From Rhodothermaceae bacterium (GTDB lineage Bacteria; Bacteroidota; Rhodothermia; Balneolales; Cyclonatronaceae), in NCBI GenBank assembly GCA_020201275.1, contig JAIVHB010000131.1, positions 1-61,755 of the forward strand: 61,755 bases of DNA, written 5' to 3'. The translations under genes and the position numbers were made by a program. The notes beneath the pieces were generated by a model. It was not told the origin of the DNA and did no database searches. It saw only the letters and a program-made list of their open reading frames with translations. Within the stretch, counting starts at the first letter, position 1; every line of letters starts with the position of its first letter. Shown in pieces: positions 1 through 61,755 of this stretch.

Positions 1-865
1 GATATTTCTCTTCGGCTTTTCTTCGGGTTTTATCAAAATAGGGTTTGAGCAGTGCCCAGGCCTTTTCGTGTATCTCCTCAGGCCGCTCCAGGTCGTGATT
101 TCCCGGAAGGCCCTCCTCATACAAGCTGCCATAATCACTGATCTCCCTGTACAGAGGCAACAGGGAATCCACCCCGGCAAGCATAACCGGAATCCTTTGG
201 GAGCCCATATAGTTGCACAGAGCCTCGTCAATTTTCCGCAGATACTGTTTTATGTCATGTGTTTGGTCATCTTCACCGGCGCCATGGCCGTGAAAGATCG
301 CGGAACGTCCTGCCTGCCTCATCGAGGTACCGGTATGGAACTGCATGGTCTGAATGTACTCATCAATGTTCAGTGCTTCGGCCAGATTTTCAGGAAGATC
401 TTCAAGCTCAACCGGATGTACACTATCGCGGGAACCCCGCAGCAGCCTAACCGATTTCTGGCTCATCACAAGAATATAGAACAGACCGTCTCCTGTTAGT
501 AGCGGCATGAGGGGTTTCAGATGAAATCTCGTACCTGTATAGTGAAATTCATCAAATCGTACCGGCAGCCGGTAATAGCTGAACGTATCAGGAGAACGAA
601 ATACCGCGAATCCATCGCCCATATGCTGCCATAACAACGTATCGTCAAGTAATTTTCGCAGTGGATTCAGAAGTTCGTCAATCTTCCTCTCTTTCATCCC
701 CGCTTTTTCAAGATCCCGTTCCACCCTGCCTAAAAGATTTTTAAAGCGGATCGGATCCTGTTCTGTTTCCCGCCCCGTACGGTGAGTGGGCATGTATAAC
801 GATATGCACGGGTTTTCAATACTTTGGGATAGTTTTTTGAGTTCTTCAACTGAAAATACAGTCAT
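1..865 (-). CDS. baeRF-type protein (archaeo-eukaryotic release factor 1-like), 3'-truncated by window edge
   Basis: The reverse strand stays open from an ATG at 865-863 to the window edge, giving 288 residues with no stop, so the C-terminus lies outside. The start is supported by an AGAGGT purine stretch a few bases upstream. The N-terminus contains CISLYMPTHRTGRETEQDP. The middle contains HLKPLMPLLTGDGLFYIL and an SQKSVRLLRGSRDSV stretch. Further on there are IFHGHG and MLAGVDSLLPLYRE. These match my recollection of bacterial proteins related to eukaryotic/archaeal release factor 1 (baeRF families, probably family 3 or 7). The cellular role of these proteins is not established; ribosome- or stress-linked functions have been proposed from genome context. 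The gene stands alone here, with a 538-base gap before the protease gene. Confidence 0.7.
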   Translation of the reverse strand, partial: MTVFSVEELKKLSQSIENPCISLYMPTHRTGRETEQDPIRFKNLLGRVERDLEKAGMKERKIDELLNPLRKLLDDTLLWQHMGDGFAVFRSPDTFSYYRLPVRFDEFHYTGTRFHLKPLMPLLTGDGLFYILVMSQKSVRLLRGSRDSVHPVELEDLPENLAEALNIDEYIQTMQFHTGTSMRQAGRSAIFHGHGAGEDDQTHDIKQYLRKIDEALCNYMGSQRIPVMLAGVDSLLPLYREISDYGSLYEEGLPGNHDLERPEEIHEKAWALLKPYFDKTRRKAEEKY

Positions 866-1403
866 AATTACCTCTCTTTTTTTCTCTGAATATTTCAAAG
901 AGCCTTTTTGGCCCGATTGCCGGACAATTACTTGCTTTAGACAATATAACCGGCCGAAGCCAAAATATCATGCCATTCCTGATGTTTATAGGATCCCCAA
1001 CTCACACGCCCCTAATCTATCTGCGCTTCGCTCTTCGCCTGCGCTCAGGCCATGCTACCGGTGACAGATGTGTTACCGGTGACATCTTTTCTATACAACC
1101 TCTTTCAGGTGGAATAATCGCGGTTAGATATGCACGTTTTTGATTTATCGATTCATAAGATTCAACGACGTACCGATGTACCGATTTATATCAATTCTAC
1201 AGGGTGCAACTATGTCTTGTCCCAAATAGTGTTGCCCGCATTGGGCAAAATCAGGGGCTACCGGTGACATACTTCCAAATCACTTCGCCGTTCAAATGTT
1301 CTATTGTTCACTTGTTCCCTAATTCAAAGCATGCTAACGGCACAGCTGTTCAACTGTTGAAAGCATAGTTAACTGCACGTATCTTGATTTAAGCTTACGA
1401 GCC
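866..1403. other. Gene-free gap with short direct repeats and a hairpin
   Basis: This 538-base stretch has no convincing coding frame. It holds three copies of the 11-mer TACCGGTGACA (1056-1066, 1074-1084, 1259-1269) in the same orientation. A perfect 6-bp stem TTGCCC/GGGCAA lies at 1232-1237 and 1243-1248, with a GCATT loop and no T-tract. The clustered copies could be remains of a mobile-element end or protein binding sites. No transposase reading frame is present to decide. Confidence 0.5.
1056..1269. repeat. Three 11-bp direct repeats TACCGGTGACA
   Basis: Exact copies lie at 1056-1066, 1074-1084 and 1259-1269. The first two are 18 bp apart start to start; the third is 185 bp further on. 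The core ACCGGT is palindromic, so each copy could be a dimeric binding site. Function unknown. Confidence 0.6.
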
Positions 1404-4232
1404 CTATTTTAGCAGTGTCATTTTCCTGCTCAATACCTGCCCTCCGGCTTCGATGCGGTAGATATATACCCCGCTGGCTACACTGGCGGCATCCCACTCC
1501 ACGGTGTAAGTACCCTGCTGCTTCGGTTCTTTCACCAATACGGCTACGCTGCGGCCGAGTATGTCGTACACCGTCAGGGTTACATCGGCGAATTCCGGGA
1601 TGGTGTAGGCGATGGTGGTTGCCGGGTTGAACGGGTTGGGATAATTTTGCTGCAGTTCAATAAACCGTGGCAGTTCAGCATCATCCGGTACGGGAACAGC
1701 GGTCCCATCGAGCAGGCCTGAAGTGATTTCCACTTTTGCAGCTATCTCGAGGATCTCTGTTCCGGCTTCCCTGAATATGAATTGCCAGCTGGTCCCGTCC
1801 CAATACATGCTTCGCAACTGTGATGTACTGCCGTTATCGATTGCAAAATCAAGGCTCCCACCGTTCGTTGTTCCCAATACGATGTGATAATCAGTACCTG
1901 CCTGAACGCGGACTTTAGCCGCACTGATGTCAAAATAGTTGTAAATGACGGGTTGTACAGCACTCATTGATACTGTTGTTCGTTCTCCAAGCCGTGTACC
2001 CGGTTTCCCTGCGTTATCGGAGTAAACCTCGAAGTACAGATTGCCGCCTGAACTTATACTACTATATGTATGCAGCTGAAAGCCGGTTACATCGCCAGTC
2101 AGGCCGGGAGTGAACCTGATCGCGTATCTATTATCGCCATCCAGCGTTTTGGATTCAGCCGAGGGGCTAAGAAGAGTGCCGTGATACGACAAAAACTCGG
2201 TTACCGTGTCGGTATTGATGTTCAGCATCTCTCTCATGGCACTCAGAACATTTAATTTACCCGCACCCCAGGCATTTGTGGTAACCGGTCCCGTGAACAC
2301 ATCACGGTCGGCGGTACTGATTATCAGATGTTTTGCCTCACCGGCTGTGAGATTCGGATTGGCCCCCATCAGCAAGGCAACAGCACCTGCCACATGAGGG
2401 GAGGCCATGCTCGTTCCGCTTTTTACGATATGCTTGTCTCCATAGAGCACTGTATTTCCACTTCCGGTATCCTGGTCACGCGAAAGGGCTGCTTTAATCA
2501 CGAACCCCGGCGCCGAAATCTCCGGTTTCTGCCGGCCATCCCTGCTCGGACCAATACTGCTGAAACTGGCAATATCCCCGTTAACTGCAGCTGTAAAAAT
2601 GAGGCTGTTGCCTATACTGTTCACAAAATTTCGGTTTACCGTGTAGGCCCCGACCGTGATGGCATCTTTCGAAGTTGCTGGCATGGTTACGGTGTAATCG
2701 TTGTTGGCATCAAGCATTGCTGCGGCCGAACTGCCAACAGAAAAGGAGGCCAGCCATGCGTTGAAATTTACATTCTGTGATGACGTTGAGAGCTCCAGAA
2801 TCCAGTCGCCGCTTACAGGTTCACTGCCTTCTTCGGCATCGTATACCCACACCAGGATATTGGTACGGTTTCCGGTGGTACCATTGTACATATACACAGT
2901 ACCTTCCACATTCTCATCAAATGTTATATTGGTCATGGACACGGCCTCAAACGTGCTATCTGCCGGGTTTGTAAGTGTTGCGGTAACCGGCATGGTCCCT
3001 TCCATCCAGATGTCGATGATGAACTGATCATTGGATGTACCAGTGCGGGGTGTATATTCCGGAATACGAACGGTAAGGGTATCTGGCTGATTATTACTAA
3101 TTGAGCCTGATCTGTGCAGGTTTCTGCCACCATCGTTTCCTGCAGAAGTTACGACCGCAAAACCCGGATCTTTTGACAATTCATCGATGGCCTCCTCATC
3201 GGGTCGGGTACCGTCTCTCGGACCTATGCGCCCGCCCAGGCTCAGGTTAACTACAACCGGTTTCCCCAGCTCCCTGCCCTTAAGGCTTGCATAGCTCAAA
3301 CCATTGATAATATTGGCAAGCGAAAATGAATTGACACCTCCACGAATCACGATGATATCGGCATCGGGAGCAAGTCCCTGGTACAGTCCGCTCGCCGCCG
3401 CCGATCCCAGAACATGGGTGCCATGGCCGTTGGTGTCTCTCGACCGGATAAGATCAGGATTTTCAAATGCAGCCTCAATGCGGGTTCTGTTGTATTCAAC
3501 TCCGTAGTCAAGATCGCCACCCGGAGTCGTTTCTCCCTGCCCGGCCTCAAGGGTTACATCCCAAAGGTATAGAATCCGCGATCTGGTTGTATCGCCGGGC
3601 ACCCTGAAGTTCGGATGCTGCCAGTCGACACCGGTATCAAGTACCACCACAATCGCACCCTCGCCTCTATATTGTGTACCATTCAAATAACCGGCATGCA
3701 GCAGATGTGCCCTGGTCTCATACAGGCTCTGATCCATCTGAGGCAGTTGCAGTTCGCCGGCTACCGCCGATGTAACCCCGTCAATACGTATCAGGTCTTC
3801 GAGTTGATGCTCACCCACCCTGGCTGTAACGAAACCGGGCATCACCGTATTTACCTCTATGCCGGCATTACGCAGAGACCCGGCATCGTCGGTGTAGATG
3901 ATTACCGGATAGACAAGACCGCCTGTTCTGTCGTTGTAAATACCATCGGGCAGGTCATCTCTGTACTGTGCTCCCTGCTGCAGACCACGTTGTTCGAGAC
4001 GGTACCTTACCAGCCCCGACTGTAGAATCAGATCCAGGCGTGCAGCTTCATCTCTGTGCAGAAAACGGCTGTTCAGGGCCGGGTCGTGCGAAAAAACGGA
4101 CAATCTTTCATCGGCGGCATGCTGCCTCTGTGTGTCGGAGGGTACACGCTCATTTTGAGCCGCTGCACCGGTAGCAAGAAACAGTGCCATTAGCGCTGCA
4201 ATGAAAATTTGCAGAATTTTATGCAGCATCAT
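1404..4232 (-). CDS. Secreted subtilisin-like (S8) serine protease with type IX sorting domain
   Basis: A 942-residue preproprotein with a hydrophobic signal peptide (about 1-25, ending GAAAQ). A prodomain at about 105-165 (YPVIIYTDDAGSLRNAGIEV onward) resembles peptidase inhibitor/propeptide folds. The S8 catalytic domain follows, with Asp199 in VVVLDTGVDW, His270 in NGHGTHVLG and Ser608 in SGTSMASPHVAGA. Residues about 390-500 form an insertion inside the catalytic domain. The last ~85 residues (QNYPNPFNPATTIAYTIP, then YDILGRSV, ending SRKMTLLK) are a typical type A T9SS C-terminal sorting signal, so the enzyme should be exported across both membranes. The ATG follows directly on the TAA of the upstream lipoprotein gene (TAAATG), implying co-translation. 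The likely role is extracellular protein degradation. Confidence 0.95.
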   Translation of the reverse strand: MMLHKILQIFIAALMALFLATGAAAQNERVPSDTQRQHAADERLSVFSHDPALNSRFLHRDEAARLDLILQSGLVRYRLEQRGLQQGAQYRDDLPDGIYNDRTGGLVYPVIIYTDDAGSLRNAGIEVNTVMPGFVTARVGEHQLEDLIRIDGVTSAVAGELQLPQMDQSLYETRAHLLHAGYLNGTQYRGEGAIVVVLDTGVDWQHPNFRVPGDTTRSRILYLWDVTLEAGQGETTPGGDLDYGVEYNRTRIEAAFENPDLIRSRDTNGHGTHVLGSAAASGLYQGLAPDADIIVIRGGVNSFSLANIINGLSYASLKGRELGKPVVVNLSLGGRIGPRDGTRPDEEAIDELSKDPGFAVVTSAGNDGGRNLHRSGSISNNQPDTLTVRIPEYTPRTGTSNDQFIIDIWMEGTMPVTATLTNPADSTFEAVSMTNITFDENVEGTVYMYNGTTGNRTNILVWVYDAEEGSEPVSGDWILELSTSSQNVNFNAWLASFSVGSSAAAMLDANNDYTVTMPATSKDAITVGAYTVNRNFVNSIGNSLIFTAAVNGDIASFSSIGPSRDGRQKPEISAPGFVIKAALSRDQDTGSGNTVLYGDKHIVKSGTSMASPHVAGAVALLMGANPNLTAGEAKHLIISTADRDVFTGPVTTNAWGAGKLNVLSAMREMLNINTDTVTEFLSYHGTLLSPSAESKTLDGDNRYAIRFTPGLTGDVTGFQLHTYSSISSGGNLYFEVYSDNAGKPGTRLGERTTVSMSAVQPVIYNYFDISAAKVRVQAGTDYHIVLGTTNGGSLDFAIDNGSTSQLRSMYWDGTSWQFIFREAGTEILEIAAKVEITSGLLDGTAVPVPDDAELPRFIELQQNYPNPFNPATTIAYTIPEFADVTLTVYDILGRSVAVLVKEPKQQGTYTVEWDAASVASGVYIYRIEAGGQVLSRKMTLLK

Positions 4233-4607
4233 TTATTGGTCGTTTTGTGGAAAATTCAAATCGGAGTCTGCCTCAACAGATTGCGTGGATTCAAGTCCGG
4301 CGGCCATGAGTATCTCTGCCCTGGTCAGCCTGGCTGTTACTATCGGACCAATTACAGCATCAAGTTTTAGGCCGGCATCCCTCAGATGTTCCGCGTTATC
4401 CGTACGGATGATCACGCTGTACAGGTCTTCATCATGTTCATTGCGGCCAACTGTATCCGGTACATTACCCTCCTCTGTGGCAACTTCAACCAGTAGTTGA
4501 AGACGTGCATCAAGTTTGTTCATTGTTTCCGGGCTTATCTGATCGTCCAGACTGCATGCCGGCAACAACATAAGCAGGCTAAATACTAAAAAAGTGCTCG
4601 TGTTCAT
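4233..4607 (-). CDS. Small lipoprotein resembling a free-standing protease prodomain/inhibitor
   Basis: The 124-residue product has a lipoprotein signal with lipobox LLPAC (Cys about 18), so it is probably anchored in the outer or inner membrane facing the periplasm. Residues about 62-112 (DLYSVIIRTDNAEHLRDAGL, then AVIGPIVTARLTRAEI) align well by eye with residues ~106-162 of the protease encoded immediately downstream (LVYPVIIYTDDAGSLRNAG, then TVMPGFVTARVGEHQL). The two genes abut exactly. By analogy with stand-alone I9-type propeptides, the product may inhibit or chaperone the protease during export. That function is inference; the homology to the neighbour's prodomain is visible in the sequence. 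Confidence 0.8.
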   Translation of the reverse strand: MNTSTFLVFSLLMLLPACSLDDQISPETMNKLDARLQLLVEVATEEGNVPDTVGRNEHDEDLYSVIIRTDNAEHLRDAGLKLDAVIGPIVTARLTRAEILMAAGLESTQSVEADSDLNFPQNDQ

Positions 4608-4988
4608 TTCAGTTTATTAGGTTTTCCCGGACTTATAAGGTTTTCCCGGACCCGGTATCGATATCTTATTCATTTAGAACGGATAATTTGCCTTTTCCGT
4701 TTTCGATACGAAAAAAAAACGTAAACATGCCCGGCCGATATTCTTGTTTGCACACCGGAAAACAGTTACTGTTGCTTGTGAAAGGGTGCCAACCATCCGA
4801 TTCCGCCGGAATAGTACAAAATTTTCAGCTTTATTTGTCACATCTAAACGTCACATATTGGCAGGTATTGATTTGCCCGGCATACCTCAACAATCCGGTG
4901 TTTCATAAATAGGCATAATTGAATACATTTATCCAACCTCTAACAAGCAGTGATCATTCAGGTAAGTACATAAAAATCAGCAAATCTA
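4608..4988. other. Divergent intergenic region
   Basis: This 381-base region separates the leftward protease operon from the rightward cysteine desulfurase gene and should hold promoters for both. It contains a 13-bp direct repeat AGGTTTTCCCGGA at 4619-4631 and 4638-4650, directly upstream of the lipoprotein start. The remainder is AT-rich with no convincing coding frame. Confidence 0.5.
4619..4650. repeat. 13-bp direct repeat upstream of protease operon
   Basis: AGGTTTTCCCGGA occurs exactly at 4619-4631 and again at 4638-4650, a 19-bp spacing. It lies 12-43 bases upstream of the lipoprotein start codon at 4607-4605. Position and spacing would suit an operator, but no regulator is identified. 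Confidence 0.5.
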
Positions 4989-6152
4989 ATGCCTACAGTC
5001 TATCTTGACAATGCGGCCACAACCCGGCTCGACGAACGGGTTCTGGAGGCCATGCTCCCCTATCTGAGGGATGAGTACGGCAATGCCTCATCCATCCACC
5101 ATGCTGGCCGCAAGGCTACCGTGGCCGTTGAGGAGGCCCGGGAAAAAATCGCGGCGTTTATTAATGCAAAGCCATCTGAAATTGTTTTTACCAGCGGTGG
5201 TACCGAGAGCAATAACTGTGCCATAAAGGGTGTGCTCAAGGCCACTCCCAAACGCCATGTGATCACCTCCCGGGTGGAACACCATGCGGTACTGCATCCC
5301 GTACAGCATGCCCGCAACGAGGGTGTGAATGCTACATTTCTGGATGTAAAACCCACCGGACATGTTACGGTTGAACAGGTTCGCGAGGCGATAAACGACG
5401 ATACCGCATTGGTTACTCTCATGCATGTGAACAATGAGATCGCTTCGGTAAACCCCGTAAAGGAGATTGGTTTACTATGCGCTGAAAAGGGCGTGCCTTT
5501 CCACACCGACACCGTTCAGAGCATCGGCAAAATCCCCGTCGACGTGGTTGACATGAATATAAATTTTCTCTCGATGAGTGGCCATAAGATACACGGGCCC
5601 AAAGGTGTAGGGGCTCTATTTATAAAGGCGGGAAGTCGTTGGAAACCATGGATGGAAGGCGGCTCACAGGAGCGGCGCCGGCGCGGCGGCACACACAATG
5701 TAGCCGGTATTGCTGGACTCGGAAAAGCTGTGGAGATCGCCGCGACCGACATGGAGAACAACAACCGGCATCTTAAAGAACTTAAAACACGGCTTGTAAC
5801 CGGGCTGAAAAACACCTTCCCCGAACTGATCGCTTTCAACGGCGACATCGAAAGCGGGGCCAGCCATATTGTGAATTGCTCGTTCAGACTGGACGACCAG
5901 AAATCGCTCGACGGCGAAATGCTGCTGCTCAACCTCGATATCGAGGGAATCTGTGTTTCGAACGGATCAGCCTGTACATCAGGGGCCGTTGAAGCCTCCC
6001 ATGTACTCACTGCCCTTGGCATGGTAACCCCTACCGCAAAAAGCAGCCTCCGGTTCAGTCTCAGCAAATTCAACACCACAGAGGAAATCGATTATACCCT
6101 TGATAAACTCGGTGCCATAGTGAAAAGGATGCTGCAGACAGCCGATGCATAA
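4989..6152 (+). CDS. Cysteine desulfurase (NifS/IscS class)
   Basis: A 387-residue pyridoxal-phosphate enzyme that removes sulfur from L-cysteine, leaving a persulfide for Fe-S clusters or thiolated tRNA. It starts YLDNAATTRLDE, as usual for the family. The PLP lysine is Lys200 in SMSGHKIHGPKG. The active-site cysteine is Cys329 in the flexible loop SNGSACTSG. TSGGTESNN (about 68-76) binds the cofactor phosphate. Loop form and length match group I (IscS/NifS) enzymes rather than SufS. No IscU, IscR or MnmA gene is adjacent, so the sulfur acceptor cannot be named. The LOG-family gene follows after 27 bases. Confidence 0.95.
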   Translation: MPTVYLDNAATTRLDERVLEAMLPYLRDEYGNASSIHHAGRKATVAVEEAREKIAAFINAKPSEIVFTSGGTESNNCAIKGVLKATPKRHVITSRVEHHAVLHPVQHARNEGVNATFLDVKPTGHVTVEQVREAINDDTALVTLMHVNNEIASVNPVKEIGLLCAEKGVPFHTDTVQSIGKIPVDVVDMNINFLSMSGHKIHGPKGVGALFIKAGSRWKPWMEGGSQERRRRGGTHNVAGIAGLGKAVEIAATDMENNNRHLKELKTRLVTGLKNTFPELIAFNGDIESGASHIVNCSFRLDDQKSLDGEMLLLNLDIEGICVSNGSACTSGAVEASHVLTALGMVTPTAKSSLRFSLSKFNTTEEIDYTLDKLGAIVKRMLQTADA

Positions 6153-6179
6153 ACAATCAGCATCAAAATTTATCATCCG

Positions 6180-6761
6180 ATGACATCCGCTTCACAATTG
6201 AGGCTCGCTGTATTCTGTGGATCCGGCATGGGCAATAACCCTGTATACCGGGATGCAGCCCGTGAGACCGGACGGCTGATGGCCCGCAAAAATATCGGCC
6301 TGGTCTACGGCGGTGCATCGATCGGCATCATGGGCGTTATTGCCAACACCCTGCTGGAAGCAGGTTCGGAAGTGCTCGGTGTGATACCGGAGCGGCTGAT
6401 GAACAGGGAGGTTGCCCACCCGGGCCTAACCCGTCTGTACACCACACAGAGCATGCACCAGCGGAAATCCCTCATGATGCAGCTATCCGACGGATTTGCC
6501 GCACTTCCCGGGGGATTCGGAACCTACGACGAACTGTTCGAAATCATCACCTGGGCCCAGCTCGGCTACCATAACAAGCCCGTCTATATACTGAATATTG
6601 CAGGGTATTTCGACCCGCTGGTCACCATGATCACAAAAGGTGTAGACGAAGGCTTTATAAAAGAAGGGTATTTATCGCTTTTTACAGTTTTCGAGGAACC
6701 GGCACCCATGCTGGATGTGTTCTCAAACCATGTAAGCAGAAACACTGCTCAATCACTCTAA
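6180..6761 (+). CDS. LOG family nucleoside 5'-monophosphate phosphoribohydrolase
   Basis: A 193-residue cytosolic protein of the TIGR00730/LOG family, often misnamed lysine decarboxylase. The fold starts with LAVFCGSGMGNNPVY and has the nucleotide-binding VYGGASIGIMG. It carries the signature PGGFGTYDELFE (110-121) that hydrolyses the N-glycosidic bond of nucleoside monophosphates. The MHQRK stretch (about 92-96) supplies the catalytic Arg. In plants and some bacteria the family activates cytokinins. In most bacteria the role is nucleotide clean-up. It follows the cysteine desulfurase on the same strand and may be co-transcribed. Confidence 0.92.
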   Translation: MTSASQLRLAVFCGSGMGNNPVYRDAARETGRLMARKNIGLVYGGASIGIMGVIANTLLEAGSEVLGVIPERLMNREVAHPGLTRLYTTQSMHQRKSLMMQLSDGFAALPGGFGTYDELFEIITWAQLGYHNKPVYILNIAGYFDPLVTMITKGVDEGFIKEGYLSLFTVFEEPAPMLDVFSNHVSRNTAQSL

Positions 6762-6780
6762 AGATCATCTATTTTTACTC

Positions 6781-7209
6781 ATGCAGCTCAACAGCTGTTT
6801 TCTTGCAATCCTTTTTACCATGATTCCAGTAAATACCGCTCCCGATTCCGGACCATTAACCGGCAGTAACACCACATACCCTGTTGAACCCTGCCCCGAT
6901 ACACCCAACTGTCATATTGAAGAGGTGGCAATACCTGAAAATCCGGCCCTGATATTCGACAGGCTGGTAGAGTGCCTTCATCAGACCGGGGCTGAATCGG
7001 TAACGCCGGAACCCGATGAACTGTTCGTATCGGCGGTATATAAAATCCCACTGCTTGGTTTCCGCGACGATGTTACCGTCCGCGTTGTTCCAGCTGGAAA
7101 CGGTGAATCTGTGCTGTTTATCAGAAGTGCGAGCAGGGTGGGCCACAGCGATTTGGGCGTGAACCAGAGAAGAGTAAAGCGGATTCTCAGAAAGCTGAAA
7201 ACACTCTGA
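6781..7209 (+). CDS. DUF1499 domain protein, probably exported
   Basis: A 142-residue protein with a hydrophobic N-terminus (about 1-20) that could be a signal peptide. Next comes PCPDTPNCHIEEVAIP, the Cys-containing opening typical of DUF1499 proteins (they usually read CPxSPNCVSS). The C-terminal half (VSAVYKIPLLGFRDDVTVRV, then RSASRVGHSDLGVNQRRV) is the conserved core of that family. No biochemical function is established for the family. It lies 19 bases after the LOG gene and ends 2 bases before the stop of the convergent acyl-CoA synthetase gene. Confidence 0.85.
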   Translation: MQLNSCFLAILFTMIPVNTAPDSGPLTGSNTTYPVEPCPDTPNCHIEEVAIPENPALIFDRLVECLHQTGAESVTPEPDELFVSAVYKIPLLGFRDDVTVRVVPAGNGESVLFIRSASRVGHSDLGVNQRRVKRILRKLKTL

Positions 7210-7211
7210 GC

Positions 7212-9101
7212 CTACACCTCTGCACCGGCTTCCTTGTAGATTTCGTTGATGAGCCCTTTGTACCGCTCTTCGATAATCCTGCGCTTAACTTTGAGAGTGG
7301 GTGTCAGTTCGCCAGTTTCCACTGTAAATGCGTCAGACAGCAGACGGAACTGACGTACTTTTTCGTGTGATGCCAGATTTTTATTCAATACCTTCAGTTC
7401 CTTGTCGTACAGCTTGAGGATGTCGGGGTGGGTGAGCAGCTCTGATGGGTCATTATAAATGATCTGGTTCTGTGCAGCGTGCGATTTGAGCATATCAAAA
7501 TCCGGAACAATCAGGACAGACATATAGGTCTGATGTTCACCCAGAATCACACACTGGTCAACATACATACTGCTTTTCAGTGAATCTTCAATCGGACCCG
7601 GATAGATATTTTTACCGCCTGCATTCACGATCATGTGCTTGAGTCGGTCGGTAATTTGCAAATAACCATCAACAAAGCGGCCGATATCGCCGGTGTGGAA
7701 CCATCCGTCATCATCAATAACCTCTTTGGTGGCCTGTTCCTTGCGCCAGTATCCCTTCATCACATTGGGACCTTTGCAAAGGATCTCACCAGATTCGGTG
7801 GTCAGGTTGCTCGGATAATCGTCGCCGGAGAGTTCACCGATATTCTGACCGTTTTCAACGCTTTGAATGGCTACCACTACACCGGGGATTACATGCCCGA
7901 CCGTTCCGTACCTTTCGCGGCCGAATGGATTTACAGTAATTACCGGCGTGGTTTCGGTAAGGCCGTAACCCTCGGTAATTTTGAGCCCGGCCGACTCGAA
8001 AAAGGTGCCTATGTCGGATGGCAGAGCAGCACCGCCCGAAACAAACAGCTTAACCCTGCCGCCTGTTCTCTGCTTAAGTTTGTCGAATACCAGCTTGTCG
8101 GCCAACATTTTCTGAACACTCACCAAACCTCGTTTACCCGCAGCATACTTTTTGCCGACGTTTAGTGACCAGTTAAAGATTTTCTTCTTGGTATCGTTGC
8201 CCTCTTCAACATTTTTCAGAATCAGGTTGTAGATCTTTTCGAAAAGACGGGGCACCGATACCACCACAGTCGGGTGGGCTTCAACCAGGTTTTTGGATAC
8301 GGTATCCACACTTTCGGCGAAATATATCTCGGCACCTGCAGCCAGCATGGCGTAGTAGCCGGCAATCCGCTCAAATGAGTGGCAGAGGGGGAGGAACGAG
8401 AGGGTTCTGTCGTTTTCGCCGATAGTCAATACCTGATGGGCCGCTTTCACATTGCTCACAATATTATTGTGGGTGAGCATTACCCCTTTGGGTTCACCCG
8501 TGGTTCCGGAGGTGTAAATGAGGGTAGCCAGATCATCCCTGGCCACTTTAACCGATTCAGCAGCAATTTTTTTCTCATACTTTTTCAGCAGGCTTTTGCC
8601 TTTCTCAATTACATCGCGGAACAGGACCACAAAATCATGCTCCATCAGGCTGGTCACCTTCGGCTCGTCGAAAGCAATAACCTGCAGTATATCCGGGCAA
8701 TTGGGCTTTGCCTCAATTGCTTTTTTCAGTTGAATTCCCGTAGAGACCAGGAATAGTTTTGAACCCGAATCCCTGAGGATGTACTCACACTGGTTGACCG
8801 GAAGCGTTGAATAGAGAGAAACGTTTACTGCTCCGATCAGCTGAGCGGCAAAATCCATCAACGCCCACTCATAACGGTTTTCACTTAATATGGCAACCCG
8901 GTCGCCTTTACCAACACCCATATCAAGATAGTAAGCCGCAAGGGCATACACATCTTCGGTGAATTTGTCCCAGTCTATGGTTTCATAAGGCTTGTTTGAT
9001 TCCGGTTTATAGGCAAATGCGGTTTTGCCGGTCAGCTTGTACTTTTCTGTCAGATTCAGAAAAAGTTCGGGTATCGTATCAAAGTCGACTTGTACGGGCA
9101 T
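7212..9101 (-). CDS. Long-chain acyl-CoA synthetase (AMP-forming)
   Basis: A 629-residue adenylate-forming enzyme that converts free fatty acids to acyl-CoA through an acyl-AMP intermediate. The P-loop-like motif LIYTSGTTGEPKGVMLTH is at about 195-210. A TEGYGLTETTPV stretch follows in the middle, and GWFHTGDIG with the DRLKHMIVNAGGKNIYP hinge lies near residue 490. LTPTLKVKRRII near the C-terminus carries the catalytic Lys. Overall length and layout match the FadD15/AMP-dependent 'long-chain-fatty-acid--CoA ligase' group common in Bacteroidota. It is transcribed away from the Fur-family gene across a 224-base intergenic region. Confidence 0.95.
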   Translation of the reverse strand: MPVQVDFDTIPELFLNLTEKYKLTGKTAFAYKPESNKPYETIDWDKFTEDVYALAAYYLDMGVGKGDRVAILSENRYEWALMDFAAQLIGAVNVSLYSTLPVNQCEYILRDSGSKLFLVSTGIQLKKAIEAKPNCPDILQVIAFDEPKVTSLMEHDFVVLFRDVIEKGKSLLKKYEKKIAAESVKVARDDLATLIYTSGTTGEPKGVMLTHNNIVSNVKAAHQVLTIGENDRTLSFLPLCHSFERIAGYYAMLAAGAEIYFAESVDTVSKNLVEAHPTVVVSVPRLFEKIYNLILKNVEEGNDTKKKIFNWSLNVGKKYAAGKRGLVSVQKMLADKLVFDKLKQRTGGRVKLFVSGGAALPSDIGTFFESAGLKITEGYGLTETTPVITVNPFGRERYGTVGHVIPGVVVAIQSVENGQNIGELSGDDYPSNLTTESGEILCKGPNVMKGYWRKEQATKEVIDDDGWFHTGDIGRFVDGYLQITDRLKHMIVNAGGKNIYPGPIEDSLKSSMYVDQCVILGEHQTYMSVLIVPDFDMLKSHAAQNQIIYNDPSELLTHPDILKLYDKELKVLNKNLASHEKVRQFRLLSDAFTVETGELTPTLKVKRRIIEERYKGLINEIYKEAGAEV

Positions 9102-9290
9102 GGGGTGTGGTTTAATTCCTGTTAATCAGATGGGGTAATATACGAAAGATGATGCAATGTGGTCACATTCCTGCACGCATCCCGAACCGGGCAATGCATA
9201 ACATAGCAATCGGGATGAGAAGGGTTCAATCAGATCCGGAAACGACATATGAATGAAATTAACCACATCCGTTATCCGTTTCACAACCGA

Positions 9291-9316
9291 ATTTAGTATA
9301 TTTAAGCAGTCTAAAT
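9291..9316. promoter_or_regulatory. Inverted repeat upstream of the Fur-family gene
   Basis: ATTTAG at 9291-9296 and CTAAAT at 9311-9316 form a perfect 6-bp inverted repeat with a 14-base spacer, ending 9 bases before the ATG at 9326. AT-rich palindromes in this position are typical autoregulatory Fur/PerR-type boxes. The match to a defined consensus is weak. Confidence 0.35.
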
Positions 9317-9325
9317 CTACACTAT

Positions 9326-9814
9326 ATGGCAACACCTGCTCAAGAAGATACCATTCAGGAAGTAAAAGAGATCTTCCGTAATTATCTGAAGAAAAACAGC
9401 CACAGGCAAACACCAGAACGCTTTATGGTGCTGGAGGAAATTTACCGTACCGACGGGCACTTCGATGCCGACGACATGTATTTCCGGATGAAAAATACCG
9501 GGTACCGGGTTTCGCGGGCTACCGTCTACAATACACTGGATCTGCTTGTGGAATGCAATCTGGTGCAGCGCCATCAGTTCCGCCAGAACCAGTCGTACTA
9601 TGAAAGGGCCTACGCCTACCGTCAGCACGATCATATAATATGCGATACATGTGGTGCCGTTCTGGAATTTTGTGACCCGAGGATTCGGGAAATTCAGACC
9701 ATGATGGAAAAAATACACGATTTCAGCATCACAGGTCATTCCCTGCATTTTTACGGATCCTGCCAGACCCCTGAAACCTGCACCCGAAAACCCGATCTCA
9801 AGAAAAAAGAATAA
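9326..9814 (+). CDS. Fur-family metal- or peroxide-responsive transcriptional regulator
   Basis: A 162-residue dimeric repressor. The N-terminal winged helix runs to about residue 90 and includes RQTPERFMVLEEIY and the recognition stretch RVSRATVYNTLDLLVECNLV. The dimerisation domain has an H-x-H pair (His101/His103), a structural CxxC (Cys106/Cys109) and a second cysteine pair (Cys146/Cys152). Fur, Zur and PerR cannot be separated safely by eye. The structural zinc site is intact. A start at 9326 is favoured because the frame begins with a typical Fur N-terminal helix, although no Shine-Dalgarno is visible. A 6-bp inverted repeat just upstream may be its own operator. Confidence 0.93.
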   Translation: MATPAQEDTIQEVKEIFRNYLKKNSHRQTPERFMVLEEIYRTDGHFDADDMYFRMKNTGYRVSRATVYNTLDLLVECNLVQRHQFRQNQSYYERAYAYRQHDHIICDTCGAVLEFCDPRIREIQTMMEKIHDFSITGHSLHFYGSCQTPETCTRKPDLKKKE

Positions 9815-9847
9815 GGTTTCATCGGTTCAGGGCGCCGGCGTCAATCG

Positions 9848-10744
9848 CTATTCATTCGTGGCGATCGAGGTTTCTCGTATGAATTTTCTGGCAGCCCAGC
9901 GGCTTCCGAACAGGCCCATCAGCAGTGCCAGAACCATCATGGCTCCGATCAGATAATACCACTCGCCCAGCGGCCACTGGAATACCATCTCGTCGGCGTC
10001 TGGTATCAGTTTTGGCAGAATAAAGCGGAATACCAGGTCAAGCACCGCAGAGGCAAACAATCCGGCAATAAACCCCTGCAGAAGCCCCTCAACAAGAAAC
10101 GGCCTCCTGATAAAAGCATTGGTGGCCCCAACCAGCTTCATCGCCCTGATCAGTTTCTTTTTAGCATAGATGGTGAGCCTGATTGTATTGAATACCAGTA
10201 TGATGGCTGTGAGCAGTATGAATGCGCCCAGCCCGCCTCCGATCAGCATTACCAGCCTGAACCTCGACTGCAGCATCTGGTATTGCATCCTGTTAAAGAT
10301 TACCTCGTCTACATCCCGATGTTCACGAACCTGGTCTACCATGGCCACAATATCATCAAGTGTGGCATCACTTTTCAGTGAAACCCTGTAGGATGCGGGC
10401 AGAAAACCAAGATCAGCCATCGTTGATCCCTCAACACCAAAATCACGAATAAACACAGCCGCCGCACTGTCTTTGCTGATGTAATTCACCTGATCCACAA
10501 CAAGCTGCGCTTCAAGTGCCTGCCTGATTGCCAGCCGGCGGTTATAGTCCACATCGTGGATGTATACTTCCACATCGACCTGGGTGCGCAGGTATTCGGC
10601 GATTTCGTAGGTATTGTAACCGAACCTGGCCAGCAGCCCAAGCAGCAGTACCGCCAGCATCAGCGAAATAATCGAGGTGATAAACGAAAATTTGGCCCTT
10701 TTGTAACCGGCGAAGCCCTCTTTTATGATATAGCCCAAGCTCAT
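9848..10744 (-). CDS. ftsX: Cell division ABC transporter permease FtsX
   Basis: A 298-residue inner-membrane protein. TM1 is at about 22-43 (SIISLMLAVLLLGLLA), followed by a periplasmic loop of ~120 residues. Three more TMs follow in the C-terminal half (around MLIGGGLGAFILLTAIILVF, GFIAGLFASAVLDLVF and LIGAMMVLALLMGLFG). The loop contains VDVEVYIHDVD, as in FtsX ECD domains. The cytoplasmic KKLIRAMKLVGATNAFIRRPF stretch is the classic FtsX coupling helix to FtsE. FtsEX controls peptidoglycan hydrolases during division. No ftsE is adjacent, so the ATPase partner must be elsewhere. The gene is convergent with the Fur-family gene. Confidence 0.93.
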   Translation of the reverse strand: MSLGYIIKEGFAGYKRAKFSFITSIISLMLAVLLLGLLARFGYNTYEIAEYLRTQVDVEVYIHDVDYNRRLAIRQALEAQLVVDQVNYISKDSAAAVFIRDFGVEGSTMADLGFLPASYRVSLKSDATLDDIVAMVDQVREHRDVDEVIFNRMQYQMLQSRFRLVMLIGGGLGAFILLTAIILVFNTIRLTIYAKKKLIRAMKLVGATNAFIRRPFLVEGLLQGFIAGLFASAVLDLVFRFILPKLIPDADEMVFQWPLGEWYYLIGAMMVLALLMGLFGSRWAARKFIRETSIATNE

Positions 10745-10832
10745 CTGTGCGTATTCTTATTCTTAGTATGATCGTATTTTGGGTCGAAACAGCCTAAGTT
10801 AGCTCAATCCGCTCCATTTTCACAAAATTCTG

Positions 10833-12935
10833 TCAATTCCTCAAAACCCATCTGATTCCCAGTCTGAAACGGCGCCCCGGCATGGGATAGTACGGGGTTT
10901 CAAAGTATCCCCTCTGCCCTGCCTGGTCAAACAGGTTTTCATATCGCATAAGCAGAATCACACTTCGAATGCGGGCCGACATGTCAAGGTCAACCTGATA
11001 GTACGATGGCAACAGCTCCGTATTCGAAGCCATATCCCACCAGTCGAGCGCGGGATTATAATCTGCGGCACGGTACCCTGATGGCGATAGCACACCGTGC
11101 AAACCTATTTTAATGTAGGTTGCATAATCGAACAGATAGCCTTTCCGGTAAACCGACATACGGTTCCTGAAACGGGTACCGCTTGTTTCCAGCAGCGAAT
11201 TCTGTGGGCCGGTTTCATCTGAGTGGTAGAGCAGTATGGTCGATGACAGGTTAATCTCCCAGTTGGCACTGTTGAGAGCCGCAAACATTTCGCCCCCAAG
11301 CGAAAAATAGTCCTCCGAATTGATGAACGTACTGTCGGTATTCATCAGAATATCGTTGCGGATTCTCGATGCATATCCCCTTACCCCTGCTCCGCTCTGC
11401 GACGCAGTTGTCCAGCTTACGCCTGCGTCTGCTCGCTCTGTCTGAACGGGATACAGGTTTCGGCTGGCCCTGTAGGGGCTGTCGCGCCAGTAAAGCTGCT
11501 GCAGGGTTGGCATCCTGCTGCCGGCCGATACATTCATATCTACCCTGAATCTTCCATCCGGGTTCACACTGAGCCCGCCTCCGAGTCCGAAATCCGAGAA
11601 CCCGTCCGAGCGGTATGCAAGATTACCTGTTCCGGCAATCCGGACCATATTGCCTGGACGGATGCCGGCATCGACACGCCCTTCACCCTCCGCCCAGCGG
11701 GAAATTTGGAGACTCCGGCGGCGGTCCGGGTCCATACTGTTATATGCGGCCCGCACTGATACCCGCACTTCTGCAGGACCGGCTGTTTTAAACCAGCTGG
11801 CGTGGGTGCCGAACTGAAGGGTCCGGTAAAAGGTGGTGTCGGTGCTGCTGAAGAAAAACCTGCGGAAACGCTGGTGCCAGACCCCTGCTTCAAGCTCCAC
11901 CGGCTTCTCCTCTGCCGCGCGGTAGTAGAAATCGGTTCTGAGCAGGGTCTGCCGTACCGACGAGCGGGCCGATGCGAGCACGGGTGCCGAAAGGAAACGA
12001 TCGAAGGGAAATGTGACCATCGATGCCATCTGATAACCGCCCGGTTCAGCCAGCTGATGGGAGTTGTAGTACAGCCCTGCCCTGAAAGCAAGTCTTCCGC
12101 TGTACTGGTGATGTACCCCGACATTGGCCTGTATCCCCTTGTATGAATCTCTGGGATAGAACCCACCATCCGCCATATTCCACAGGCTCATCTCCAGATT
12201 TGTGCGGTGATTCACATTCAGACTCACCAGACCATCCGTACTTATAAGCCCGTCTGGTCCCTGTTCATAATTTATTCTCGTGACCGGACGCACCAGGTAA
12301 TACCTTCTGAGCCGGTAGTGTGTTTCGGCGGTGCCAAATGCAGTTTGTTCCTGCATCAGATCGATATGATGCATCTGAATACGGTTTATATTGACCAGTC
12401 CGCTAACAGGATCGGCCATCGGTATACCCTCAAAGTAGACTCGCTGCATCGCCGGGGAGTGGCCGTTAAGCACGGCGGCATCGGGCCGGCCTAGCCCGCC
12501 CAGCCGGTTCGTAACCACCCCGGGGCGCCTGTTATACCACTCCGCCAGATTCAGGAGCTGCAACCAGCGCAGGGTACTGTCGGTGAGTACGGAATTATAA
12601 CCCGGCAGGCTTCTGAACTGAAGCGTCTTATATCTCACAATAACCTCCGGCACGGTTACGGAAACCGTATCGATGGCCGGCACTGCCAGCGTATCGGCCC
12701 GGGTTACAGCCAGCGTATCGCCGGCAACGGTTCCGATCTCCAGTGTATCGGCCCGGGTTACGGCCAGCGTATCGCCTGCAACGGTACCGATCTTCAGCGT
12801 ATCGGCTGGGATTTCGGCCAATGATTCATTTGCATCGCTACTGACCGTCAGCCTATAGGTAGATGGCATGTGCGTTTGGGTCGTATCCGCCAAAACACTC
12901 AACAAACCGGCCAGTAACAGAAACAGAGGTGTCAC
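10833..12935 (-). CDS. TonB-dependent receptor-like outer-membrane protein with N-terminal tandem repeat
   Basis: A 700-residue protein with a signal peptide (about 1-16) and a repetitive linker in which the 18-residue unit DTLEIGTVAGDTLAVTRA is duplicated. A plug-like segment follows (about 105-215: WYNRRPGVVTNRLGGLGRPD, then RVYFEGIPMADPVSGLVN). The rest shows alternating beta-barrel patterns and ends FRLGIRWVLRN with a terminal aromatic/charged pattern. The plug is shorter than average and no carboxypeptidase-like domain is present. The substrate is unknown. It lies just downstream of cinA on the same strand (2-base gap), so the two are probably co-transcribed despite unrelated functions. 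Confidence 0.8.
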   Translation of the reverse strand: MTPLFLLLAGLLSVLADTTQTHMPSTYRLTVSSDANESLAEIPADTLKIGTVAGDTLAVTRADTLEIGTVAGDTLAVTRADTLAVPAIDTVSVTVPEVIVRYKTLQFRSLPGYNSVLTDSTLRWLQLLNLAEWYNRRPGVVTNRLGGLGRPDAAVLNGHSPAMQRVYFEGIPMADPVSGLVNINRIQMHHIDLMQEQTAFGTAETHYRLRRYYLVRPVTRINYEQGPDGLISTDGLVSLNVNHRTNLEMSLWNMADGGFYPRDSYKGIQANVGVHHQYSGRLAFRAGLYYNSHQLAEPGGYQMASMVTFPFDRFLSAPVLASARSSVRQTLLRTDFYYRAAEEKPVELEAGVWHQRFRRFFFSSTDTTFYRTLQFGTHASWFKTAGPAEVRVSVRAAYNSMDPDRRRSLQISRWAEGEGRVDAGIRPGNMVRIAGTGNLAYRSDGFSDFGLGGGLSVNPDGRFRVDMNVSAGSRMPTLQQLYWRDSPYRASRNLYPVQTERADAGVSWTTASQSGAGVRGYASRIRNDILMNTDSTFINSEDYFSLGGEMFAALNSANWEINLSSTILLYHSDETGPQNSLLETSGTRFRNRMSVYRKGYLFDYATYIKIGLHGVLSPSGYRAADYNPALDWWDMASNTELLPSYYQVDLDMSARIRSVILLMRYENLFDQAGQRGYFETPYYPMPGRRFRLGIRWVLRN
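12697..12804 (-). repeat. Two tandem 54-bp in-frame repeats in receptor N-terminus
   Basis: Units at 12697-12750 and 12751-12804 differ at only a few positions and encode two copies of an 18-residue Thr/Val/Ala-rich unit. Shorter partial copies flank them (DTLKIG..., DTLAVPA). The length is a multiple of three, so copy-number change keeps the frame. Confidence 0.85.
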
Positions 12936-12937
12936 GG

Positions 12938-14224
12938 TCAGGCAAACTCCGGTTTCAGGTCATAGGGAAATGAATCGATACCACTGAGACGCCGCCGCAG
13001 TATGTCGAGAGCGATAATTGCTGAACGCTCCTTGTTAATCAGGCGGTCTTTGAAAAGCATGGCCTTAACGGCGAAATGGGTTTCGGCCGACCAGTATCCG
13101 ATCCAGATGGTTCCCACCGGTTTGTCGGGCGTTCCGCCACCGGGGCCGGCAATTCCGGTAGTCGACAGCCCGATATCGGCGTTAAACCGTCGGGCTGCAC
13201 CCAACGCCATCTGCAGGGCCACGGGCTTGCTTACCGCTCCGTGCTCATTCAGCACATCTGCATCAACACCCAGCATTTCGATTTTAGCCCGGTTCGAATA
13301 GGCGCAAATTCCACCCATGTAGTACGCGCTGCTGCCGCTAACATCGGTAATTTTACTGCTGATCAAACCACCCGAGCAACTCTCGGCCAGGGCAAGGCTG
13401 CGTTTATTGCTGGCAAGCAGCCTCCCCGCCGTCGCCTGAATGGTATCTTCCGGTAAATCCGAAAATATATATTCGCCCGCTGTGCGGCGGATGTGCTCTT
13501 CAAGAGGCCATGCGGCCTGCCGCGCCTTCTCGGGAGTGTCGGCATAACTGCTCAGCCTCAGGGTGATGCCCTGAATTCCCGGCAGAAAGGCCAGCGCCAC
13601 CCTGCCGTTCAGATACTCTGATATGTTACCGATATTCAGGTCAGAGAGCGTACTTTCCCCAATCCCGGCAATCTGAATATAGCGGCAGTAGTAGCAGGGT
13701 TCCAGGTTGAAATGAGCGGTCAGCCTTGGCATCAGTTCCTCGCGGATAAGATGCTTCATTTCGAGTGGCACCCCTGGCAGAGCGGCGAGTACCCGGCTGT
13801 TCACCCGGAAGTACATACCCGGTGCCGTCCCTTTCTTATTGAAGAGTACCTCACAGTTCGATGGTACCATCGACTGCCCCAGATTTGATGACGAGAGCGG
13901 GATACCGCGTTTTTCAAACATATGCCTGATATGCGCCCGACTCGGCTCATGCTCGGTCAGATCAACTTCAAAATATTTACAAAGCGCATGCCTGGTCACA
14001 TCATCGTGGGTCGGGCCGAGGCCGCCTGTCATAATGGTGATGTCGGCGTTATTCAGACTGTATTCCACTTCACGGATTATCGCTTCCGTGTCATCATCAA
14101 CAGTTACCGCCCGTGTGCACTCAAGGCCCTGCTCCGTAAAATACTGACCAATCCACGAGGTGTTTGTATTCACCACATCGCCAATGAGGAGTTCCTTGCC
14201 GATCGTAATAATGTGCACTTGCAT
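12938..14224 (-). CDS. cinA: CinA family protein (competence/damage-inducible; NMN deamidase domain)
   Basis: About 428 residues. The N-terminal MoCF-like domain (VHIITIGKELLIGDVVNTNT, TGGLGPTHDDVTRHAL) resembles the COG1058 ADP-ribose pyrophosphatase. The C-terminal domain (LALAESCSGGLISSKITDVSGSS, and STTGIAGPGGGTPDKPVGT) is the PncC NMN deamidase fold. The protein would recycle pyridine nucleotides, converting NMN to nicotinate mononucleotide. I chose the ATG at 14224-14222 (MQVHII). A longer reading to 14233 would need a TTG start and adds only three residues. It pairs conceptually with pncA and pncB at the other end of the window. Confidence 0.93.
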   Translation of the reverse strand: MQVHIITIGKELLIGDVVNTNTSWIGQYFTEQGLECTRAVTVDDDTEAIIREVEYSLNNADITIMTGGLGPTHDDVTRHALCKYFEVDLTEHEPSRAHIRHMFEKRGIPLSSSNLGQSMVPSNCEVLFNKKGTAPGMYFRVNSRVLAALPGVPLEMKHLIREELMPRLTAHFNLEPCYYCRYIQIAGIGESTLSDLNIGNISEYLNGRVALAFLPGIQGITLRLSSYADTPEKARQAAWPLEEHIRRTAGEYIFSDLPEDTIQATAGRLLASNKRSLALAESCSGGLISSKITDVSGSSAYYMGGICAYSNRAKIEMLGVDADVLNEHGAVSKPVALQMALGAARRFNADIGLSTTGIAGPGGGTPDKPVGTIWIGYWSAETHFAVKAMLFKDRLINKERSAIIALDILRRRLSGIDSFPYDLKPEFA

Positions 14225-14357
14225 AAAAAGCAATCAGTTAAATTAAATCGAAAAAATGTGTGCTGAAACGTGATACAGTTCGCAAGATATTGAATTCCTC
14301 CTCAAAAGTTTGTTGGCGTTGTACAAAACACTGCCCGACTCCTTATATTCTCAGCCA

Positions 14358-14388
14358 TTTGTAAACACCTGCCATGATGGCTACTTTT
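14358..14388 (+). promoter_or_regulatory. Candidate Bacteroidota-type promoter for pgsA
   Basis: TTTG at 14358-14361 and TACTTTT at 14382-14388 are separated by 20 bases. This approximates the Bacteroidota consensus TTTG-N19-TAnnTTTG, about 40 bases upstream of the pgsA ATG at 14429. The match is partial. Confidence 0.35.
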
Positions 14389-14428
14389 AGGCCTGCATCG
14401 GGAATCCACATAATTACTATCTTACGGC

Positions 14429-15025
14429 ATGAAAAGTGTGCCCAATCTGCTGAGCTGGCTACGTATGATACTGGCGCCTGTCTTTGTAGTGCTCTATCTG
14501 CAGGACGAAATTCTGTGGGCAGCACTTAGCGTCCCTGTTTTCGCCGTTGCAGCCATTACCGATTACTTCGACGGCTTCATCGCCCGCCACTACGGTGTCA
14601 GGTCGGATTTCGGGGTATTCCTTGATCCGCTTGCCGACAAGGTTCTCACCTTCAGCGGTTTCATCAGCCTGAGCATCTACTATACTGAATTTTTCCCCTG
14701 GATCGGAATAATGCTCATTGTTGGCCGCGACATCATCATAACCATGCTCAGGGTTTACGCAAAAAAGCGCGGCAAATCGATGATAACCAGCAACTCGGCC
14801 AAGGCAAAAACGTTCACCCAGTTGACTTTTCTGATTATCGCACTTCTGGCCGGGGTATTTGCAAGAACTGCAATTTCTTTGGGTGATTGGTCTTCCTGGC
14901 TGCTTGAAAGCGGTCTGCTCACATGGTTTTTCTTTGCTGTTGTGCTCTTCACGGTCTATACGGCCGTCGAATATATTGTAACCAACCGACATCTTTTTAA
15001 TCGTGAAAAGCAAACTGCAACCTGA
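14429..15025 (+). CDS. pgsA: CDP-diacylglycerol--glycerol-3-phosphate 3-phosphatidyltransferase
   Basis: A 198-residue integral membrane enzyme making phosphatidylglycerol phosphate. The CDP-alcohol phosphatidyltransferase signature D-x2-DG-x2-AR-x8-G-x3-D-x3-D is complete (Asp45, Asp48, Gly49, Ala52, Arg53, Gly62, Asp66, Asp70). Hydrophobic helices lie at about 10-45, 75-100, 130-150 and 165-185. The start MKSVPNLLSWLRM is the standard PgsA N-terminus. The next gene, pgpA, overlaps its 3' end and encodes the following pathway step, the phosphatase that yields phosphatidylglycerol. The pair therefore forms a biosynthetic operon. Confidence 0.94.
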   Translation: MKSVPNLLSWLRMILAPVFVVLYLQDEILWAALSVPVFAVAAITDYFDGFIARHYGVRSDFGVFLDPLADKVLTFSGFISLSIYYTEFFPWIGIMLIVGRDIIITMLRVYAKKRGKSMITSNSAKAKTFTQLTFLIIALLAGVFARTAISLGDWSSWLLESGLLTWFFFAVVLFTVYTAVEYIVTNRHLFNREKQTAT

Positions 15026-15479
15026 AATCATTGCCGGCAGCGTAATGGGAATCGGCTTCATGCCATTTGCTCCCGGCACGTTCGCGAGCCTTGTATCTCT
15101 GTTGCCGCTTGGGTGCATCCTCTGGTTCAGCGGGCGCGAATGGCTGATGATGTATATCATACTCACATCCCTTTTAACAATATGGGCTGCAAAAACATAT
15201 GAAAAAAAGTACGGCCACGACCCGAAATCATTTGTGATGGATGAATGGGCCGGGCAGGGTGTGGTATTCCTTCTTCTGCCACTCGGGGGCGACTTTATCG
15301 CTTTTTTAACCATGCTGGGTGCAGGTTTTCTCCTTTTCCGTTTCTTCGATATTCTGAAACCCTTTGGCATCGGCAGTATTCAGGGGGCGCCCGATGGCAT
15401 AGGTATTCTGCTGGATGATCTTCTGGCCGGCATATATGCGTTGATTTGCCTGCATTTGCTTATATTATACATTCTGTAA
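15003..15479 (+). CDS. pgpA: Phosphatidylglycerophosphatase A
   Basis: A 158-residue membrane protein that dephosphorylates phosphatidylglycerol phosphate. Family features are visible: GIGFMPFAPGTFASL near residue 15-35, the KSFVMDEWAGQGVVF segment holding acidic metal-binding residues, and the C-terminal RFFDILKPFGIGSIQ and GIGILLDDLLAGIYA. Two to four hydrophobic helices are present. The start is a GTG at 15003, giving a 23-base overlap with pgsA. That overlap implies translational coupling to the gene for the previous step. Confidence 0.94.
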   Translation: MKSKLQPEIIAGSVMGIGFMPFAPGTFASLVSLLPLGCILWFSGREWLMMYIILTSLLTIWAAKTYEKKYGHDPKSFVMDEWAGQGVVFLLLPLGGDFIAFLTMLGAGFLLFRFFDILKPFGIGSIQGAPDGIGILLDDLLAGIYALICLHLLILYIL

Positions 15480-15551
15480 ACTGCAAACTTTAATCAGTTA
15501 CTTGCGTTAATACAGGATACCTTATACACTATTGCTATACATTGTAATTAA

Positions 15552-16193
15552 ATGATTATTAATTCTGATTTTGCCCGGGAACTGGCCCTGGATCTGCTGA
15601 AAATTGATGCTGTAATTCTGCGCCCGAATGACCCTTTTACATGGACTTCCGGATGGAATTCCCCCATTTACTGCGACAATCGCCTCACGCTGATTTATCC
15701 CGAACTGCGTTCGAAAATTGCCGACCACCTTGCCGATTATATTAAAAACAGTTATCCCGACGTAGATGTGATCACAGGAACGGCCACGGCCGGCATCCCC
15801 CACGCAGCATGGGTTGCCGAAAGGCTTGCCAAGCCGATGGCGTATGTACGGGGAAAAGCCAAGGCGCATGGCCTTACAAGCCAGATAGAAGGCGGTGTAA
15901 AAAAAGAACAGTCCACGATTATTATCGAAGATCTGATTTCTACCGGCGGCTCCGTTATTTCAGTGAAAGACGTGCTTGAATTTGTTGGCGCAAAAGTAGT
16001 TGGTGCCGTGAGTATTTTTACATACGGATTTGATGTGGCAAATAAGCTATTTGAGTCCCAGGGGCTCAAGACAGCCTGTCTCACCGATTACAACACACTG
16101 CTTGATGTTGCCATAAAAAACGGTTATATCGATAAATCGGATCTCGTTATACTCAACCAGTGGAGAGAAAACCCAGATACCTGGCCCCGGTAG
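15552..16193 (+). CDS. pyrE: Orotate phosphoribosyltransferase
   Basis: A 213-residue type I phosphoribosyltransferase joining orotate to PRPP to make OMP in pyrimidine synthesis. The PRPP-binding loop reads TIIIEDLISTGGSV (about 120-133). The FTWTSGWNSPIYCDNR segment near the N-terminus is the orotate-binding region typical of PyrE. GTATAGIPHAAWVAERL and MAYVRGKAKAHG complete the fold. It has its own upstream gap of 72 bases. Its TAG stop is followed immediately by the ATG of a small uncharacterised gene (TAGATG). Confidence 0.95.
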   Translation: MIINSDFARELALDLLKIDAVILRPNDPFTWTSGWNSPIYCDNRLTLIYPELRSKIADHLADYIKNSYPDVDVITGTATAGIPHAAWVAERLAKPMAYVRGKAKAHGLTSQIEGGVKKEQSTIIIEDLISTGGSVISVKDVLEFVGAKVVGAVSIFTYGFDVANKLFESQGLKTACLTDYNTLLDVAIKNGYIDKSDLVILNQWRENPDTWPR

Positions 16194-16670
16194 ATGCAAG
16201 ATACATCCGCACGCATACTATGGCACACAGCAAACTGGCTCGCACTTGGTGCCATGATGCGCTTCAGAAGGGGCAGGATGCGTCAGCGTTCCACTGCCAT
16301 GGGTACTACAGACCGCGCCAGGTTGCTAACACTTGCCGACGATGTACTGCTGCACCAGCTCGCCCTGCGTAATCACATCAATAACGAGAGCGCTTATGCC
16401 GATCCGGCCGGTTACTGGGCCCCGGTTATCATCCTGTACCAGCAGACCGGCGATCTGCTGCATGAACTCCACCAGCATATGCTCGAACTTTCGCCTGTAC
16501 GTTTTGCGCCCGTGGTGCCGGCTCTTGACCGGCAGATCCGTGCCTTCCGTACCTGCAACGACGACCTTGAGACCCGCCTATCCGGCCACCCTGCCATTGC
16601 CGACCAGCTCATCCGCGATATGACCAGGCTCAGATCGGGCATACAGACTATACTGAATTCGAAAACCTGA
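16194..16670 (+). CDS. Uncharacterised helical protein following pyrE
   Basis: I do not recognise this 158-residue protein. It starts on the base after the pyrE stop, so it is almost certainly translationally coupled. It is Arg/Leu/His-rich and predicted largely alpha-helical, with no signal peptide, membrane segment or cysteine. A basic stretch MMRFRRGRMRQR lies near residue 22-33. Heptad-like leucines run through about 45-110 (LADDVLLHQLALRNH, LLHELHQHMLEL). A cytosolic helical-bundle protein is the most that can be said. Codon use looks like its neighbours. Confidence 0.7.
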   Translation: MQDTSARILWHTANWLALGAMMRFRRGRMRQRSTAMGTTDRARLLTLADDVLLHQLALRNHINNESAYADPAGYWAPVIILYQQTGDLLHELHQHMLELSPVRFAPVVPALDRQIRAFRTCNDDLETRLSGHPAIADQLIRDMTRLRSGIQTILNSKT

Positions 16671-16744
16671 TACACAAGTTCGACTTCCGCAGGTATCAAA
16701 GTCACATCTTTTGTATATTTAGCATTGTTCAAAAATCAAAACGT

Positions 16745-18112
16745 ATGCCATTGAACCAGCGAAAATTTTACATAGAGACGTACGGCTGTCAGATGAATTT
16801 TGCCGATTCCGAGATCGTTAACTCCATCATGATCGACAACGGAATGCAGCCTGTTCACAAGGCCGAAGAGGCCGATATCATTTTTTTAAACACCTGCTCC
16901 ATCCGTGAAAATGCGGAGACAAGGGTCTGGAACCGGCTCAAAGAGTTCCGCGGACTCAAGCGGCAGAAGAAAAACGACCTGATTGTTGGCGTTCTTGGCT
17001 GCATGGCCGAAAGGGTGCGTGAGCGTTTCCTGGAAAAGGAGAAACTGGTCGATATTGTGGTTGGTCCCGATGCATACCGCGACATCCCCAACCTGATTAG
17101 TGAAGTTTCAGACGGACGCAAAGCCGTTAACGTGCTGCTCTCCCAGGAAGAAACCTATGCCGACATCGCACCTGTGCGCACCACCGGCAATGGTGTAACA
17201 GCATTTGTCTCCATCATGCGCGGCTGCGATAATATGTGCTCCTTCTGCGTGGTACCTTTTACCCGCGGACGTGAGCGGAGCAGGCCGTGGCAGAGCATTC
17301 AGGACGAGCTGAAGCAACTCAGCGATCAGGGCTACCGGGATGTAACCCTGCTCGGGCAAAATGTAAATTCCTACCACGACAACGGCGTGCACTTTGCCGA
17401 CCTGATGTACAAGGCCAGCCAGGTCGATCCGGAGATGCGCATACGTTTCTCTACCTCGCATCCAAAGGACTTCCCAAACGACCTGCTTCATGTGATTGCT
17501 GAGCAGCCGAATCTGTGCAGTTACATCCACATCCCGGCACAGTCGGGCAACTCGGAGATACTGGAACGCATGCGCCGACCCTACACACGCGAAGAATACC
17601 TTGAACTCATTGCAACCATGAGGGAACTCATACCGGGAGTCTCCCTTTCTACCGACATCATAACCGGCTTCTGCGGCGAAACCGATGAACAGCACGCCGA
17701 AACGCTTTCGCTCATGCAGACGGTAAAATACGACCTGGCCTATATGTTCGCCTATTCCGAACGCGACCGCACCCTTGCGCAGCGCAAATACAGCGACAAC
17801 ATCCCTGAAGCGGTAAAAAAACAGCGTCTTGCCGAGGTTATAAGTCTTCAGCAATCGGTTCAGGAGGTAAACAACCGGGCGGAAATCGGCACACGGCATC
17901 TCGTATTGGCCGAGGGCAGCAGCAAACGGTCGGATGATCAACTATTTGGTCGCACCGATACCAATAAAGTGGTAATATTCGACAGGAAGAATTTTGATGT
18001 AAATCAGTACGTGGATGTTGAAATTACAGGATCGACATCGGCCACACTGTTCGCCGAGCCGGTGAAGGTATCATCCATTGCTGAGTTCTTCGGAACCACC
18101 GTAACGGTATAA
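16745..18112 (+). CDS. miaB: tRNA-2-methylthio-N6-dimethylallyladenosine synthase
   Basis: A 455-residue radical-SAM methylthiotransferase that adds ms2 to i6A37 of tRNAs reading UNN codons. The N-terminal UPF0004 domain has the three Fe-S cysteines Cys15, Cys51 and Cys86. The radical-SAM triad CxxxCxxC is Cys161/165/168 in GCDNMCSFCVVPFTRGRE. The signature STSHPKDFPND and QSGNSEILERMRRPYTREEY follow. A C-terminal TRAM domain ends the protein. MiaB rather than RimO or MtaB is indicated by ETYGCQMNFADSEIV. It heads the conserved Bacteroidota group miaB - sigma-54 activator - lptE. Confidence 0.96.
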   Translation: MPLNQRKFYIETYGCQMNFADSEIVNSIMIDNGMQPVHKAEEADIIFLNTCSIRENAETRVWNRLKEFRGLKRQKKNDLIVGVLGCMAERVRERFLEKEKLVDIVVGPDAYRDIPNLISEVSDGRKAVNVLLSQEETYADIAPVRTTGNGVTAFVSIMRGCDNMCSFCVVPFTRGRERSRPWQSIQDELKQLSDQGYRDVTLLGQNVNSYHDNGVHFADLMYKASQVDPEMRIRFSTSHPKDFPNDLLHVIAEQPNLCSYIHIPAQSGNSEILERMRRPYTREEYLELIATMRELIPGVSLSTDIITGFCGETDEQHAETLSLMQTVKYDLAYMFAYSERDRTLAQRKYSDNIPEAVKKQRLAEVISLQQSVQEVNNRAEIGTRHLVLAEGSSKRSDDQLFGRTDTNKVVIFDRKNFDVNQYVDVEITGSTSATLFAEPVKVSSIAEFFGTTVTV

Positions 18113-18123
18113 AAGGAAACACA

Positions 18124-19398
18124 TTGGACCGAACTCAGATCCAGGAAAAATACGGGCTCATTGGTTCATCACCTGCGCTGATGCAGCTGATCGACAAAAT
18201 TCTGCAGGTGGCACGCACCGATATCACCATTCTGCTGCAGGGCGAGAGCGGCGTTGGCAAGGATGTGGCAGCAAGAACCATCCACGGTCTGAGCCGGCGT
18301 TCAAATAAAAACCTGGTCATCGTTAACTGTGGCGCCATCCCCGAAGGTATTATCGAAAGCGAGCTCTTCGGCCACGAGAAAGGCTCCTTCACAGGGGCCC
18401 ATGAATCACGGCAGGGTTACTTCGAAAAAGCAGACGGGGGCACCATTTTTCTCGACGAAATCGGCGACACCCCGAAAAATGTTCAGGTTAAACTGCTCCG
18501 CATTCTGGAATCCGGCGAATTCTATCGGGTCGGTTCGTCACAGGTCCGAACAACCGATGTTCGAATTATTGCCGCCACCAACCGCGACCTGTGGAAGGAT
18601 GTACAAAAAGGCGATTTCCGGGAAGATCTCTACTATCGCCTTGAAACTGTGAATATAAAGATACCGCCGCTGCGCGAGCGTCAGGATGATATCATACCCA
18701 TCTTCCTGAAATTTGTTAAAGAGTTCGCCGCCAAATACGACTCAGTATTTCAGGGCTTTGAGGATGACGCCCGGGAACTGCTTGTCTCCTACCGCTGGCC
18801 GGGAAACATAAGGGAGCTCCGCAATGTGGCCGAACAACTTGTGGTGCTTGAACGCTCGCAGTTTATAACCCGGCACATCCTCAGCAAATACCTGAAAGGC
18901 CGCCAGCATCTGGGCTCGCCCGACAATCTGCCCATGATCTACACCGGAGAACACCATACCGACGACCCGCTCTATAACCGCGACCGCGAGCTTGTCTATC
19001 GTGCGCTGATCGAACTTCGAAAGGAGATTTCCGACATGAAGCAGCTCATGGGCACTTTTATCTATTCAAGTCTGGGTGAACGCGGGCAGCACCGCGCGCT
19101 TCCTGTAGCCGGAAGTAATTACCCTGATGATCAGCCGCATCGCAGTCACGACCGGGATTACGGCATGCCCATCGGAATGAACTCGCCTGAAGAAGATGAA
19201 GTTGAACAGGAATTTGATGAGCAAGAAGAAAATCCGCTTCTCAACGGCGATAAAATCCCCTCGATTGAGGATGCAGAAAAATATCTCATCAAAAAGGCGC
19301 TCGACAAGTACGAGGGGAACCGCAGAAAAGCCTCGGAAGCGCTGGGCATGAGTGAGCGAACCCTTTACCGGAAGCTGGATCAGTATGGACTCGTTTAG
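18124..19398 (+). CDS. Sigma-54-dependent transcriptional activator without receiver domain
   Basis: A 424-residue protein starting directly with an AAA+ domain. The Walker A GESGVGKD is at about 40-47. The sigma-54 contact loop reads GSFTGA (87-92) instead of the usual GAFTGA. Walker B is GGTIFLDEIGD (105-115), and the arginine-finger region and WPGNIREL follow. A low-complexity acidic linker at about 350-375 (EEDEVEQEFDEQEE) precedes a Fis-type helix-turn-helix (381-424: NRRKASEALGMSERTLYRKL). No phosphorylation or GAF domain is present. A TTG start at 18124, preceded by AAGGA, is used because the AAA+ domain begins just after it. The downstream lptE gene overlaps its end. Confidence 0.92.
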   Translation: MDRTQIQEKYGLIGSSPALMQLIDKILQVARTDITILLQGESGVGKDVAARTIHGLSRRSNKNLVIVNCGAIPEGIIESELFGHEKGSFTGAHESRQGYFEKADGGTIFLDEIGDTPKNVQVKLLRILESGEFYRVGSSQVRTTDVRIIAATNRDLWKDVQKGDFREDLYYRLETVNIKIPPLRERQDDIIPIFLKFVKEFAAKYDSVFQGFEDDARELLVSYRWPGNIRELRNVAEQLVVLERSQFITRHILSKYLKGRQHLGSPDNLPMIYTGEHHTDDPLYNRDRELVYRALIELRKEISDMKQLMGTFIYSSLGERGQHRALPVAGSNYPDDQPHRSHDRDYGMPIGMNSPEEDEVEQEFDEQEENPLLNGDKIPSIEDAEKYLIKKALDKYEGNRRKASEALGMSERTLYRKLDQYGLV

Positions 19399-19996
19399 CC
19401 GACCGGGTCCGGGCAGACCCGTGCCCACCGGCAAATTCCCGGAACAGATACCGACAGGTGGCCATGCAGTGCATGCCGGGCCTCGTAATCTGATCGCACG
19501 AACAGTGCTTATACTTTTGCTGCCGGTATTGCTTACCGGGTGTGTCAGGTACAGTTTTTCCGGCGTATCCATACCTTCGGATGTTACTACAATTTACATT
19601 CCCTTTTTTGCCGACCGTTCAAACAGCGGCCTCAGCTATCTCAGCGATGAACTCAATGAAGCGTTGGTGAACCGCTTCGTAAACCAGAGCAGGCTGCGCC
19701 TTGCATCGAGCGCCGAAACCGCAGATGTGGTAATTGACGGTACCATCACCGGTTACAGCAACCGGCCCTTCAGCATCGCCGGTGACCAGCAGGCCGACCT
19801 CAACCGGGTAGAAATAACCGTGCGTGCGTCCTATAAATATACATCCGAAGAGCAGCCGGTTTGGGATAAGGGCTTCAACGGAAATTTTGAATATGACCCC
19901 AATGTAGATCCTATAGAAGGAGAACGGGAAGCCGCCCTTCAGGCACTCTCCCGAATTGCCGGCAATATGTTCAACGACGCCCTCGGCCAATGGTAA
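19385..19996 (+). CDS. lptE: LptE-like lipoprotein (LPS assembly)
   Basis: About 203 residues. A Pro/Gly-rich leader of about 35 residues is followed by a hydrophobic segment and lipobox LLTGC, so a lipoprotein facing the periplasm. The body (YSFSGVSIPSDVTTIYIPFF, LNEALVNRFVNQSRLRLA, then TADVVIDGTITGYSNRPFS) is the Bacteroidota LptE/RlpB-type fold that plugs the LptD barrel and helps LPS insertion. The ATG at 19385 overlaps the end of the sigma-54 activator gene by 14 bases. A longer frame opens at 19352 but seems less likely. The leader before the lipobox is unusually long, so the true start may be further downstream. Confidence 0.85.
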   Translation: MDSFSRPGPGRPVPTGKFPEQIPTGGHAVHAGPRNLIARTVLILLLPVLLTGCVRYSFSGVSIPSDVTTIYIPFFADRSNSGLSYLSDELNEALVNRFVNQSRLRLASSAETADVVIDGTITGYSNRPFSIAGDQQADLNRVEITVRASYKYTSEEQPVWDKGFNGNFEYDPNVDPIEGEREAALQALSRIAGNMFNDALGQW

Positions 19997-20072
19997 CCAG
20001 ATCAGAATCTTCCGGCATCACACACAACAAAGGAACCTGTTCAATCCGTCACGGTTAGTTATATTCAACATT

Positions 20073-20717
20073 ATGAGCAGGAAAAAGAAAAATAAAGAGT
20101 CCATTACCGATGCCATACCTGTAGCGGTGCCACCGTCGCTGGCCTCGCATATGGATATGTACGACACCGACCAGGACAAAGCCATTGTTCGTCTGCATCA
20201 GCATTTGCGCAGGCGGGGTAACGATCCGGTGGGTTACATGCTGCTTGCATTCATGTATAAGCAGACCGGCGACCAGAAAAATGCACTGGAAAGTGCCCTG
20301 AAAGCCCGGATTTTTGCGCCGGGAAGCCTGTTCATGCAGAAACTGCCCTACTTTCTCACCCACCCCGACCGTTTCGAGGCCTGGAATTCTGAAAAAAGAA
20401 AGGCCGCATTTGTTAAGTCTCCCGATCAGAACGATTTTTTAAAAGACATCGACACCCTGATTGACACCCTCTCTGACGCCTCGCCAAAAAATATCAGGCT
20501 AAGAGATGATCACGAACCGGCCGAAGATCATGTGGAAGCGACAAACAGGATGGCAAATAAAGTTGCCACGGAGACGCTCGCCTCGATTTATGAGATGCAG
20601 GGTAAAACCGATAAAGCTGTTGAAACCTACAGGCTGATAGCCATGCGGGACCCCGCCCGTTCCGGGTACTGCGAACAGCAGATCACAAGACTTCAGCACA
20701 TCGCAAACCAGGGCTGA
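20073..20717 (+). CDS. TPR-containing cytosolic protein
   Basis: A 214-residue protein with no signal peptide and a lysine-rich start (MSRKKKNKESITD). Two tetratricopeptide-like segments are visible: about 50-85 (AIVRLHQHLRRRGNDPVGYM, then KQTGDQKNALESALKARIFA) and 165-205 (ETLASIYEMQGKTDKAVETY, then RLIAMRDPARSGYCEQQI). A variable acidic linker separates them. I chose the ATG at 20073; upstream in-frame sequence to 19956 overlaps lptE and looks non-coding. In related bacteria a gene of this type also follows lptE, so it may belong to the same envelope-related transcription unit. The partner is unknown. Confidence 0.8.
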   Translation: MSRKKKNKESITDAIPVAVPPSLASHMDMYDTDQDKAIVRLHQHLRRRGNDPVGYMLLAFMYKQTGDQKNALESALKARIFAPGSLFMQKLPYFLTHPDRFEAWNSEKRKAAFVKSPDQNDFLKDIDTLIDTLSDASPKNIRLRDDHEPAEDHVEATNRMANKVATETLASIYEMQGKTDKAVETYRLIAMRDPARSGYCEQQITRLQHIANQG

Positions 20718-20722
20718 ACCGG

Positions 20723-21355
20723 TCAGGCACTTACAAAGGGATTAAACCTTTTTTCGTGGCCTATGCTGGTCTCAGGTCCGTGCCCCGGCAGCACCCTGGT
20801 GTTATCAGGCAGCACATAGAGCTTTTCCCGTATACTTCGCTCCAGTACCGCAAAATCCCCTTTATATAGATCAGTGCGTCCGATACTCTCCCTGAAAACC
20901 ACATCGCCTGCAATTAGCACGCCATTCACGGCAGAATGCAGGGAAACATGGTCGGGTGAATGCCCCGGTGTGGGCAATACTTCGAACGTTAAATTCCCGA
21001 TTTCAAGCCGGCCTTTTGGATAATCGTGAGGGGTAAAAATGAAAGGTTGTGCCTGTATACCGAAAAGCGCAGCCTGCGGCATGTAATTGTCCCACAGGTG
21101 CAGGTCGGCATGGCTCAGATAAACCGGAACCTGATAATAGTCGAGCACACGTTGAAGTCCCATAACGTGGTCTACATGGGCATGGGTCAACAGTACTGCT
21201 TTAAGGCCGACTGCACTTTCCTCAATCATTTTTCTGAACGCACCGAACTCGGCCTGAGTGGCGAATCCCGGGTCAACAACAACGGCATCAGTGCCTTCCC
21301 TAACCACATAGGTATTTTCCTGAAACGGGTTAACGGTGAATACAGTTATTTCCAT
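20723..21355 (-). CDS. MBL-fold metallo-hydrolase (glyoxalase II-like)
   Basis: A 210-residue cytosolic metallo-beta-lactamase-fold enzyme. The metal motif THAHVDHVMG is at about 57-66 (His58, His60, Asp62, His63). GHSPDHVSLH (near 131) supplies another metal His, and LPGHGPETSIGHEK near the C-terminus the last one. It begins ITVFTVNPFQENTYVV, as hydroxyacylglutathione-hydrolase-like proteins of the YcbL type do. A probable role is hydrolysis of a thioester such as a lactoyl- or acyl-thiol conjugate. It lacks the extra C-terminal domain of true GloB, so the substrate cannot be assigned. Confidence 0.88.
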   Translation of the reverse strand: MEITVFTVNPFQENTYVVREGTDAVVVDPGFATQAEFGAFRKMIEESAVGLKAVLLTHAHVDHVMGLQRVLDYYQVPVYLSHADLHLWDNYMPQAALFGIQAQPFIFTPHDYPKGRLEIGNLTFEVLPTPGHSPDHVSLHSAVNGVLIAGDVVFRESIGRTDLYKGDFAVLERSIREKLYVLPDNTRVLPGHGPETSIGHEKRFNPFVSA

Positions 21356-21420
21356 GGCATTTCCTTAATCTGGCGTGGAATGAAGCATTTTCCCTGTTGA
21401 TTACAGAATGTTCCGGTTAC

Positions 21421-21450
21421 AAAAAAAGCAGGGCACATTGCGCGCCCTGC
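21421..21450 (-). terminator. Rho-independent terminator of rpmE
   Basis: Read on the minus strand, a 9-bp stem (GCAGGGC plus two further pairs including one G-T) closes a five-base loop. It is followed by seven T residues (21427-21421). It lies 28 bases after the L31 stop codon. Confidence 0.85.
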
Positions 21451-21477
21451 TTCCAAACATGGGTAACCAACAAAAAA

Positions 21478-21690
21478 CTACTTCTTGCCGTAACGCTTGT
21501 TGAACTTGTCAACGCGTCCGGCTGTTGAGATCATTTTCATGCTGTTGTTGTAAAATGGATGGTTTTTCGAATCAACCTCAGTCTTGTAAACACCATCTCT
21601 TGCCTTCATGGTGCTTCTGGTTACGATTTCGGAGCCATCACTCATAACAACGGTGATCTCTTTATAATTGGGGTGTATTCCTTTTTTCAT
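21478..21690 (-). CDS. rpmE: 50S ribosomal protein L31, cysteine-free (non-zinc) form
   Basis: A 70-residue ribosomal protein. The start MKKGIHPNYKEITVVM and the end TAGRVDKFNKRYGKK match L31, including HPFYN before the basic tail. The zinc-binding cysteines of classic L31 are absent, so this is a C-minus form. In many bacteria C-minus L31 replaces the zinc form under zinc starvation, but in some lineages it is the only copy. The ATG at 21690 is chosen over a longer frame that starts at 21795, because the family begins there. A strong terminator follows 28 bases downstream. Confidence 0.93.
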   Translation of the reverse strand: MKKGIHPNYKEITVVMSDGSEIVTRSTMKARDGVYKTEVDSKNHPFYNNSMKMISTAGRVDKFNKRYGKK

Positions 21691-21728
21691 GATAATCTCT
21701 TTGTCGCAGTTGGCTTTTATATAGATTC

Positions 21729-21759
21729 CAATAATACGGGTTTTTCCTGAATTTGTAAA
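21729..21759 (-). promoter_or_regulatory. Candidate promoter of rpmE
   Basis: On the minus strand TTTA (21759-21756) is followed after 19 bases by TATTATTG (21736-21729). This approximates the Bacteroidota promoter TTTG-N19-TAnnTTTG and lies 39-69 bases upstream of the L31 start. Both boxes have one mismatch. Confidence 0.3.
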
Positions 21760-21778
21760 GAAAATGATCAACTGTTTA

Positions 21779-21792
21779 CCAGAAGCTTCTGG
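21779..21792. promoter_or_regulatory. 14-bp perfect palindrome upstream of rpmE
   Basis: CCAGAAGCTTCTGG is a perfect palindrome in the divergent region between rpmE and the plsC-type gene, about 20 bases upstream of the candidate rpmE promoter. It could be a dimeric operator; no regulator is assigned. It is not a known Zur box that I can recognise. Confidence 0.35.
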
Positions 21793-21855
21793 CATTCACT
21801 GGTGTTTGTGATTTGGTAAAATCAGATTAGATTAGCAGCAACGAAACAATTTTTT

Positions 21856-23106
21856 TTGGCCATAACATTCCTGGCCGCTTTTTCATTTGGTCATATCACA
21901 ACGGATACTGTCTTGCTAAAAAAATTCAGCCTGAGAAAAAACGATCGGGGCTACTCGGATATATCCTTTCCGGTACTGCGAAAAACGATCATTCCGGTTA
22001 CAAACTGGCTTTTCAATCCGGAAATTGTAAACCCGGAGAACATGCCGCAGACCGGACCATGCTTTATTTTTGGCAACCACTCCAACCATTTTGATGCGTT
22101 CCTTATCAATGTAAAAATGACCAGGGAGCCTACAGCAGGTGTAATGACCAGGGAACAATTTCACAAAACACTGCCGCGCATTGCTATGGATAGTATCGGG
22201 ATTGTACCTACCAGCAAGTATATACCAGAACCCGGCATTGTTCGCGACATTTTCCGCATGATCGACCAAAAACGCATGATTGTTATCTTCCCCGAGGGGG
22301 GCCGCCGCTGGGACGGCCGTCCAAAACCGTTTATTGAGTCGACGCTCAAGCTTTTCTGGAAGATGCGGATCCCTGTGCACCCGGTACAGATCCACGGCTC
22401 ATACCTGGGATGGCCCCGCTGGGCCGACTGGCCACGAAAAAGCCGCATGGAACTGCACTTCCTGAAACAGCTTGACCCCGGCCGTTACGCTGATTATGAG
22501 ACCTTTGCCCAAACCTGCCGCGAGGCGGTTCATTTCGGGGAATACGATCCCCCCTCTTCAACCCATCCGTATACATCGTGGCGGCCGGCAGCCGGTATCA
22601 GCCGCCTTCTGTACCGCTGCCCGGTAACAGGTGAATCCGGAGCCATATTCACTCCCGACGGGAAGAAAGTGCGAAGCCATGCCTGCGGGCTTGAATATAC
22701 CATGGACCACGCTTCACGGCTTACAGACAGCCATGGTGAAAAACACTCCATAATTGAGATGTACGATCAAATCAATGCCATGCCTATTCCAAAAATCGAC
22801 GGTGATACGATTCTAAGAGCGGAACAGCGCAATTTTTACAGGCTCGACAAGCACACAGGCCTGGTACCCCTTGGGAAAGGGTCAGTTTCCCTGACGGTGC
22901 ATGGGATCAGGTACAAATCAGGCTCGCTGTCCGGTGAGATCCCCCTGGAATCGATACGTGCAATCTCGATTGAACAGAACCACAAGATTGCATTTTCCAC
23001 CGATCGTGAGACGTTACAGGTCGATCTTGAGGGATTCAGTACACTTCAATGGCAGGAGTATATCAGACGGCTTAAGAGTGACGAAAAGACGGTTAAACGG
23101 CTCTGA
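21856..23106 (+). CDS. PlsC-type 1-acylglycerol-3-phosphate acyltransferase with extra C-terminal domain
   Basis: A 416-residue protein. The N-terminal acyltransferase domain has the HX4D catalytic box in FGNHSNHFDAF (about 73-82). FPEGGRRWDG (near 145) is the glycerol-phosphate binding motif. Such enzymes acylate lysophosphatidate at the inner membrane. The domain ends near 230. The remaining ~185 residues are unusual: a segment with CPVTGESG and HACGLEY, then a beta-rich stretch (LTVHGIRYKSGSLSGEIPLE, then IRAISIEQNHKIAFSTD) reminiscent of PH-like or lipid-binding folds. The start is uncertain. The frame opens with a TTG at 21856 and no Shine-Dalgarno; the first ATG is too far inside. gltS follows after 2 bases. 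Confidence 0.82.
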   Translation: MAITFLAAFSFGHITTDTVLLKKFSLRKNDRGYSDISFPVLRKTIIPVTNWLFNPEIVNPENMPQTGPCFIFGNHSNHFDAFLINVKMTREPTAGVMTREQFHKTLPRIAMDSIGIVPTSKYIPEPGIVRDIFRMIDQKRMIVIFPEGGRRWDGRPKPFIESTLKLFWKMRIPVHPVQIHGSYLGWPRWADWPRKSRMELHFLKQLDPGRYADYETFAQTCREAVHFGEYDPPSSTHPYTSWRPAAGISRLLYRCPVTGESGAIFTPDGKKVRSHACGLEYTMDHASRLTDSHGEKHSIIEMYDQINAMPIPKIDGDTILRAEQRNFYRLDKHTGLVPLGKGSVSLTVHGIRYKSGSLSGEIPLESIRAISIEQNHKIAFSTDRETLQVDLEGFSTLQWQEYIRRLKSDEKTVKRL

Positions 23107-23108
23107 GT

Positions 23109-24482
23109 ATGTCGGCATGGAATATTCATATTACCGTTGGAGATTTTTTTCTGGATTTTGCCTGGATGGGGCTGTTGCTTGTTATTGCTACATTTGCCCG
23201 CCGTCATGTCTGGCTGCTGCAGCGCTTCCTGGTACCCAATAACCTGATTGCAGGAATTCTGGGCCTTATGATCGGAATGAACGGCCTGGCCCTGCTCGAT
23301 CTGCAGTCCGACCGGCTGGGCGCCTATGTATACCATCTGCTGGCCCTTCTCTTTATAGCTCTCAGTCTGCGATCACCCCAGAAAAAGCTCGGCCTGACCT
23401 CAATCAAATTCGGGTTGATCTTCCTGATGGTCTACCTGGTACAGGGCCTGGTTGGTCTTGGAATCTCATTTGCGCTTATTTACACTATTTTTCCCGATCT
23501 GTTTGCCGGAATCGGCCTGTTACTGCCTCTGGCATTTGGTATGAACCCTGGTATTGCCTACACAATTGGCCAGAACTGGGAAAGTTATGGATTTGAGTCG
23601 GGGGCGATTGTCGGGCTCAGTTTCGCAGCCATCGGTTTTATTGTAGCCTATACAATTGGCATCGGCCTTATGCGCAAGGGAATACGCGATGGCAGGGCTG
23701 CCTATATTGAGGGGGGCTCGGAGGTATCCGACGACATTCGGACCGGTTTTCTGGAACCCGGAAACCGTAGAAGCGGTGGCCATCTGACCACATCAGCAGA
23801 AGCTATTGAATCTCTGACCCTCCATATCGCCCTGATTGGGTTCACCTACATCCTCACCTGGGGACTGATGAAACTGATGGAAACCGGGTTGATATTCCTG
23901 GATGCAGCACAGGAGATATCTACGCTGTGGTCGTTCCACTTTATCTTCGCGGCTGTTACAGCACTGGGATTCCGCCTGCTGCTCGACCGTTTGTCTGTGT
24001 CGGGTGTTATCGATGATGTTACAATGACCCGAACTGCCAATCTGTTCATGGACTACATGATAGTGGCATCGGTAGCTGCTATCAGTTTCGCGGTTGTGGC
24101 TGCCTACTGGTTTCCGATACTTTTACTTTCTATTTGCGTTGCCGCCGCAACATGGATGGTTGTAAAGCTGGCAACACAATCAGCATTCAGTGACTACGTG
24201 CTCGAGCGGTTTATCGCCATCTTCGGGAATATGACCGGTACCCTGCAGTCGGCCCTGATTCTTCTTCGGGTGCTTGATCCCGACATGAAATCGCCGGTGA
24301 GCCACAATCTGGTTTACGGAAGCGGTCTGGCACTTGCCCTCGGATTTCCTCTGTTCATCATCATCAATGCGCCGGTTCACCGATTCGACGACGTTCTGAC
24401 CGGCTTCTGGATGGTCTTCGGAGCACTTTTCGCTTATCTCGTACTCATCCTGCTGGTCTGGAGATTTATTCAGAATAAATAG
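23109..24482 (+). CDS. GltS-like sodium/glutamate symporter family protein
   Basis: A 457-residue integral membrane protein with about ten to twelve hydrophobic helices, of the ESS (glutamate:Na+ symporter) family. Family traits are the FLVPNNLIAGILGLMIG segment early in the protein, the glycine-rich stretch LPLAFGMNPGIAYTIGQNW near 140, and a matching second half with HNLVYGSGLALALGFPLF. It is slightly longer than E. coli GltS, with a hydrophilic loop at about 200-225. Substrate identity (glutamate or another anion) is inferred from the family only. It follows the plsC-type gene with a 2-base gap, so co-transcription is likely. Confidence 0.85.
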   Translation: MSAWNIHITVGDFFLDFAWMGLLLVIATFARRHVWLLQRFLVPNNLIAGILGLMIGMNGLALLDLQSDRLGAYVYHLLALLFIALSLRSPQKKLGLTSIKFGLIFLMVYLVQGLVGLGISFALIYTIFPDLFAGIGLLLPLAFGMNPGIAYTIGQNWESYGFESGAIVGLSFAAIGFIVAYTIGIGLMRKGIRDGRAAYIEGGSEVSDDIRTGFLEPGNRRSGGHLTTSAEAIESLTLHIALIGFTYILTWGLMKLMETGLIFLDAAQEISTLWSFHFIFAAVTALGFRLLLDRLSVSGVIDDVTMTRTANLFMDYMIVASVAAISFAVVAAYWFPILLLSICVAAATWMVVKLATQSAFSDYVLERFIAIFGNMTGTLQSALILLRVLDPDMKSPVSHNLVYGSGLALALGFPLFIIINAPVHRFDDVLTGFWMVFGALFAYLVLILLVWRFIQNK

Positions 24483-24509
24483 GAACCTTGAAAACCGGGA
24501 TCAGGGCCT

Positions 24510-24564
24510 CAGGACATTAGACATCAGACAACATACATCAGACAACTGACAACAGGACATCAGC
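24510..24564. repeat. Degenerate ACATCAGACA repeats between convergent genes
   Basis: The sequence from 24510 contains repeated variants of GACATCA and ACATCAGAC with scattered changes. The TGA stop of the convergent ATPase gene (24540-24538) lies inside it, so that protein's last residues are encoded by repeat-like DNA. The same heptamer forms a clean array at 51069. Confidence 0.6.
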
Positions 24565-25887
24565 GCCATGGGTCTCTGCCAGTTTATCGAGCCCGTCAAC
24601 AGCCGACAACACCGCGGCATAGGCCTTGTCGTTAAGCGCATCGGAGATTTCAACCTTGTTGCCTTTGGCAAACCACTCGAGAATTCCGGAATAGGCCGGG
24701 TTTTTACTTTTCCCCTTCTGCAGCGGATCCGGAAACATTTTTAGAAATATGGCACTTAATGCCTTCCCGATCAGGTGTTTGGCAACGTTAACAGCTCCCT
24801 CCTGCTCACCTTCATACACCAGCTCCATCTTCCCGGTCAGTGCAGGCACGCCGTGGTACAGATCCGATATGCGCACAACCGTTTTCCTGTCGCCGTTCAT
24901 GATGGCCCGGCGTTCGGCTCCCGAAACCATCTGTTCCATAGCGGTAATCGTTAACCGTGCCGACACCCCACTTTTTTCATCGATGTATTCCGACTCCCGT
25001 GCTTCGAACGCGATCTGCTGAACAATCTGTTTCATAAAGTCAGGGATGCCGATCTCAATATCGCTGTCGCGCCGGGTCCAGGCCTCCTGTTCAGTAATGG
25101 CTATGCCGATATCGATCGATTTTGGGTAATGCGTGATGATCTGCGAATCAATACGGTCTTTTAACGGAGTAATGATGTTGCCGCGGTTGGTATAATCTTC
25201 CGGGTTTGCCGAAAATACCATCATGATGTCGAGCGGGATGCGCACATTAAATCCGCGGATCTGTATATCCCTCTCCTGCATGATGTTCAACAGAGAGACC
25301 TGGATACGCGGCTGCAGGTCGGGAAGTTCGTTAATGGCAAATATCCCCCGGTTTGTTCTAGGAATAACACCGTAATTGATCACCTTTTCGTCCGATAGCG
25401 CCATTTTCCGGGTTGCAGCCTTTATCGGATCGATATCGCCGATCAGGTCGGCCACGGTTGTATCTGGGGTGGCCAGCTTTTCCGCATACCGCTGATTGCG
25501 GTCAAGCCATAGAATCGGGGTATCGTCGCCCTTGGCCGTCACCGTGTCTTTGCCGAAACGCGACAGTGGTTCAAATGGATCGTCGCTGATCTCGGAGCCC
25601 TCGATAACCGGAATATATTCATCCAGAAATTGGACCAAGGAGCGGAGTATCCTTGTTTTCGCCTGCCCCCTCAGCCCAAGAAGAATGATATCATGCCGTG
25701 CCAGAATGGCATTCTGAAGCTGCGGTACCACCGTTTTTTCATAGCCCAGGATGCCGCTGAACATAGGTTCACCGTTTTTCAGCATGCGCATCAGATTCGA
25801 GCGCATTTCATCTTTAACTGACCGGGGCTTCCAACCCGATTTCTTCAGATCACCAAGTGTTTTTATCGATTCCGTATGTACTGACAT
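24538..25887 (-). CDS. ChlI/MoxR-like AAA+ ATPase
   Basis: A 449-residue cytosolic ATPase related to magnesium chelatase subunit I. Walker A is GLRGQAKTR (about 71-79). The Walker B position reads GIFAINELPDL with Asn-Glu instead of Asp-Glu, a form I recall as typical of this Bacteroidota subfamily. Sensor 1 is MMVFSANPEDYTNRG. A helical lid follows. No chlorophyll genes are present, so chelatase activity is unlikely. Such ATPases usually work as chaperones with a von Willebrand A-domain partner. That partner is absent nearby: the neighbours are gltS (convergent) and pabB. The last residues are encoded within a degenerate repeat. Confidence 0.85.
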   Translation of the reverse strand: MSVHTESIKTLGDLKKSGWKPRSVKDEMRSNLMRMLKNGEPMFSGILGYEKTVVPQLQNAILARHDIILLGLRGQAKTRILRSLVQFLDEYIPVIEGSEISDDPFEPLSRFGKDTVTAKGDDTPILWLDRNQRYAEKLATPDTTVADLIGDIDPIKAATRKMALSDEKVINYGVIPRTNRGIFAINELPDLQPRIQVSLLNIMQERDIQIRGFNVRIPLDIMMVFSANPEDYTNRGNIITPLKDRIDSQIITHYPKSIDIGIAITEQEAWTRRDSDIEIGIPDFMKQIVQQIAFEARESEYIDEKSGVSARLTITAMEQMVSGAERRAIMNGDRKTVVRISDLYHGVPALTGKMELVYEGEQEGAVNVAKHLIGKALSAIFLKMFPDPLQKGKSKNPAYSGILEWFAKGNKVEISDALNDKAYAAVLSAVDGLDKLAETHGADVLLSVV

Positions 25888-25924
25888 ATTAGCTGGTTAA
25901 AAAAATTGAACGTTTTAAGTATCC

Positions 25925-27454
25925 CTATAACCCCGAACGGGCCGGTATCATTTCTGAAATACTGTTTTCCGTCTTTTTTCCGAAAACACGCAGCAGCGCA
26001 CGGGCCTTGATCCAGCTTTCTTCCCACTCCAGCTCCGGGTCTGAATCGCCGGTTATGGCCCCGCCCGTACAGTAAAACAGGCGGCCATCCTTAACCACGG
26101 CTGTGCGTATTACCACGTTGAAATCGAAATCGCCGTTCTCTTTGATATATCCAATCGCTCCTGAATAGATTCCTCTCCGGTAATTTTCAAGCTCCTCTAT
26201 CGACTTCATAGCACTTATCTTTGGGGCACCGGTCATTGATCCCATCGGATAGCACGCCTTAATTATGCTCACCGGATCCGATGCCGGCGGCACTTCAGCC
26301 GAGATGGCCGATACCATCTGATGAACCGTTTTAAAGCTCTGAATTTCGAACAGGGCGTCCACTTTCACTGAGCCCTTTACCGCAATGCGGCCAAGATCGT
26401 TTCTGACAAGGTCTACGATCATCAGATTTTCTGCCTGGTCTTTCGCTGAATTCCTGAGCCTGGAAACGGCCTCATGATCTTCACGGGCGTTCATGCCTGC
26501 GGCAACGGTACCCTTAATCGGTTCGGATACAACCCTCCCACCATCCCTGGCAAGAAATCGCTCGGGTGAGGCGCAGCATATATCGGTCGTACCGTCAATT
26601 CCGGATATGTACGAAGCAAAAGGTACCGGGCCGGCCTCCCTCATCGCCTCAAACAGGTCATAGGTATCCCCTTCAAAGTCGGCCCGAAGCTGGTTGGTCA
26701 GATTTATTTCATAAAAATCACCCTCGCCTATGCGCCGCCTGGCCTCGTTAATCAAATCCCTGTATGCCGGATACGCCATTCCGCTGTTTACCGGTCCGAT
26801 CGCCGGTTTTTTCTTCGGTAGACCCTTTTCACACTCTCCATCCTGACTATCCATGACCTCTCCCCCATTCAGCATATCTTCATCGCCGGCAAGGTATATC
26901 ACGTTTCCGATATCCGGATCGATTTCCATCAGAATTCCGGGGCTCATAAACCACATGTCGGGCGCCAGAACTTCGTCGGGATTAGCCGATACCAAATCTT
27001 CCGTATAATTTTTCAGGTCATACCCCAGGTAGCCGAGAATCATTCCCTTTGTTGCGGACCTGAACTGTCTGAGTTGCTCCCAGGGCACGGCTTTCAGGGT
27101 ACCGGACTTGATTCCCGGGCCCGAACCACGTTCAGGCATGGGGCCGGGTCCACGCTCAGGCGTGGGGTCGGATCCACGTTCAGGCGTGGGGCCGGATCCC
27201 TGTTCAGGCATGGGGCTGGATCCGGTATCGGTTACGGGCGATGTAACGGCATCCGTTTTTTCAGCTGTGGCATCCGGCTGAATGTCTGCCCTGAAACTGA
27301 GAATGCGCCGGGGGAGTCCGGCCAGATAAATCTTGCCCGATGCCCTGTGGCCGGACAGCTGGGAGTCGAGCAGAACCACCGGTCCTCTTTCCCGCAGGGT
27401 AAGCACCCGCTCTCTCACCATCGAATAGATCTGCTTCCTGTTCATAGCACACAT
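25925..27454 (-). CDS. pabB: Aminodeoxychorismate synthase component I
   Basis: A 509-residue chorismate-utilising enzyme that makes 4-amino-4-deoxychorismate for folate. Diagnostic motifs are SEPIKGTVAAG, with the Lys typical of PabB rather than TrpE, plus DLVRNDLGRIAVKGSV and GSMTGAPKISAMKSIEELE near the C-terminus. An unusual Pro/Gly/Glu/Arg-rich segment at about residues 78-111 consists of four imperfect octapeptides (TPERGSDP type) encoded by a 24-bp tandem repeat. This lies in the N-terminal domain between beta-strands and probably forms a surface loop. Two ATGs (27454, 27445) are possible starts. pabC lies 9 bases upstream on the same strand. No pabA glutaminase is seen. Confidence 0.92.
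   Translation of the reverse strand: MCAMNRKQIYSMVRERVLTLRERGPVVLLDSQLSGHRASGKIYLAGLPRRILSFRADIQPDATAEKTDAVTSPVTDTGSSPMPEQGSGPTPERGSDPTPERGPGPMPERGSGPGIKSGTLKAVPWEQLRQFRSATKGMILGYLGYDLKNYTEDLVSANPDEVLAPDMWFMSPGILMEIDPDIGNVIYLAGDEDMLNGGEVMDSQDGECEKGLPKKKPAIGPVNSGMAYPAYRDLINEARRRIGEGDFYEINLTNQLRADFEGDTYDLFEAMREAGPVPFASYISGIDGTTDICCASPERFLARDGGRVVSEPIKGTVAAGMNAREDHEAVSRLRNSAKDQAENLMIVDLVRNDLGRIAVKGSVKVDALFEIQSFKTVHQMVSAISAEVPPASDPVSIIKACYPMGSMTGAPKISAMKSIEELENYRRGIYSGAIGYIKENGDFDFNVVIRTAVVKDGRLFYCTGGAITGDSDPELEWEESWIKARALLRVFGKKTENSISEMIPARSGL
27123..27218 (-). repeat. Four in-frame 24-bp repeats inside pabB
   Basis: Units at 27123-27146, 27147-27170, 27171-27194 and 27195-27218 differ from each other by a few bases each, and a fifth partial unit follows. 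Each encodes eight residues of the type TPERGSDP. The 24-bp length preserves the frame on expansion or contraction. Confidence 0.88.
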
Positions 27455-27463
27455 AAACCCGAT

Positions 27464-28327
27464 TTACGTCTTTATGGAATCGAGATACGTTATAAATTTA
27501 TCGCGCATTGAGCGGAATTCAGCCGCGGATACGGTGAAGTCCATTTTTCCGATATAACTGACCGGCTGCCATATCCTCACGGAATTGCAGACCCATACCG
27601 CATCGGCCCCTTCCAGATCGGATGGAATGAATTCCCCCTCCACCACATCCCTGCCATTGGATCTAAGGTGACGTATCGTGAGCATGCGGGTAATTCCGTG
27701 CAGCGGATCGCACTGCAGCGAGGGTGTGTATACCACACCGTTTTTCAGCCAGAATATATTGGCCACGCTGCTTTCGCTCACCTTGCCTGAAACGGTGAGC
27801 ATAAGAGCATCATCCGCATCTTTGGCGATCGCTTCCTGACCCGCAATAATATAGTTGAGGTAATTCGACAGTTTGTAGCGGGTGTCGAGGGCCGCAGCCG
27901 GAACCCTGCGGGTTTTGGCTACAATCAGCCGCAGTGGTTCGCGGTCGGCCATTGCCGGTTTCACCGAAATGTGGGCAGTGGCCTCATGTTCAAGCGGTTC
28001 GCCCATGCCCGATATGCCGGACCGCCAAACCTGTATGCGCACCCTGCTGTCGATGGATTCAAGGCGGTTGATCTCGAGCAGGCGGACTACCGATTTTTTC
28101 AGCGCTGCCGGTTCAAGAGAGCTGTTCCCTTGAATTCCCAGGTACTCCATACCGGCGTGCAGGCGGTCGATATGCTCCTGCCAGCACACAAATTTGCCCG
28201 ACGCTGCCAGCAGGGTTTCGAAGCAACCATCGCCGTACATCGCCGCCCGTGAAGATGCCGATACCCGGGCTTCCGTTTCCGTAACCACTGCTCCGTTAAA
28301 CCATACCTTGTATCCGTGCTGAATCAT
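27464..28327 (-). CDS. pabC: Class IV aminotransferase, probably aminodeoxychorismate lyase
   Basis: A 287-residue fold-type IV PLP enzyme. It starts with VWFNGAVVTETEARVSASSR and has GDGCFETLLAASG, usual for this class. The PLP lysine lies in TRYKLSNYLNYIIAGQEA (about 158). SVANIFWLKNGVVYTPSLQC and the GITRM stretch match PabC and D-amino-acid/branched-chain aminotransferases. Assignment to PabC, which converts aminodeoxychorismate to 4-aminobenzoate and pyruvate, rests on its position 9 bases before pabB. The ATG at 28327 starts a standard N-terminus. Confidence 0.87.
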   Translation of the reverse strand: MIQHGYKVWFNGAVVTETEARVSASSRAAMYGDGCFETLLAASGKFVCWQEHIDRLHAGMEYLGIQGNSSLEPAALKKSVVRLLEINRLESIDSRVRIQVWRSGISGMGEPLEHEATAHISVKPAMADREPLRLIVAKTRRVPAAALDTRYKLSNYLNYIIAGQEAIAKDADDALMLTVSGKVSESSVANIFWLKNGVVYTPSLQCDPLHGITRMLTIRHLRSNGRDVVEGEFIPSDLEGADAVWVCNSVRIWQPVSYIGKMDFTVSAAEFRSMRDKFITYLDSIKT

Positions 28328-28543
28328 AAAGGAAAGTATGATTTTTTAGGGAGCCGTTCAGCATAAATTCTGTTCCATTGCCTTTAAAGCTGCCGACTGA
28401 TGTGCAGTTTCAGGTTGCGGTTCAAATTCTCTGCCTCGGTTTATATTATTTGATCACTATCCATTGCAACCGTTCTGAATTTTCATCATTTTGCGCCCTT
28501 CAAACTATTCAACACGGTAGTATTAAGTATTACTTTTTAATCA

Positions 28544-29456
28544 ATGAACCGGATTCCATCCAATACCCTTCTGTTTTATATCTTGATCCTTTTTTTTATC
28601 TCCTGCGACATTGCCGAAAAAAAGAGTGAGCCCGTCAGCGATTACCTCATCGATTATTCCCTTGCCGGTGAACTGAGTCCCGAGCAGATAATCAGCTATT
28701 ACGATAACCCGCTGATCGAGCTGATTGCCGACTATGATGTTAAAGCCTACCGGATAACCTACCGTACGCAAACCATTGACGGTACGAACATGGCGGCCTC
28801 GGGTATGATCCTGGTACCAGACATAAACCAACCATCGGTACTGGTTCTTCAGCGCGGCACCCTGTTCCGGAAAAGTGAAGCCCCGTCCAGGTTCGATCCG
28901 TTAATCGCCGACAATAACGCTGTTTGGTCCTACTTCGGCCCGGTGGTGAGCTCTTCGGGCTACATGATTATCATGCCCGATTTGCTGGGATTCGGAGAAA
29001 GTGAAAGCCTGTTCCATCCCTATTTTGTTACCCGCTCACACGGCCGGGTCTCTCTCGATATGATGAAGGCAACCGCCCTACAGCAGCCGGATCTACGGGG
29101 AGAATCTGTTCGGCGGGCAGTTCAGCGGATCTGAAATTGATGAGCGGCTGACCAGCGTAACGGCCGGTTTGTTTCAGGACAACTTTCTTTCCGGTTTTCT
29201 TGGCGATGGCGAACAGCCGTTCAAGGAACTGCTGAACAGCAATGATGTATCCGGATTCAGGGTACGGGTGCCGCTCAGAATCTATCACGGAGAGCTCGAC
29301 GAAGTTGTACCGGTTGATGGAGCCCGCAACGCTTTTGAAAAACTGAAGGATGCGGGAGCAGTAAACATCCAGTTTATCATGATTCCCGGGGGCACCCATG
29401 AATCGTCAGCTCTTGATTTTGCAAGTCAGACACTTAACTGGTTTGTTGAACTGTAA
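28544..29456 (+). pseudogene. Broken secreted alpha/beta hydrolase (internal deletion plus frameshift)
   Basis: The first frame (28544-29134) encodes a lipoprotein-type leader (ILFFISC) and the N-terminal half of an alpha/beta hydrolase (ASGMILVPDINQPSVLVLQR, PDLLGFGESES). After SLDMMKATALQQ it runs into a different frame that encodes the C-terminal half (YGENLFGGQFSGSEIDERL, HGELDEVVPVDGARN with the acid, GGTHESSALDF with the catalytic His). The nucleophile elbow GxSxG and about 100-150 expected residues between the halves are missing. The two halves join near 29075-29100. This is therefore a dead gene rather than a sequencing slip alone. The intact form would have been a secreted esterase or lipase. 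Confidence 0.85.
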
Positions 29457-29531
29457 GAACGGTTAACAGACAAATATAACCGTCGGCACAATGCTTATCA
29501 TCTGGATTGATGATGCCGTTTTCAGTACATT

Positions 29532-30227
29532 ATGGCATATTTTATCACATTGTCTGCTTCCATGTCGATCCTGAAAAAAATACTCCAATTCAGATACAGA
29601 GATCAGGGGCTTATCGTCAGGGAAGTAACAATTGGCGACAAAAACCTTTTCAGGAAGGGCATTCTCAGGCTGTCGCCCGATTCAACTTTCAACCGTTTCC
29701 ATACCCACTCCATTACCCTGAACGAACACCTGCTCGATTATCTGACCAGGGTCGACCAGGTAAGTCATGTGGCAATAGGAGTTATCGATTGCATGGCAGC
29801 AGAATGCCCCGGGATTGCCGTTGCCCGTTATGTGAGATCGAAAATCGAGCCGGACGTGGCTGAAGTTGCCGTCACCATAATCGACGAATATCAGGGGCGG
29901 GGTCTAAGCGCGGTACTTCTGGCTGGTCTGAGCCGCTATGCCCTTGAAAACGGTGTTAAACGATTCCGCCTGTTCGTTCAGGCCGACCGCAGGAAGATCC
30001 GGCAAAAATTGTTATCGCTCGGTGGAGCCGTACTGCGCCGGAACGGATCGATTATTGAAATTGAAGTTCCCGCTGTACCGGATATTTCAAGTATGGATGC
30101 TTCGGGCTGGAGCCGGTTGTTTCACAGTACTCTTACCGATCTGAAATCCAAACAGCTGCCATTGTTTATGAGGATGAAAAGTCTGCCCGAACGAAAACCG
30201 AGGCCTGCTCAGTCGGAAGCGTTATAG
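29532..30227 (+). CDS. GNAT-family N-acetyltransferase
   Basis: A 231-residue protein with the GNAT acetyl-CoA binding signature: VARYVRSKIEPDVAEVAVTI followed by DEYQGRGLSAVLLAGL (motif A, Q/R-x-x-G-x-G/A). Strands and helices before and after fit the fold. The C-terminal tail of about 45 residues is basic and not conserved in the fold. The acceptor substrate is unknown; some members of this group act on proteins or small amines. An ATG at 29562 (MSILKKIL) is an alternative start that removes ten hydrophobic residues. The 3' end overlaps the convergent NTF2-like gene by 19 bases. Confidence 0.85.
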   Translation: MAYFITLSASMSILKKILQFRYRDQGLIVREVTIGDKNLFRKGILRLSPDSTFNRFHTHSITLNEHLLDYLTRVDQVSHVAIGVIDCMAAECPGIAVARYVRSKIEPDVAEVAVTIIDEYQGRGLSAVLLAGLSRYALENGVKRFRLFVQADRRKIRQKLLSLGGAVLRRNGSIIEIEVPAVPDISSMDASGWSRLFHSTLTDLKSKQLPLFMRMKSLPERKPRPAQSEAL

Positions 30228-30679
30228 TACCAGGCCCTTACTATCTTGCCATTCTTAAGCTCATATACGGCGAGCGCCGATTGCGACTGCTGCCCGGTGC
30301 GGCTTGCCCACGTTACGCGTTCCCTTAAAGAGACAAACGGCCCATTCCACGTAATAGATTCGATGTCTGTTCGTACTTCTTCAAGGCTGTCGAAATACGT
30401 GCGCATGCTGGTTCTGAAGTCGTCCCGGCCATATGTTTCAAGCACCATCTGATCGTTTTTGATCCTGTACCATCGCAGGTTATCATCCACATGCCGAAGC
30501 ATTCCCGACACGCTTCTTTCATTGAACGCATCCATGAATGCCTGCACGGTCAGTACCTCAGCAGGCAATTCAGTAACATCAGCCTTTTCGGATGAACATC
30601 CGGTAATCGCCATCAATCCGGCCATGGTAAGCATTGTGGAAAGAAGAAACAGCCGTTTAAACCTGCAGAAATATCTCAT
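30209..30679 (-). CDS. NTF2/SnoaL-like lipoprotein
   Basis: A 156-residue lipoprotein with leader and lipobox AITGC (Cys about 28), so membrane-anchored in the envelope. The mature part (VQAFMDAFNERSVSGMLRHV, RTSMRTYFDSLEEVRTDIES, then ALAVYELKNGKIVRAWYYNA) has the cone-shaped NTF2-like/SnoaL pattern. Proteins of this kind bind small ligands or act as uncharacterised enzymes. It is the last gene of a minus-strand group (NUDIX, barrel protein, DMT transporter, this gene). It is separated from the transporter by 123 bases, so it may have its own promoter. Confidence 0.82.
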   Translation of the reverse strand: MRYFCRFKRLFLLSTMLTMAGLMAITGCSSEKADVTELPAEVLTVQAFMDAFNERSVSGMLRHVDDNLRWYRIKNDQMVLETYGRDDFRTSMRTYFDSLEEVRTDIESITWNGPFVSLRERVTWASRTGQQSQSALAVYELKNGKIVRAWYYNASD

Positions 30680-30802
30680 GGAAATTTGGTCTCTAAATTT
30701 GGGTGAAGGTGCTCACAGATTACGTAATCGGTGCTCAAATTGCCATCCGAACATGGCATATCATGCACATAGCCCAAAATGTGGTTATTGCAGCACCAAA
30801 TG

Positions 30803-31663
30803 CTAACCATTCACCAGTATCGCTATTGCAAGGATGGCAAAAAGTATACCAGCCCACTGCCTGGCCGATATCTGGTCCTTCCAGATAAACCGCCCGATGA
30901 GCGCCCCGCCGGCAACAATGATCATGTTGACCATTGAGTAGACAACGCTGCCATCCATATAGGCAAATGCCCTGATCAGAAATATGGATGTAAACAGGTT
31001 GGGAAGCCCTACCAGAACCCCGAGCGATATCTCACTCCGGCTGAACGAGAGACTTTTTTGGTAAACTGAAACCGCGACTCCAATCAGGAATGCAGTGAAA
31101 AAAACGACACTCATAAATTGGTATTCCGATGCGGCATGCTGCATCTCCTCCTCATAAACTTTCATTGATCCGTCGGCGATACCGGAGAAGACAAAAAGAA
31201 GCAACAGCAGGCCCTGGCTGCCGATCACCCCGATTTTAACATCCCTTCTTGAAACGATCAGAATACCGAGTGCGGCAAAAACAAGCACAATACCTGCCAT
31301 CTTCAGAATGGTAATCTCCTCGCGATAGAATATCATCGACAGTAAAACCGGCACCAGCAGCGAAATGCGCATGGCGGCAACGCTTACCCCTACCCCGTTC
31401 ACATGTACCGATTTACCAAAAACAAAAAAGTTGCTGATAAACAGAATCCCCACAAAAACAGCGAATACCCAAAACCAGAGCGGGAAGCCGGGTATGGGAT
31501 TGATTCCTTCAAAAAGACTGTACCCCACCGCGATGCCAAAAGCTATCAGGTAGTTGATGATAAGTATCTTGAGTATGCTGTGCCCGTATACGCCGGAGTA
31601 TTTCAGAAAATGAGCGATAGCCAGTGAACATACCGCACTAAGGAAAATATAGACGAGTCCCAT
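30803..31663 (-). CDS. EamA/DMT-superfamily transporter
   Basis: A 286-residue polytopic inner-membrane protein with ten predicted helices in two repeats of five, the layout of EamA (drug/metabolite) transporters. Typical stretches are AAMRISLLVPVLLSMIFYRE (helix 3/4 region, first repeat) and the matching SMVNMIIVAGGALIGRFIWK followed by RQWAGILFAILAIAILV in the second repeat. Substrate unknown. The start lies 6 bases after the stop of the barrel-protein gene, so the two are almost certainly co-transcribed. Confidence 0.87.
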   Translation of the reverse strand: MGLVYIFLSAVCSLAIAHFLKYSGVYGHSILKILIINYLIAFGIAVGYSLFEGINPIPGFPLWFWVFAVFVGILFISNFFVFGKSVHVNGVGVSVAAMRISLLVPVLLSMIFYREEITILKMAGIVLVFAALGILIVSRRDVKIGVIGSQGLLLLLFVFSGIADGSMKVYEEEMQHAASEYQFMSVVFFTAFLIGVAVSVYQKSLSFSRSEISLGVLVGLPNLFTSIFLIRAFAYMDGSVVYSMVNMIIVAGGALIGRFIWKDQISARQWAGILFAILAIAILVNG

Positions 31664-31669
31664 CGGTGG

Positions 31670-32953
31670 TTACAGACCGATAACTGCACCGATTCCCACA
31701 AGGCCGCGGTAACGCAACCGGTCCTGACCGTTTTCGGGATGCGACAACCAGAACGGTATTTCATACCGGATTACGAATCCCCTGGGCTTTCCGAGATAAT
31801 CCGGAATGTTGAGCGAGAGCATGAAACCGGCTCCGATATTTGAAAAGTAGGGGCTCACTTCACTCTCGATCGATGATACGGCAATACTTTGTTCTGCATC
31901 AGCGGCGAACGACTGTTCAAGGGTCAAACCAGCGCCGCCGTCATAGAACAGGTAAGACCGCAGCCGGAGAAATTCGCCCAGTAACGGGATACCCTCAAAA
32001 GCACGATCGAGCGGATTGGGATAATCCAGCTCGGCATTTACCGCATACATGTTCCGGAAAAGCATGGGCATACCCTCTTTCATCATTTCTATATCTTCAC
32101 GGTTGTACCCGCGAATGGATGGGCCGCCTGCAATATTGACTGCACCCGACTCCATCCATGGAGTGGGGATGGTACCTTTGGCACGGGTGAAACCGGAGTT
32201 CATCCAGTCGATGGGTGATGCCATGCTCCTCAACAGGCCATACTCGGGCGGCATATTTTTACTGGAAAACCCGCCCGATCCCCTCACGTGAATACCAAAT
32301 CCATGGGCGAATTCAATTCTGTTGTTCAGCTCAACCGAAACCTTCACGTACGAATCACTATCAAGCAATCCAAACATACTTGTCAGTTTAACATTGGTCA
32401 ATCCCCTGCGGTCTGCCATCTCCTTTTGCAATTCATAACCCGCGTTCAGATAGTAGAGCCAGTCATCTTGCCACACCGACGGAAAAGGAACATACTCATG
32501 GCTGAAACGCCGGTGCCCGCCCGATTCGGCATGGAATTCCCGGAATACATCCTCATTAAAACCCTCCTGCCAGCGTTTGTCGAAGCGCAGTGCATGCCGG
32601 TGAAATCCGGTCCGGATGCTGCTGATCACACTGATGCTGCCTTCGCTGTTGAAATCGCTTATGGCGGCAACAGGTTCGGTGTATTTTACAAAATAGGATA
32701 CCGGATACGTCGGAAACCAGGTTCCCAGCCATATCCCGAAATCGAGGCGGTGCGGCCCGTCGTTGAAGGTGCCGGGTACCTGCCCTTTGAGCCGAAGGCC
32801 AACCCGGATGCCGTCTGTATCATTGTACCACAGATCCGGCGCAGGCAACAATTCATAGCTTTTGTCGGTTTGCCGGGCAAGCGCCCCTGATGCAAAAAAC
32901 ACCATAAATAGTGTTGAAACAATGGCAAATATCTGTACTGGCCGTTTAAACAT
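31670..32953 (-). CDS. Outer-membrane beta-barrel protein
   Basis: A 427-residue protein with signal peptide (about 1-26, ending GALA-RQ) and strong alternating polar/hydrophobic strands throughout. Features include DLWYNDTDGIRVGLRLKG, GPSIRGYNRED, a FYDGGAGLTLEQ strand and NIGAGFMLSLNIPDYLGKPRG, which resembles the last strands of Omp85/surface-antigen barrels. It may correspond to a barrel domain that in relatives is fused behind a peptidase, but I cannot verify that here. It has no POTRA domains, so it is not BamA. It sits 5 bases after a NUDIX gene and 6 before the DMT transporter gene. Confidence 0.65.
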   Translation of the reverse strand: MFKRPVQIFAIVSTLFMVFFASGALARQTDKSYELLPAPDLWYNDTDGIRVGLRLKGQVPGTFNDGPHRLDFGIWLGTWFPTYPVSYFVKYTEPVAAISDFNSEGSISVISSIRTGFHRHALRFDKRWQEGFNEDVFREFHAESGGHRRFSHEYVPFPSVWQDDWLYYLNAGYELQKEMADRRGLTNVKLTSMFGLLDSDSYVKVSVELNNRIEFAHGFGIHVRGSGGFSSKNMPPEYGLLRSMASPIDWMNSGFTRAKGTIPTPWMESGAVNIAGGPSIRGYNREDIEMMKEGMPMLFRNMYAVNAELDYPNPLDRAFEGIPLLGEFLRLRSYLFYDGGAGLTLEQSFAADAEQSIAVSSIESEVSPYFSNIGAGFMLSLNIPDYLGKPRGFVIRYEIPFWLSHPENGQDRLRYRGLVGIGAVIGL

Positions 32954-32958
32954 AACTG

Positions 32959-33432
32959 TTATCTCTGTTGATCATGGTTACTGATGATCCAAACATCGGG
33001 GATTTCATTCTTTATCAGGATGGCTGAAATATAACCTATCATTTTGATCTGTTCAGGCCATATCAACATTTTTCCGGCATCCCCTTCACTTACCCATCGG
33101 AAATCGATATGTTCATGGTTCAGGGTGATTGTACAATTCTCCTGAAGCTCGGCGGCGAAGGCCGCCACAAGCCTGAATTCATCTGCTTGAGCATCATAAA
33201 AATGGTTTACTGCAGGAACGGCCCAGAATCTGAGTGGCTCTGTACCAAGCTCTTCATGAAGCTCCCTTAAAGCCGCGTTGCCCCTGTGCTCCCCGCCGGC
33301 AACCTTGCCCCCCACCATGCGCCACTGGCCCTCATAAATACGGCCGGGAGCCCTCTTTAAAAGCAGGAACTGCAGCTCCTCTCCAAAGTAACGGTATGGA
33401 TAGACATCAACAAGTTGGATCAGATTGTGCAT
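32959..33432 (-). CDS. NUDIX hydrolase
   Basis: A 157-residue cytosolic pyrophosphohydrolase. The NUDIX box GX5EX7REUXEEXGU is complete from Gly42 to about residue 64 (KVAGGE, then RELHEELGT). It starts LVDVYPYRYFGEELQFLLLK and ends with a family-typical EHIDFRWVSEGDAGKM. The overall pattern resembles dihydroneopterin triphosphate or dATP pyrophosphatase-like NUDIX proteins, but the substrate cannot be fixed from motifs. It is the first gene of the minus-strand group that continues with the barrel protein. Confidence 0.9.
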   Translation of the reverse strand: MHNLIQLVDVYPYRYFGEELQFLLLKRAPGRIYEGQWRMVGGKVAGGEHRGNAALRELHEELGTEPLRFWAVPAVNHFYDAQADEFRLVAAFAAELQENCTITLNHEHIDFRWVSEGDAGKMLIWPEQIKMIGYISAILIKNEIPDVWIISNHDQQR

Positions 33433-33507
33433 AATGGCCCAAAAATTGAGAAGAAAGCACCATCAGCTATCCCCGGGGATGAGACAACGTGGCGGGTCGG
33501 CGACAAT

Positions 33508-33541
33508 AAAAAAGTGGTCACGGCCGGCTGAACTGCCAACC
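33508..33541 (-). terminator. Possible terminator downstream of uxs
   Basis: On the minus strand GGTTGGC and GCCGGCC form a 7-bp stem (two G-T pairs) around a six-base loop. Six T residues (33513-33508) follow after a gap of about eight bases. The displaced T-tract weakens the case. Confidence 0.35.
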
Positions 33542-33592
33542 GGTAAACCGTTATACAGATCAGTACCCGTAAATGCAGCAGGCTAAACGGTA

Positions 33593-34534
33593 CTAAATTT
33601 TTGACTTGAAATAGTCATACGTTTTCTTAAGACCTTCCGCCCGGCCTACCTTAGGTTCCCATCCCAGAATCTCTATTGCTTTAGTGATGTCAGGCTGACG
33701 CACTTTGGGATCGTCGGTCGGGAGTTCCTTGAAGGCCAGCCTGCTTTTGCTTCCGGTCAGTTTCAGTATCTCTTTAGCAAATTCAAGTATGGTGATTTCC
33801 GCAGGATTGCCAACGTTTACGGGATTGGTGTAGTCGCTCTGCGAAAGGCGAAAAATACCCTCTACCAGATCATCTACATAGCAGAAGGAGCGGGTTTGTG
33901 AACCGTCGCCGAATATTGTGATCTCCTCACCCCGGAGTGCCTGACCCATAAAGGTAGGCAGGGCGCGGCCGTCGTCGAGCCGCATCCGCGGCCCGTAGGT
34001 GTTAAAGATGCGTACAATTCTGGTATCCAGGTTGTGGAACCGGTGATAGGCCATCACCATGGCTTCGGCAAATCGCTTGGCCTCGTCGTACACGCCTCTG
34101 ACCCCGATCGGATTAACATTGCCCCAATATTCTTCCTGCTGGGGATGTATGAGCGGATCGCCGTAAACTTCGCTGGTGGATGCCAGCAGAAAACGCGCAT
34201 TTTTTGCTTTTGCCAGTCCCAGAGCCTTGTGTGTACCCAGCGAGCCCACCTTCAGTGTCTGAATGGGCATCTCGAGATAATCTATCGGGGATGCCGGCGA
34301 GGCAAAATGAAGAATCAGGTCCAGATCGCCCGATATGTGCAGATAGTTGGTAACATCATACTTGATAAATACAAAGTTCCCGTCCTTGAACAAATGAGCC
34401 ACATTCTCTTCTCTGCCGGTAGAGAGATTGTCAAGGCAAAAAACCTCGTACCCTTCGGCCAGATATCGTTCGCAAAGATGCGATCCGAGAAACCCGGATC
34501 CCCCTGTTATGAGTACCCTCTTACGCTTCTGCAT
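33593..34534 (-). CDS. UDP-glucuronate decarboxylase (UDP-xylose synthase)
   Basis: A 313-residue short-chain dehydrogenase/reductase of the UXS family. The NAD-binding loop is [17 protein letters not shown] at the N-terminus. [12 protein letters not shown] is characteristic of UXS. The catalytic YxxxK is Tyr149/Lys153 in [11 protein letters not shown], and the substrate loop [12 protein letters not shown]-like segment follows ([13 protein letters not shown]). The enzyme oxidises and decarboxylates UDP-glucuronate to UDP-xylose. Its gene overlaps the end of ugd by 14 bases, and Ugd supplies the substrate. Products probably feed surface polysaccharide or exopolymer. Confidence 0.94.
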
Positions 34535-35852
34535 TTACTGTAGCCCTTCCAACGCTGAAATATTTGATATTTGTTTCGGCAATCCGCTCCAGATTGTACA
34601 GGTTTCTGCCATCGAAAATTACCGGCGTTTTCATATTGTCGGTAAAGACAGAATAATCAGGGCGCCGGAATTCATTCCACTCCGTGCAAATCACAAGTGC
34701 ATCAGCACCCTTCAGGGCACTTCGCTGATCGTTAACAAACTCGATTTTTGCGGCATACTCCTCACCAATCGCCTCCCTGAAGGTCTGCATGGCCTCCGGA
34801 TCGTAGGCCTTTATTTTCACACCCGCATCCACAAGCTCTTTAATGATGTAGAGCGCCGGGGCTTCGCGCACATCATCGGTCTCGGGTTTAAACGACAATC
34901 CCCATATTCCTATTTCCTTGCCTGCCAACTCTTTGTGATAATATCTCTTGACTTTTTCTACTATTGATAGTTTCTGCTTTTCGTTAACATCGATCACCGC
35001 CTTGAGTATCTTGAAATCGTAACCATACTCATCGGAGGTGAAGTCAAGGGCCTGTACGTCCTTGGGAAAACAGGATCCGCCGTATCCGATGCCTGCAAAA
35101 AGAAAACGCTTGCCGATGCGCGAGTCGGTTCCGATACCACGGCGGATATTGTCGACATCGGCCCCCACCCTTTCACAGACATTGGCAATTTCATTCATGA
35201 ATGTGATCTTGGTGGCCAGAAATGCATTGGCAGCATATTTGGTCATCTCAGAACTGCGTTCATCCATCACAATGATTGGATTGCCGCTTCGCACGAATGG
35301 TTCATAGAGCAGCTCCATCTGCTTGACGGCACGCGGGCTGCGGCTGCCGATAACCACACGCTCAGGCTTGAGGAAATCGTCGATAGCGGCACCTTCCCGA
35401 AGAAATTCCGGATTAGATACCACATCGAATTCCACATCTGTCTCCGCTGAAATGATCTCCCTTACCTTGTCGGCCGTACCTACAGGAACAGTACTCTTAT
35501 TTACAATGATTTTGTAATCCCTGATCATGCCGCCTATCTGTTTAGCAACATTCATTACAAAACTCAGATCGGCCTGGCCGTTTCCGCCCGGCGGGGTAGG
35601 CAGGCAAAGAAATATTATGTCGGATTTGTGTACCGTATCTTCAAGATCGTCGGTAAAGTGAAGCCTGCCCTCTCTTACCGAACGTTCAAACAGCGTTTCG
35701 ATGCCGGGTTCATAGATGGGGATTTCATGCCGCCTGAGCGCATCCAGCTTAGCCGGGTTGTTGTCTACACAAATAACGTCGTTGCCGGAATCTGCAAAAC
35801 AGGTTCCGGTTACCAGACCCACATAACCGGTCCCTATTACTCCAATTTTCAT
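34521..35852 (-). CDS. ugd: UDP-glucose 6-dehydrogenase
   Basis: A 443-residue NAD-dependent enzyme oxidising UDP-glucose to UDP-glucuronate. The Rossmann motif GTGYVGL is at the N-terminus. The catalytic cysteine is Cys261 in [27 protein letters not shown] and [15 protein letters not shown] are further family signatures, and the C-terminal half carries [17 protein letters not shown]. Its start overlaps the greA stop as TAATG and its end overlaps uxs, so the three genes form one tightly coupled operon. Confidence 0.96.
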
Positions 35853-36328
35853 TATAATAACCTCTCAATTTTTTTAATTTCCAGTTCAAGTTTTCCAGCC
35901 GGTACTTTCACCTCAACCACATCGCCAAGCTCCTTGCCCATCAGGGCACTGCCAATGGGCGAATCGATGGAAATTTTGCCCTTGGCAAAATCTGCTTCCT
36001 GCTTCGACACCAGGGTATAGGTCATCTCCTTACCGGTTTTTTTATTCAAAATGGTAACAGTACTCAGTACATATACTTTTGACCCGTCGACCGTCTTTTC
36101 ATCGATCACACGGGAGTTCGACAGGGACATCTCCAGCTCGGCAATCCTTTTTTCAAGATGGGCCTGCGCTTCTTTGGCCGCCTCATATTCTGCATTTTCG
36201 CTGAGGTCGCCATGCGAGCGGGCCTCGTCGATCTGTTGGGCAATACTCCTGCGCCCGGTTGTCTTTAGTTCCCTGAGTTCCCTGTTCAGTTTTTCAAAAC
36301 CTTCTTTGGACAAATAGCTGATCTTCAC
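35852..36328 (-). CDS. greA: Transcription elongation factor GreA
   Basis: A 158-residue factor that rescues backtracked RNA polymerase by stimulating transcript cleavage. The N-terminal antiparallel coiled coil (about 1-75) includes the tip segment HGDLSENAEYEAAKEAQ with the conserved acidic residues that reach the active site. The C-terminal FKBP-like domain includes VSKQEADFAKGKISIDSPIG and SALMGKELGDVVEVKVPAGK. Length is standard. It is the first gene of the greA-ugd-uxs operon and shares the TAATG junction with ugd. Confidence 0.96.
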   Translation of the reverse strand: MKISYLSKEGFEKLNRELRELKTTGRRSIAQQIDEARSHGDLSENAEYEAAKEAQAHLEKRIAELEMSLSNSRVIDEKTVDGSKVYVLSTVTILNKKTGKEMTYTLVSKQEADFAKGKISIDSPIGSALMGKELGDVVEVKVPAGKLELEIKKIERLL

Positions 36329-36581
36329 GGCAATATTCTTTGTTTAATGTACAGATTACTGATGCGTCTGGTTAAACCGCATAATATAAGAAGTTTTAAC
36401 CAAGCTTATCCCCTTTTGAGTATGTGTAACCGATTTTTTCCGGGAATTTCGGTATGTATCTTCCCTTGTTAAATCACTTTGCATTATCGTCGCAACACCA
36501 CAATATTACCACATCAATATCACATAAACACCACGCTAATATTATAACAAAACCACAAAATTATTATACACAAATTCCATT
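36329..36581. other. AT-rich divergent intergenic region
   Basis: This 253-base gap lies between leftward greA and the rightward RNA methyltransferase gene. The part from about 36480 is markedly AT-rich, with loosely repeated CAATATTACCACAT-like and ATATCACATA words. No coding frame, RNA gene or strong hairpin is visible. Promoters for both directions should lie here. Confidence 0.5.
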
Positions 36582-37121
36582 ATGATGCGAAAACGTACGT
36601 CAAGGGAGATTTTTGAGAGTAACGCTGAAAGAAAGGGTCCGGAAATCCCGGGGCGAACAGCCGCAGTACTGCATAACATCAGAAGTCTCCACAATGTAGG
36701 TTCCGCATTTCGTACCGCCGATGCCCTGGGCATTGGCAGCCTGATATTGTCTGGTTATACACCCTGCCCGCCACGATCTGAAATATCCAAAACCGCCCTG
36801 GGTGCCGATGAACATGTGCAATGGCTCCATTTTCCCGGTCTGGATGATACACTCGGGTACCTCAGCAGTAATGACTACCTGCTTGTAGGTATTGAACAGA
36901 CCGACCAGAGTAGTACCCTTCCGGAATATATCTGGCCGGCCGGTAAAAAGATTGCCGTCTTTTTTGGCAATGAGATTACCGGGCTCGATGATGCGCTGTT
37001 GCCCCGGCTGCATCACGCCATTGAGATTCCCCAGTACGGTACCAAACACTCGTTCAATATATCAGTGAGTTTCGGGATCGTACTCTACGATATGCTTACC
37101 AAAAGTATCAAAAACGGCTGA
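36582..37121 (+). CDS. TrmH/SpoU-family RNA 2'-O-methyltransferase
   Basis: A 179-residue SPOUT methyltransferase. The three family motifs are present: motif 1 NIRSLHNVGSAFRTADA, motif 2 AVFFGNEITGLDD, and motif 3 AIEIPQYGTKHSFNISVSFG. These form the knotted SAM-binding site. The short length without a substrate-binding extension suggests a tRNA rather than an rRNA target, but that is inference. The start MMRKRTSREI has two adjacent ATGs; either could be used. metG follows after 76 bases. Confidence 0.9.
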   Translation: MMRKRTSREIFESNAERKGPEIPGRTAAVLHNIRSLHNVGSAFRTADALGIGSLILSGYTPCPPRSEISKTALGADEHVQWLHFPGLDDTLGYLSSNDYLLVGIEQTDQSSTLPEYIWPAGKKIAVFFGNEITGLDDALLPRLHHAIEIPQYGTKHSFNISVSFGIVLYDMLTKSIKNG

Positions 37122-37197
37122 ACCGGCATTGGTTATGCTTTGGTTTGGGCTGATCGCCGTCGTATTTTTGCCCGTTAAATTTGTATTTTGTAAAATT

Positions 37198-39234
37198 ATG
37201 TCTAAAAGAATTCTCGTAACATCCGCCCTGCCCTATGCCAATGGTCCCATTCATCTGGGGCATCTCGCAGGTGCCTATCTGCCTGCCGACCTCTATGTAC
37301 GCTACAAGCGCCTCACCGGCCAGGAAGTACTCTTCATATGTGGTTCGGATGAGCACGGAGTACCCATAACAATCGCCGCCGACAAGGAGGGTGTATCTCC
37401 TCAGGTAATTGTAGACCGCTACCATACCATGAATAAAAAGGTATTCGAGGAGTTTGGCATCTCCTTCGATTATTTCGGGCGAACCAGTTCCGCCATACAC
37501 AGGGAGGTATCTCAGGAGATTTTTCTGAACCTGCACAAAAAGGGAATTTTCAGGCAAAAGCGTGACCAGCAATTTTTTGATGCCGGGGCCAACATGTTCC
37601 TGGCCGACCGCTATATCAAGGGAACCTGCCCCGTTTGCGGGTATGCAGAGGCCTATGGCGACCAGTGCGAGAAATGCGGTACATCGCTGTCTCCCTCCGA
37701 GTTGATCAACCCGGTGAGCACACTTAGCGGCGAGCCGCCCGAACTGCGTGAAACCGAACACTGGTACATCCCATTAGGTGATTTCCAGGACAAGATAAGC
37801 GCCTGGCTGGATACCCGCACCGGCTGGAAACCGAATGTGATGGGCCAGTGTAAAAGCTGGCTGAATGCCGGCCTTGGCGACCGCGCCGTTACGCGCGATT
37901 TGAGCTGGGGGGTGCCCGTACCCCTCGAAGATGCCGCCGGCAAGGTACTCTATGTGTGGTTCGACGCTCCCATCGGCTATATCTCGGCTACCAAAGAGTG
38001 GGCCGCTCAGACCGGAAATCCTGAAGACTGGAAGCTCTACTGGATGGATGAGGAAACCGACCTCATTCACTTTATTGGCAAAGACAACATCGTATTCCAC
38101 TGTATCATGTTTCCTGCTACCCTTATGGCTCATGGCGACTACGTTCTGCCGGTAAACGTGCCGGCCAATGAATTCCTGAACCTCGAGGGCAGAAAACTCT
38201 CAACTTCACGGGGCTGGGCCGTCTGGCTGCATGAATATCTGCAGGATTTCCAGAGCGATCACCTCCGCTACGCTCTCGGAGCAACCATGCCGGAGACTAA
38301 AGACTCCGATTTTTCGTGGAAGGATTTTCAGGCGCGCGTAAACAACGAACTGGCCGACATTTTCGGCAATTTTATATTCAGAACCCTCTCATTTACCACA
38401 AATTACTTCGATGGGCATATTCCCGGGCTGGTGAACCCATCGGCCGAAGACCAGGCCATGCTCGACGAGATTGCCCAAACCCGCGATCAGGTGGCAGGCT
38501 TATACGATACGTTTCACTTCCGCGAAGCACTGGCGCAAACCATGAACCTGGCCCGGTCGGGGAACCGCTATTTCACCAGCATGGAACCCTGGCATTCGCG
38601 AAAATCGAATATGGAAAAATGTGGGAACACCCTTCATGTCTGCCTTCAGGTGGCCGGCGCCCTGTCGGTACTGTTCGAACCTGTGCTGCCTTCAGCATGT
38701 AAAAAACTCCGGTCCGACCTGGGTATCAACGGCCTGGTTTTCTGGTCTATGGCCGAAGCGGATCTGATGAAAAGCGGCAGCAGTATTAATGCCGGTGAAA
38801 TTTTGTTCCGTAAACTGGATGATGAACTAATAGACAAACAGATCAAAAAATTGCTGATGACCGATCAGGCTGCTGCTGCACAGACCGAAACACCGGCCTA
38901 CCCGGCCCTGGCCCCGTCGATTGATTTCAGTTCCTTTGCCGGTCTCGATATTCGGGCGGGCCGAATTCTGAAAGCCGCCCCAGTCAAGGGCTCCAAAAAG
39001 TTGCTCGACCTGAAGGTGGATATCGGAGTTGAAATTCGGAGAATCATTTCCGGCATTGCCGGGTATCATAAAGCTGAGGACGTAGTCGGGCAGAAGGTCT
39101 GCGTAGTCGCAAACCTGATGCCAAAAAAAATTATGGGTATCGAAAGTAACGGGATGATCCTGATGGCCGAAAGCGCCGACAAGGTGCTCCATTTCGTTTC
39201 CACAGATGCTGAACCTGGCAGTACCGTTACCTGA
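37198..39234 (+). CDS. metG: Methionyl-tRNA synthetase
   Basis: A 678-residue class I aminoacyl-tRNA synthetase charging tRNA-Met. The ATP-binding HIGH-type motif is HLGHLAGAY within ALPYANGPIHLGHL. The KMSKS loop appears as RKLSTSRG. The zinc knuckle has CPVCGYAEAYGDQCEKC. The C-terminal ~110 residues (FAGLDIRAGRILKAAPVKGS to the end) are a tRNA-binding OB domain that dimerises the enzyme. I set the start at the ATG 37198-37200 (MSKRILVTSALPYANG). A longer in-frame extension to 37129 is hydrophobic and unrelated. Confidence 0.96.
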   Translation: MSKRILVTSALPYANGPIHLGHLAGAYLPADLYVRYKRLTGQEVLFICGSDEHGVPITIAADKEGVSPQVIVDRYHTMNKKVFEEFGISFDYFGRTSSAIHREVSQEIFLNLHKKGIFRQKRDQQFFDAGANMFLADRYIKGTCPVCGYAEAYGDQCEKCGTSLSPSELINPVSTLSGEPPELRETEHWYIPLGDFQDKISAWLDTRTGWKPNVMGQCKSWLNAGLGDRAVTRDLSWGVPVPLEDAAGKVLYVWFDAPIGYISATKEWAAQTGNPEDWKLYWMDEETDLIHFIGKDNIVFHCIMFPATLMAHGDYVLPVNVPANEFLNLEGRKLSTSRGWAVWLHEYLQDFQSDHLRYALGATMPETKDSDFSWKDFQARVNNELADIFGNFIFRTLSFTTNYFDGHIPGLVNPSAEDQAMLDEIAQTRDQVAGLYDTFHFREALAQTMNLARSGNRYFTSMEPWHSRKSNMEKCGNTLHVCLQVAGALSVLFEPVLPSACKKLRSDLGINGLVFWSMAEADLMKSGSSINAGEILFRKLDDELIDKQIKKLLMTDQAAAAQTETPAYPALAPSIDFSSFAGLDIRAGRILKAAPVKGSKKLLDLKVDIGVEIRRIISGIAGYHKAEDVVGQKVCVVANLMPKKIMGIESNGMILMAESADKVLHFVSTDAEPGSTVT

Positions 39235-39322
39235 TATACCTGCGATGGAATATGGCGGAGCCGATTGTTATATAAATAACATTGCGGGACTGCCGTAACC
39301 AATATTCTGAAAAAAACATTAC

Positions 39323-41338
39323 ATGGAAGCAGCCGTCACCGAAAAGACGAGAACATACCTGGCACACCCAAAACTGGGTAACCGACCTTCTAAGGAGTAC
39401 ACCGAATTCCGGTTTTTTTGCCCAAGAGCCACCCACGTCTATCTTGAGCTATTCGACACCTATTTGCAGGATGATGGCAAACGCTTTTTGATGAACCTTA
39501 ACGGTGGCGGAGTCTGGCAGCTTACACTCAAGGGTAACCATTACGGAAAATATTACGGTTACCGGATACAGGCTCCTGAACACCTTGCTAATTTCGAACA
39601 TACCGATCACCTGGTTGCCGATCCCTTCGGATTGTTTGTAACGGCGCGCAACAACCCGCTGCAATATGCCAAAACCCTGATCCTGGAACCCGACACCTTC
39701 GACTGGGAAGGCGATACATTTGTCGCACCAGAAGATTACCGCGATCTGATTATCTATGAAGCACACCTGAAAGACCTTACGGCCCACCCGTCGGCAGGGG
39801 CAGTCCAACCCGGAGGGTATAACGGCCTGGCCGGGGTCGCTGACAGGGGTGGCCTGGCCCACCTGAAAAATCTCGGTGTTAATGCACTTGAACTGCTTCC
39901 GCTTCAGAAATTTCCTTTTTTCGAACCCGCTCACAACGAGCCCATCAGCGAGGGGGTTCTCAATACCTGGAATTACTATGGCAGGAATTACTGGGGGTAC
40001 ATGACCAGTTTCTTTTTTGCCCCGGAAACCATTTTCGCTTCCGACGGAAGTACAGAACCCGATGCTGTAATCGGCTCCTCACCAGTTGCCATAAGGGAAT
40101 TCAAGGAGATGGTGAAGGCACTGCACAAACAGGGTATTTCCGTGATAATGGATGTTGTTTATAACCATACCTCACAGTACGACATCAACCCGCTCAAGTA
40201 TATCGACAAAGAGTATTTCTACCGGCTGAATCCGGACGGTTCGTACCGGTCGGAAAGCGGTTGCGGTAATGACCTGAAAACCGAGTCTCCTGTTGCCCGT
40301 CAGCTTATTGTTGAATCGCTGAAGTACTGGATGAGAGAGTTCCACATCGATGGATTCCGGTTCGATCTCGCCAACCTCATCGACCGGAAAACCGCTGATT
40401 TGATCCGGTCAGAGGCCCTCAAAATCAATCCGAATGTGATTCTCATTGCAGAACCCTGGGGCGGTGGTTACGATCCGAACGGGTTTTCAGCCATGAATTG
40501 GGCTGCCTGGAACGACCAGATCCGCAACGGTGTGAAAGGCTCCGACCCTGTTGGTGCAAAAGGCTTCATTTTTGGCAGCTGGCACCATGACACTTCCCGC
40601 GAAGCCCTTGAAAATTTTTTGGCCGGAACGCTGTGGGACGGCCCGAACGGCCGGTTTGCAAAATCTGGGCACAGCGTAAACTATCTTGAGTCTCACGACG
40701 GATATACCCTTGGCGATTTCATCCGCATTGCTTACGACAATACCCGCCAGTACACTCCCGTAACCGACACAGACTCTTACACCAGGCTCAGCAAATTCGA
40801 GCTGCGTTCGGCAAAACTCGCTGCCCTTTTTCTTTTTACAGCCCAGGGTATACCCTTGCTGCATGCCGGCCAGGAATGGGCCCGAGCCAAAATCATAGAA
40901 AAAACGGATGTTAATGACCCGCATGCAGGTCTGCCGGATCATAACAGCTACGAAAAAGATAACAGCACGAACTATCTCGATTACAATCAGATTTCCCTGA
41001 ATCAATCTCTTTTTGATTACTATAAAGGACTGATCAGCCTCCGCAAATCATCCCCCGCCCTGCGAAGGTCAGATCCCGATGATATAGATTTCACCGAGTA
41101 TTACGATGCGCTGTTTATTACGTGCATCATTCGCGGAAAAAGCACCGGCGACAAATACGATTATCTGATTGCTATGAATGCAAACAGAGAATATGAACAG
41201 GAGCTGCACCTGCCTGAAGGAATCTGGGAAATAATGGTATCCGACCAGGAAGCAAGGGATACTGCCCTGCTGCGAATGAGCGGTATGGTCAGACTGACAC
41301 CTCTTTCCGGAGTTGTTGCCCGAAAGTTGCGGAGTTAA
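39323..41338 (+). CDS. GH13 glycogen-debranching enzyme (isoamylase/pullulanase-like)
   Basis: A 671-residue alpha-amylase-superfamily enzyme. An N-terminal CBM48-like domain (about 20-130) precedes the barrel. Catalytic regions: I DVVYNH (277-282), II GFRFDLANLID with nucleophile Asp348, III AEPWGGG with acid/base Glu377, and IV NYLESHD with Asp459. NYWGYMTSFFFAPE and SGCGNDLKTE are typical of glycogen-debranching GlgX/isoamylase-type proteins; the YNWGYDP signature of classic type I pullulanase is not present. It would hydrolyse alpha-1,6 branches of glycogen or maltodextrins. No signal peptide is visible, so the enzyme is cytosolic. No other glycogen gene is in the window. Confidence 0.9.
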   Translation: MEAAVTEKTRTYLAHPKLGNRPSKEYTEFRFFCPRATHVYLELFDTYLQDDGKRFLMNLNGGGVWQLTLKGNHYGKYYGYRIQAPEHLANFEHTDHLVADPFGLFVTARNNPLQYAKTLILEPDTFDWEGDTFVAPEDYRDLIIYEAHLKDLTAHPSAGAVQPGGYNGLAGVADRGGLAHLKNLGVNALELLPLQKFPFFEPAHNEPISEGVLNTWNYYGRNYWGYMTSFFFAPETIFASDGSTEPDAVIGSSPVAIREFKEMVKALHKQGISVIMDVVYNHTSQYDINPLKYIDKEYFYRLNPDGSYRSESGCGNDLKTESPVARQLIVESLKYWMREFHIDGFRFDLANLIDRKTADLIRSEALKINPNVILIAEPWGGGYDPNGFSAMNWAAWNDQIRNGVKGSDPVGAKGFIFGSWHHDTSREALENFLAGTLWDGPNGRFAKSGHSVNYLESHDGYTLGDFIRIAYDNTRQYTPVTDTDSYTRLSKFELRSAKLAALFLFTAQGIPLLHAGQEWARAKIIEKTDVNDPHAGLPDHNSYEKDNSTNYLDYNQISLNQSLFDYYKGLISLRKSSPALRRSDPDDIDFTEYYDALFITCIIRGKSTGDKYDYLIAMNANREYEQELHLPEGIWEIMVSDQEARDTALLRMSGMVRLTPLSGVVARKLRS

Positions 41339-41393
41339 AAAGAAATCTTCTATTTTAGGCATCGCTTAAAATCCAAATCAGATTTCATTCAAC

Positions 41394-42761
41394 TTGGCTA
41401 ATACAGAAGCTCACAGTCGCGGTAACTGGAACTCAACACTCGGCTTTGTTCTTGCAGCAGCAGGCTCCGCTGTCGGTCTCGGGAACATTTGGGGGTTCCC
41501 CAGTCAGGTTGCCGATAACGGCGGTGCCATATTCATACTGATCTATCTGATCTGCTGCTTCGCAATCGGACTGCCGGTTATGATAGCGGAACTGACTATC
41601 GGCAGGCACACCAAAAAGAACCCGGTGGGGGCTTTTAGAATGCTTGGCAAAGGTCCGCTCGCACCACTCATCGGCGTATGGGGGCTCATCTGTGGTGTAA
41701 TGATCCTGGCCTTTTACCTGGTTGTATCTGGCTGGACACTGGCGTATGTGATCGAAGAAATTCTATACTATTTTGGGCAGACAGATCTGGCCGCCGTTGT
41801 CGGCAATCTCGAACACGGAACCAAAAATGCCATTTTCTCGGTACTCTTCATGCTGGCCACCATCACTATCATTACGGGCGGCATCAGTAATGGCATTGAA
41901 AAGGCAACTAAAATGCTCATGCCGGTTCTCGTGGGGCTTTTGCTTATAATGATTTTTTATGTACTGACACTTGATGGGGCTATGGATGGTGTAAAAGTAT
42001 ATCTGATGCCTGATTTTTCGGAGCTGAACACCGGCGTGGTCCTCTCCGCCATGGGGCAGGCCTTCTTCTCGCTCTCACTCGGTATGGGAGCCTTAATCAC
42101 CTATGGATCCTACATCAGTAAGCATCAGAATATTGTTCATTCGGCAACGTATGTAACCCTTGCCGATATTGGTATAGCATTCCTCGCGGGCTTCCTGATC
42201 ATTCCGGCCATGTATGTGGCATTGGGTTCGGGGATTAATATTCTTGACGACGGTGGAAACCTTGTTGCGGGTACACAGCTGGTGTTTATCGTGTTACCGG
42301 AAATGTTTCACAACATGGGTTCTTTGGGGCTGTTGGCCGGAGTGGCCTTTTTCACGCTTCTAAGCCTGGCGGCACTCACATCCACCATATCGTTGCTTGA
42401 AGTACCCGTAGCCTATGCTATCGATGAACACCGAATCACCCGCAGAAAGGCGGCCTGGGGTATCGGTAGCGGAATCGCCGTACTTGCCGTTATTGTATCC
42501 TACAATATCCAGCTTATTGATGTTCTGGTAAGTATTTTCAATGAAATAGGCCTCCCGCTTGGCGGGCTTATGATCTGTCTGTTCCTCGGTTATTTCTGGA
42601 AAACTGAAAATGCGCTGCTGGAAATCAGTAAAGGTTATGAAAATGTTGGCGAAAGCTCATTCGGTGCTATTTGGTCCTATTTCATTCGTTATATTTGTCC
42701 GTTACTGATCGGCCTGGTATTCATAAGTACGATCTACTCTATGCTGCCCTGGTTCGATTGA
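41394..42761 (+). CDS. Neurotransmitter:sodium symporter (NSS) family transporter
   Basis: A 455-residue membrane protein with about eleven or twelve helices and the LeuT fold. Helix 1 reads GFVLAAAGSAVGLGNIWGFP, which contains the Na+ and substrate site residues. GGAIFILIYLICC and PVMIAELTIGR follow, as in bacterial NSS proteins. Bacterial members import amino acids with sodium. The start appears to be a TTG at 41394, because the frame opens only a few residues before helix 1 and no ATG is suitably placed. It is transcribed after the debranching enzyme gene with a 55-base gap. Confidence 0.93.
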   Translation: MANTEAHSRGNWNSTLGFVLAAAGSAVGLGNIWGFPSQVADNGGAIFILIYLICCFAIGLPVMIAELTIGRHTKKNPVGAFRMLGKGPLAPLIGVWGLICGVMILAFYLVVSGWTLAYVIEEILYYFGQTDLAAVVGNLEHGTKNAIFSVLFMLATITIITGGISNGIEKATKMLMPVLVGLLLIMIFYVLTLDGAMDGVKVYLMPDFSELNTGVVLSAMGQAFFSLSLGMGALITYGSYISKHQNIVHSATYVTLADIGIAFLAGFLIIPAMYVALGSGINILDDGGNLVAGTQLVFIVLPEMFHNMGSLGLLAGVAFFTLLSLAALTSTISLLEVPVAYAIDEHRITRRKAAWGIGSGIAVLAVIVSYNIQLIDVLVSIFNEIGLPLGGLMICLFLGYFWKTENALLEISKGYENVGESSFGAIWSYFIRYICPLLIGLVFISTIYSMLPWFD

Positions 42762-42850
42762 GTTAATACCGGATCGGCAGATGATCATTTTTAATTGAGA
42801 TAGTGCTGTAAGGAGATTATTTTCACAAGAACAAAATTCAGCTAAACCGT

Positions 42851-43423
42851 ATGCCAAAAATTTCTACGGCCGATTTCAGGAACGGCCTGACCATTAAACT
42901 TAATAACGACCTGTTTACGATTATCGAATTTCAGCACGTAAAACCGGGCAAGGGCGGAGCTTTTGTGCGAACCAAGCTTAAGGGAATCCTTACCGGCAAG
43001 GTACTCGACAAAACCTACCGGGCCGGTGAAAACGTTGAATCGGTACGTGTTGAACGTCACCCTTACCAGTACCTGTATCATGACGGCATGGCTTATCACT
43101 TTATGCACACCCAGACCTACGAACAGGTCGCTTTGAATGAAGCTCAGGTCGATAAACCTGCGTTTATGAAGGAAAGCCAGGAAGTGATCATGGTTATCGA
43201 TGCCGATGCCGACCAGATCCTGTTTACCGAACTGCCCGACCATGTTGTACTGCAAATCACACAAACTGAACCCGGCGTTCGCGGCGATACTGCCCAGGGC
43301 GCATCAAAACCCGCAACTCTCGAGTCTGGTGTATCCATTCAGGTTCCGCTTTTCATCAATGAAGGTGATCTGGTGAAAGTGGACAGCCGCAATGGTACTT
43401 ACTCTGAACGTGTTAAATCCTGA
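42851..43423 (+). CDS. efp: Translation elongation factor P
   Basis: A 190-residue factor that relieves ribosome stalling at polyproline. The KOW-like N-terminal domain has VKPGKGGAFVRTKLK with Lys34 at the loop tip. That residue is the site modified by lysylation or other chemistries in other bacteria; here the modification enzyme is not in the window. Two OB domains follow (GVSIQVPLFINEGDLVKVDS near the end). Length and layout are standard. It leads the efp-accB-accC-gcvH gene group with small gaps. Confidence 0.95.
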   Translation: MPKISTADFRNGLTIKLNNDLFTIIEFQHVKPGKGGAFVRTKLKGILTGKVLDKTYRAGENVESVRVERHPYQYLYHDGMAYHFMHTQTYEQVALNEAQVDKPAFMKESQEVIMVIDADADQILFTELPDHVVLQITQTEPGVRGDTAQGASKPATLESGVSIQVPLFINEGDLVKVDSRNGTYSERVKS

Positions 43424-43435
43424 GGGGAATAAGAT

Positions 43436-43948
43436 ATGGATCTCAAACTGATTAAAAACCTGCTCACAATGATCTCGGACAGTGATGTCAATGAGGTCTC
43501 TATTGAAGAAGGTGAATTCAAAATTAAAATAAAGAAACAGCCTGATGTTGTTCAGATGCGCGGACCAGCTCCCGTAAACTATATGCAATTACAGGAAAAT
43601 CCGGCAGGACACCAGAACCCGGCTCTGGCAGCACCTGCGCCGGCTGCCGTGCCGGCTGCTGCCCCGGCGGCCGAAACCAAAGCACCGTCAGCATCCCCGT
43701 CTTCAAAAACCATTATCATAAAATCTCCTATTGTTGGCACCTACTATGATTCGCCGGCACCCGATCAGGATCCCTACCTTCAGATTGGCAGCACCATCAA
43801 AAAAGGCAAAACCCTGTGCATTATCGAGGCCATGAAGATCATGAATGAAATCGAATCGGAGTACGACGGGAAAGTTGTAAACATCCTGGTCAAAAATGCC
43901 CAGCCTGTTGAATTCGATCAGCCACTATTTGAAATTGATCCCGCCTGA
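43436..43948 (+). CDS. accB: Biotin carboxyl carrier protein of acetyl-CoA carboxylase
   Basis: A 170-residue carrier. The N-terminal helix precedes a flexible Ala/Pro-rich linker (about 60-90). The biotinyl domain has the acceptor Lys134 in CIIEAMKIMNEIE and the thumb segment TYYDSPAPDQDPYLQ. The protein carries CO2 from the biotin carboxylase AccC, encoded 9 bases downstream, to the carboxyltransferase AccA/AccD, which is not in the window. The product malonyl-CoA starts fatty acid synthesis. Confidence 0.96.
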   Translation: MDLKLIKNLLTMISDSDVNEVSIEEGEFKIKIKKQPDVVQMRGPAPVNYMQLQENPAGHQNPALAAPAPAAVPAAAPAAETKAPSASPSSKTIIIKSPIVGTYYDSPAPDQDPYLQIGSTIKKGKTLCIIEAMKIMNEIESEYDGKVVNILVKNAQPVEFDQPLFEIDPA

Positions 43949-43957
43949 TTTCTGTCT

Positions 43958-45316
43958 ATGTTTAAAAAAATACTGATAGCCAACCGCGGCGAAATTGCCC
44001 TCAGAATTATACGTACCTGTAAGGAGATGGGCATTAAAACCGTTGCTGTCTATTCTACCGCCGACGCAGACAGCCTGCATGTAAGGTTTGCCGACGAAGC
44101 TGTATGTATAGGCCCTGCACCTTCACGGGAAAGTTACCTTAAAATTCCCCGCATACTCGCAGCCGCCGAGATCACCAATGCCGAGGCCATTCATCCCGGA
44201 TATGGTTTTCTGGCCGAAAATGCCGAATTCTCACGAATTTGTGGTGAACACAACATCAAGTTCATCGGGCCGCAACCTGAAATGATCTCCGCCATGGGCG
44301 ACAAGGCCACTGCCCGCGAGAATATGCTGCGATATGGCGTGCCGATTATCCCTGGCAGCGATGGCATCATTAAAACGGCCAAAGAAGGCGAGGCCGTAGC
44401 AGCCGAAATCGGTTTCCCCGTTATTATAAAGGCAAGTGCCGGCGGCGGTGGCCGTGGTATGCGTATTGTTAATGAAGCCTCTGAATTCGCTTCCCAGTTT
44501 AATGCAGCAAGAAATGAGGCCGACGCCGCATTCGGTAATCCCGCTGTATACATCGAAAAATTTTTAGTCAAGCCGAGGCACGTCGAAATCCAGATCATGG
44601 GCGACCGTCACGGAAATATTCAGCATTTCGGTGAACGCGACTGTTCCATGCAACGGCGCCACCAAAAGCTGATCGAGGAAAGTCCGTCGCCGATAATGAC
44701 CCCTGAACTGCGGGAGGAAATGGGACAGGCCGCCATTCGTGCGGCTGAAACCGTTCAGTATGAAGGAGCCGGCACTGTTGAATTTCTGGTCGATAAAGAC
44801 ATGAAGTTCTATTTCATGGAGATGAACACCAGGATACAAGTTGAACACCCGGTAACCGAAGAGGTAACCAATGTTGATCTGATCAGGCTGCAGATCGAAA
44901 TGGCCGCCGGACTTCCACTCAGCAGAAAACCGTTGAAAATGCGGGGTCATGCCATCGAATGCCGTATCAATGCCGAAGACCCTCAATATGGTTTCAGGCC
45001 ATCGGCGGGGCGGATTACTACATTCCATATGCCCGGCGGGCACAGCGTACGAGTAGATACCCACGCTTATGCCGCCTATAATGTGCCTCCCAACTATGAC
45101 TCGATGATCGCCAAACTTATTGTAAGTGCCCCGACCCGCGATGAAGCCATAGCCCGAATGAAACGTGCACTTAATGAGTTTGTGATAGAAGGTATCAAAA
45201 CAACAATCCCCTATCAGATTCAGATCATGAATGATCCGAATTTTGTGAATGGAACTTTTGATACAAAATACCTTGAAACAACTTTTCAATTCAATCCGCA
45301 TTCCGAAAGTCAATAA
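43958..45316 (+). CDS. accC: Biotin carboxylase of acetyl-CoA carboxylase
   Basis: A 452-residue ATP-grasp enzyme that carboxylates the biotin on AccB. The N-terminal domain starts [33 protein letters not shown] follows. The glycine-rich ATP lid is [13 protein letters not shown]. The catalytic site segment is [15 protein letters not shown]. The C-terminal domain includes [20 protein letters not shown]. The stand-alone length fits AccC rather than pyruvate or propionyl-CoA carboxylase. The ATG lies 9 bases after accB. Confidence 0.96.
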
Positions 45317-45319
45317 CCA

Positions 45320-45700
45320 ATGAACAACCCATCTGAACTGAAATATACCAAAGAACACGAATGGCTGCGTCTGAACACCGATGGCACCGCCACCATAGGC
45401 ATCACCGATTTCGCACAGGGAGAACTGGGTGACATCGTTTTTGTTGAGATCAACGAAATTGGGGAGGAACTAGACCAGGATGAGGTTTTCGGAACTGTTG
45501 AAGCCGTTAAAACTGTATCTGAACTGTTCCTCCCCCTGCAGGGAACCGTGATCGAATTCAACGAAAAGCTCAAAGACAACCCGGAACTGGTAAACGAAGA
45601 CCCTTATGGCGAAGGCTGGATGGTCAAAATAAAACCGAGTAACCCCTCCGATGTTGATTCGCTGCTCAGTGCCGATGAATACGCCCAGATTATTTCCTGA
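45320..45700 (+). CDS. gcvH: Glycine cleavage system H protein
   Basis: A 126-residue lipoyl carrier. The lipoylated residue is Lys64 in FGTVEAVKTVSELF. The fold begins LKYTKEHEWLRLNTDGTATI and ends near VDSLLSADEYAQIIS, standard for GcvH. It shuttles aminomethyl groups between the P, T and L proteins. None of those genes is nearby, so GcvH here may also act as a lipoate relay. It starts 3 bases after accC, suggesting co-transcription with the fatty acid genes, which fits a lipoate link. Confidence 0.95.
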   Translation: MNNPSELKYTKEHEWLRLNTDGTATIGITDFAQGELGDIVFVEINEIGEELDQDEVFGTVEAVKTVSELFLPLQGTVIEFNEKLKDNPELVNEDPYGEGWMVKIKPSNPSDVDSLLSADEYAQIIS

Positions 45701-45720
45701 TTGAAGTTCCGCCCTATTTC

Positions 45721-45822
45721 GCAGTCAACCGCAACACACGTTTTTAAGACCACATCCGCAGTCACCCGTCTCTACGTATTTTACACCACATCCGCAGTTA
45801 ACCACACACGTAGTTACCGCCG
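45721..45822. repeat. 36/37-bp imperfect tandem repeat upstream of guaA
   Basis: Units begin with GCAGT at 45721, 45758 and 45794 (spacing 37 and 36) and share CACATCC ends. The third unit is partial. The copies are diverged, about 60-75% alike by eye. They fill the gap between gcvH and guaA. There are no distinct spacers, so this is not a CRISPR array. Confidence 0.7.
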
Positions 45823-45881
45823 CCGCCACGTAACCACCAGGCATTTCTATCTGCTACCGTACTTTTTTTTAAGCTGAACAC

Positions 45882-47429
45882 ATGACAACACACAACGAGT
45901 GGATCCTTATTCTTGACTACGGGTCGCAGTACACCCAGTTGATTGCCCGGCGGCTTCGCGAGCTTAATGTTTACTGCGAAATACATCCGTTCAATGTTGA
46001 TTTCGGCAAAATCCCCGCAGTAAAACCATCCGGTGTGATCCTGTCGGGCGGCCCGATGAGTGTAAACGATGAAAACGCGCCCTGGATGCGGCACGAAGTA
46101 ACCGACTGGCAGGTTCCGGTACTGGGTATCTGCTACGGACTTCAGATCATGGCCCATACCCGCATTCCCGGCAGTGTTGCCAAAGCCCGACAGCGGGAAT
46201 TTGGCCGCGCCAGCCTGATCATCGACAGTCACAGCGATCTTTTCCGTGGGTTTCCCGCCGAGACACAGGTCTGGATGAGCCATGCCGATAAAATCACCCG
46301 TATGCCCGATTCATTCGAAGTGATCGCACATACAAAAAATGCGCACGTAGCCGCCGTAAGAGACAAAAACCTGCCCATTTACGGTGTGCAATTCCACCCC
46401 GAAGTGGTACATACCGAACTTGGCGAACAGTTGCTTGAGAACTTTGTGAGTTCAATCTGCAACATGAAGCGCGACTGGACGGCCGCATCCTTCATTGACA
46501 GCACCATCAGTTCTATCAGAGAGCAAGTAGGCGACAGCCGCGTAATCTGTGCCCTGTCAGGCGGGGTCGACTCAACCGTTGCCGCCACCCTGATACACCA
46601 GGCCATTGGCGAACAGCTGCTCTGCGTATTCGTGGATAATGGTTTGCTCAGGAAAAATGAATTCAACGACGTACTCAATCTCTACACCTCCGTTCTGCAT
46701 CTGCCCGTGATCGGAGTTGATGCATCCGAAAAATTCCTGACCCGGCTGCATGGCGTATCCGACCCCGAAGAAAAGCGCAAAATAATTGGTAATACCTTTA
46801 TTGATGTGTTTGATGAGGCCGTTGCCGGCGACAAGAATTTCCGGTTTCTGGCACAGGGTACCCTCTACCCCGACGTAATTGAAAGTGTCTCCTTCAAGGG
46901 CCCCTCGGCAACCATTAAATCGCACCACAACGTGGGCGGACTTCCGGAGAAGATGAACATGCAACTGGTTGAACCGCTCAGGGAACTTTTCAAGGATGAG
47001 GTGCGGCGTGTAGGACGTGAGCTGGGTATACCGGAGCGGTTCATCAGCCGGCACCCTTTCCCCGGTCCCGGAATGGGAATCAGAGTACTCGGGGCGGTCA
47101 GTAAAGAGAAGCTGGATCTGCTCCGCGAAGCCGATTTCATATTTATCGAGGAGCTCAAAGAGCAGCATCTTTACGACAAGGTTTGGCAGGCACTCGTAGT
47201 ACTGCTGCCCGTTCAGAGTGTGGGTGTGATGGGTGATGAACGCACGTACGAATTTACCGCCGCAATACGTGCTGTAACCAGTGTCGACGGAATGACTGCA
47301 GACTGGGCACACCTCCCCCATGAATTTCTCGCTCACGTATCGAACAGGATTATCAATGAGGTGAAAGGGATAAACAGGGTTGTTTACGACATCAGTTCAA
47401 AACCTCCGGCCACCATTGAATGGGAGTAA
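45882..47429 (+). CDS. guaA: GMP synthase (glutamine-hydrolysing)
   Basis: A 515-residue enzyme that aminates XMP to GMP. The N-terminal glutaminase has nucleophile Cys84 in [11 protein letters not shown] and the His172/Glu174 pair in [12 protein letters not shown]. The synthetase domain has the pyrophosphatase P-loop SGGVDS (226-231) and [10 protein letters not shown]. The C-terminal dimerisation domain has [15 protein letters not shown] and ends with the motif KPPATIEWE, the usual GuaA terminus. The start [19 protein letters not shown] fits the family. A short tandem repeat lies immediately upstream. Confidence 0.97.
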
Positions 47430-47537
47430 TTCAGTCCCAAACAAATAATGTGGCCATCACACAAGTTTAACGTACGCTGAACGGGTGCGAAGGCGTTAAA
47501 CAGAAACTATCTGAAACCCCGAAAATTCTGGATTAGT

Positions 47538-49307
47538 ATGAAAATTGATAAGGTAGTCGTTTCAATCTGTATTGTTCTCACTACGGTATCTGCTGCCGGG
47601 ACAGTTCACTCTCAGAACTATGATGATCAGTTCCAGGAGGCCATGGAATTCTATGAACAGGGCCGATACCTTGAAGCTGCCAGCCTGTTTGACGATATTA
47701 ATGCTCCTGAAGCCCGGCTATTTGCCGGAAAAAGCTATTTCGCAGCAGGTATGTACATCGATGCGATTGAACACCTCAATACGGCAACCGTCAGCGGTGT
47801 GAGGCGGGTTGCCGACGAAGCGGCGTACACCCTTGCCCTCAGTTACTTTCAGACGAAACAGTACGGGCGATCGTTGGACCTGCTGTACGCAACTGTTAAT
47901 GATCCCGGTATAGTGGCGGCACTTCGCAATGACGCACGTACTTTTTATAATGAGACTATGGCCTGGCTCAGCCCCGCCCAACGGCGGCTTGCCTACACAC
48001 ACAGCCAGGTTCCCGATGTACAACGGCAGCTTTTGCTCGGCGGCATCGAACATCACCAATCAGATACCGGGGCATCTCTTCTGGAGGTTTTTGCCAGACA
48101 TTTCAACCTTTCTGATGATGACCCGGATTACCGTAATGCCCGGAAGCTGCTGGAAAACAGGATAGACCGGGAGGAACTTCGCCCCGACATCCTCGACTTC
48201 CCGGCCGCACCTGGTGGGCTTGTTTTCAACATTGGTGTTCTTCTGCCTGCATTTGAACCGGGATCTGAGCCTTTCGGGGTAAGCCAGGGGCTCTATTATG
48301 GTATAATGATGGCGGCAGACGAATTCAACCGGCGAAACCCGGACAAAAAAGTCAGGCTTCACTACAGCGACGACAGTGATCCGGCCGCGGCATTCTCAAA
48401 GCTGGTATGGAATTATAATGTGGACCTGATCATCGGGCCACTTTTTTCTGAATCTGTCTCCGTTATTGCACCTCTTGCTGAAAAATACGGCATACCGGTA
48501 CTGGCTCCGCTTGCCAATTGCGACGATCTGAATAGAGATTACGCCTATCTCTACCAAAGTAACCCCACATTCAGCGCGCGTGGAAAAAAGATGGCAGAAT
48601 TTGCCGTAAGCCGCATGGGATTTCGCCGGCTGGCCATCATGGTCGAAAAAAATTCACTGGGCGTTGATGAAGCCATGGCTTTTCGTGATGAAGCCGAAAG
48701 GCTCGGGGCTACCATAGTTCACTTTTTCCTGGAGGATTTCGGTGCACGTGCATTCGACATCACCGATTTCACCATCCATTTCTCCGATCCGAATTACCTG
48801 TCGAATCTTGATCCCGGCCTTTTTGAAAGCATAGATCTTAAACCTGTCGACGCGCTCTATATTCCGTTCACCGGACAGGCGGCACCCACTCTGATCAACC
48901 TGGTACTTACCGACTTGCAGGCCAACAGAAGCGATGCCGTAGTTCTCGGTTCCCAGGAACTGGGAATGAGTGAAATCAACAGTGATTTCATGCAGTATTT
49001 CCGGATGTACTACACCGAAACGATGGATGTGGAGGAGGGAAATGAAGATGTGATCAATTACCGAATCGACTACAAAAACCGTTTTGGCGTGGATGCAAAT
49101 AAATTCGGTTTTGTCGGTTATGACACCTCTAATTTCATCTTCAGGTCTCTTGAAGAGATTCGCAATCCGGATCTGCTGAATTATCACCTGCGTTTCCGGC
49201 CCGCTTGGAATGGACTTTCGACAATTCTCGATTTCAAGGGTACATATGTGAATCAGGGTGTGCAGATTCACCGGATCGATTCATCCGGGAATGTGAAAGT
49301 TTACTGA
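47538..49307 (+). CDS. Periplasmic TPR plus ligand-binding (LivJ/LpoA-like) protein
   Basis: A 589-residue exported protein with signal peptide (about 1-24, ending VHSQ). Residues ~30-200 hold tetratricopeptide-like helices (QFQEAMEFYEQGRYLEAASL, AGKSYFAAGMYIDAIEHL, ALSYFQTKQYGRSLDLL). Residues ~228-589 form a type I periplasmic-binding fold (FNIGVLLPAFEPGSEPFGVS, VDLIIGPLFSESVSVIAPLA, GIPVLAPLANCDD). This order, TPR then Peripla_BP_6, is that of the LpoA activator of class A penicillin-binding proteins. No lipobox is seen. The convergent neighbour is the peptidoglycan enzyme mltG, so an envelope role is plausible, but amino-acid binding is also possible. Confidence 0.78.
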   Translation: MKIDKVVVSICIVLTTVSAAGTVHSQNYDDQFQEAMEFYEQGRYLEAASLFDDINAPEARLFAGKSYFAAGMYIDAIEHLNTATVSGVRRVADEAAYTLALSYFQTKQYGRSLDLLYATVNDPGIVAALRNDARTFYNETMAWLSPAQRRLAYTHSQVPDVQRQLLLGGIEHHQSDTGASLLEVFARHFNLSDDDPDYRNARKLLENRIDREELRPDILDFPAAPGGLVFNIGVLLPAFEPGSEPFGVSQGLYYGIMMAADEFNRRNPDKKVRLHYSDDSDPAAAFSKLVWNYNVDLIIGPLFSESVSVIAPLAEKYGIPVLAPLANCDDLNRDYAYLYQSNPTFSARGKKMAEFAVSRMGFRRLAIMVEKNSLGVDEAMAFRDEAERLGATIVHFFLEDFGARAFDITDFTIHFSDPNYLSNLDPGLFESIDLKPVDALYIPFTGQAAPTLINLVLTDLQANRSDAVVLGSQELGMSEINSDFMQYFRMYYTETMDVEEGNEDVINYRIDYKNRFGVDANKFGFVGYDTSNFIFRSLEEIRNPDLLNYHLRFRPAWNGLSTILDFKGTYVNQGVQIHRIDSSGNVKVY

Positions 49308-50419
49308 TCCATTGCCTGCTGCTCATCCTCAATTTCCCTCATCTCCTCCCTGAGTGCAGCCTCGTCCCGTTCCCTTTGCTCTCTGATGGCCGTCTGTTCA
49401 CGGATAAACTGCTGCCATTTCCGGCTTTCCCGACGGTGATCGGCATAGGTACGTGTAAATGTGTGAACGCCCTCCGGTGTGGCAACCATGAAAAAATAGT
49501 CGTGGTCTTCGGGAAACAGCGCCGCCTTTATGGAACTCAATGCGGGATTGTTGATCGGCCCTGGTGGCAGGCCGTAAATACGGTAGGTATTATAGGGGTG
49601 ATCAAACTGATAATCACGATTATACAGCCTTCTGCGTTCTCCAATGGCATAACTTACGGTCGGGTCGGCCTGCAGCCGCCACCTGTTGTTCAGACGGTTC
49701 CAGTACAGGCCGCTGATAGTCGGTTTCTCATTATCGTAACGCGCTTCCCACTCAATGATGGATGCCATTGTAGTGATTTGATCCACACTCATCCTGAGCT
49801 CCTCATACCGTTCGGCGTAGGGTTGAACAGCGGTGCGGTCAAATTCCGAGAGCATCCTGTCAACAAACTGCCCGGCTGTAATGGTCCAGTACATTTCATA
49901 CGTATTGGGCAGCATCCTTCCGAGCATCTGATGCTCCTGCAGATTATACTTCTCCAACAGTGCTGTGTCCCGCAGTGCTGCATGGAGTTCCTCCTCCGTG
50001 AAACGCATCTGCCCCGAAACACGCTGAATAAACCGCTCTTCCCATTGCCCCGTATGTATGGTTACATTCCCGGGTGTCTGCAGGCCATTGCCAAACATGC
50101 GCAGTACATTCTCATAAGTCTGCTCACCGGTAAGGTCATAACGCCCCGGGTGAAAGCTTCCCCAGCTGAATGTTTTGGCAGCCCATCGGAAATGGGGCTC
50201 ATCAAACCCGATTTCGGCTTCGTTGAGCCGGCCTATCAGTCCATCGAGATCTTCCTGCTCATATAAAAAAACAACCGCGCCAGCATGGCCGGTTATACCC
50301 GAAACATTATTCAGCCTTGCATCACGATAGAAGTACGAAAACAGGCAGGCTGCTGCAAAAAGGACAAATCCGACAACATAATCTCTCAAACTCAAAGCGT
50401 TGATCTCCGAAATACGCAT
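49301..50419 (-). CDS. mltG: Endolytic murein transglycosylase MltG
   Basis: A 372-residue inner-membrane protein with one N-terminal TM (about 14-30) and a periplasmic YceG-like domain. The catalytic Glu is Glu223 in TMASIIEWEARYDNEKPTI. YWNRLNNRWRLQADPTVSYAIG and YNTYRIYGLPPGPINNPALS are strongly conserved family blocks. It cleaves nascent glycan strands and terminates elongation. A charged, Glu/Arg-rich coiled tail of about 40 residues ends the protein. Its end overlaps the convergent ligand-binding protein gene by 7 bases. Confidence 0.95.
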   Translation of the reverse strand: MRISEINALSLRDYVVGFVLFAAACLFSYFYRDARLNNVSGITGHAGAVVFLYEQEDLDGLIGRLNEAEIGFDEPHFRWAAKTFSWGSFHPGRYDLTGEQTYENVLRMFGNGLQTPGNVTIHTGQWEERFIQRVSGQMRFTEEELHAALRDTALLEKYNLQEHQMLGRMLPNTYEMYWTITAGQFVDRMLSEFDRTAVQPYAERYEELRMSVDQITTMASIIEWEARYDNEKPTISGLYWNRLNNRWRLQADPTVSYAIGERRRLYNRDYQFDHPYNTYRIYGLPPGPINNPALSSIKAALFPEDHDYFFMVATPEGVHTFTRTYADHRRESRKWQQFIREQTAIREQRERDEAALREEMREIEDEQQAMDQ

Positions 50420-50496
50420 CTTGCGCGGTCTTTAATTGGTTACTGACAAGTGAAGAACGTTCTCAAACTGAAAAAAGCATAAAATGTTCAAACTGA

Positions 50497-51048
50497 TTAC
50501 AAACTGGAAGCACGTATAATATTCCAGGTTATAATACCATTCCGGCCCACCTTGTATTCGAGCAGCATCTCTCCTGTTATGTGCCCGTCTTCATACCGTG
50601 CATAGGCCCAGCTCCCGTTGATCAGCTTCAGATCGTCCATGCTGTGAAAACGCATGGTGCCTCCCAATACGCCTTCATGGGGTATAAGCTGGGGATTGTT
50701 GAACAGATCAGTAAGGATGTCTTCTTCGGGATTTTCAAGCCCGAGGCTGCGGAACTGGCGGATTTCATACTGCATCAGCGCTCCGGTTCCTGCCCGGGTG
50801 GCCGGTTCTGCCGTCAAATCGCCTGTTTCGGCGGCAGCATCGTATTCCCGGGGCTGCAGCGTATGCTGCATTTCATCCAACACCGACCTCAGGGAGTCGA
50901 TTTTGGATTCCAGATGACCGAGCTCGGCCTCATAGCCCGCGGCATCAACCGGTTGCGGTGCCTCCTGCCTGTTAACAACGTAAACCAGTGCTGCAGCAAG
51001 TGCAAGACAAATGATAATCCAGACAATTCGTTCGGCCATTTTCTTCAC
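50497..51048 (-). CDS. Membrane-anchored coiled-coil protein, function unknown
   Basis: A 183-residue protein with one N-terminal TM (about 7-25: VWIIICLALAAALVYVV). A short coiled coil follows at about 42-66 (AELGHLESKIDSLRSVLDEM). The C-terminal half is globular and starts near residue 92 (MQYEIRQFRSLGLENPEEDI), with MRFHSMDDLKLINGSWAYAR later on. The tail resembles conserved proteins without assigned function in related bacteria. Orientation predicts a periplasmic body. It is transcribed toward mltG after a 77-base gap, so the two might share a transcript. Confidence 0.75.
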   Translation of the reverse strand: MKKMAERIVWIIICLALAAALVYVVNRQEAPQPVDAAGYEAELGHLESKIDSLRSVLDEMQHTLQPREYDAAAETGDLTAEPATRAGTGALMQYEIRQFRSLGLENPEEDILTDLFNNPQLIPHEGVLGGTMRFHSMDDLKLINGSWAYARYEDGHITGEMLLEYKVGRNGIITWNIIRASSL

Positions 51049-51068
51049 TAATTATGGTATAGATTTGA

Positions 51069-51110
51069 GACATCAGACATCAGACATCAGACATCAGACA
51101 TCAGATATCA
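51069..51110. repeat. 7-bp tandem repeat array (GACATCA, six units)
   Basis: Five exact GACATCA units (51069-51103) and one GATATCA unit (51104-51110) lie in tandem in the region between the coiled-coil gene and icmF. A degenerate relative of the same heptamer occurs near 24510-24564. Seven is not a multiple of three, so inside a gene it would shift frame; here it is intergenic. Confidence 0.9.
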
Positions 51111-51210
51111 GACTGCGATGAAGTGCAAATGAAAAATATGGATTCCTGGCGACAAATGTTGGCGTTGTGGATCTCAATTTAGATAGTCGAACGGGAACAG
51201 GTAGGTTTAG

Positions 51211-54200
51211 CTACATATTCCTTCTGTACTGACCGCCCACTTCGTACAGTGCGCCAGAAATCTGACCCAGCGAGCAGTATTTCACGCACTCCATCAGTTC
51301 GTCAAAAATATTTTGACCCGATCTGGCCGTCTTTTTGAGCCTGTTAAGGGCATTCTCTGAATCCATTCTGTGCCGGTGCCTGAAAGCCTGCAGCGATTTC
51401 AGCTGATGTTCCTTTTCGTCGGTTGTTGATCGGATCAGGGCTACTTCCTTCGGTTCGGATTCCTTGCCATTTTTACGGCTCAAGAAGGTGTTTACACCGA
51501 CTATGGGTAGTTCGCCGCTGTGCTTGAGTGACTCATAGTACAGACTTTCCTCCTGGATCTTGCCGCGCTGGTACATGGTCTCCATCGCTCCAAGAACACC
51601 GCCACGGTCAGTGATCCGGTCGAATTCGGTCAGTATGGCTTCTTCCACAAGTTGTGTAAGTTCCTCAATGATGAATGAACCCTGGGTGGGATTTTCATTT
51701 TTGGCGATGCCCAGTTCCTTGCTGATGATAAGCTGAATGGCCAGTGCCCGGCGTACCGACTCCTCCGTTGGAGTAGTGATGGCCTCATCATATGCGTTGG
51801 TGTGCAGGGAATTGCAGTTGTCGTACACCGCAAGAAGCGCCTGGAGCGTGGTGCGTATGTCGTTGAACTGAATCTCCATGGCATGCAGCGAGCGGCCGCT
51901 GGTCTGTATATGGTACTTCAGCTTCTGGGATCTGTCGTTGGCCTTGTACCGGTTCTTCATCGATATGGCCCATATGCGCCGCGCCACACGCCCGATCACC
52001 GCATACTCAGGGTCGAGACCGTTGCTGAAGAAGAACGACAGGTTGTGGGCGAAATCATCGATTTTGAGCCCTCTCGACAGATAGTACTCAACATAGGTAT
52101 ATCCGTTGGCAAGGGTAAAGGCCGCCTGGGTAATAGGATTCGCACCCGCCTCTGCAATATGATATCCGGATATGGAGACCGAGTAGTAGTTCCTTACCCG
52201 GTTTCTGGTGAAACTCTCCTGCATGTCACCCATCATTCTGAGGGCGAATTCAGTGCTGAAGATGCATGTATTCTGCGCCTGGTCCTCTTTCAGAATATCG
52301 GCCTGTACCGTACCCCTCACCACCTGCATTGCCTCTGATCTGATCCTGCCGTAGGTTTCCTCGTCAAGCAGCTGGTCGCCCGGAATACCCAGCGTACCAA
52401 GCCCAAAGCCGTTGCTTCCCGAGGGCAGGCTGCCATGGTACTCCGGCCGGTTGGCTTCGCGGCTCTCAAACCAGGTTCGAATCTTTTTTTCGGCCTTATC
52501 CATTATACCCTGCTCACGCAGGTAGCGCTCAACCTCCTGATCGATGGCAGTATTCATGAACATCGCCAGAATCATCGGCGCCGGACCATTGATGGTCATC
52601 GATACAGATGTATTCGGACGGGTCAGCTCAAATCCGGAATAGAGCTTTTTCATATCATCGAGAGTACAAATACTTACACCCGAATTCCCGATTTTTCCGT
52701 ATATGTCGGGACGTCGGTCGGGGTCTTCACCGTACAGGGTTACCGAGTCGAATGCCGTCGACAGGCGGTGGGCCGGCATGCCCTCACTCACATAGTGGAA
52801 CCGTTTGTTTGTTCTTTCAGGGGTACCCTCACCCGCAAACATCCGGGCGGGATCCTCACCCTCCCTTTTCAGCGGGAAAACACCAGCCGTGAAGGGAAAA
52901 TATCCTGGCAGGTTTTCGAGCAAGGCGAAACGTAGCCGGTCGCCATACCCCTCGAATTTAGGTAAACTAACTCGTGATATTTTCAAGCCGCTCAACGACT
53001 TGGTATACATATTGCTGCGTATAACCTTTTCCCTGACTTTCGACTCCAGAACATCACTCCGGTACTTTTCAGTCACTTTGCTCCAGTTGTCAAGAATGTT
53101 GATACAGATGGGATCAAGCCGGGACCGCAGGTGTACATGCATCTCCCTGAGTCTTTTTTCAAGCGCCATACGGTCGTCGGGATTCCATTTGGAGATCTGC
53201 TCCAGAGTACCCTCAACATCACCTAATCTTCGTGCTGTTTCTGTCTGCTGCTCGACCCACGTGTGATAGTTTCTGACCTCATCCGAGATATCCGACAGAT
53301 ACCTGACCCGTTTTCCGGGAATGATGGCCTGTTTGTGAATATCCTCGGCCGGCTTGCTTTCCGTGAAGATTGTCCGGGGCAAGGCGAGATCATAATGTTC
53401 ATTGATGCGGTCTGCTAGGGCGCTGAACAGCCGGTTCACCCCCTCGTCGTTAAACTGCGCAGCGATGGTCGGATACACAGGCACATCTTCATCTTTAGCG
53501 TGCCATAGTCCGCGGTTGCGCTTATACTGTTTCCTGATATCGCGCAGGGCATCGAGCGAGCCTTTCTTTTCAAATTTGTTCAGTACCACAAGATCAGCCA
53601 GGTCGAGCATGTTGATCTTCTCAAGCTGGGTCGCCGCACCGTATTCACTGGTCATCACGTAAATGGAAATATCGGCAATATCAATAATCTCGGTATCGCT
53701 CTGGCCTATTCCGCTAGTCTCCACAATGATCAGATCGTAGCCGGCTGCCTTACAAACGGCCACAGCACCATGCACGGCCTCGCTGGTTGCCCTGTTCGAG
53801 GCCCTGGTTGCCAGGCTGCGCATGTATACCCGGTCGTTGTTGATGCTGTTCATCCTGATGCGGTCGCCAAGCAAGGCACCGCCCGAGCTTCGCTGTGAGG
53901 GATCAACCGAAATAACGGCTATATGGCTTTCGGTATACTCGGTAAGAAACCGCCTCACCAGCTCGTCGGTAAGGGAGCTTTTTCCCGCCCCGCCGGTTCC
54001 TGTAATACCAATGAGCGGTATAATCTTCGTGTCGGGTGATTTAGAAAATTTATTGTTATCTAAGTCTAAAAGTTTGCTGTCCTTATATTTAAGGTATTTA
54101 CCTGATTTTTTTTCGATATCGGTAATACATCTGGCAATCACCATTTTATCTTTTTGCAGGATGAGTGCCGGATCAATGATTCCCGACTGCAGCGGATCAA

Positions 54201-54678
54201 AGTCGCAGGCCTCCATCATAAAGTTGATCATACCCTGCAGGCCCAGGCTGCGGCCATCGTCGGGTGAAAAGATGCGTGCAATTCCGTACTCATGAAGGTC
54301 GGCGATTTCACGGTCAACAATAACGCCGCCGCCCCCGCCGAATACCCTGATGTGCCCGCAGCCCCGCTCCCTCAGCAGATCGACCATATACCTGAAATAC
54401 TCCATGTGCCCGCCCTGATAGGAGCTGATGGCAATTCCCTGCACATCTTCCTGTATGGCACAGTTAACGATCTCATCTACCGACCGGTTATGCCCGAGAT
54501 GGATCACCTCCGCCCCGCTCGACTGCAGGATGCGCCGCATTATGTTGATGCTTGCATCGTGCCCGTCGAACAGGCTGGCAGCCGTTACAAAACGAATGAT
54601 ATGTTCTGATTTGTAGGGTTTAACCGGCTGCACCGGATCAGCTGTCTTCTTACCTTTTATTTTTGACGTTGAGGCCAT
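51211..54678 (-). CDS. icmF: Fused acyl-CoA mutase IcmF (B12 domain, G-protein chaperone, mutase)
   Basis: A 1155-residue three-part protein. Residues ~25-160 form a B12-binding domain with His40 in [11 protein letters not shown], the lower-axial cobalt ligand, plus SSYQGGH and GGGG segments. A MeaB-like GTPase follows with the P-loop GTGGAGKSS (227-235). The C-terminal part from about 540 is the mutase barrel ([55 protein letters not shown]). This is the IcmF architecture, which isomerises isobutyryl-CoA and n-butyryl-CoA or related branched acyl-CoAs and carries its own reactivation chaperone. Substrate choice among IcmF variants cannot be called from motifs here. Confidence 0.94.
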
Positions 54679-54760
54679 AAAAACTGATTGCTGGAAATTG
54701 AAAAGCGGTTTTTCAAGATACGGAATGACACGCTGAGAAATAAATAGCCAGTTCAGTTGC

Positions 54761-54850
54761 CCGTCTCAACGTCACTCAACGTCTCTAATCATCACTCACC
54801 GTCACTCACCATTACCAAATATCCCTTACCATCACTCAATATCACTCTGC
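54761..54850. repeat. 10-bp periodic array upstream of icmF promoter region
   Basis: Nine consecutive decamers of the type RTCACTCAMC run from 54761 to 54850 with exact 10-base register, for example GTCACTCAAC (54771), ATCACTCACC (54791), GTCACTCACC (54801), ATCACTCAAT (54831). Individual units vary. Ten bases is close to one helical turn. The array lies in the gap between icmF (starting 54678) and the lipoprotein gene, and overlaps the end of that gene's alternative reading frame. Confidence 0.85.
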
Positions 54851-54932
54851 GTCGGACCCGTTGCCGGCTCCATCCCCATTATCATCGTCGTCATCATCGT
54901 CAACGCCATCATTATCTGCGGGCTCACCTGAT

Positions 54933-56336
54933 CTAACACCGATTACCAGTTCCGTTGTCATACGGTTTCGGATCTTTACCCGTGGATCGACATAACCCGG
55001 TTCCGGCTTCCGGTAGGGCTCTAGACGGATGCCATACCTTCAGGTCGAAGCTTGTACGTTCCTGCCGCTGCGGGCTCCAGAGCCTCGGCTGGTACCGGCT
55101 TGCCTCCATCCAGCTGGTGGCGGGATACAGGTACAACAGATTTCCACGTACGACCGTACTGTCCCAGCCGGTGTGCGTAATTTCATCTTCTATCACAATG
55201 AGTGAATCGGTTACTGCGGAATCGTCAATTACCGCAGCGTAGCGGATAACAAGTGGTTGATCGGGGTAAATCCCCCACTCCGATTCGTTACGGATGATCC
55301 GCTGGGCCGTTGTATCGGTGGCAGCAGAGCCTGTAAATGAGATATCGTCCGCATTGGCCCTGTTCCCGGCTCTGTCGGTGATCCCGGCCAGCGAAACCGT
55401 ATAAGTCGTTTCTGTGTCCAGCGCTACCGGCAACTGGCCGTAGAGCACATTGCGCTGTCCTTTTTCTGTATACAGCGGCAGTGCGGTCTGAACTGCCTGC
55501 CCCAGGGAATCAAGGACCGTAATACCGGCCCCGTCTTCAAATTCAACATCCTCGCTGAACCGGAGCCGCATCCTGACAGACGACAACAGCCCTACACCCT
55601 GCAGGTTCGGGGTGATGGTATCCGGTATTGCGATATAGGCAGTATCGAGGGAAACAATCTGTTCGTCGATTACCTTCACCGATTCGACCGGGAACGGCCT
55701 TGCCGCTTCCGAAACGGGGTCCCAGCGCTTGTTGCGGTTGCGATCATCCACCCAGAATGCATTATAGGTTCCCTCTCTGAGATAGTTGAACCTTATGTGT
55801 CCGCCCGTGTCGGGTTGTACGGCATAATTGGCCCTTTCCGAGTAATCGATCGGATGCCGGTACAACAGAACAATACCTTCTGTCCACGGGCGTCCGTCTT
55901 CCCGGTTCAGTACACGGCCGCTGATTTCGCCCTTGTCTATGGCCGGACCGGTCGACAGGGCAAGGGTATAAGGCTGTTTCATACGGTTGTTGTTGGCATC
56001 GCCCAGGTCTGTGCTCAACCGGAAGATCATGGTTGTGGAGTCGGGAAGCGCATTATCAAAGCGAACAACAGCTGAACGCCCCCGCCATCGCACACTGTAC
56101 GCAATGCCAATATCAGGCTCGATACTGAACGCCCGCTGAAAGGTATTTCGGGCAATGTATTTGTCGAAGTTGAACCTGATCTGGTCGTCGCTGAAGTTGA
56201 TGGTACCGTCGGCAGGTTCTGAAGACAGGATGGCTGGTCCGCTGCGATCGGGTTCTCCGCCGGTTGGCTGTGTAGGAGTGGCACAGGATACCAGTAGTGA
56301 TGCAAACAGACAGATGTTGAACAGGTTGCGCATCAC
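54933..56336 (-). CDS. Ig-like-domain lipoprotein, C-terminus apparently frameshifted
   Basis: A 467-residue lipoprotein with leader and lipobox LLVSC (Cys about 18), then a TPTQPTGGEPD linker. SbsA-type Ig-like repeats follow (ILSSEPADGTINFSDDQIRF; LRLSTDLG-like; then a second block with TITPNLQGVGLLSSVRMRLRF and TDRAGNRANADDISF). The final 30 residues (after KVWHPSR) look unlike the rest and end in GNRC. A different frame, joined near 55018-55042, continues LEPYRKPEPGYVDPRVKIRN and ends with an Asp-rich tail at 54842. This suggests a frameshift within the last part. Function is unknown; surface or adhesion roles are typical for the domain. Its stop is 254 bases from icmF. Confidence 0.75.
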   Translation of the reverse strand: MMRNLFNICLFASLLVSCATPTQPTGGEPDRSGPAILSSEPADGTINFSDDQIRFNFDKYIARNTFQRAFSIEPDIGIAYSVRWRGRSAVVRFDNALPDSTTMIFRLSTDLGDANNNRMKQPYTLALSTGPAIDKGEISGRVLNREDGRPWTEGIVLLYRHPIDYSERANYAVQPDTGGHIRFNYLREGTYNAFWVDDRNRNKRWDPVSEAARPFPVESVKVIDEQIVSLDTAYIAIPDTITPNLQGVGLLSSVRMRLRFSEDVEFEDGAGITVLDSLGQAVQTALPLYTEKGQRNVLYGQLPVALDTETTYTVSLAGITDRAGNRANADDISFTGSAATDTTAQRIIRNESEWGIYPDQPLVIRYAAVIDDSAVTDSLIVIEDEITHTGWDSTVVRGNLLYLYPATSWMEASRYQPRLWSPQRQERTSFDLKVWHPSRALPEAGTGLCRSTGKDPKPYDNGTGNRC

Positions 56337-56914
56337 TGGCTTCGTACATTATACAGCAGAAATACCGTTACACCGGTTGCCACTATTACTACGGCCGGCT
56401 CGGCAATGCGTCGCCACAGACCGGGACGTTTTTCCATCTCAACGAGCCTGAATCGTTCGGCGGTCCAGTTCCCTGCCAGCGATTCCGCATCGGCTGCATC
56501 CACGCTGTCTTCGTAATTGAACGGAATTACTTCGGTTCCGAGAACAGTTTGATCGCCCGAGATCAGATATACCGAGACCGAGCCCTCGAGTTTTCTCCTG
56601 GCCGTGTTCCCGTCGATGCGTTCCAATCGGTTGGATGTGGTCCATTCCATCCTGATCCGCTCACCATCGCCTTCATCAATACTGATCTGCCGGCCACTGT
56701 TAATGAGCCTGGATACCAGCCTTGCTTTTAACGGGGATGGCAACTCTGCCTGCAGTATTATCCGCTCGCCGGCCCCATCCCACAAATCTGATCCGATGAG
56801 CGAACTGGCACCGATATCCGCCAGGATCTGTCCGTTGGTAAGGGTTTGGGCCTGCACGGCAGCCGGTAAATAAAAAATAAGAAGCAGGGCCGGAATCGAC
56901 AGGCGAAAACGCAT
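56333..56914 (-). CDS. Exported protein with C-terminal membrane segment, unknown function
   Basis: A 193-residue protein with a cleavable signal peptide (about 1-22, ending AVQAQ) and a C-terminal hydrophobic segment (PAVVIVATGVTVFLLYNV) followed by basic RSQ. Between them is a mixed alpha/beta domain (ADIGASSLIGSDLWDGAGER, SVSVYLISGDQTVLGTEVI). I do not recognise a named family. Its gene overlaps the start of the Ig-like lipoprotein by 4 bases (ATGA), so the two are co-expressed and probably act in the same envelope process. Confidence 0.75.
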   Translation of the reverse strand: MRFRLSIPALLLIFYLPAAVQAQTLTNGQILADIGASSLIGSDLWDGAGERIILQAELPSPLKARLVSRLINSGRQISIDEGDGERIRMEWTTSNRLERIDGNTARRKLEGSVSVYLISGDQTVLGTEVIPFNYEDSVDAADAESLAGNWTAERFRLVEMEKRPGLWRRIAEPAVVIVATGVTVFLLYNVRSQ

Positions 56915-57140
56915 GAATTCGAAGTTACTTCGTGATTTGTTGTTGTTCCAGTTAGCGAGCTGTTAGCAATACAATATAATTTATTTTGTTCGTAGCCCCA
57001 TACCCGCCACCAATATTTCTGTCAGCCGGTCTTTGCATTGACCTCGGGGCATTGTTATTATGAAGAATACACCTGAATTTCGAACTTCACTATTTACCGG
57101 ACAGGAAGACTTACAAATTTACTATTAGCACGATTACAAC

Positions 57141-58559
57141 ATGTACGACATAAAACGTGACATAGGCCTCTACGTCGATATGTATGAGCTTACGATGGCC
57201 CAGGGTTATTTCCTGAGCGGGAAAAGTCAGGAAAGGGCTACGTTCGACTATTTTTTCCGCAGTAATCCGTTCGAGGGGGCCTTCGTTGTTTTTGCAGGTA
57301 TCAGCGACCTTTTGCCATTGTTACGCGACATGCGGTTTCATGATGAACATCTGCAGTATTTGAAATCTCTGGGCTTCAGGGATGAGTTCCTCAAATTCCT
57401 GTCTGCATTCCGTTTTACCGCCGATGTGGCTTCGGTACGGGAGGGCGATGTTGTATTTCCGAATGAACCTGTAATGCGCATATCCGGATCTATAATCGAA
57501 GCCCAGATTGTTGAAACCATACTGCTGAACATCGTTAATTTCGAGTCGCTGATCGCGACCAAAGCCGCCCGGCTTCGAATTGCTGCCGGCGACCGCAAAC
57601 TCATGGAATTCGGCCTGAGGCGGGCCCAGGGGTTTGGTGGTATCAATGCATCAAAAGCTTCGATAATCGGCGGAATCGATTCAACATCCAATGTGCAGAC
57701 CGGGTTCTACTTTGATGTGCGTGTAGACGGTACACAGGCCCACTCCTGGATTCAGAGCTTCGAATCTGAATTACAGGCTTTCCGTGCCTATGCCGAACAT
57801 TACCCTGACAAATGCATCCTGTTGGTCGACACCTATAACACGCTGGAAAGCGGCGTTCCGAATGCCATCAGGGTGGCTCATGAACTTGAGGAGAAGGGTC
57901 ACAAGCTTGCAGCAATACGACTCGACAGCGGCGACCTTGCCTACCTGAGCAAGCGGGCAAGGGCCATGCTCGACGACGCAGGGCTGGGATATGTCAAAAT
58001 TGCTGCATCCAATCAGCTCGATGAATATCTGATAAAAAGCCTGCTTGAGCAGGAGGCACCCATCGACGTGTTCGGGGTCGGCACACGTCTTGCCACCGGC
58101 TACCAGACTCCTGCCCTCGACGGCGTTTACAAGCTTTCGATGATCAATGCCCAGCCCAGGCTGAAAGTTTCAGACAATATCGAAAAGGTAAACCTGCCGG
58201 GCCTTAAGCAGATTCATCGCTATTTTAATGGAAAAGGCATGTTCTACGGTGATGGCATACTGCTCGAGGATTCTGAAGTCAGACTCGATACCATATACCA
58301 TCCGCATCAACCACTCAAAAAAAGTGATGTTTCAGGTTTCACTTTCGAACAGCTGCTTCACCCCGCCATGAGTGATGGTGAGATCACCTGTGAGCTGACT
58401 TCCGTTACAGAGACTGCCCGGTATGCAACATCCAGGATTGACTGCCTGCCGGTCGAGCACAAGCGGTTTTACTATCCGCACGTGTACAAGGTGGGTATAA
58501 GCTCCGGACTGTCCGAATTACGGCTCAGGCTTATGGAACATGCACTAAATAACAGATAA
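57141..58559 (+). CDS. pncB: Nicotinate phosphoribosyltransferase
   Basis: A 472-residue enzyme joining nicotinate to PRPP with ATP hydrolysis, giving nicotinate mononucleotide. It opens GLYVDMYELTMAQGYFLSGK, the usual NAPRTase start. FGLRRAQGFGGINASKASII and the later RLDSGDLAYLSKRARAML and VDTYNTLESGVPNAIRVAHE are core motifs, and DVFGVGTRLATGYQTPALDG contributes to the phosphate site. pncA follows, separated by a gap that holds a 9-bp tandem repeat. Together they form the deamidating NAD salvage route from nicotinamide. Confidence 0.95.
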   Translation: MYDIKRDIGLYVDMYELTMAQGYFLSGKSQERATFDYFFRSNPFEGAFVVFAGISDLLPLLRDMRFHDEHLQYLKSLGFRDEFLKFLSAFRFTADVASVREGDVVFPNEPVMRISGSIIEAQIVETILLNIVNFESLIATKAARLRIAAGDRKLMEFGLRRAQGFGGINASKASIIGGIDSTSNVQTGFYFDVRVDGTQAHSWIQSFESELQAFRAYAEHYPDKCILLVDTYNTLESGVPNAIRVAHELEEKGHKLAAIRLDSGDLAYLSKRARAMLDDAGLGYVKIAASNQLDEYLIKSLLEQEAPIDVFGVGTRLATGYQTPALDGVYKLSMINAQPRLKVSDNIEKVNLPGLKQIHRYFNGKGMFYGDGILLEDSEVRLDTIYHPHQPLKKSDVSGFTFEQLLHPAMSDGEITCELTSVTETARYATSRIDCLPVEHKRFYYPHVYKVGISSGLSELRLRLMEHALNNR

Positions 58560-58603
58560 ACAATAGGTTTAACGATGATTTACCACATAGTTTCTACGAC
58601 CAA

Positions 58604-58648
58604 CCACTGATTCCACTGATTCCACTGATTCCACTGATTCCACTGATT
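58604..58648 (+). repeat. Five 9-bp tandem repeats ending at the pncA start
   Basis: Five exact CCACTGATT units fill 58604-58648, and the ATG of pncA follows one base later at 58650. The array therefore occupies the place where a ribosome binding site would normally be. Unit length is nine, so copy change alters spacing but not frame. Confidence 0.93.
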
Positions 58649-58649
58649 T

Positions 58650-59267
58650 ATGAAAGCACTTTTAGTTGTCGATATCCAGAACGATTTCTGTCCGGGCGGT
58701 GCATTGGCCGTACCCGACGGCGACAAAATCATCCCGGTTGCAAACAGCCTTTCGGAAGTGTTTAAGCACGTTGTTTTGACACAGGACTGGCATCCCGGGG
58801 GGCACCACTCTTTTGCCACATCCCACAAAGACAGGAAACCATTCGATACAATCGAAATGCCTTATGGCGACCAGGTGCTGTGGCCAGATCACTGTGTTCA
58901 GGGTACATCCGGAGCCGACTTCCACCCTTCACTTGATACAAATCGCGCGCAGCTAATTATTCGTAAAGGCTTCCGCAAGCAGATAGATTCCTACTCCGGT
59001 TTCTATGAAAATGATCATGAAACAAGCACCGGCCTAACAGGATACCTGCGCGACCGGGGGATCAGTTCGCTTTACATTACCGGTCTGGCTAGCGACTTCT
59101 GCGTTAAGTGGACGGCGATTGATGCAGTCAAAGAGGGCTTTGGGGTAACGGTAATCCGCGATGCCGTTGCCGGAATCGATATAGACGGATCAGTCAAAAA
59201 AGCCTGGGAAGAGATGAAAGGTGCCGGTGTTCAGGTTGCTCTCAGTCACGATTTACTCACCTCCTGA
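58650..59267 (+). CDS. pncA: Nicotinamidase
   Basis: A 205-residue cysteine hydrolase deamidating nicotinamide to nicotinate. The catalytic triad is Asp8 (VVDIQNDFCPGG), Lys106 (IIRKGF) and Cys151 (ASDFCVKWTA). Metal-site residues are Asp46 and His48 (QDWHPGGHHSF) and His81 (WPDHCVQGT). Length is standard. The product feeds PncB, encoded just upstream. The start directly follows a 9-bp tandem repeat and has no visible Shine-Dalgarno. Its TGA overlaps the ATG of the next gene (TGATG). Confidence 0.96.
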   Translation: MKALLVVDIQNDFCPGGALAVPDGDKIIPVANSLSEVFKHVVLTQDWHPGGHHSFATSHKDRKPFDTIEMPYGDQVLWPDHCVQGTSGADFHPSLDTNRAQLIIRKGFRKQIDSYSGFYENDHETSTGLTGYLRDRGISSLYITGLASDFCVKWTAIDAVKEGFGVTVIRDAVAGIDIDGSVKKAWEEMKGAGVQVALSHDLLTS

Positions 59268-60292
59268 TGCCGGCCTCAGATTACGATGCCATTATACTTG
59301 GCGGTGGCATATCGGCCCTCACTGTTGCCCTTCAGCTTCAGATGAAGGGATATGCTGTTGTTGTAATCGATAAACCCGCGGGTTCTGGCGCCGCAGGATT
59401 GCCCGCCGGACTTGCAAACCCGGCATACGGTCGTGAGGCAAAAAAAAGTTGGGAGTCTGAGGCATGCATCGAAAGCCTGTACAGGCTTTCGGAGTTAGCA
59501 GATGTCAGGAAAAACGACTGGCAAGAGGGCTGGACTCAGTGGCTTGAGCCCGGAGAAGCTGCCGAAAGATTCCCTCTGGTACAGACGAAATACGGTGCAT
59601 TGTGGATTCAGGTCGGCATGACCATCGACCTGCCGTGCCTGCTCACTGAATTGCGTACAAAGCTGAATACTATGGGTTCGACGCTTTATTCGGCCACAAC
59701 GTCGGATGTTTACGAAGGCAGGAATAATCACACTGTAGCTGCCGATGGCCGGGAATTAAGATCACCGAGAATCATCTTTGCACCCGGCTCGGGCATAGGA
59801 GACTACCCCCAGTGGTCTTCTCTTAAATTCAACCGTGTAAAAGGGCAGGTTACAGCGGCAGCATTCAGCGGCTTTTCTGATCCGGGCTGCTCTGTCGCTT
59901 CATCGGGTTATGCCGCTTTCACCGGCTATAACCGGGTGGTTGTGGGAAGTACGTACGAACACACCTGGCAGAACAGCAGTCCTTCCCATGAAACCGGCCG
60001 GGAACTGATCGCGCGATTCAGGAATATGTGCCCGCAGATTGGCGAAAGTTTAACACATGCGGACAATTGGGCCGGAATCCGCCTCACTACGCCCGACCGG
60101 AAACCCTGTGTGGGTGCGCACTGGGAAATACGCGGATTCTACTGCATCGCCGGAATGGGATCGAGGGGATTGCTCATGGCGCCACTGGCTGCGGAGCTGA
60201 TTGCCGATCATATTCACAGCAATAAAAAAATACCCGCTCAGATAGACGTTACCCGTTTTTACCGCACTCGCAGATTTATGAACAGGACGTAA
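59267..60292 (+). CDS. FAD-dependent amine/amino-acid oxidoreductase (DAO family)
   Basis: A 341-residue flavoprotein with the dinucleotide motif AIILGGGISALTVALQLQMK at the N-terminus. It ends with GIRLTTPDRKPCVGAHWEIR and CIAGMGSRGLLMAPLAAELI, the C-terminal FAD-contacting block of the DAO family. This block is shared with glycine oxidase ThiO and the oxidase half of MnmC. Substrate is not determined. The junction TGATG with pncA shows translational coupling. The FAD enzyme has no obvious place in NAD salvage, so its link to pncA may be only operonic. Confidence 0.87.
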   Translation: MPASDYDAIILGGGISALTVALQLQMKGYAVVVIDKPAGSGAAGLPAGLANPAYGREAKKSWESEACIESLYRLSELADVRKNDWQEGWTQWLEPGEAAERFPLVQTKYGALWIQVGMTIDLPCLLTELRTKLNTMGSTLYSATTSDVYEGRNNHTVAADGRELRSPRIIFAPGSGIGDYPQWSSLKFNRVKGQVTAAAFSGFSDPGCSVASSGYAAFTGYNRVVVGSTYEHTWQNSSPSHETGRELIARFRNMCPQIGESLTHADNWAGIRLTTPDRKPCVGAHWEIRGFYCIAGMGSRGLLMAPLAAELIADHIHSNKKIPAQIDVTRFYRTRRFMNRT

Positions 60293-60305
60293 ATGCAGGC
60301 ACTGG

Positions 60306-60641
60306 TTAGTAAGAAGTGTCTTTTTGGGCAGGCCTCATCAACAGCTCGCCCCGGGGTGTGACCATCGTTTTACTTACGATTTTCGATTTGTTGAGATGGC
60401 TGATGCGCTGGTCAACGTAATTTTTCCTGCGCTGGCTTGATTGGGAGTTCATCAGATGCAATCTCACACGATACCAGGCATAGAGTTCATCCTCTTCCCT
60501 GCCGTTCCAGAAAATATTAAATTGCCCTACCAGTTCATCAACTTCCGACTTGTGCTTATAGTGCTGTATGGTCATTACCAGCAGCTTGCTCAGCCCCAAA
60601 GCAACAAACAGGAGCGCAAATTCTATGATTGCTACATCCAT
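60306..60641 (-). CDS. Small single-pass membrane protein, unknown function
   Basis: A 111-residue protein with one N-terminal hydrophobic segment (about 5-24: IIEFALLFVALGLSKLLVMT) and a basic, hydrophilic remainder (WYRVRLHLMNSQSSQRRKNY). Several Arg/Lys clusters suggest a cytosolic tail. I do not recognise a family. It is convergent with the FAD oxidoreductase gene (13-base gap) and separated from mutL by 135 bases. Coding status rests on length and composition, so confidence is moderate. Confidence 0.6.
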   Translation of the reverse strand: MDVAIIEFALLFVALGLSKLLVMTIQHYKHKSEVDELVGQFNIFWNGREEDELYAWYRVRLHLMNSQSSQRRKNYVDQRISHLNKSKIVSKTMVTPRGELLMRPAQKDTSY

Positions 60642-60776
60642 GCTTCCAATTCCGATTGCAAATTATTTATCTAACGTACTTGGTTAAATATAACAGAATT
60701 ACCCTGAAGAAAAAGAACATGACATTATTTTAACAAATATGCCGGGCTACAGAAAATTTTCGCCTATATCTGTGTT

Positions 60777-61755
60777 CTATCTGAACCTGTCTTTTATCTC
60801 TTCGAGAGGAATATAGATAATGGTCGGCTTGTTCATCGGGTCAAAATAGGGCTGCTCACAGGCAAATAACTGGTCGATCAGAATCTCCATCTCTTCCTGT
60901 GCCATTCTTTTCCCACGCGGAATGGCCGTCTTGTTAGCCAGGGCAAGGGCCAGTTTTTCAGTATTGCCCAGCCGTACCGCGGAACTAAAATTCTGAAACT
61001 GCTGCAGGATCGATTCAATGACATGCTTTTCATTGCCCATCTTGATGTCGGCAGGTACGCCTGAAACGATTGCCGAGTTTCCGCTGAGCAGCTGGATGTT
61101 GAATCCCATCTTCTGGAATGCGGGGTGCAACTCCCTGAGCAGTGTAAAATCGGAGGCGGAAAAATCGATACTCTGGGGGAAGAGAAGCTGCTGGGTACTT
61201 GGCAGACCCGCCTGGCTTGCATTCATGGCTTTTTCGTAAATAATACGCTTATGTGCGGTGTGCTGATCTATCACACAAAGACCGCTGAGTGTCTGCGATA
61301 TCACATACTGGTCATGAAGCTGCCAAAAACCACGGAATTTATCAAAATCAGGCTGTCTGTAATTCGGATCTGCATTTTCGGCCGACCTTGATGTGGAAAC
61401 AATCGTTTTACTCCCTGGTGCTGAGCCGCCGTAGATGCGATCGGTAATATCGGTCCCGGGCATGAACCCGCTGTCGCGCCCGGCCGATGATCCGCCGTAC
61501 GTTCTGCCTGATGAAACCTGATCGCCTCTGAAATCAAATCCCCTTGAAAAGGCTTCACCTCCTGAATGGGATATTGCCTGCGGCTCGCCCGGACCTACTC
61601 TGGGCACGTTGTACCTGTCGTTCAGGGCTCGTTTCACGATAGACCGGGTGAGGGTTGAAACCGCACGTTCATCCTCAAATTTCACCTCCAGCTTCGACGG
61701 GTGTACATTCACATCGATATTGGCCGGTTCGGTTTTGTAAAACAGGGCATAGAAT
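60777..61755 (-). CDS. mutL: DNA mismatch repair protein MutL, C-terminal part (N-terminus beyond window)
   Basis: The frame is open to the window edge, giving about 325 C-terminal residues. It enters with KTEPANIDVNVHPSKLEVKF, the end of the N-terminal ATPase/transducer region. A Gly/Ser/Arg-rich linker follows, then the C-terminal dimerisation domain. The endonuclease-type box reads DQHTAHKRIIYEKA, lacking the usual DQHA(X)2E pattern because the Glu position is Lys. The second site is CEQPYFDPMNKPTIIYIP rather than CPHGRPT. Such a C-terminus may be nuclease-deficient. MutL couples MutS mismatch recognition to repair. Confidence 0.93.
   Translation of the reverse strand, partial: FYALFYKTEPANIDVNVHPSKLEVKFEDERAVSTLTRSIVKRALNDRYNVPRVGPGEPQAISHSGGEAFSRGFDFRGDQVSSGRTYGGSSAGRDSGFMPGTDITDRIYGGSAPGSKTIVSTSRSAENADPNYRQPDFDKFRGFWQLHDQYVISQTLSGLCVIDQHTAHKRIIYEKAMNASQAGLPSTQQLLFPQSIDFSASDFTLLRELHPAFQKMGFNIQLLSGNSAIVSGVPADIKMGNEKHVIESILQQFQNFSSAVRLGNTEKLALALANKTAIPRGKRMAQEEMEILIDQLFACEQPYFDPMNKPTIIYIPLEEIKDRFR

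Follow-up and report, generated by a model that had tools for sequence, protein, structure and literature searches.

A small lipoprotein encoded directly before an S8 protease exported by the type IX secretion system (T9SS) probably acts in trans as a membrane-tethered, propeptide-type (I9-like) inhibitor of that subtilase. Both genes lie on the minus strand of the window, i.e., the whole 61,755-nucleotide stretch of Rhodothermaceae DNA that was analyzed, with the following features:

4233..4607, minus strand: lipoprotein gene (free-standing prodomain, 124 aa), an ORF with a same-genus homologue under purifying selection
4554..4607, minus strand: signal peptide and lipobox LLPA/C, with lipidated Cys18 and mature N-terminus CSLDDQ predicted from sequence; the lipobox Cys occurs in nearly all free-standing Bacteroidota copies
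4269..4427, minus strand: lipoprotein segment with a prodomain-type fold (AlphaFold2, best Foldseek matches to subtilase prodomains, cap residue)
4236..4268, minus strand: lipoprotein C-terminal tail SDLNFPQNDQ, apparently ending near the residue equivalent to the cis prodomain cut (alignments, tail length)
1404..4232, minus strand: S8 protease gene (942 aa; ORF, Peptidase_S8 3e-47)
3729..4157, minus strand: protease prodomain in cis, residues 26-168 (homology to the lipoprotein, secondary-structure order in the zymogen model)
2163..3728, minus strand: protease catalytic region, closest solved relatives CspA/B/C (Pfam, invariant columns, PDB sequence and fold searches)
3636-3638, 3423-3425 and 2409-2411, minus strand: protease triad Asp199, His270 and Ser608, respectively (window sequence, invariant alignment columns)
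1419..1643, minus strand: T9SS type A C-terminal sorting domain, residues 864-938 (TIGR04183, 46.3 bits; PF18962)

The lipoprotein stop codon (TAA) is followed on the very next base by the protease ATG, and this junction, along with the coordinates and lengths of both genes, had been given exactly in the preliminary description. The S8 domain of the protease scored 161.6 bits in Pfam (PF00082, 3.4e-47) with the triad motifs present, and its Por_Secre_tail exceeded the TIGR04183 cut-off of 23. The source genome encodes the T9SS translocon SprA and contains only four S8 genes.

We compared the lipoprotein with subtilase prodomains in sequence and fold. BLASTP aligned it to the neighboring protease over 77 residues (32% identity, E = 2e-8), so that the likeness earlier seen by eye over ~50 residues is both real and longer. 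This alignment extends to the lipoprotein end, where FPQNDQ and the terminus stand opposite LPQMDQ/SLYE of the protease; the lipoprotein thus ends close to the likely autoprocessing site of the protease, placed here by the spacing in subtilisin BPN'. In the AlphaFold2 model, a lipidated N-terminus and a linker lead into a prodomain fold with core pLDDT >90. When this model was searched against the PDB with Foldseek, ProN-Tk-SP, PAM protease, the Tk-subtilisin propeptide, and CspB came out at the top, with BPN', cucumisin, and PCSK9 further down and the ASP-ORF2 complex also present. Subtilase prodomains thus led the list in a search for which the preliminary description had named an unrelated fold as the adverse outcome. 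Probabilities reached at most 0.99 and the best E-value was 0.0077, i.e., no single E-value in this search passed 0.001, although modest E-values are usual for small domains. For the zymogen, AlphaFold gave a model of intermediate quality (mean pLDDT 63), from which we took only the order of elements; in the cis prodomain, this order is the same as in the lipoprotein.

Pfam Inhibitor_I9 did not match the window lipoprotein and reached one family member at E = 0.097, PF18425 matched two free-standing members weakly, and neither Pfam nor NCBIfam has a family that covers the free-standing set; matches to Pfam ABM and Band_7 were dropped as weak. A profile search against PDB sequences returned mainly chance matches (influenza HA2), the only one in register being a weak match to the BPN' prosegment (E = 0.55).

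Once a subtilase prodomain has folded its enzyme, it acts as an inhibitor whose C-terminal tail lies in the active site. Among 32 free-standing copies, the tail ends 7–12 residues past the helix-cap position in 30, compared to 8 residues in BPN', and the cap residue is Glu in 22. The motif VEAD of the window lipoprotein keeps Glu and Asp at the positions of Glu69 and Asp71, the residues named for capping in BPN' (PMC6993865). Phe or Leu is the last residue in several free-standing copies; at the end of the window lipoprotein, the canonical hydrophobic P1 residue is absent.

Next, we evaluated how widely the gene pair occurs. Relatives were sought in the order, the phylum, and the class, and the matching regions were then read; a search of genome contigs with the lipoprotein alone found nothing, its sequence being too divergent for peptide patterns. 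Overall, 30 convincing free-standing prodomains were identified in Bacteroidota (as delimited by GTDB; one counted genome matches a Melioribacter MAG contig), and a same-strand S8 gene adjoins 28 of them. With only four S8 genes in the source genome, this pairing goes far beyond chance. The free-standing gene is mostly upstream of the S8 gene and downstream in six cases (L071, L072, L086, L091, L092, and L225), which form one group of the tree described below. The C-terminus was checked for 26 of the Bacteroidota partner proteases, and every one of these ends in a T9SS type A tail; the partner proteases also retain their own prodomain in cis. The search of relatives suggested in the preliminary description thus recovered the pair across Bacteroidota and also in a genome of the same genus (G009), where it is retained at 61–64% identity. 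The same-genus lipoprotein shares the LLPAC lipobox, and the comparison gave a dN/dS of 0.19–0.23 for the lipoprotein (0.19 for the mature part, as for the prodomain).

The distribution is nonetheless patchy, since a strong free-standing copy is present in roughly 8% of the 245 genomes from the class, and many related proteases lack a partner lipoprotein. The two copies that do not adjoin an S8 gene are L100, located at a contig edge, and an orphan of the source genome itself (L070; G000:C70:281-760, minus strand). No protease gene flanks the orphan, which is followed by a terminator-like sequence and is nearest to the paired lipoprotein of G112. Weak free-standing matches without an S8 neighbor (L093, L094, L099, L227, L228, and L229) were left uncounted; prodomain-like ORFs of this kind lie at L094 1963-2406, L099 2921-3205, L227 3674-3916, and L228 2984-3226. 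Separately, the reading frame of L083 is truncated, perhaps by an assembly error, and in the source genome masked bases (N) stand beside an S8-like gene (L234 4126-5004).

The origin of the lipoproteins was examined in a tree built on 106 columns from 44 prodomains of proteases and 32 free-standing ones, in which many forks are weak. Lipoproteins grouped with lipoproteins, in two main groups that each stand opposite their own protease group. Pairwise identities agreed: 27 of the 27 lipidated members compared shared more identity with another lipoprotein than with the prodomain of their own protease, the window lipoprotein reaching 65% with another lipoprotein vs. 26% with its protease's prodomain. 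The preliminary description was therefore wrong in one detail, i.e., in calling the lipoprotein a copy of the protease's own prodomain. Because each lipidated member compared resembles a fellow lipoprotein more than the prodomain of the protease beside it, we regard the lipoprotein on this sequence evidence as an old gene lineage co-inherited with the proteases. Distances among lipoproteins and among prodomains were strongly correlated in both groups (Mantel r 0.84 and 0.87, permutation p 5e-5), which points to co-inheritance, while shared species history alone can also yield such a correlation.

Comparable pairs exist beyond the phylum. In a KSB1 bacterium (L114 6683-6976) and in the cyanobacterium Mastigocoleus testarum (L120 6790-7062), a free-standing prodomain without a signal peptide directly follows the gene of an S8 protease also lacking one. 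Here the pairing takes a form that looks cytoplasmic, and the arrangement is therefore older or more general than its lipidated form. In Chloroflexota, a weak prodomain-like 97-aa ORF without a lipobox lies directly upstream of an S8-like ORF (L167 4392-4685).

Several known systems share parts of this arrangement. The potempins of Tannerella forsythia resemble the window lipoprotein in being small lipoproteins encoded directly before a T9SS-exported protease. Potempins, however, serve several protease classes and are known with beta-barrel or OB folds, which have no known relation to the prodomain of the protease. The free-standing prodomain family differs in having the I9 prodomain fold, and it is associated with S8 proteases only. 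Potempins, encoded directly before the KLIKK proteases, have been reported as specific inhibitors of these T9SS cargoes (PMC7296668, PMC4404884), and a tethered inhibitor beside a T9SS cargo is hence not without precedent. Stand-alone mimics of the prodomain are known in eukaryotes and, where tested, were potent inhibitors (PMC6993865). POIA1, the yeast peptidase B inhibitor, Arabidopsis SPI-1, Plasmodium SUB1-ProM, and Toxoplasma MIC5 likewise combine a separate gene with the subtilisin-prodomain fold, SUB1-ProM being also encoded beside subtilases (PMC6993865), but for none of them has lipidation or a T9SS cargo as partner been described. Streptococcus pyogenes Spi is likewise an adjacent inhibitor and propeptide analogue, although its target SpeB is a C10 cysteine protease, and the adjacent inhibitors of Bacteroides C10 proteases (Bfi/Bti), some of them Bacteroidota lipoproteins, are staphostatin-like and not prodomain-like (PMC2873492, PMC3462683). 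In the closest solved protease group, the prodomain of clostridial CspB is part of its own precursor and is not lipidated. In Myxococcus, secretion of the protease PopC is prevented by PopD, which binds to it (PMC6434023). Our searches of the open-access literature turned up no account of a T9SS subtilase accompanied by a lipidated prodomain. The lipidated I9-type form thus seems undescribed, and of the novelty first claimed this part stands, while lipoprotein inhibitors before T9SS proteases were already known.

For the lipoprotein, co-transcription, binding, inhibition, membrane face, and purpose are what we infer from these patterns. Specifically, the lipoprotein and the protease would probably share a transcription unit, with the lipoprotein synthesized ahead of the protease; export through Sec and lipidation would follow. 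The prodomain fold would then bind the catalytic domain as a cleaved propeptide does, its C-terminal tail occupying the substrate subsites. A prematurely matured protease would be kept inactive at the periplasmic or outer-membrane surface, and the envelope would be spared until the enzyme has left the cell. The lead of subtilase prodomains in the Foldseek search, the frequent pairing with S8 genes, the uniform T9SS tails, the Mantel correlations, and the tail lengths all count for a tethered inhibitor; the modest best Foldseek E-value, the lipoprotein end without a canonical P1 residue, and the orphan without an adjoining protease count against it. The original proposal of a tethered propeptide-type inhibitor or chaperone is thus sustained by homology, fold, lipidation signal, phylum-wide pairing, and position of the C-terminus, but not as regards an "own copy" or a lack of precedent.

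The lipoprotein could instead be an external folding chaperone that helps the protease fold in the periplasm, as ORF2 does for ASP, with inhibition secondary. We consider this unlikely, although prodomains catalyze folding in addition to inhibiting their enzymes and the purifying selection and co-inheritance would fit a chaperone equally well. In Aeromonas sobria, the separate ORF2 protein is encoded next to an S8 protease, places its C-terminus in the active site, and inhibits with an IC50 of 84 nM (PMC5638518), and the presence of the ASP-ORF2 complex in the Foldseek list adds to the parallel. However, ASP lacks a propeptide, ORF2 is encoded downstream, and no type IX secretion is involved, whereas the window protease has its prodomain (residues 26-168), as do the other Bacteroidota partner proteases. 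Since these proteases keep their own prodomain and many close relatives do without a partner, the lipoprotein would be an addition and not the sole chaperone.

A bolder extension of the tethered inhibitor is rather improbable: the lipid-anchored prodomains of the whole phylum would sit on the outer-membrane surface as immunity proteins against T9SS subtilases, also those that neighboring cells release. On this view, the orphan at G000:C70 would represent an orphan immunity gene, of a kind known for contact-dependent and type VI toxins.

More doubtful still, the lipoprotein may anchor the secreted protease on the cell in a latent state until release. The lipidated N-terminus followed by a linker in the AlphaFold2 model would suit such retention, and the acidic residues after the lipobox Cys (CSLDDQ) could be a surface-export signal. 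However, the sortase PorU normally anchors or releases type A T9SS cargo after removal of the tail. Finally, a decayed or recent prodomain duplicate without function would explain the homology but is scarcely credible given the low dN/dS, the presence across the phylum, and the finding that each lipidated member compared has a closer match among the lipoproteins than in its own protease.

How a folded, potentially active subtilase passes harmlessly through the periplasm is an open question in type IX secretion, and an unannotated lipoprotein family paired with T9SS subtilases across Bacteroidota would offer a direct test of it. Alongside potempins, Spi, and ORF2, the lipidated prodomain would be a further case of differing solutions to one problem, and many hypothetical lipoproteins may become nameable by annotators through this family.
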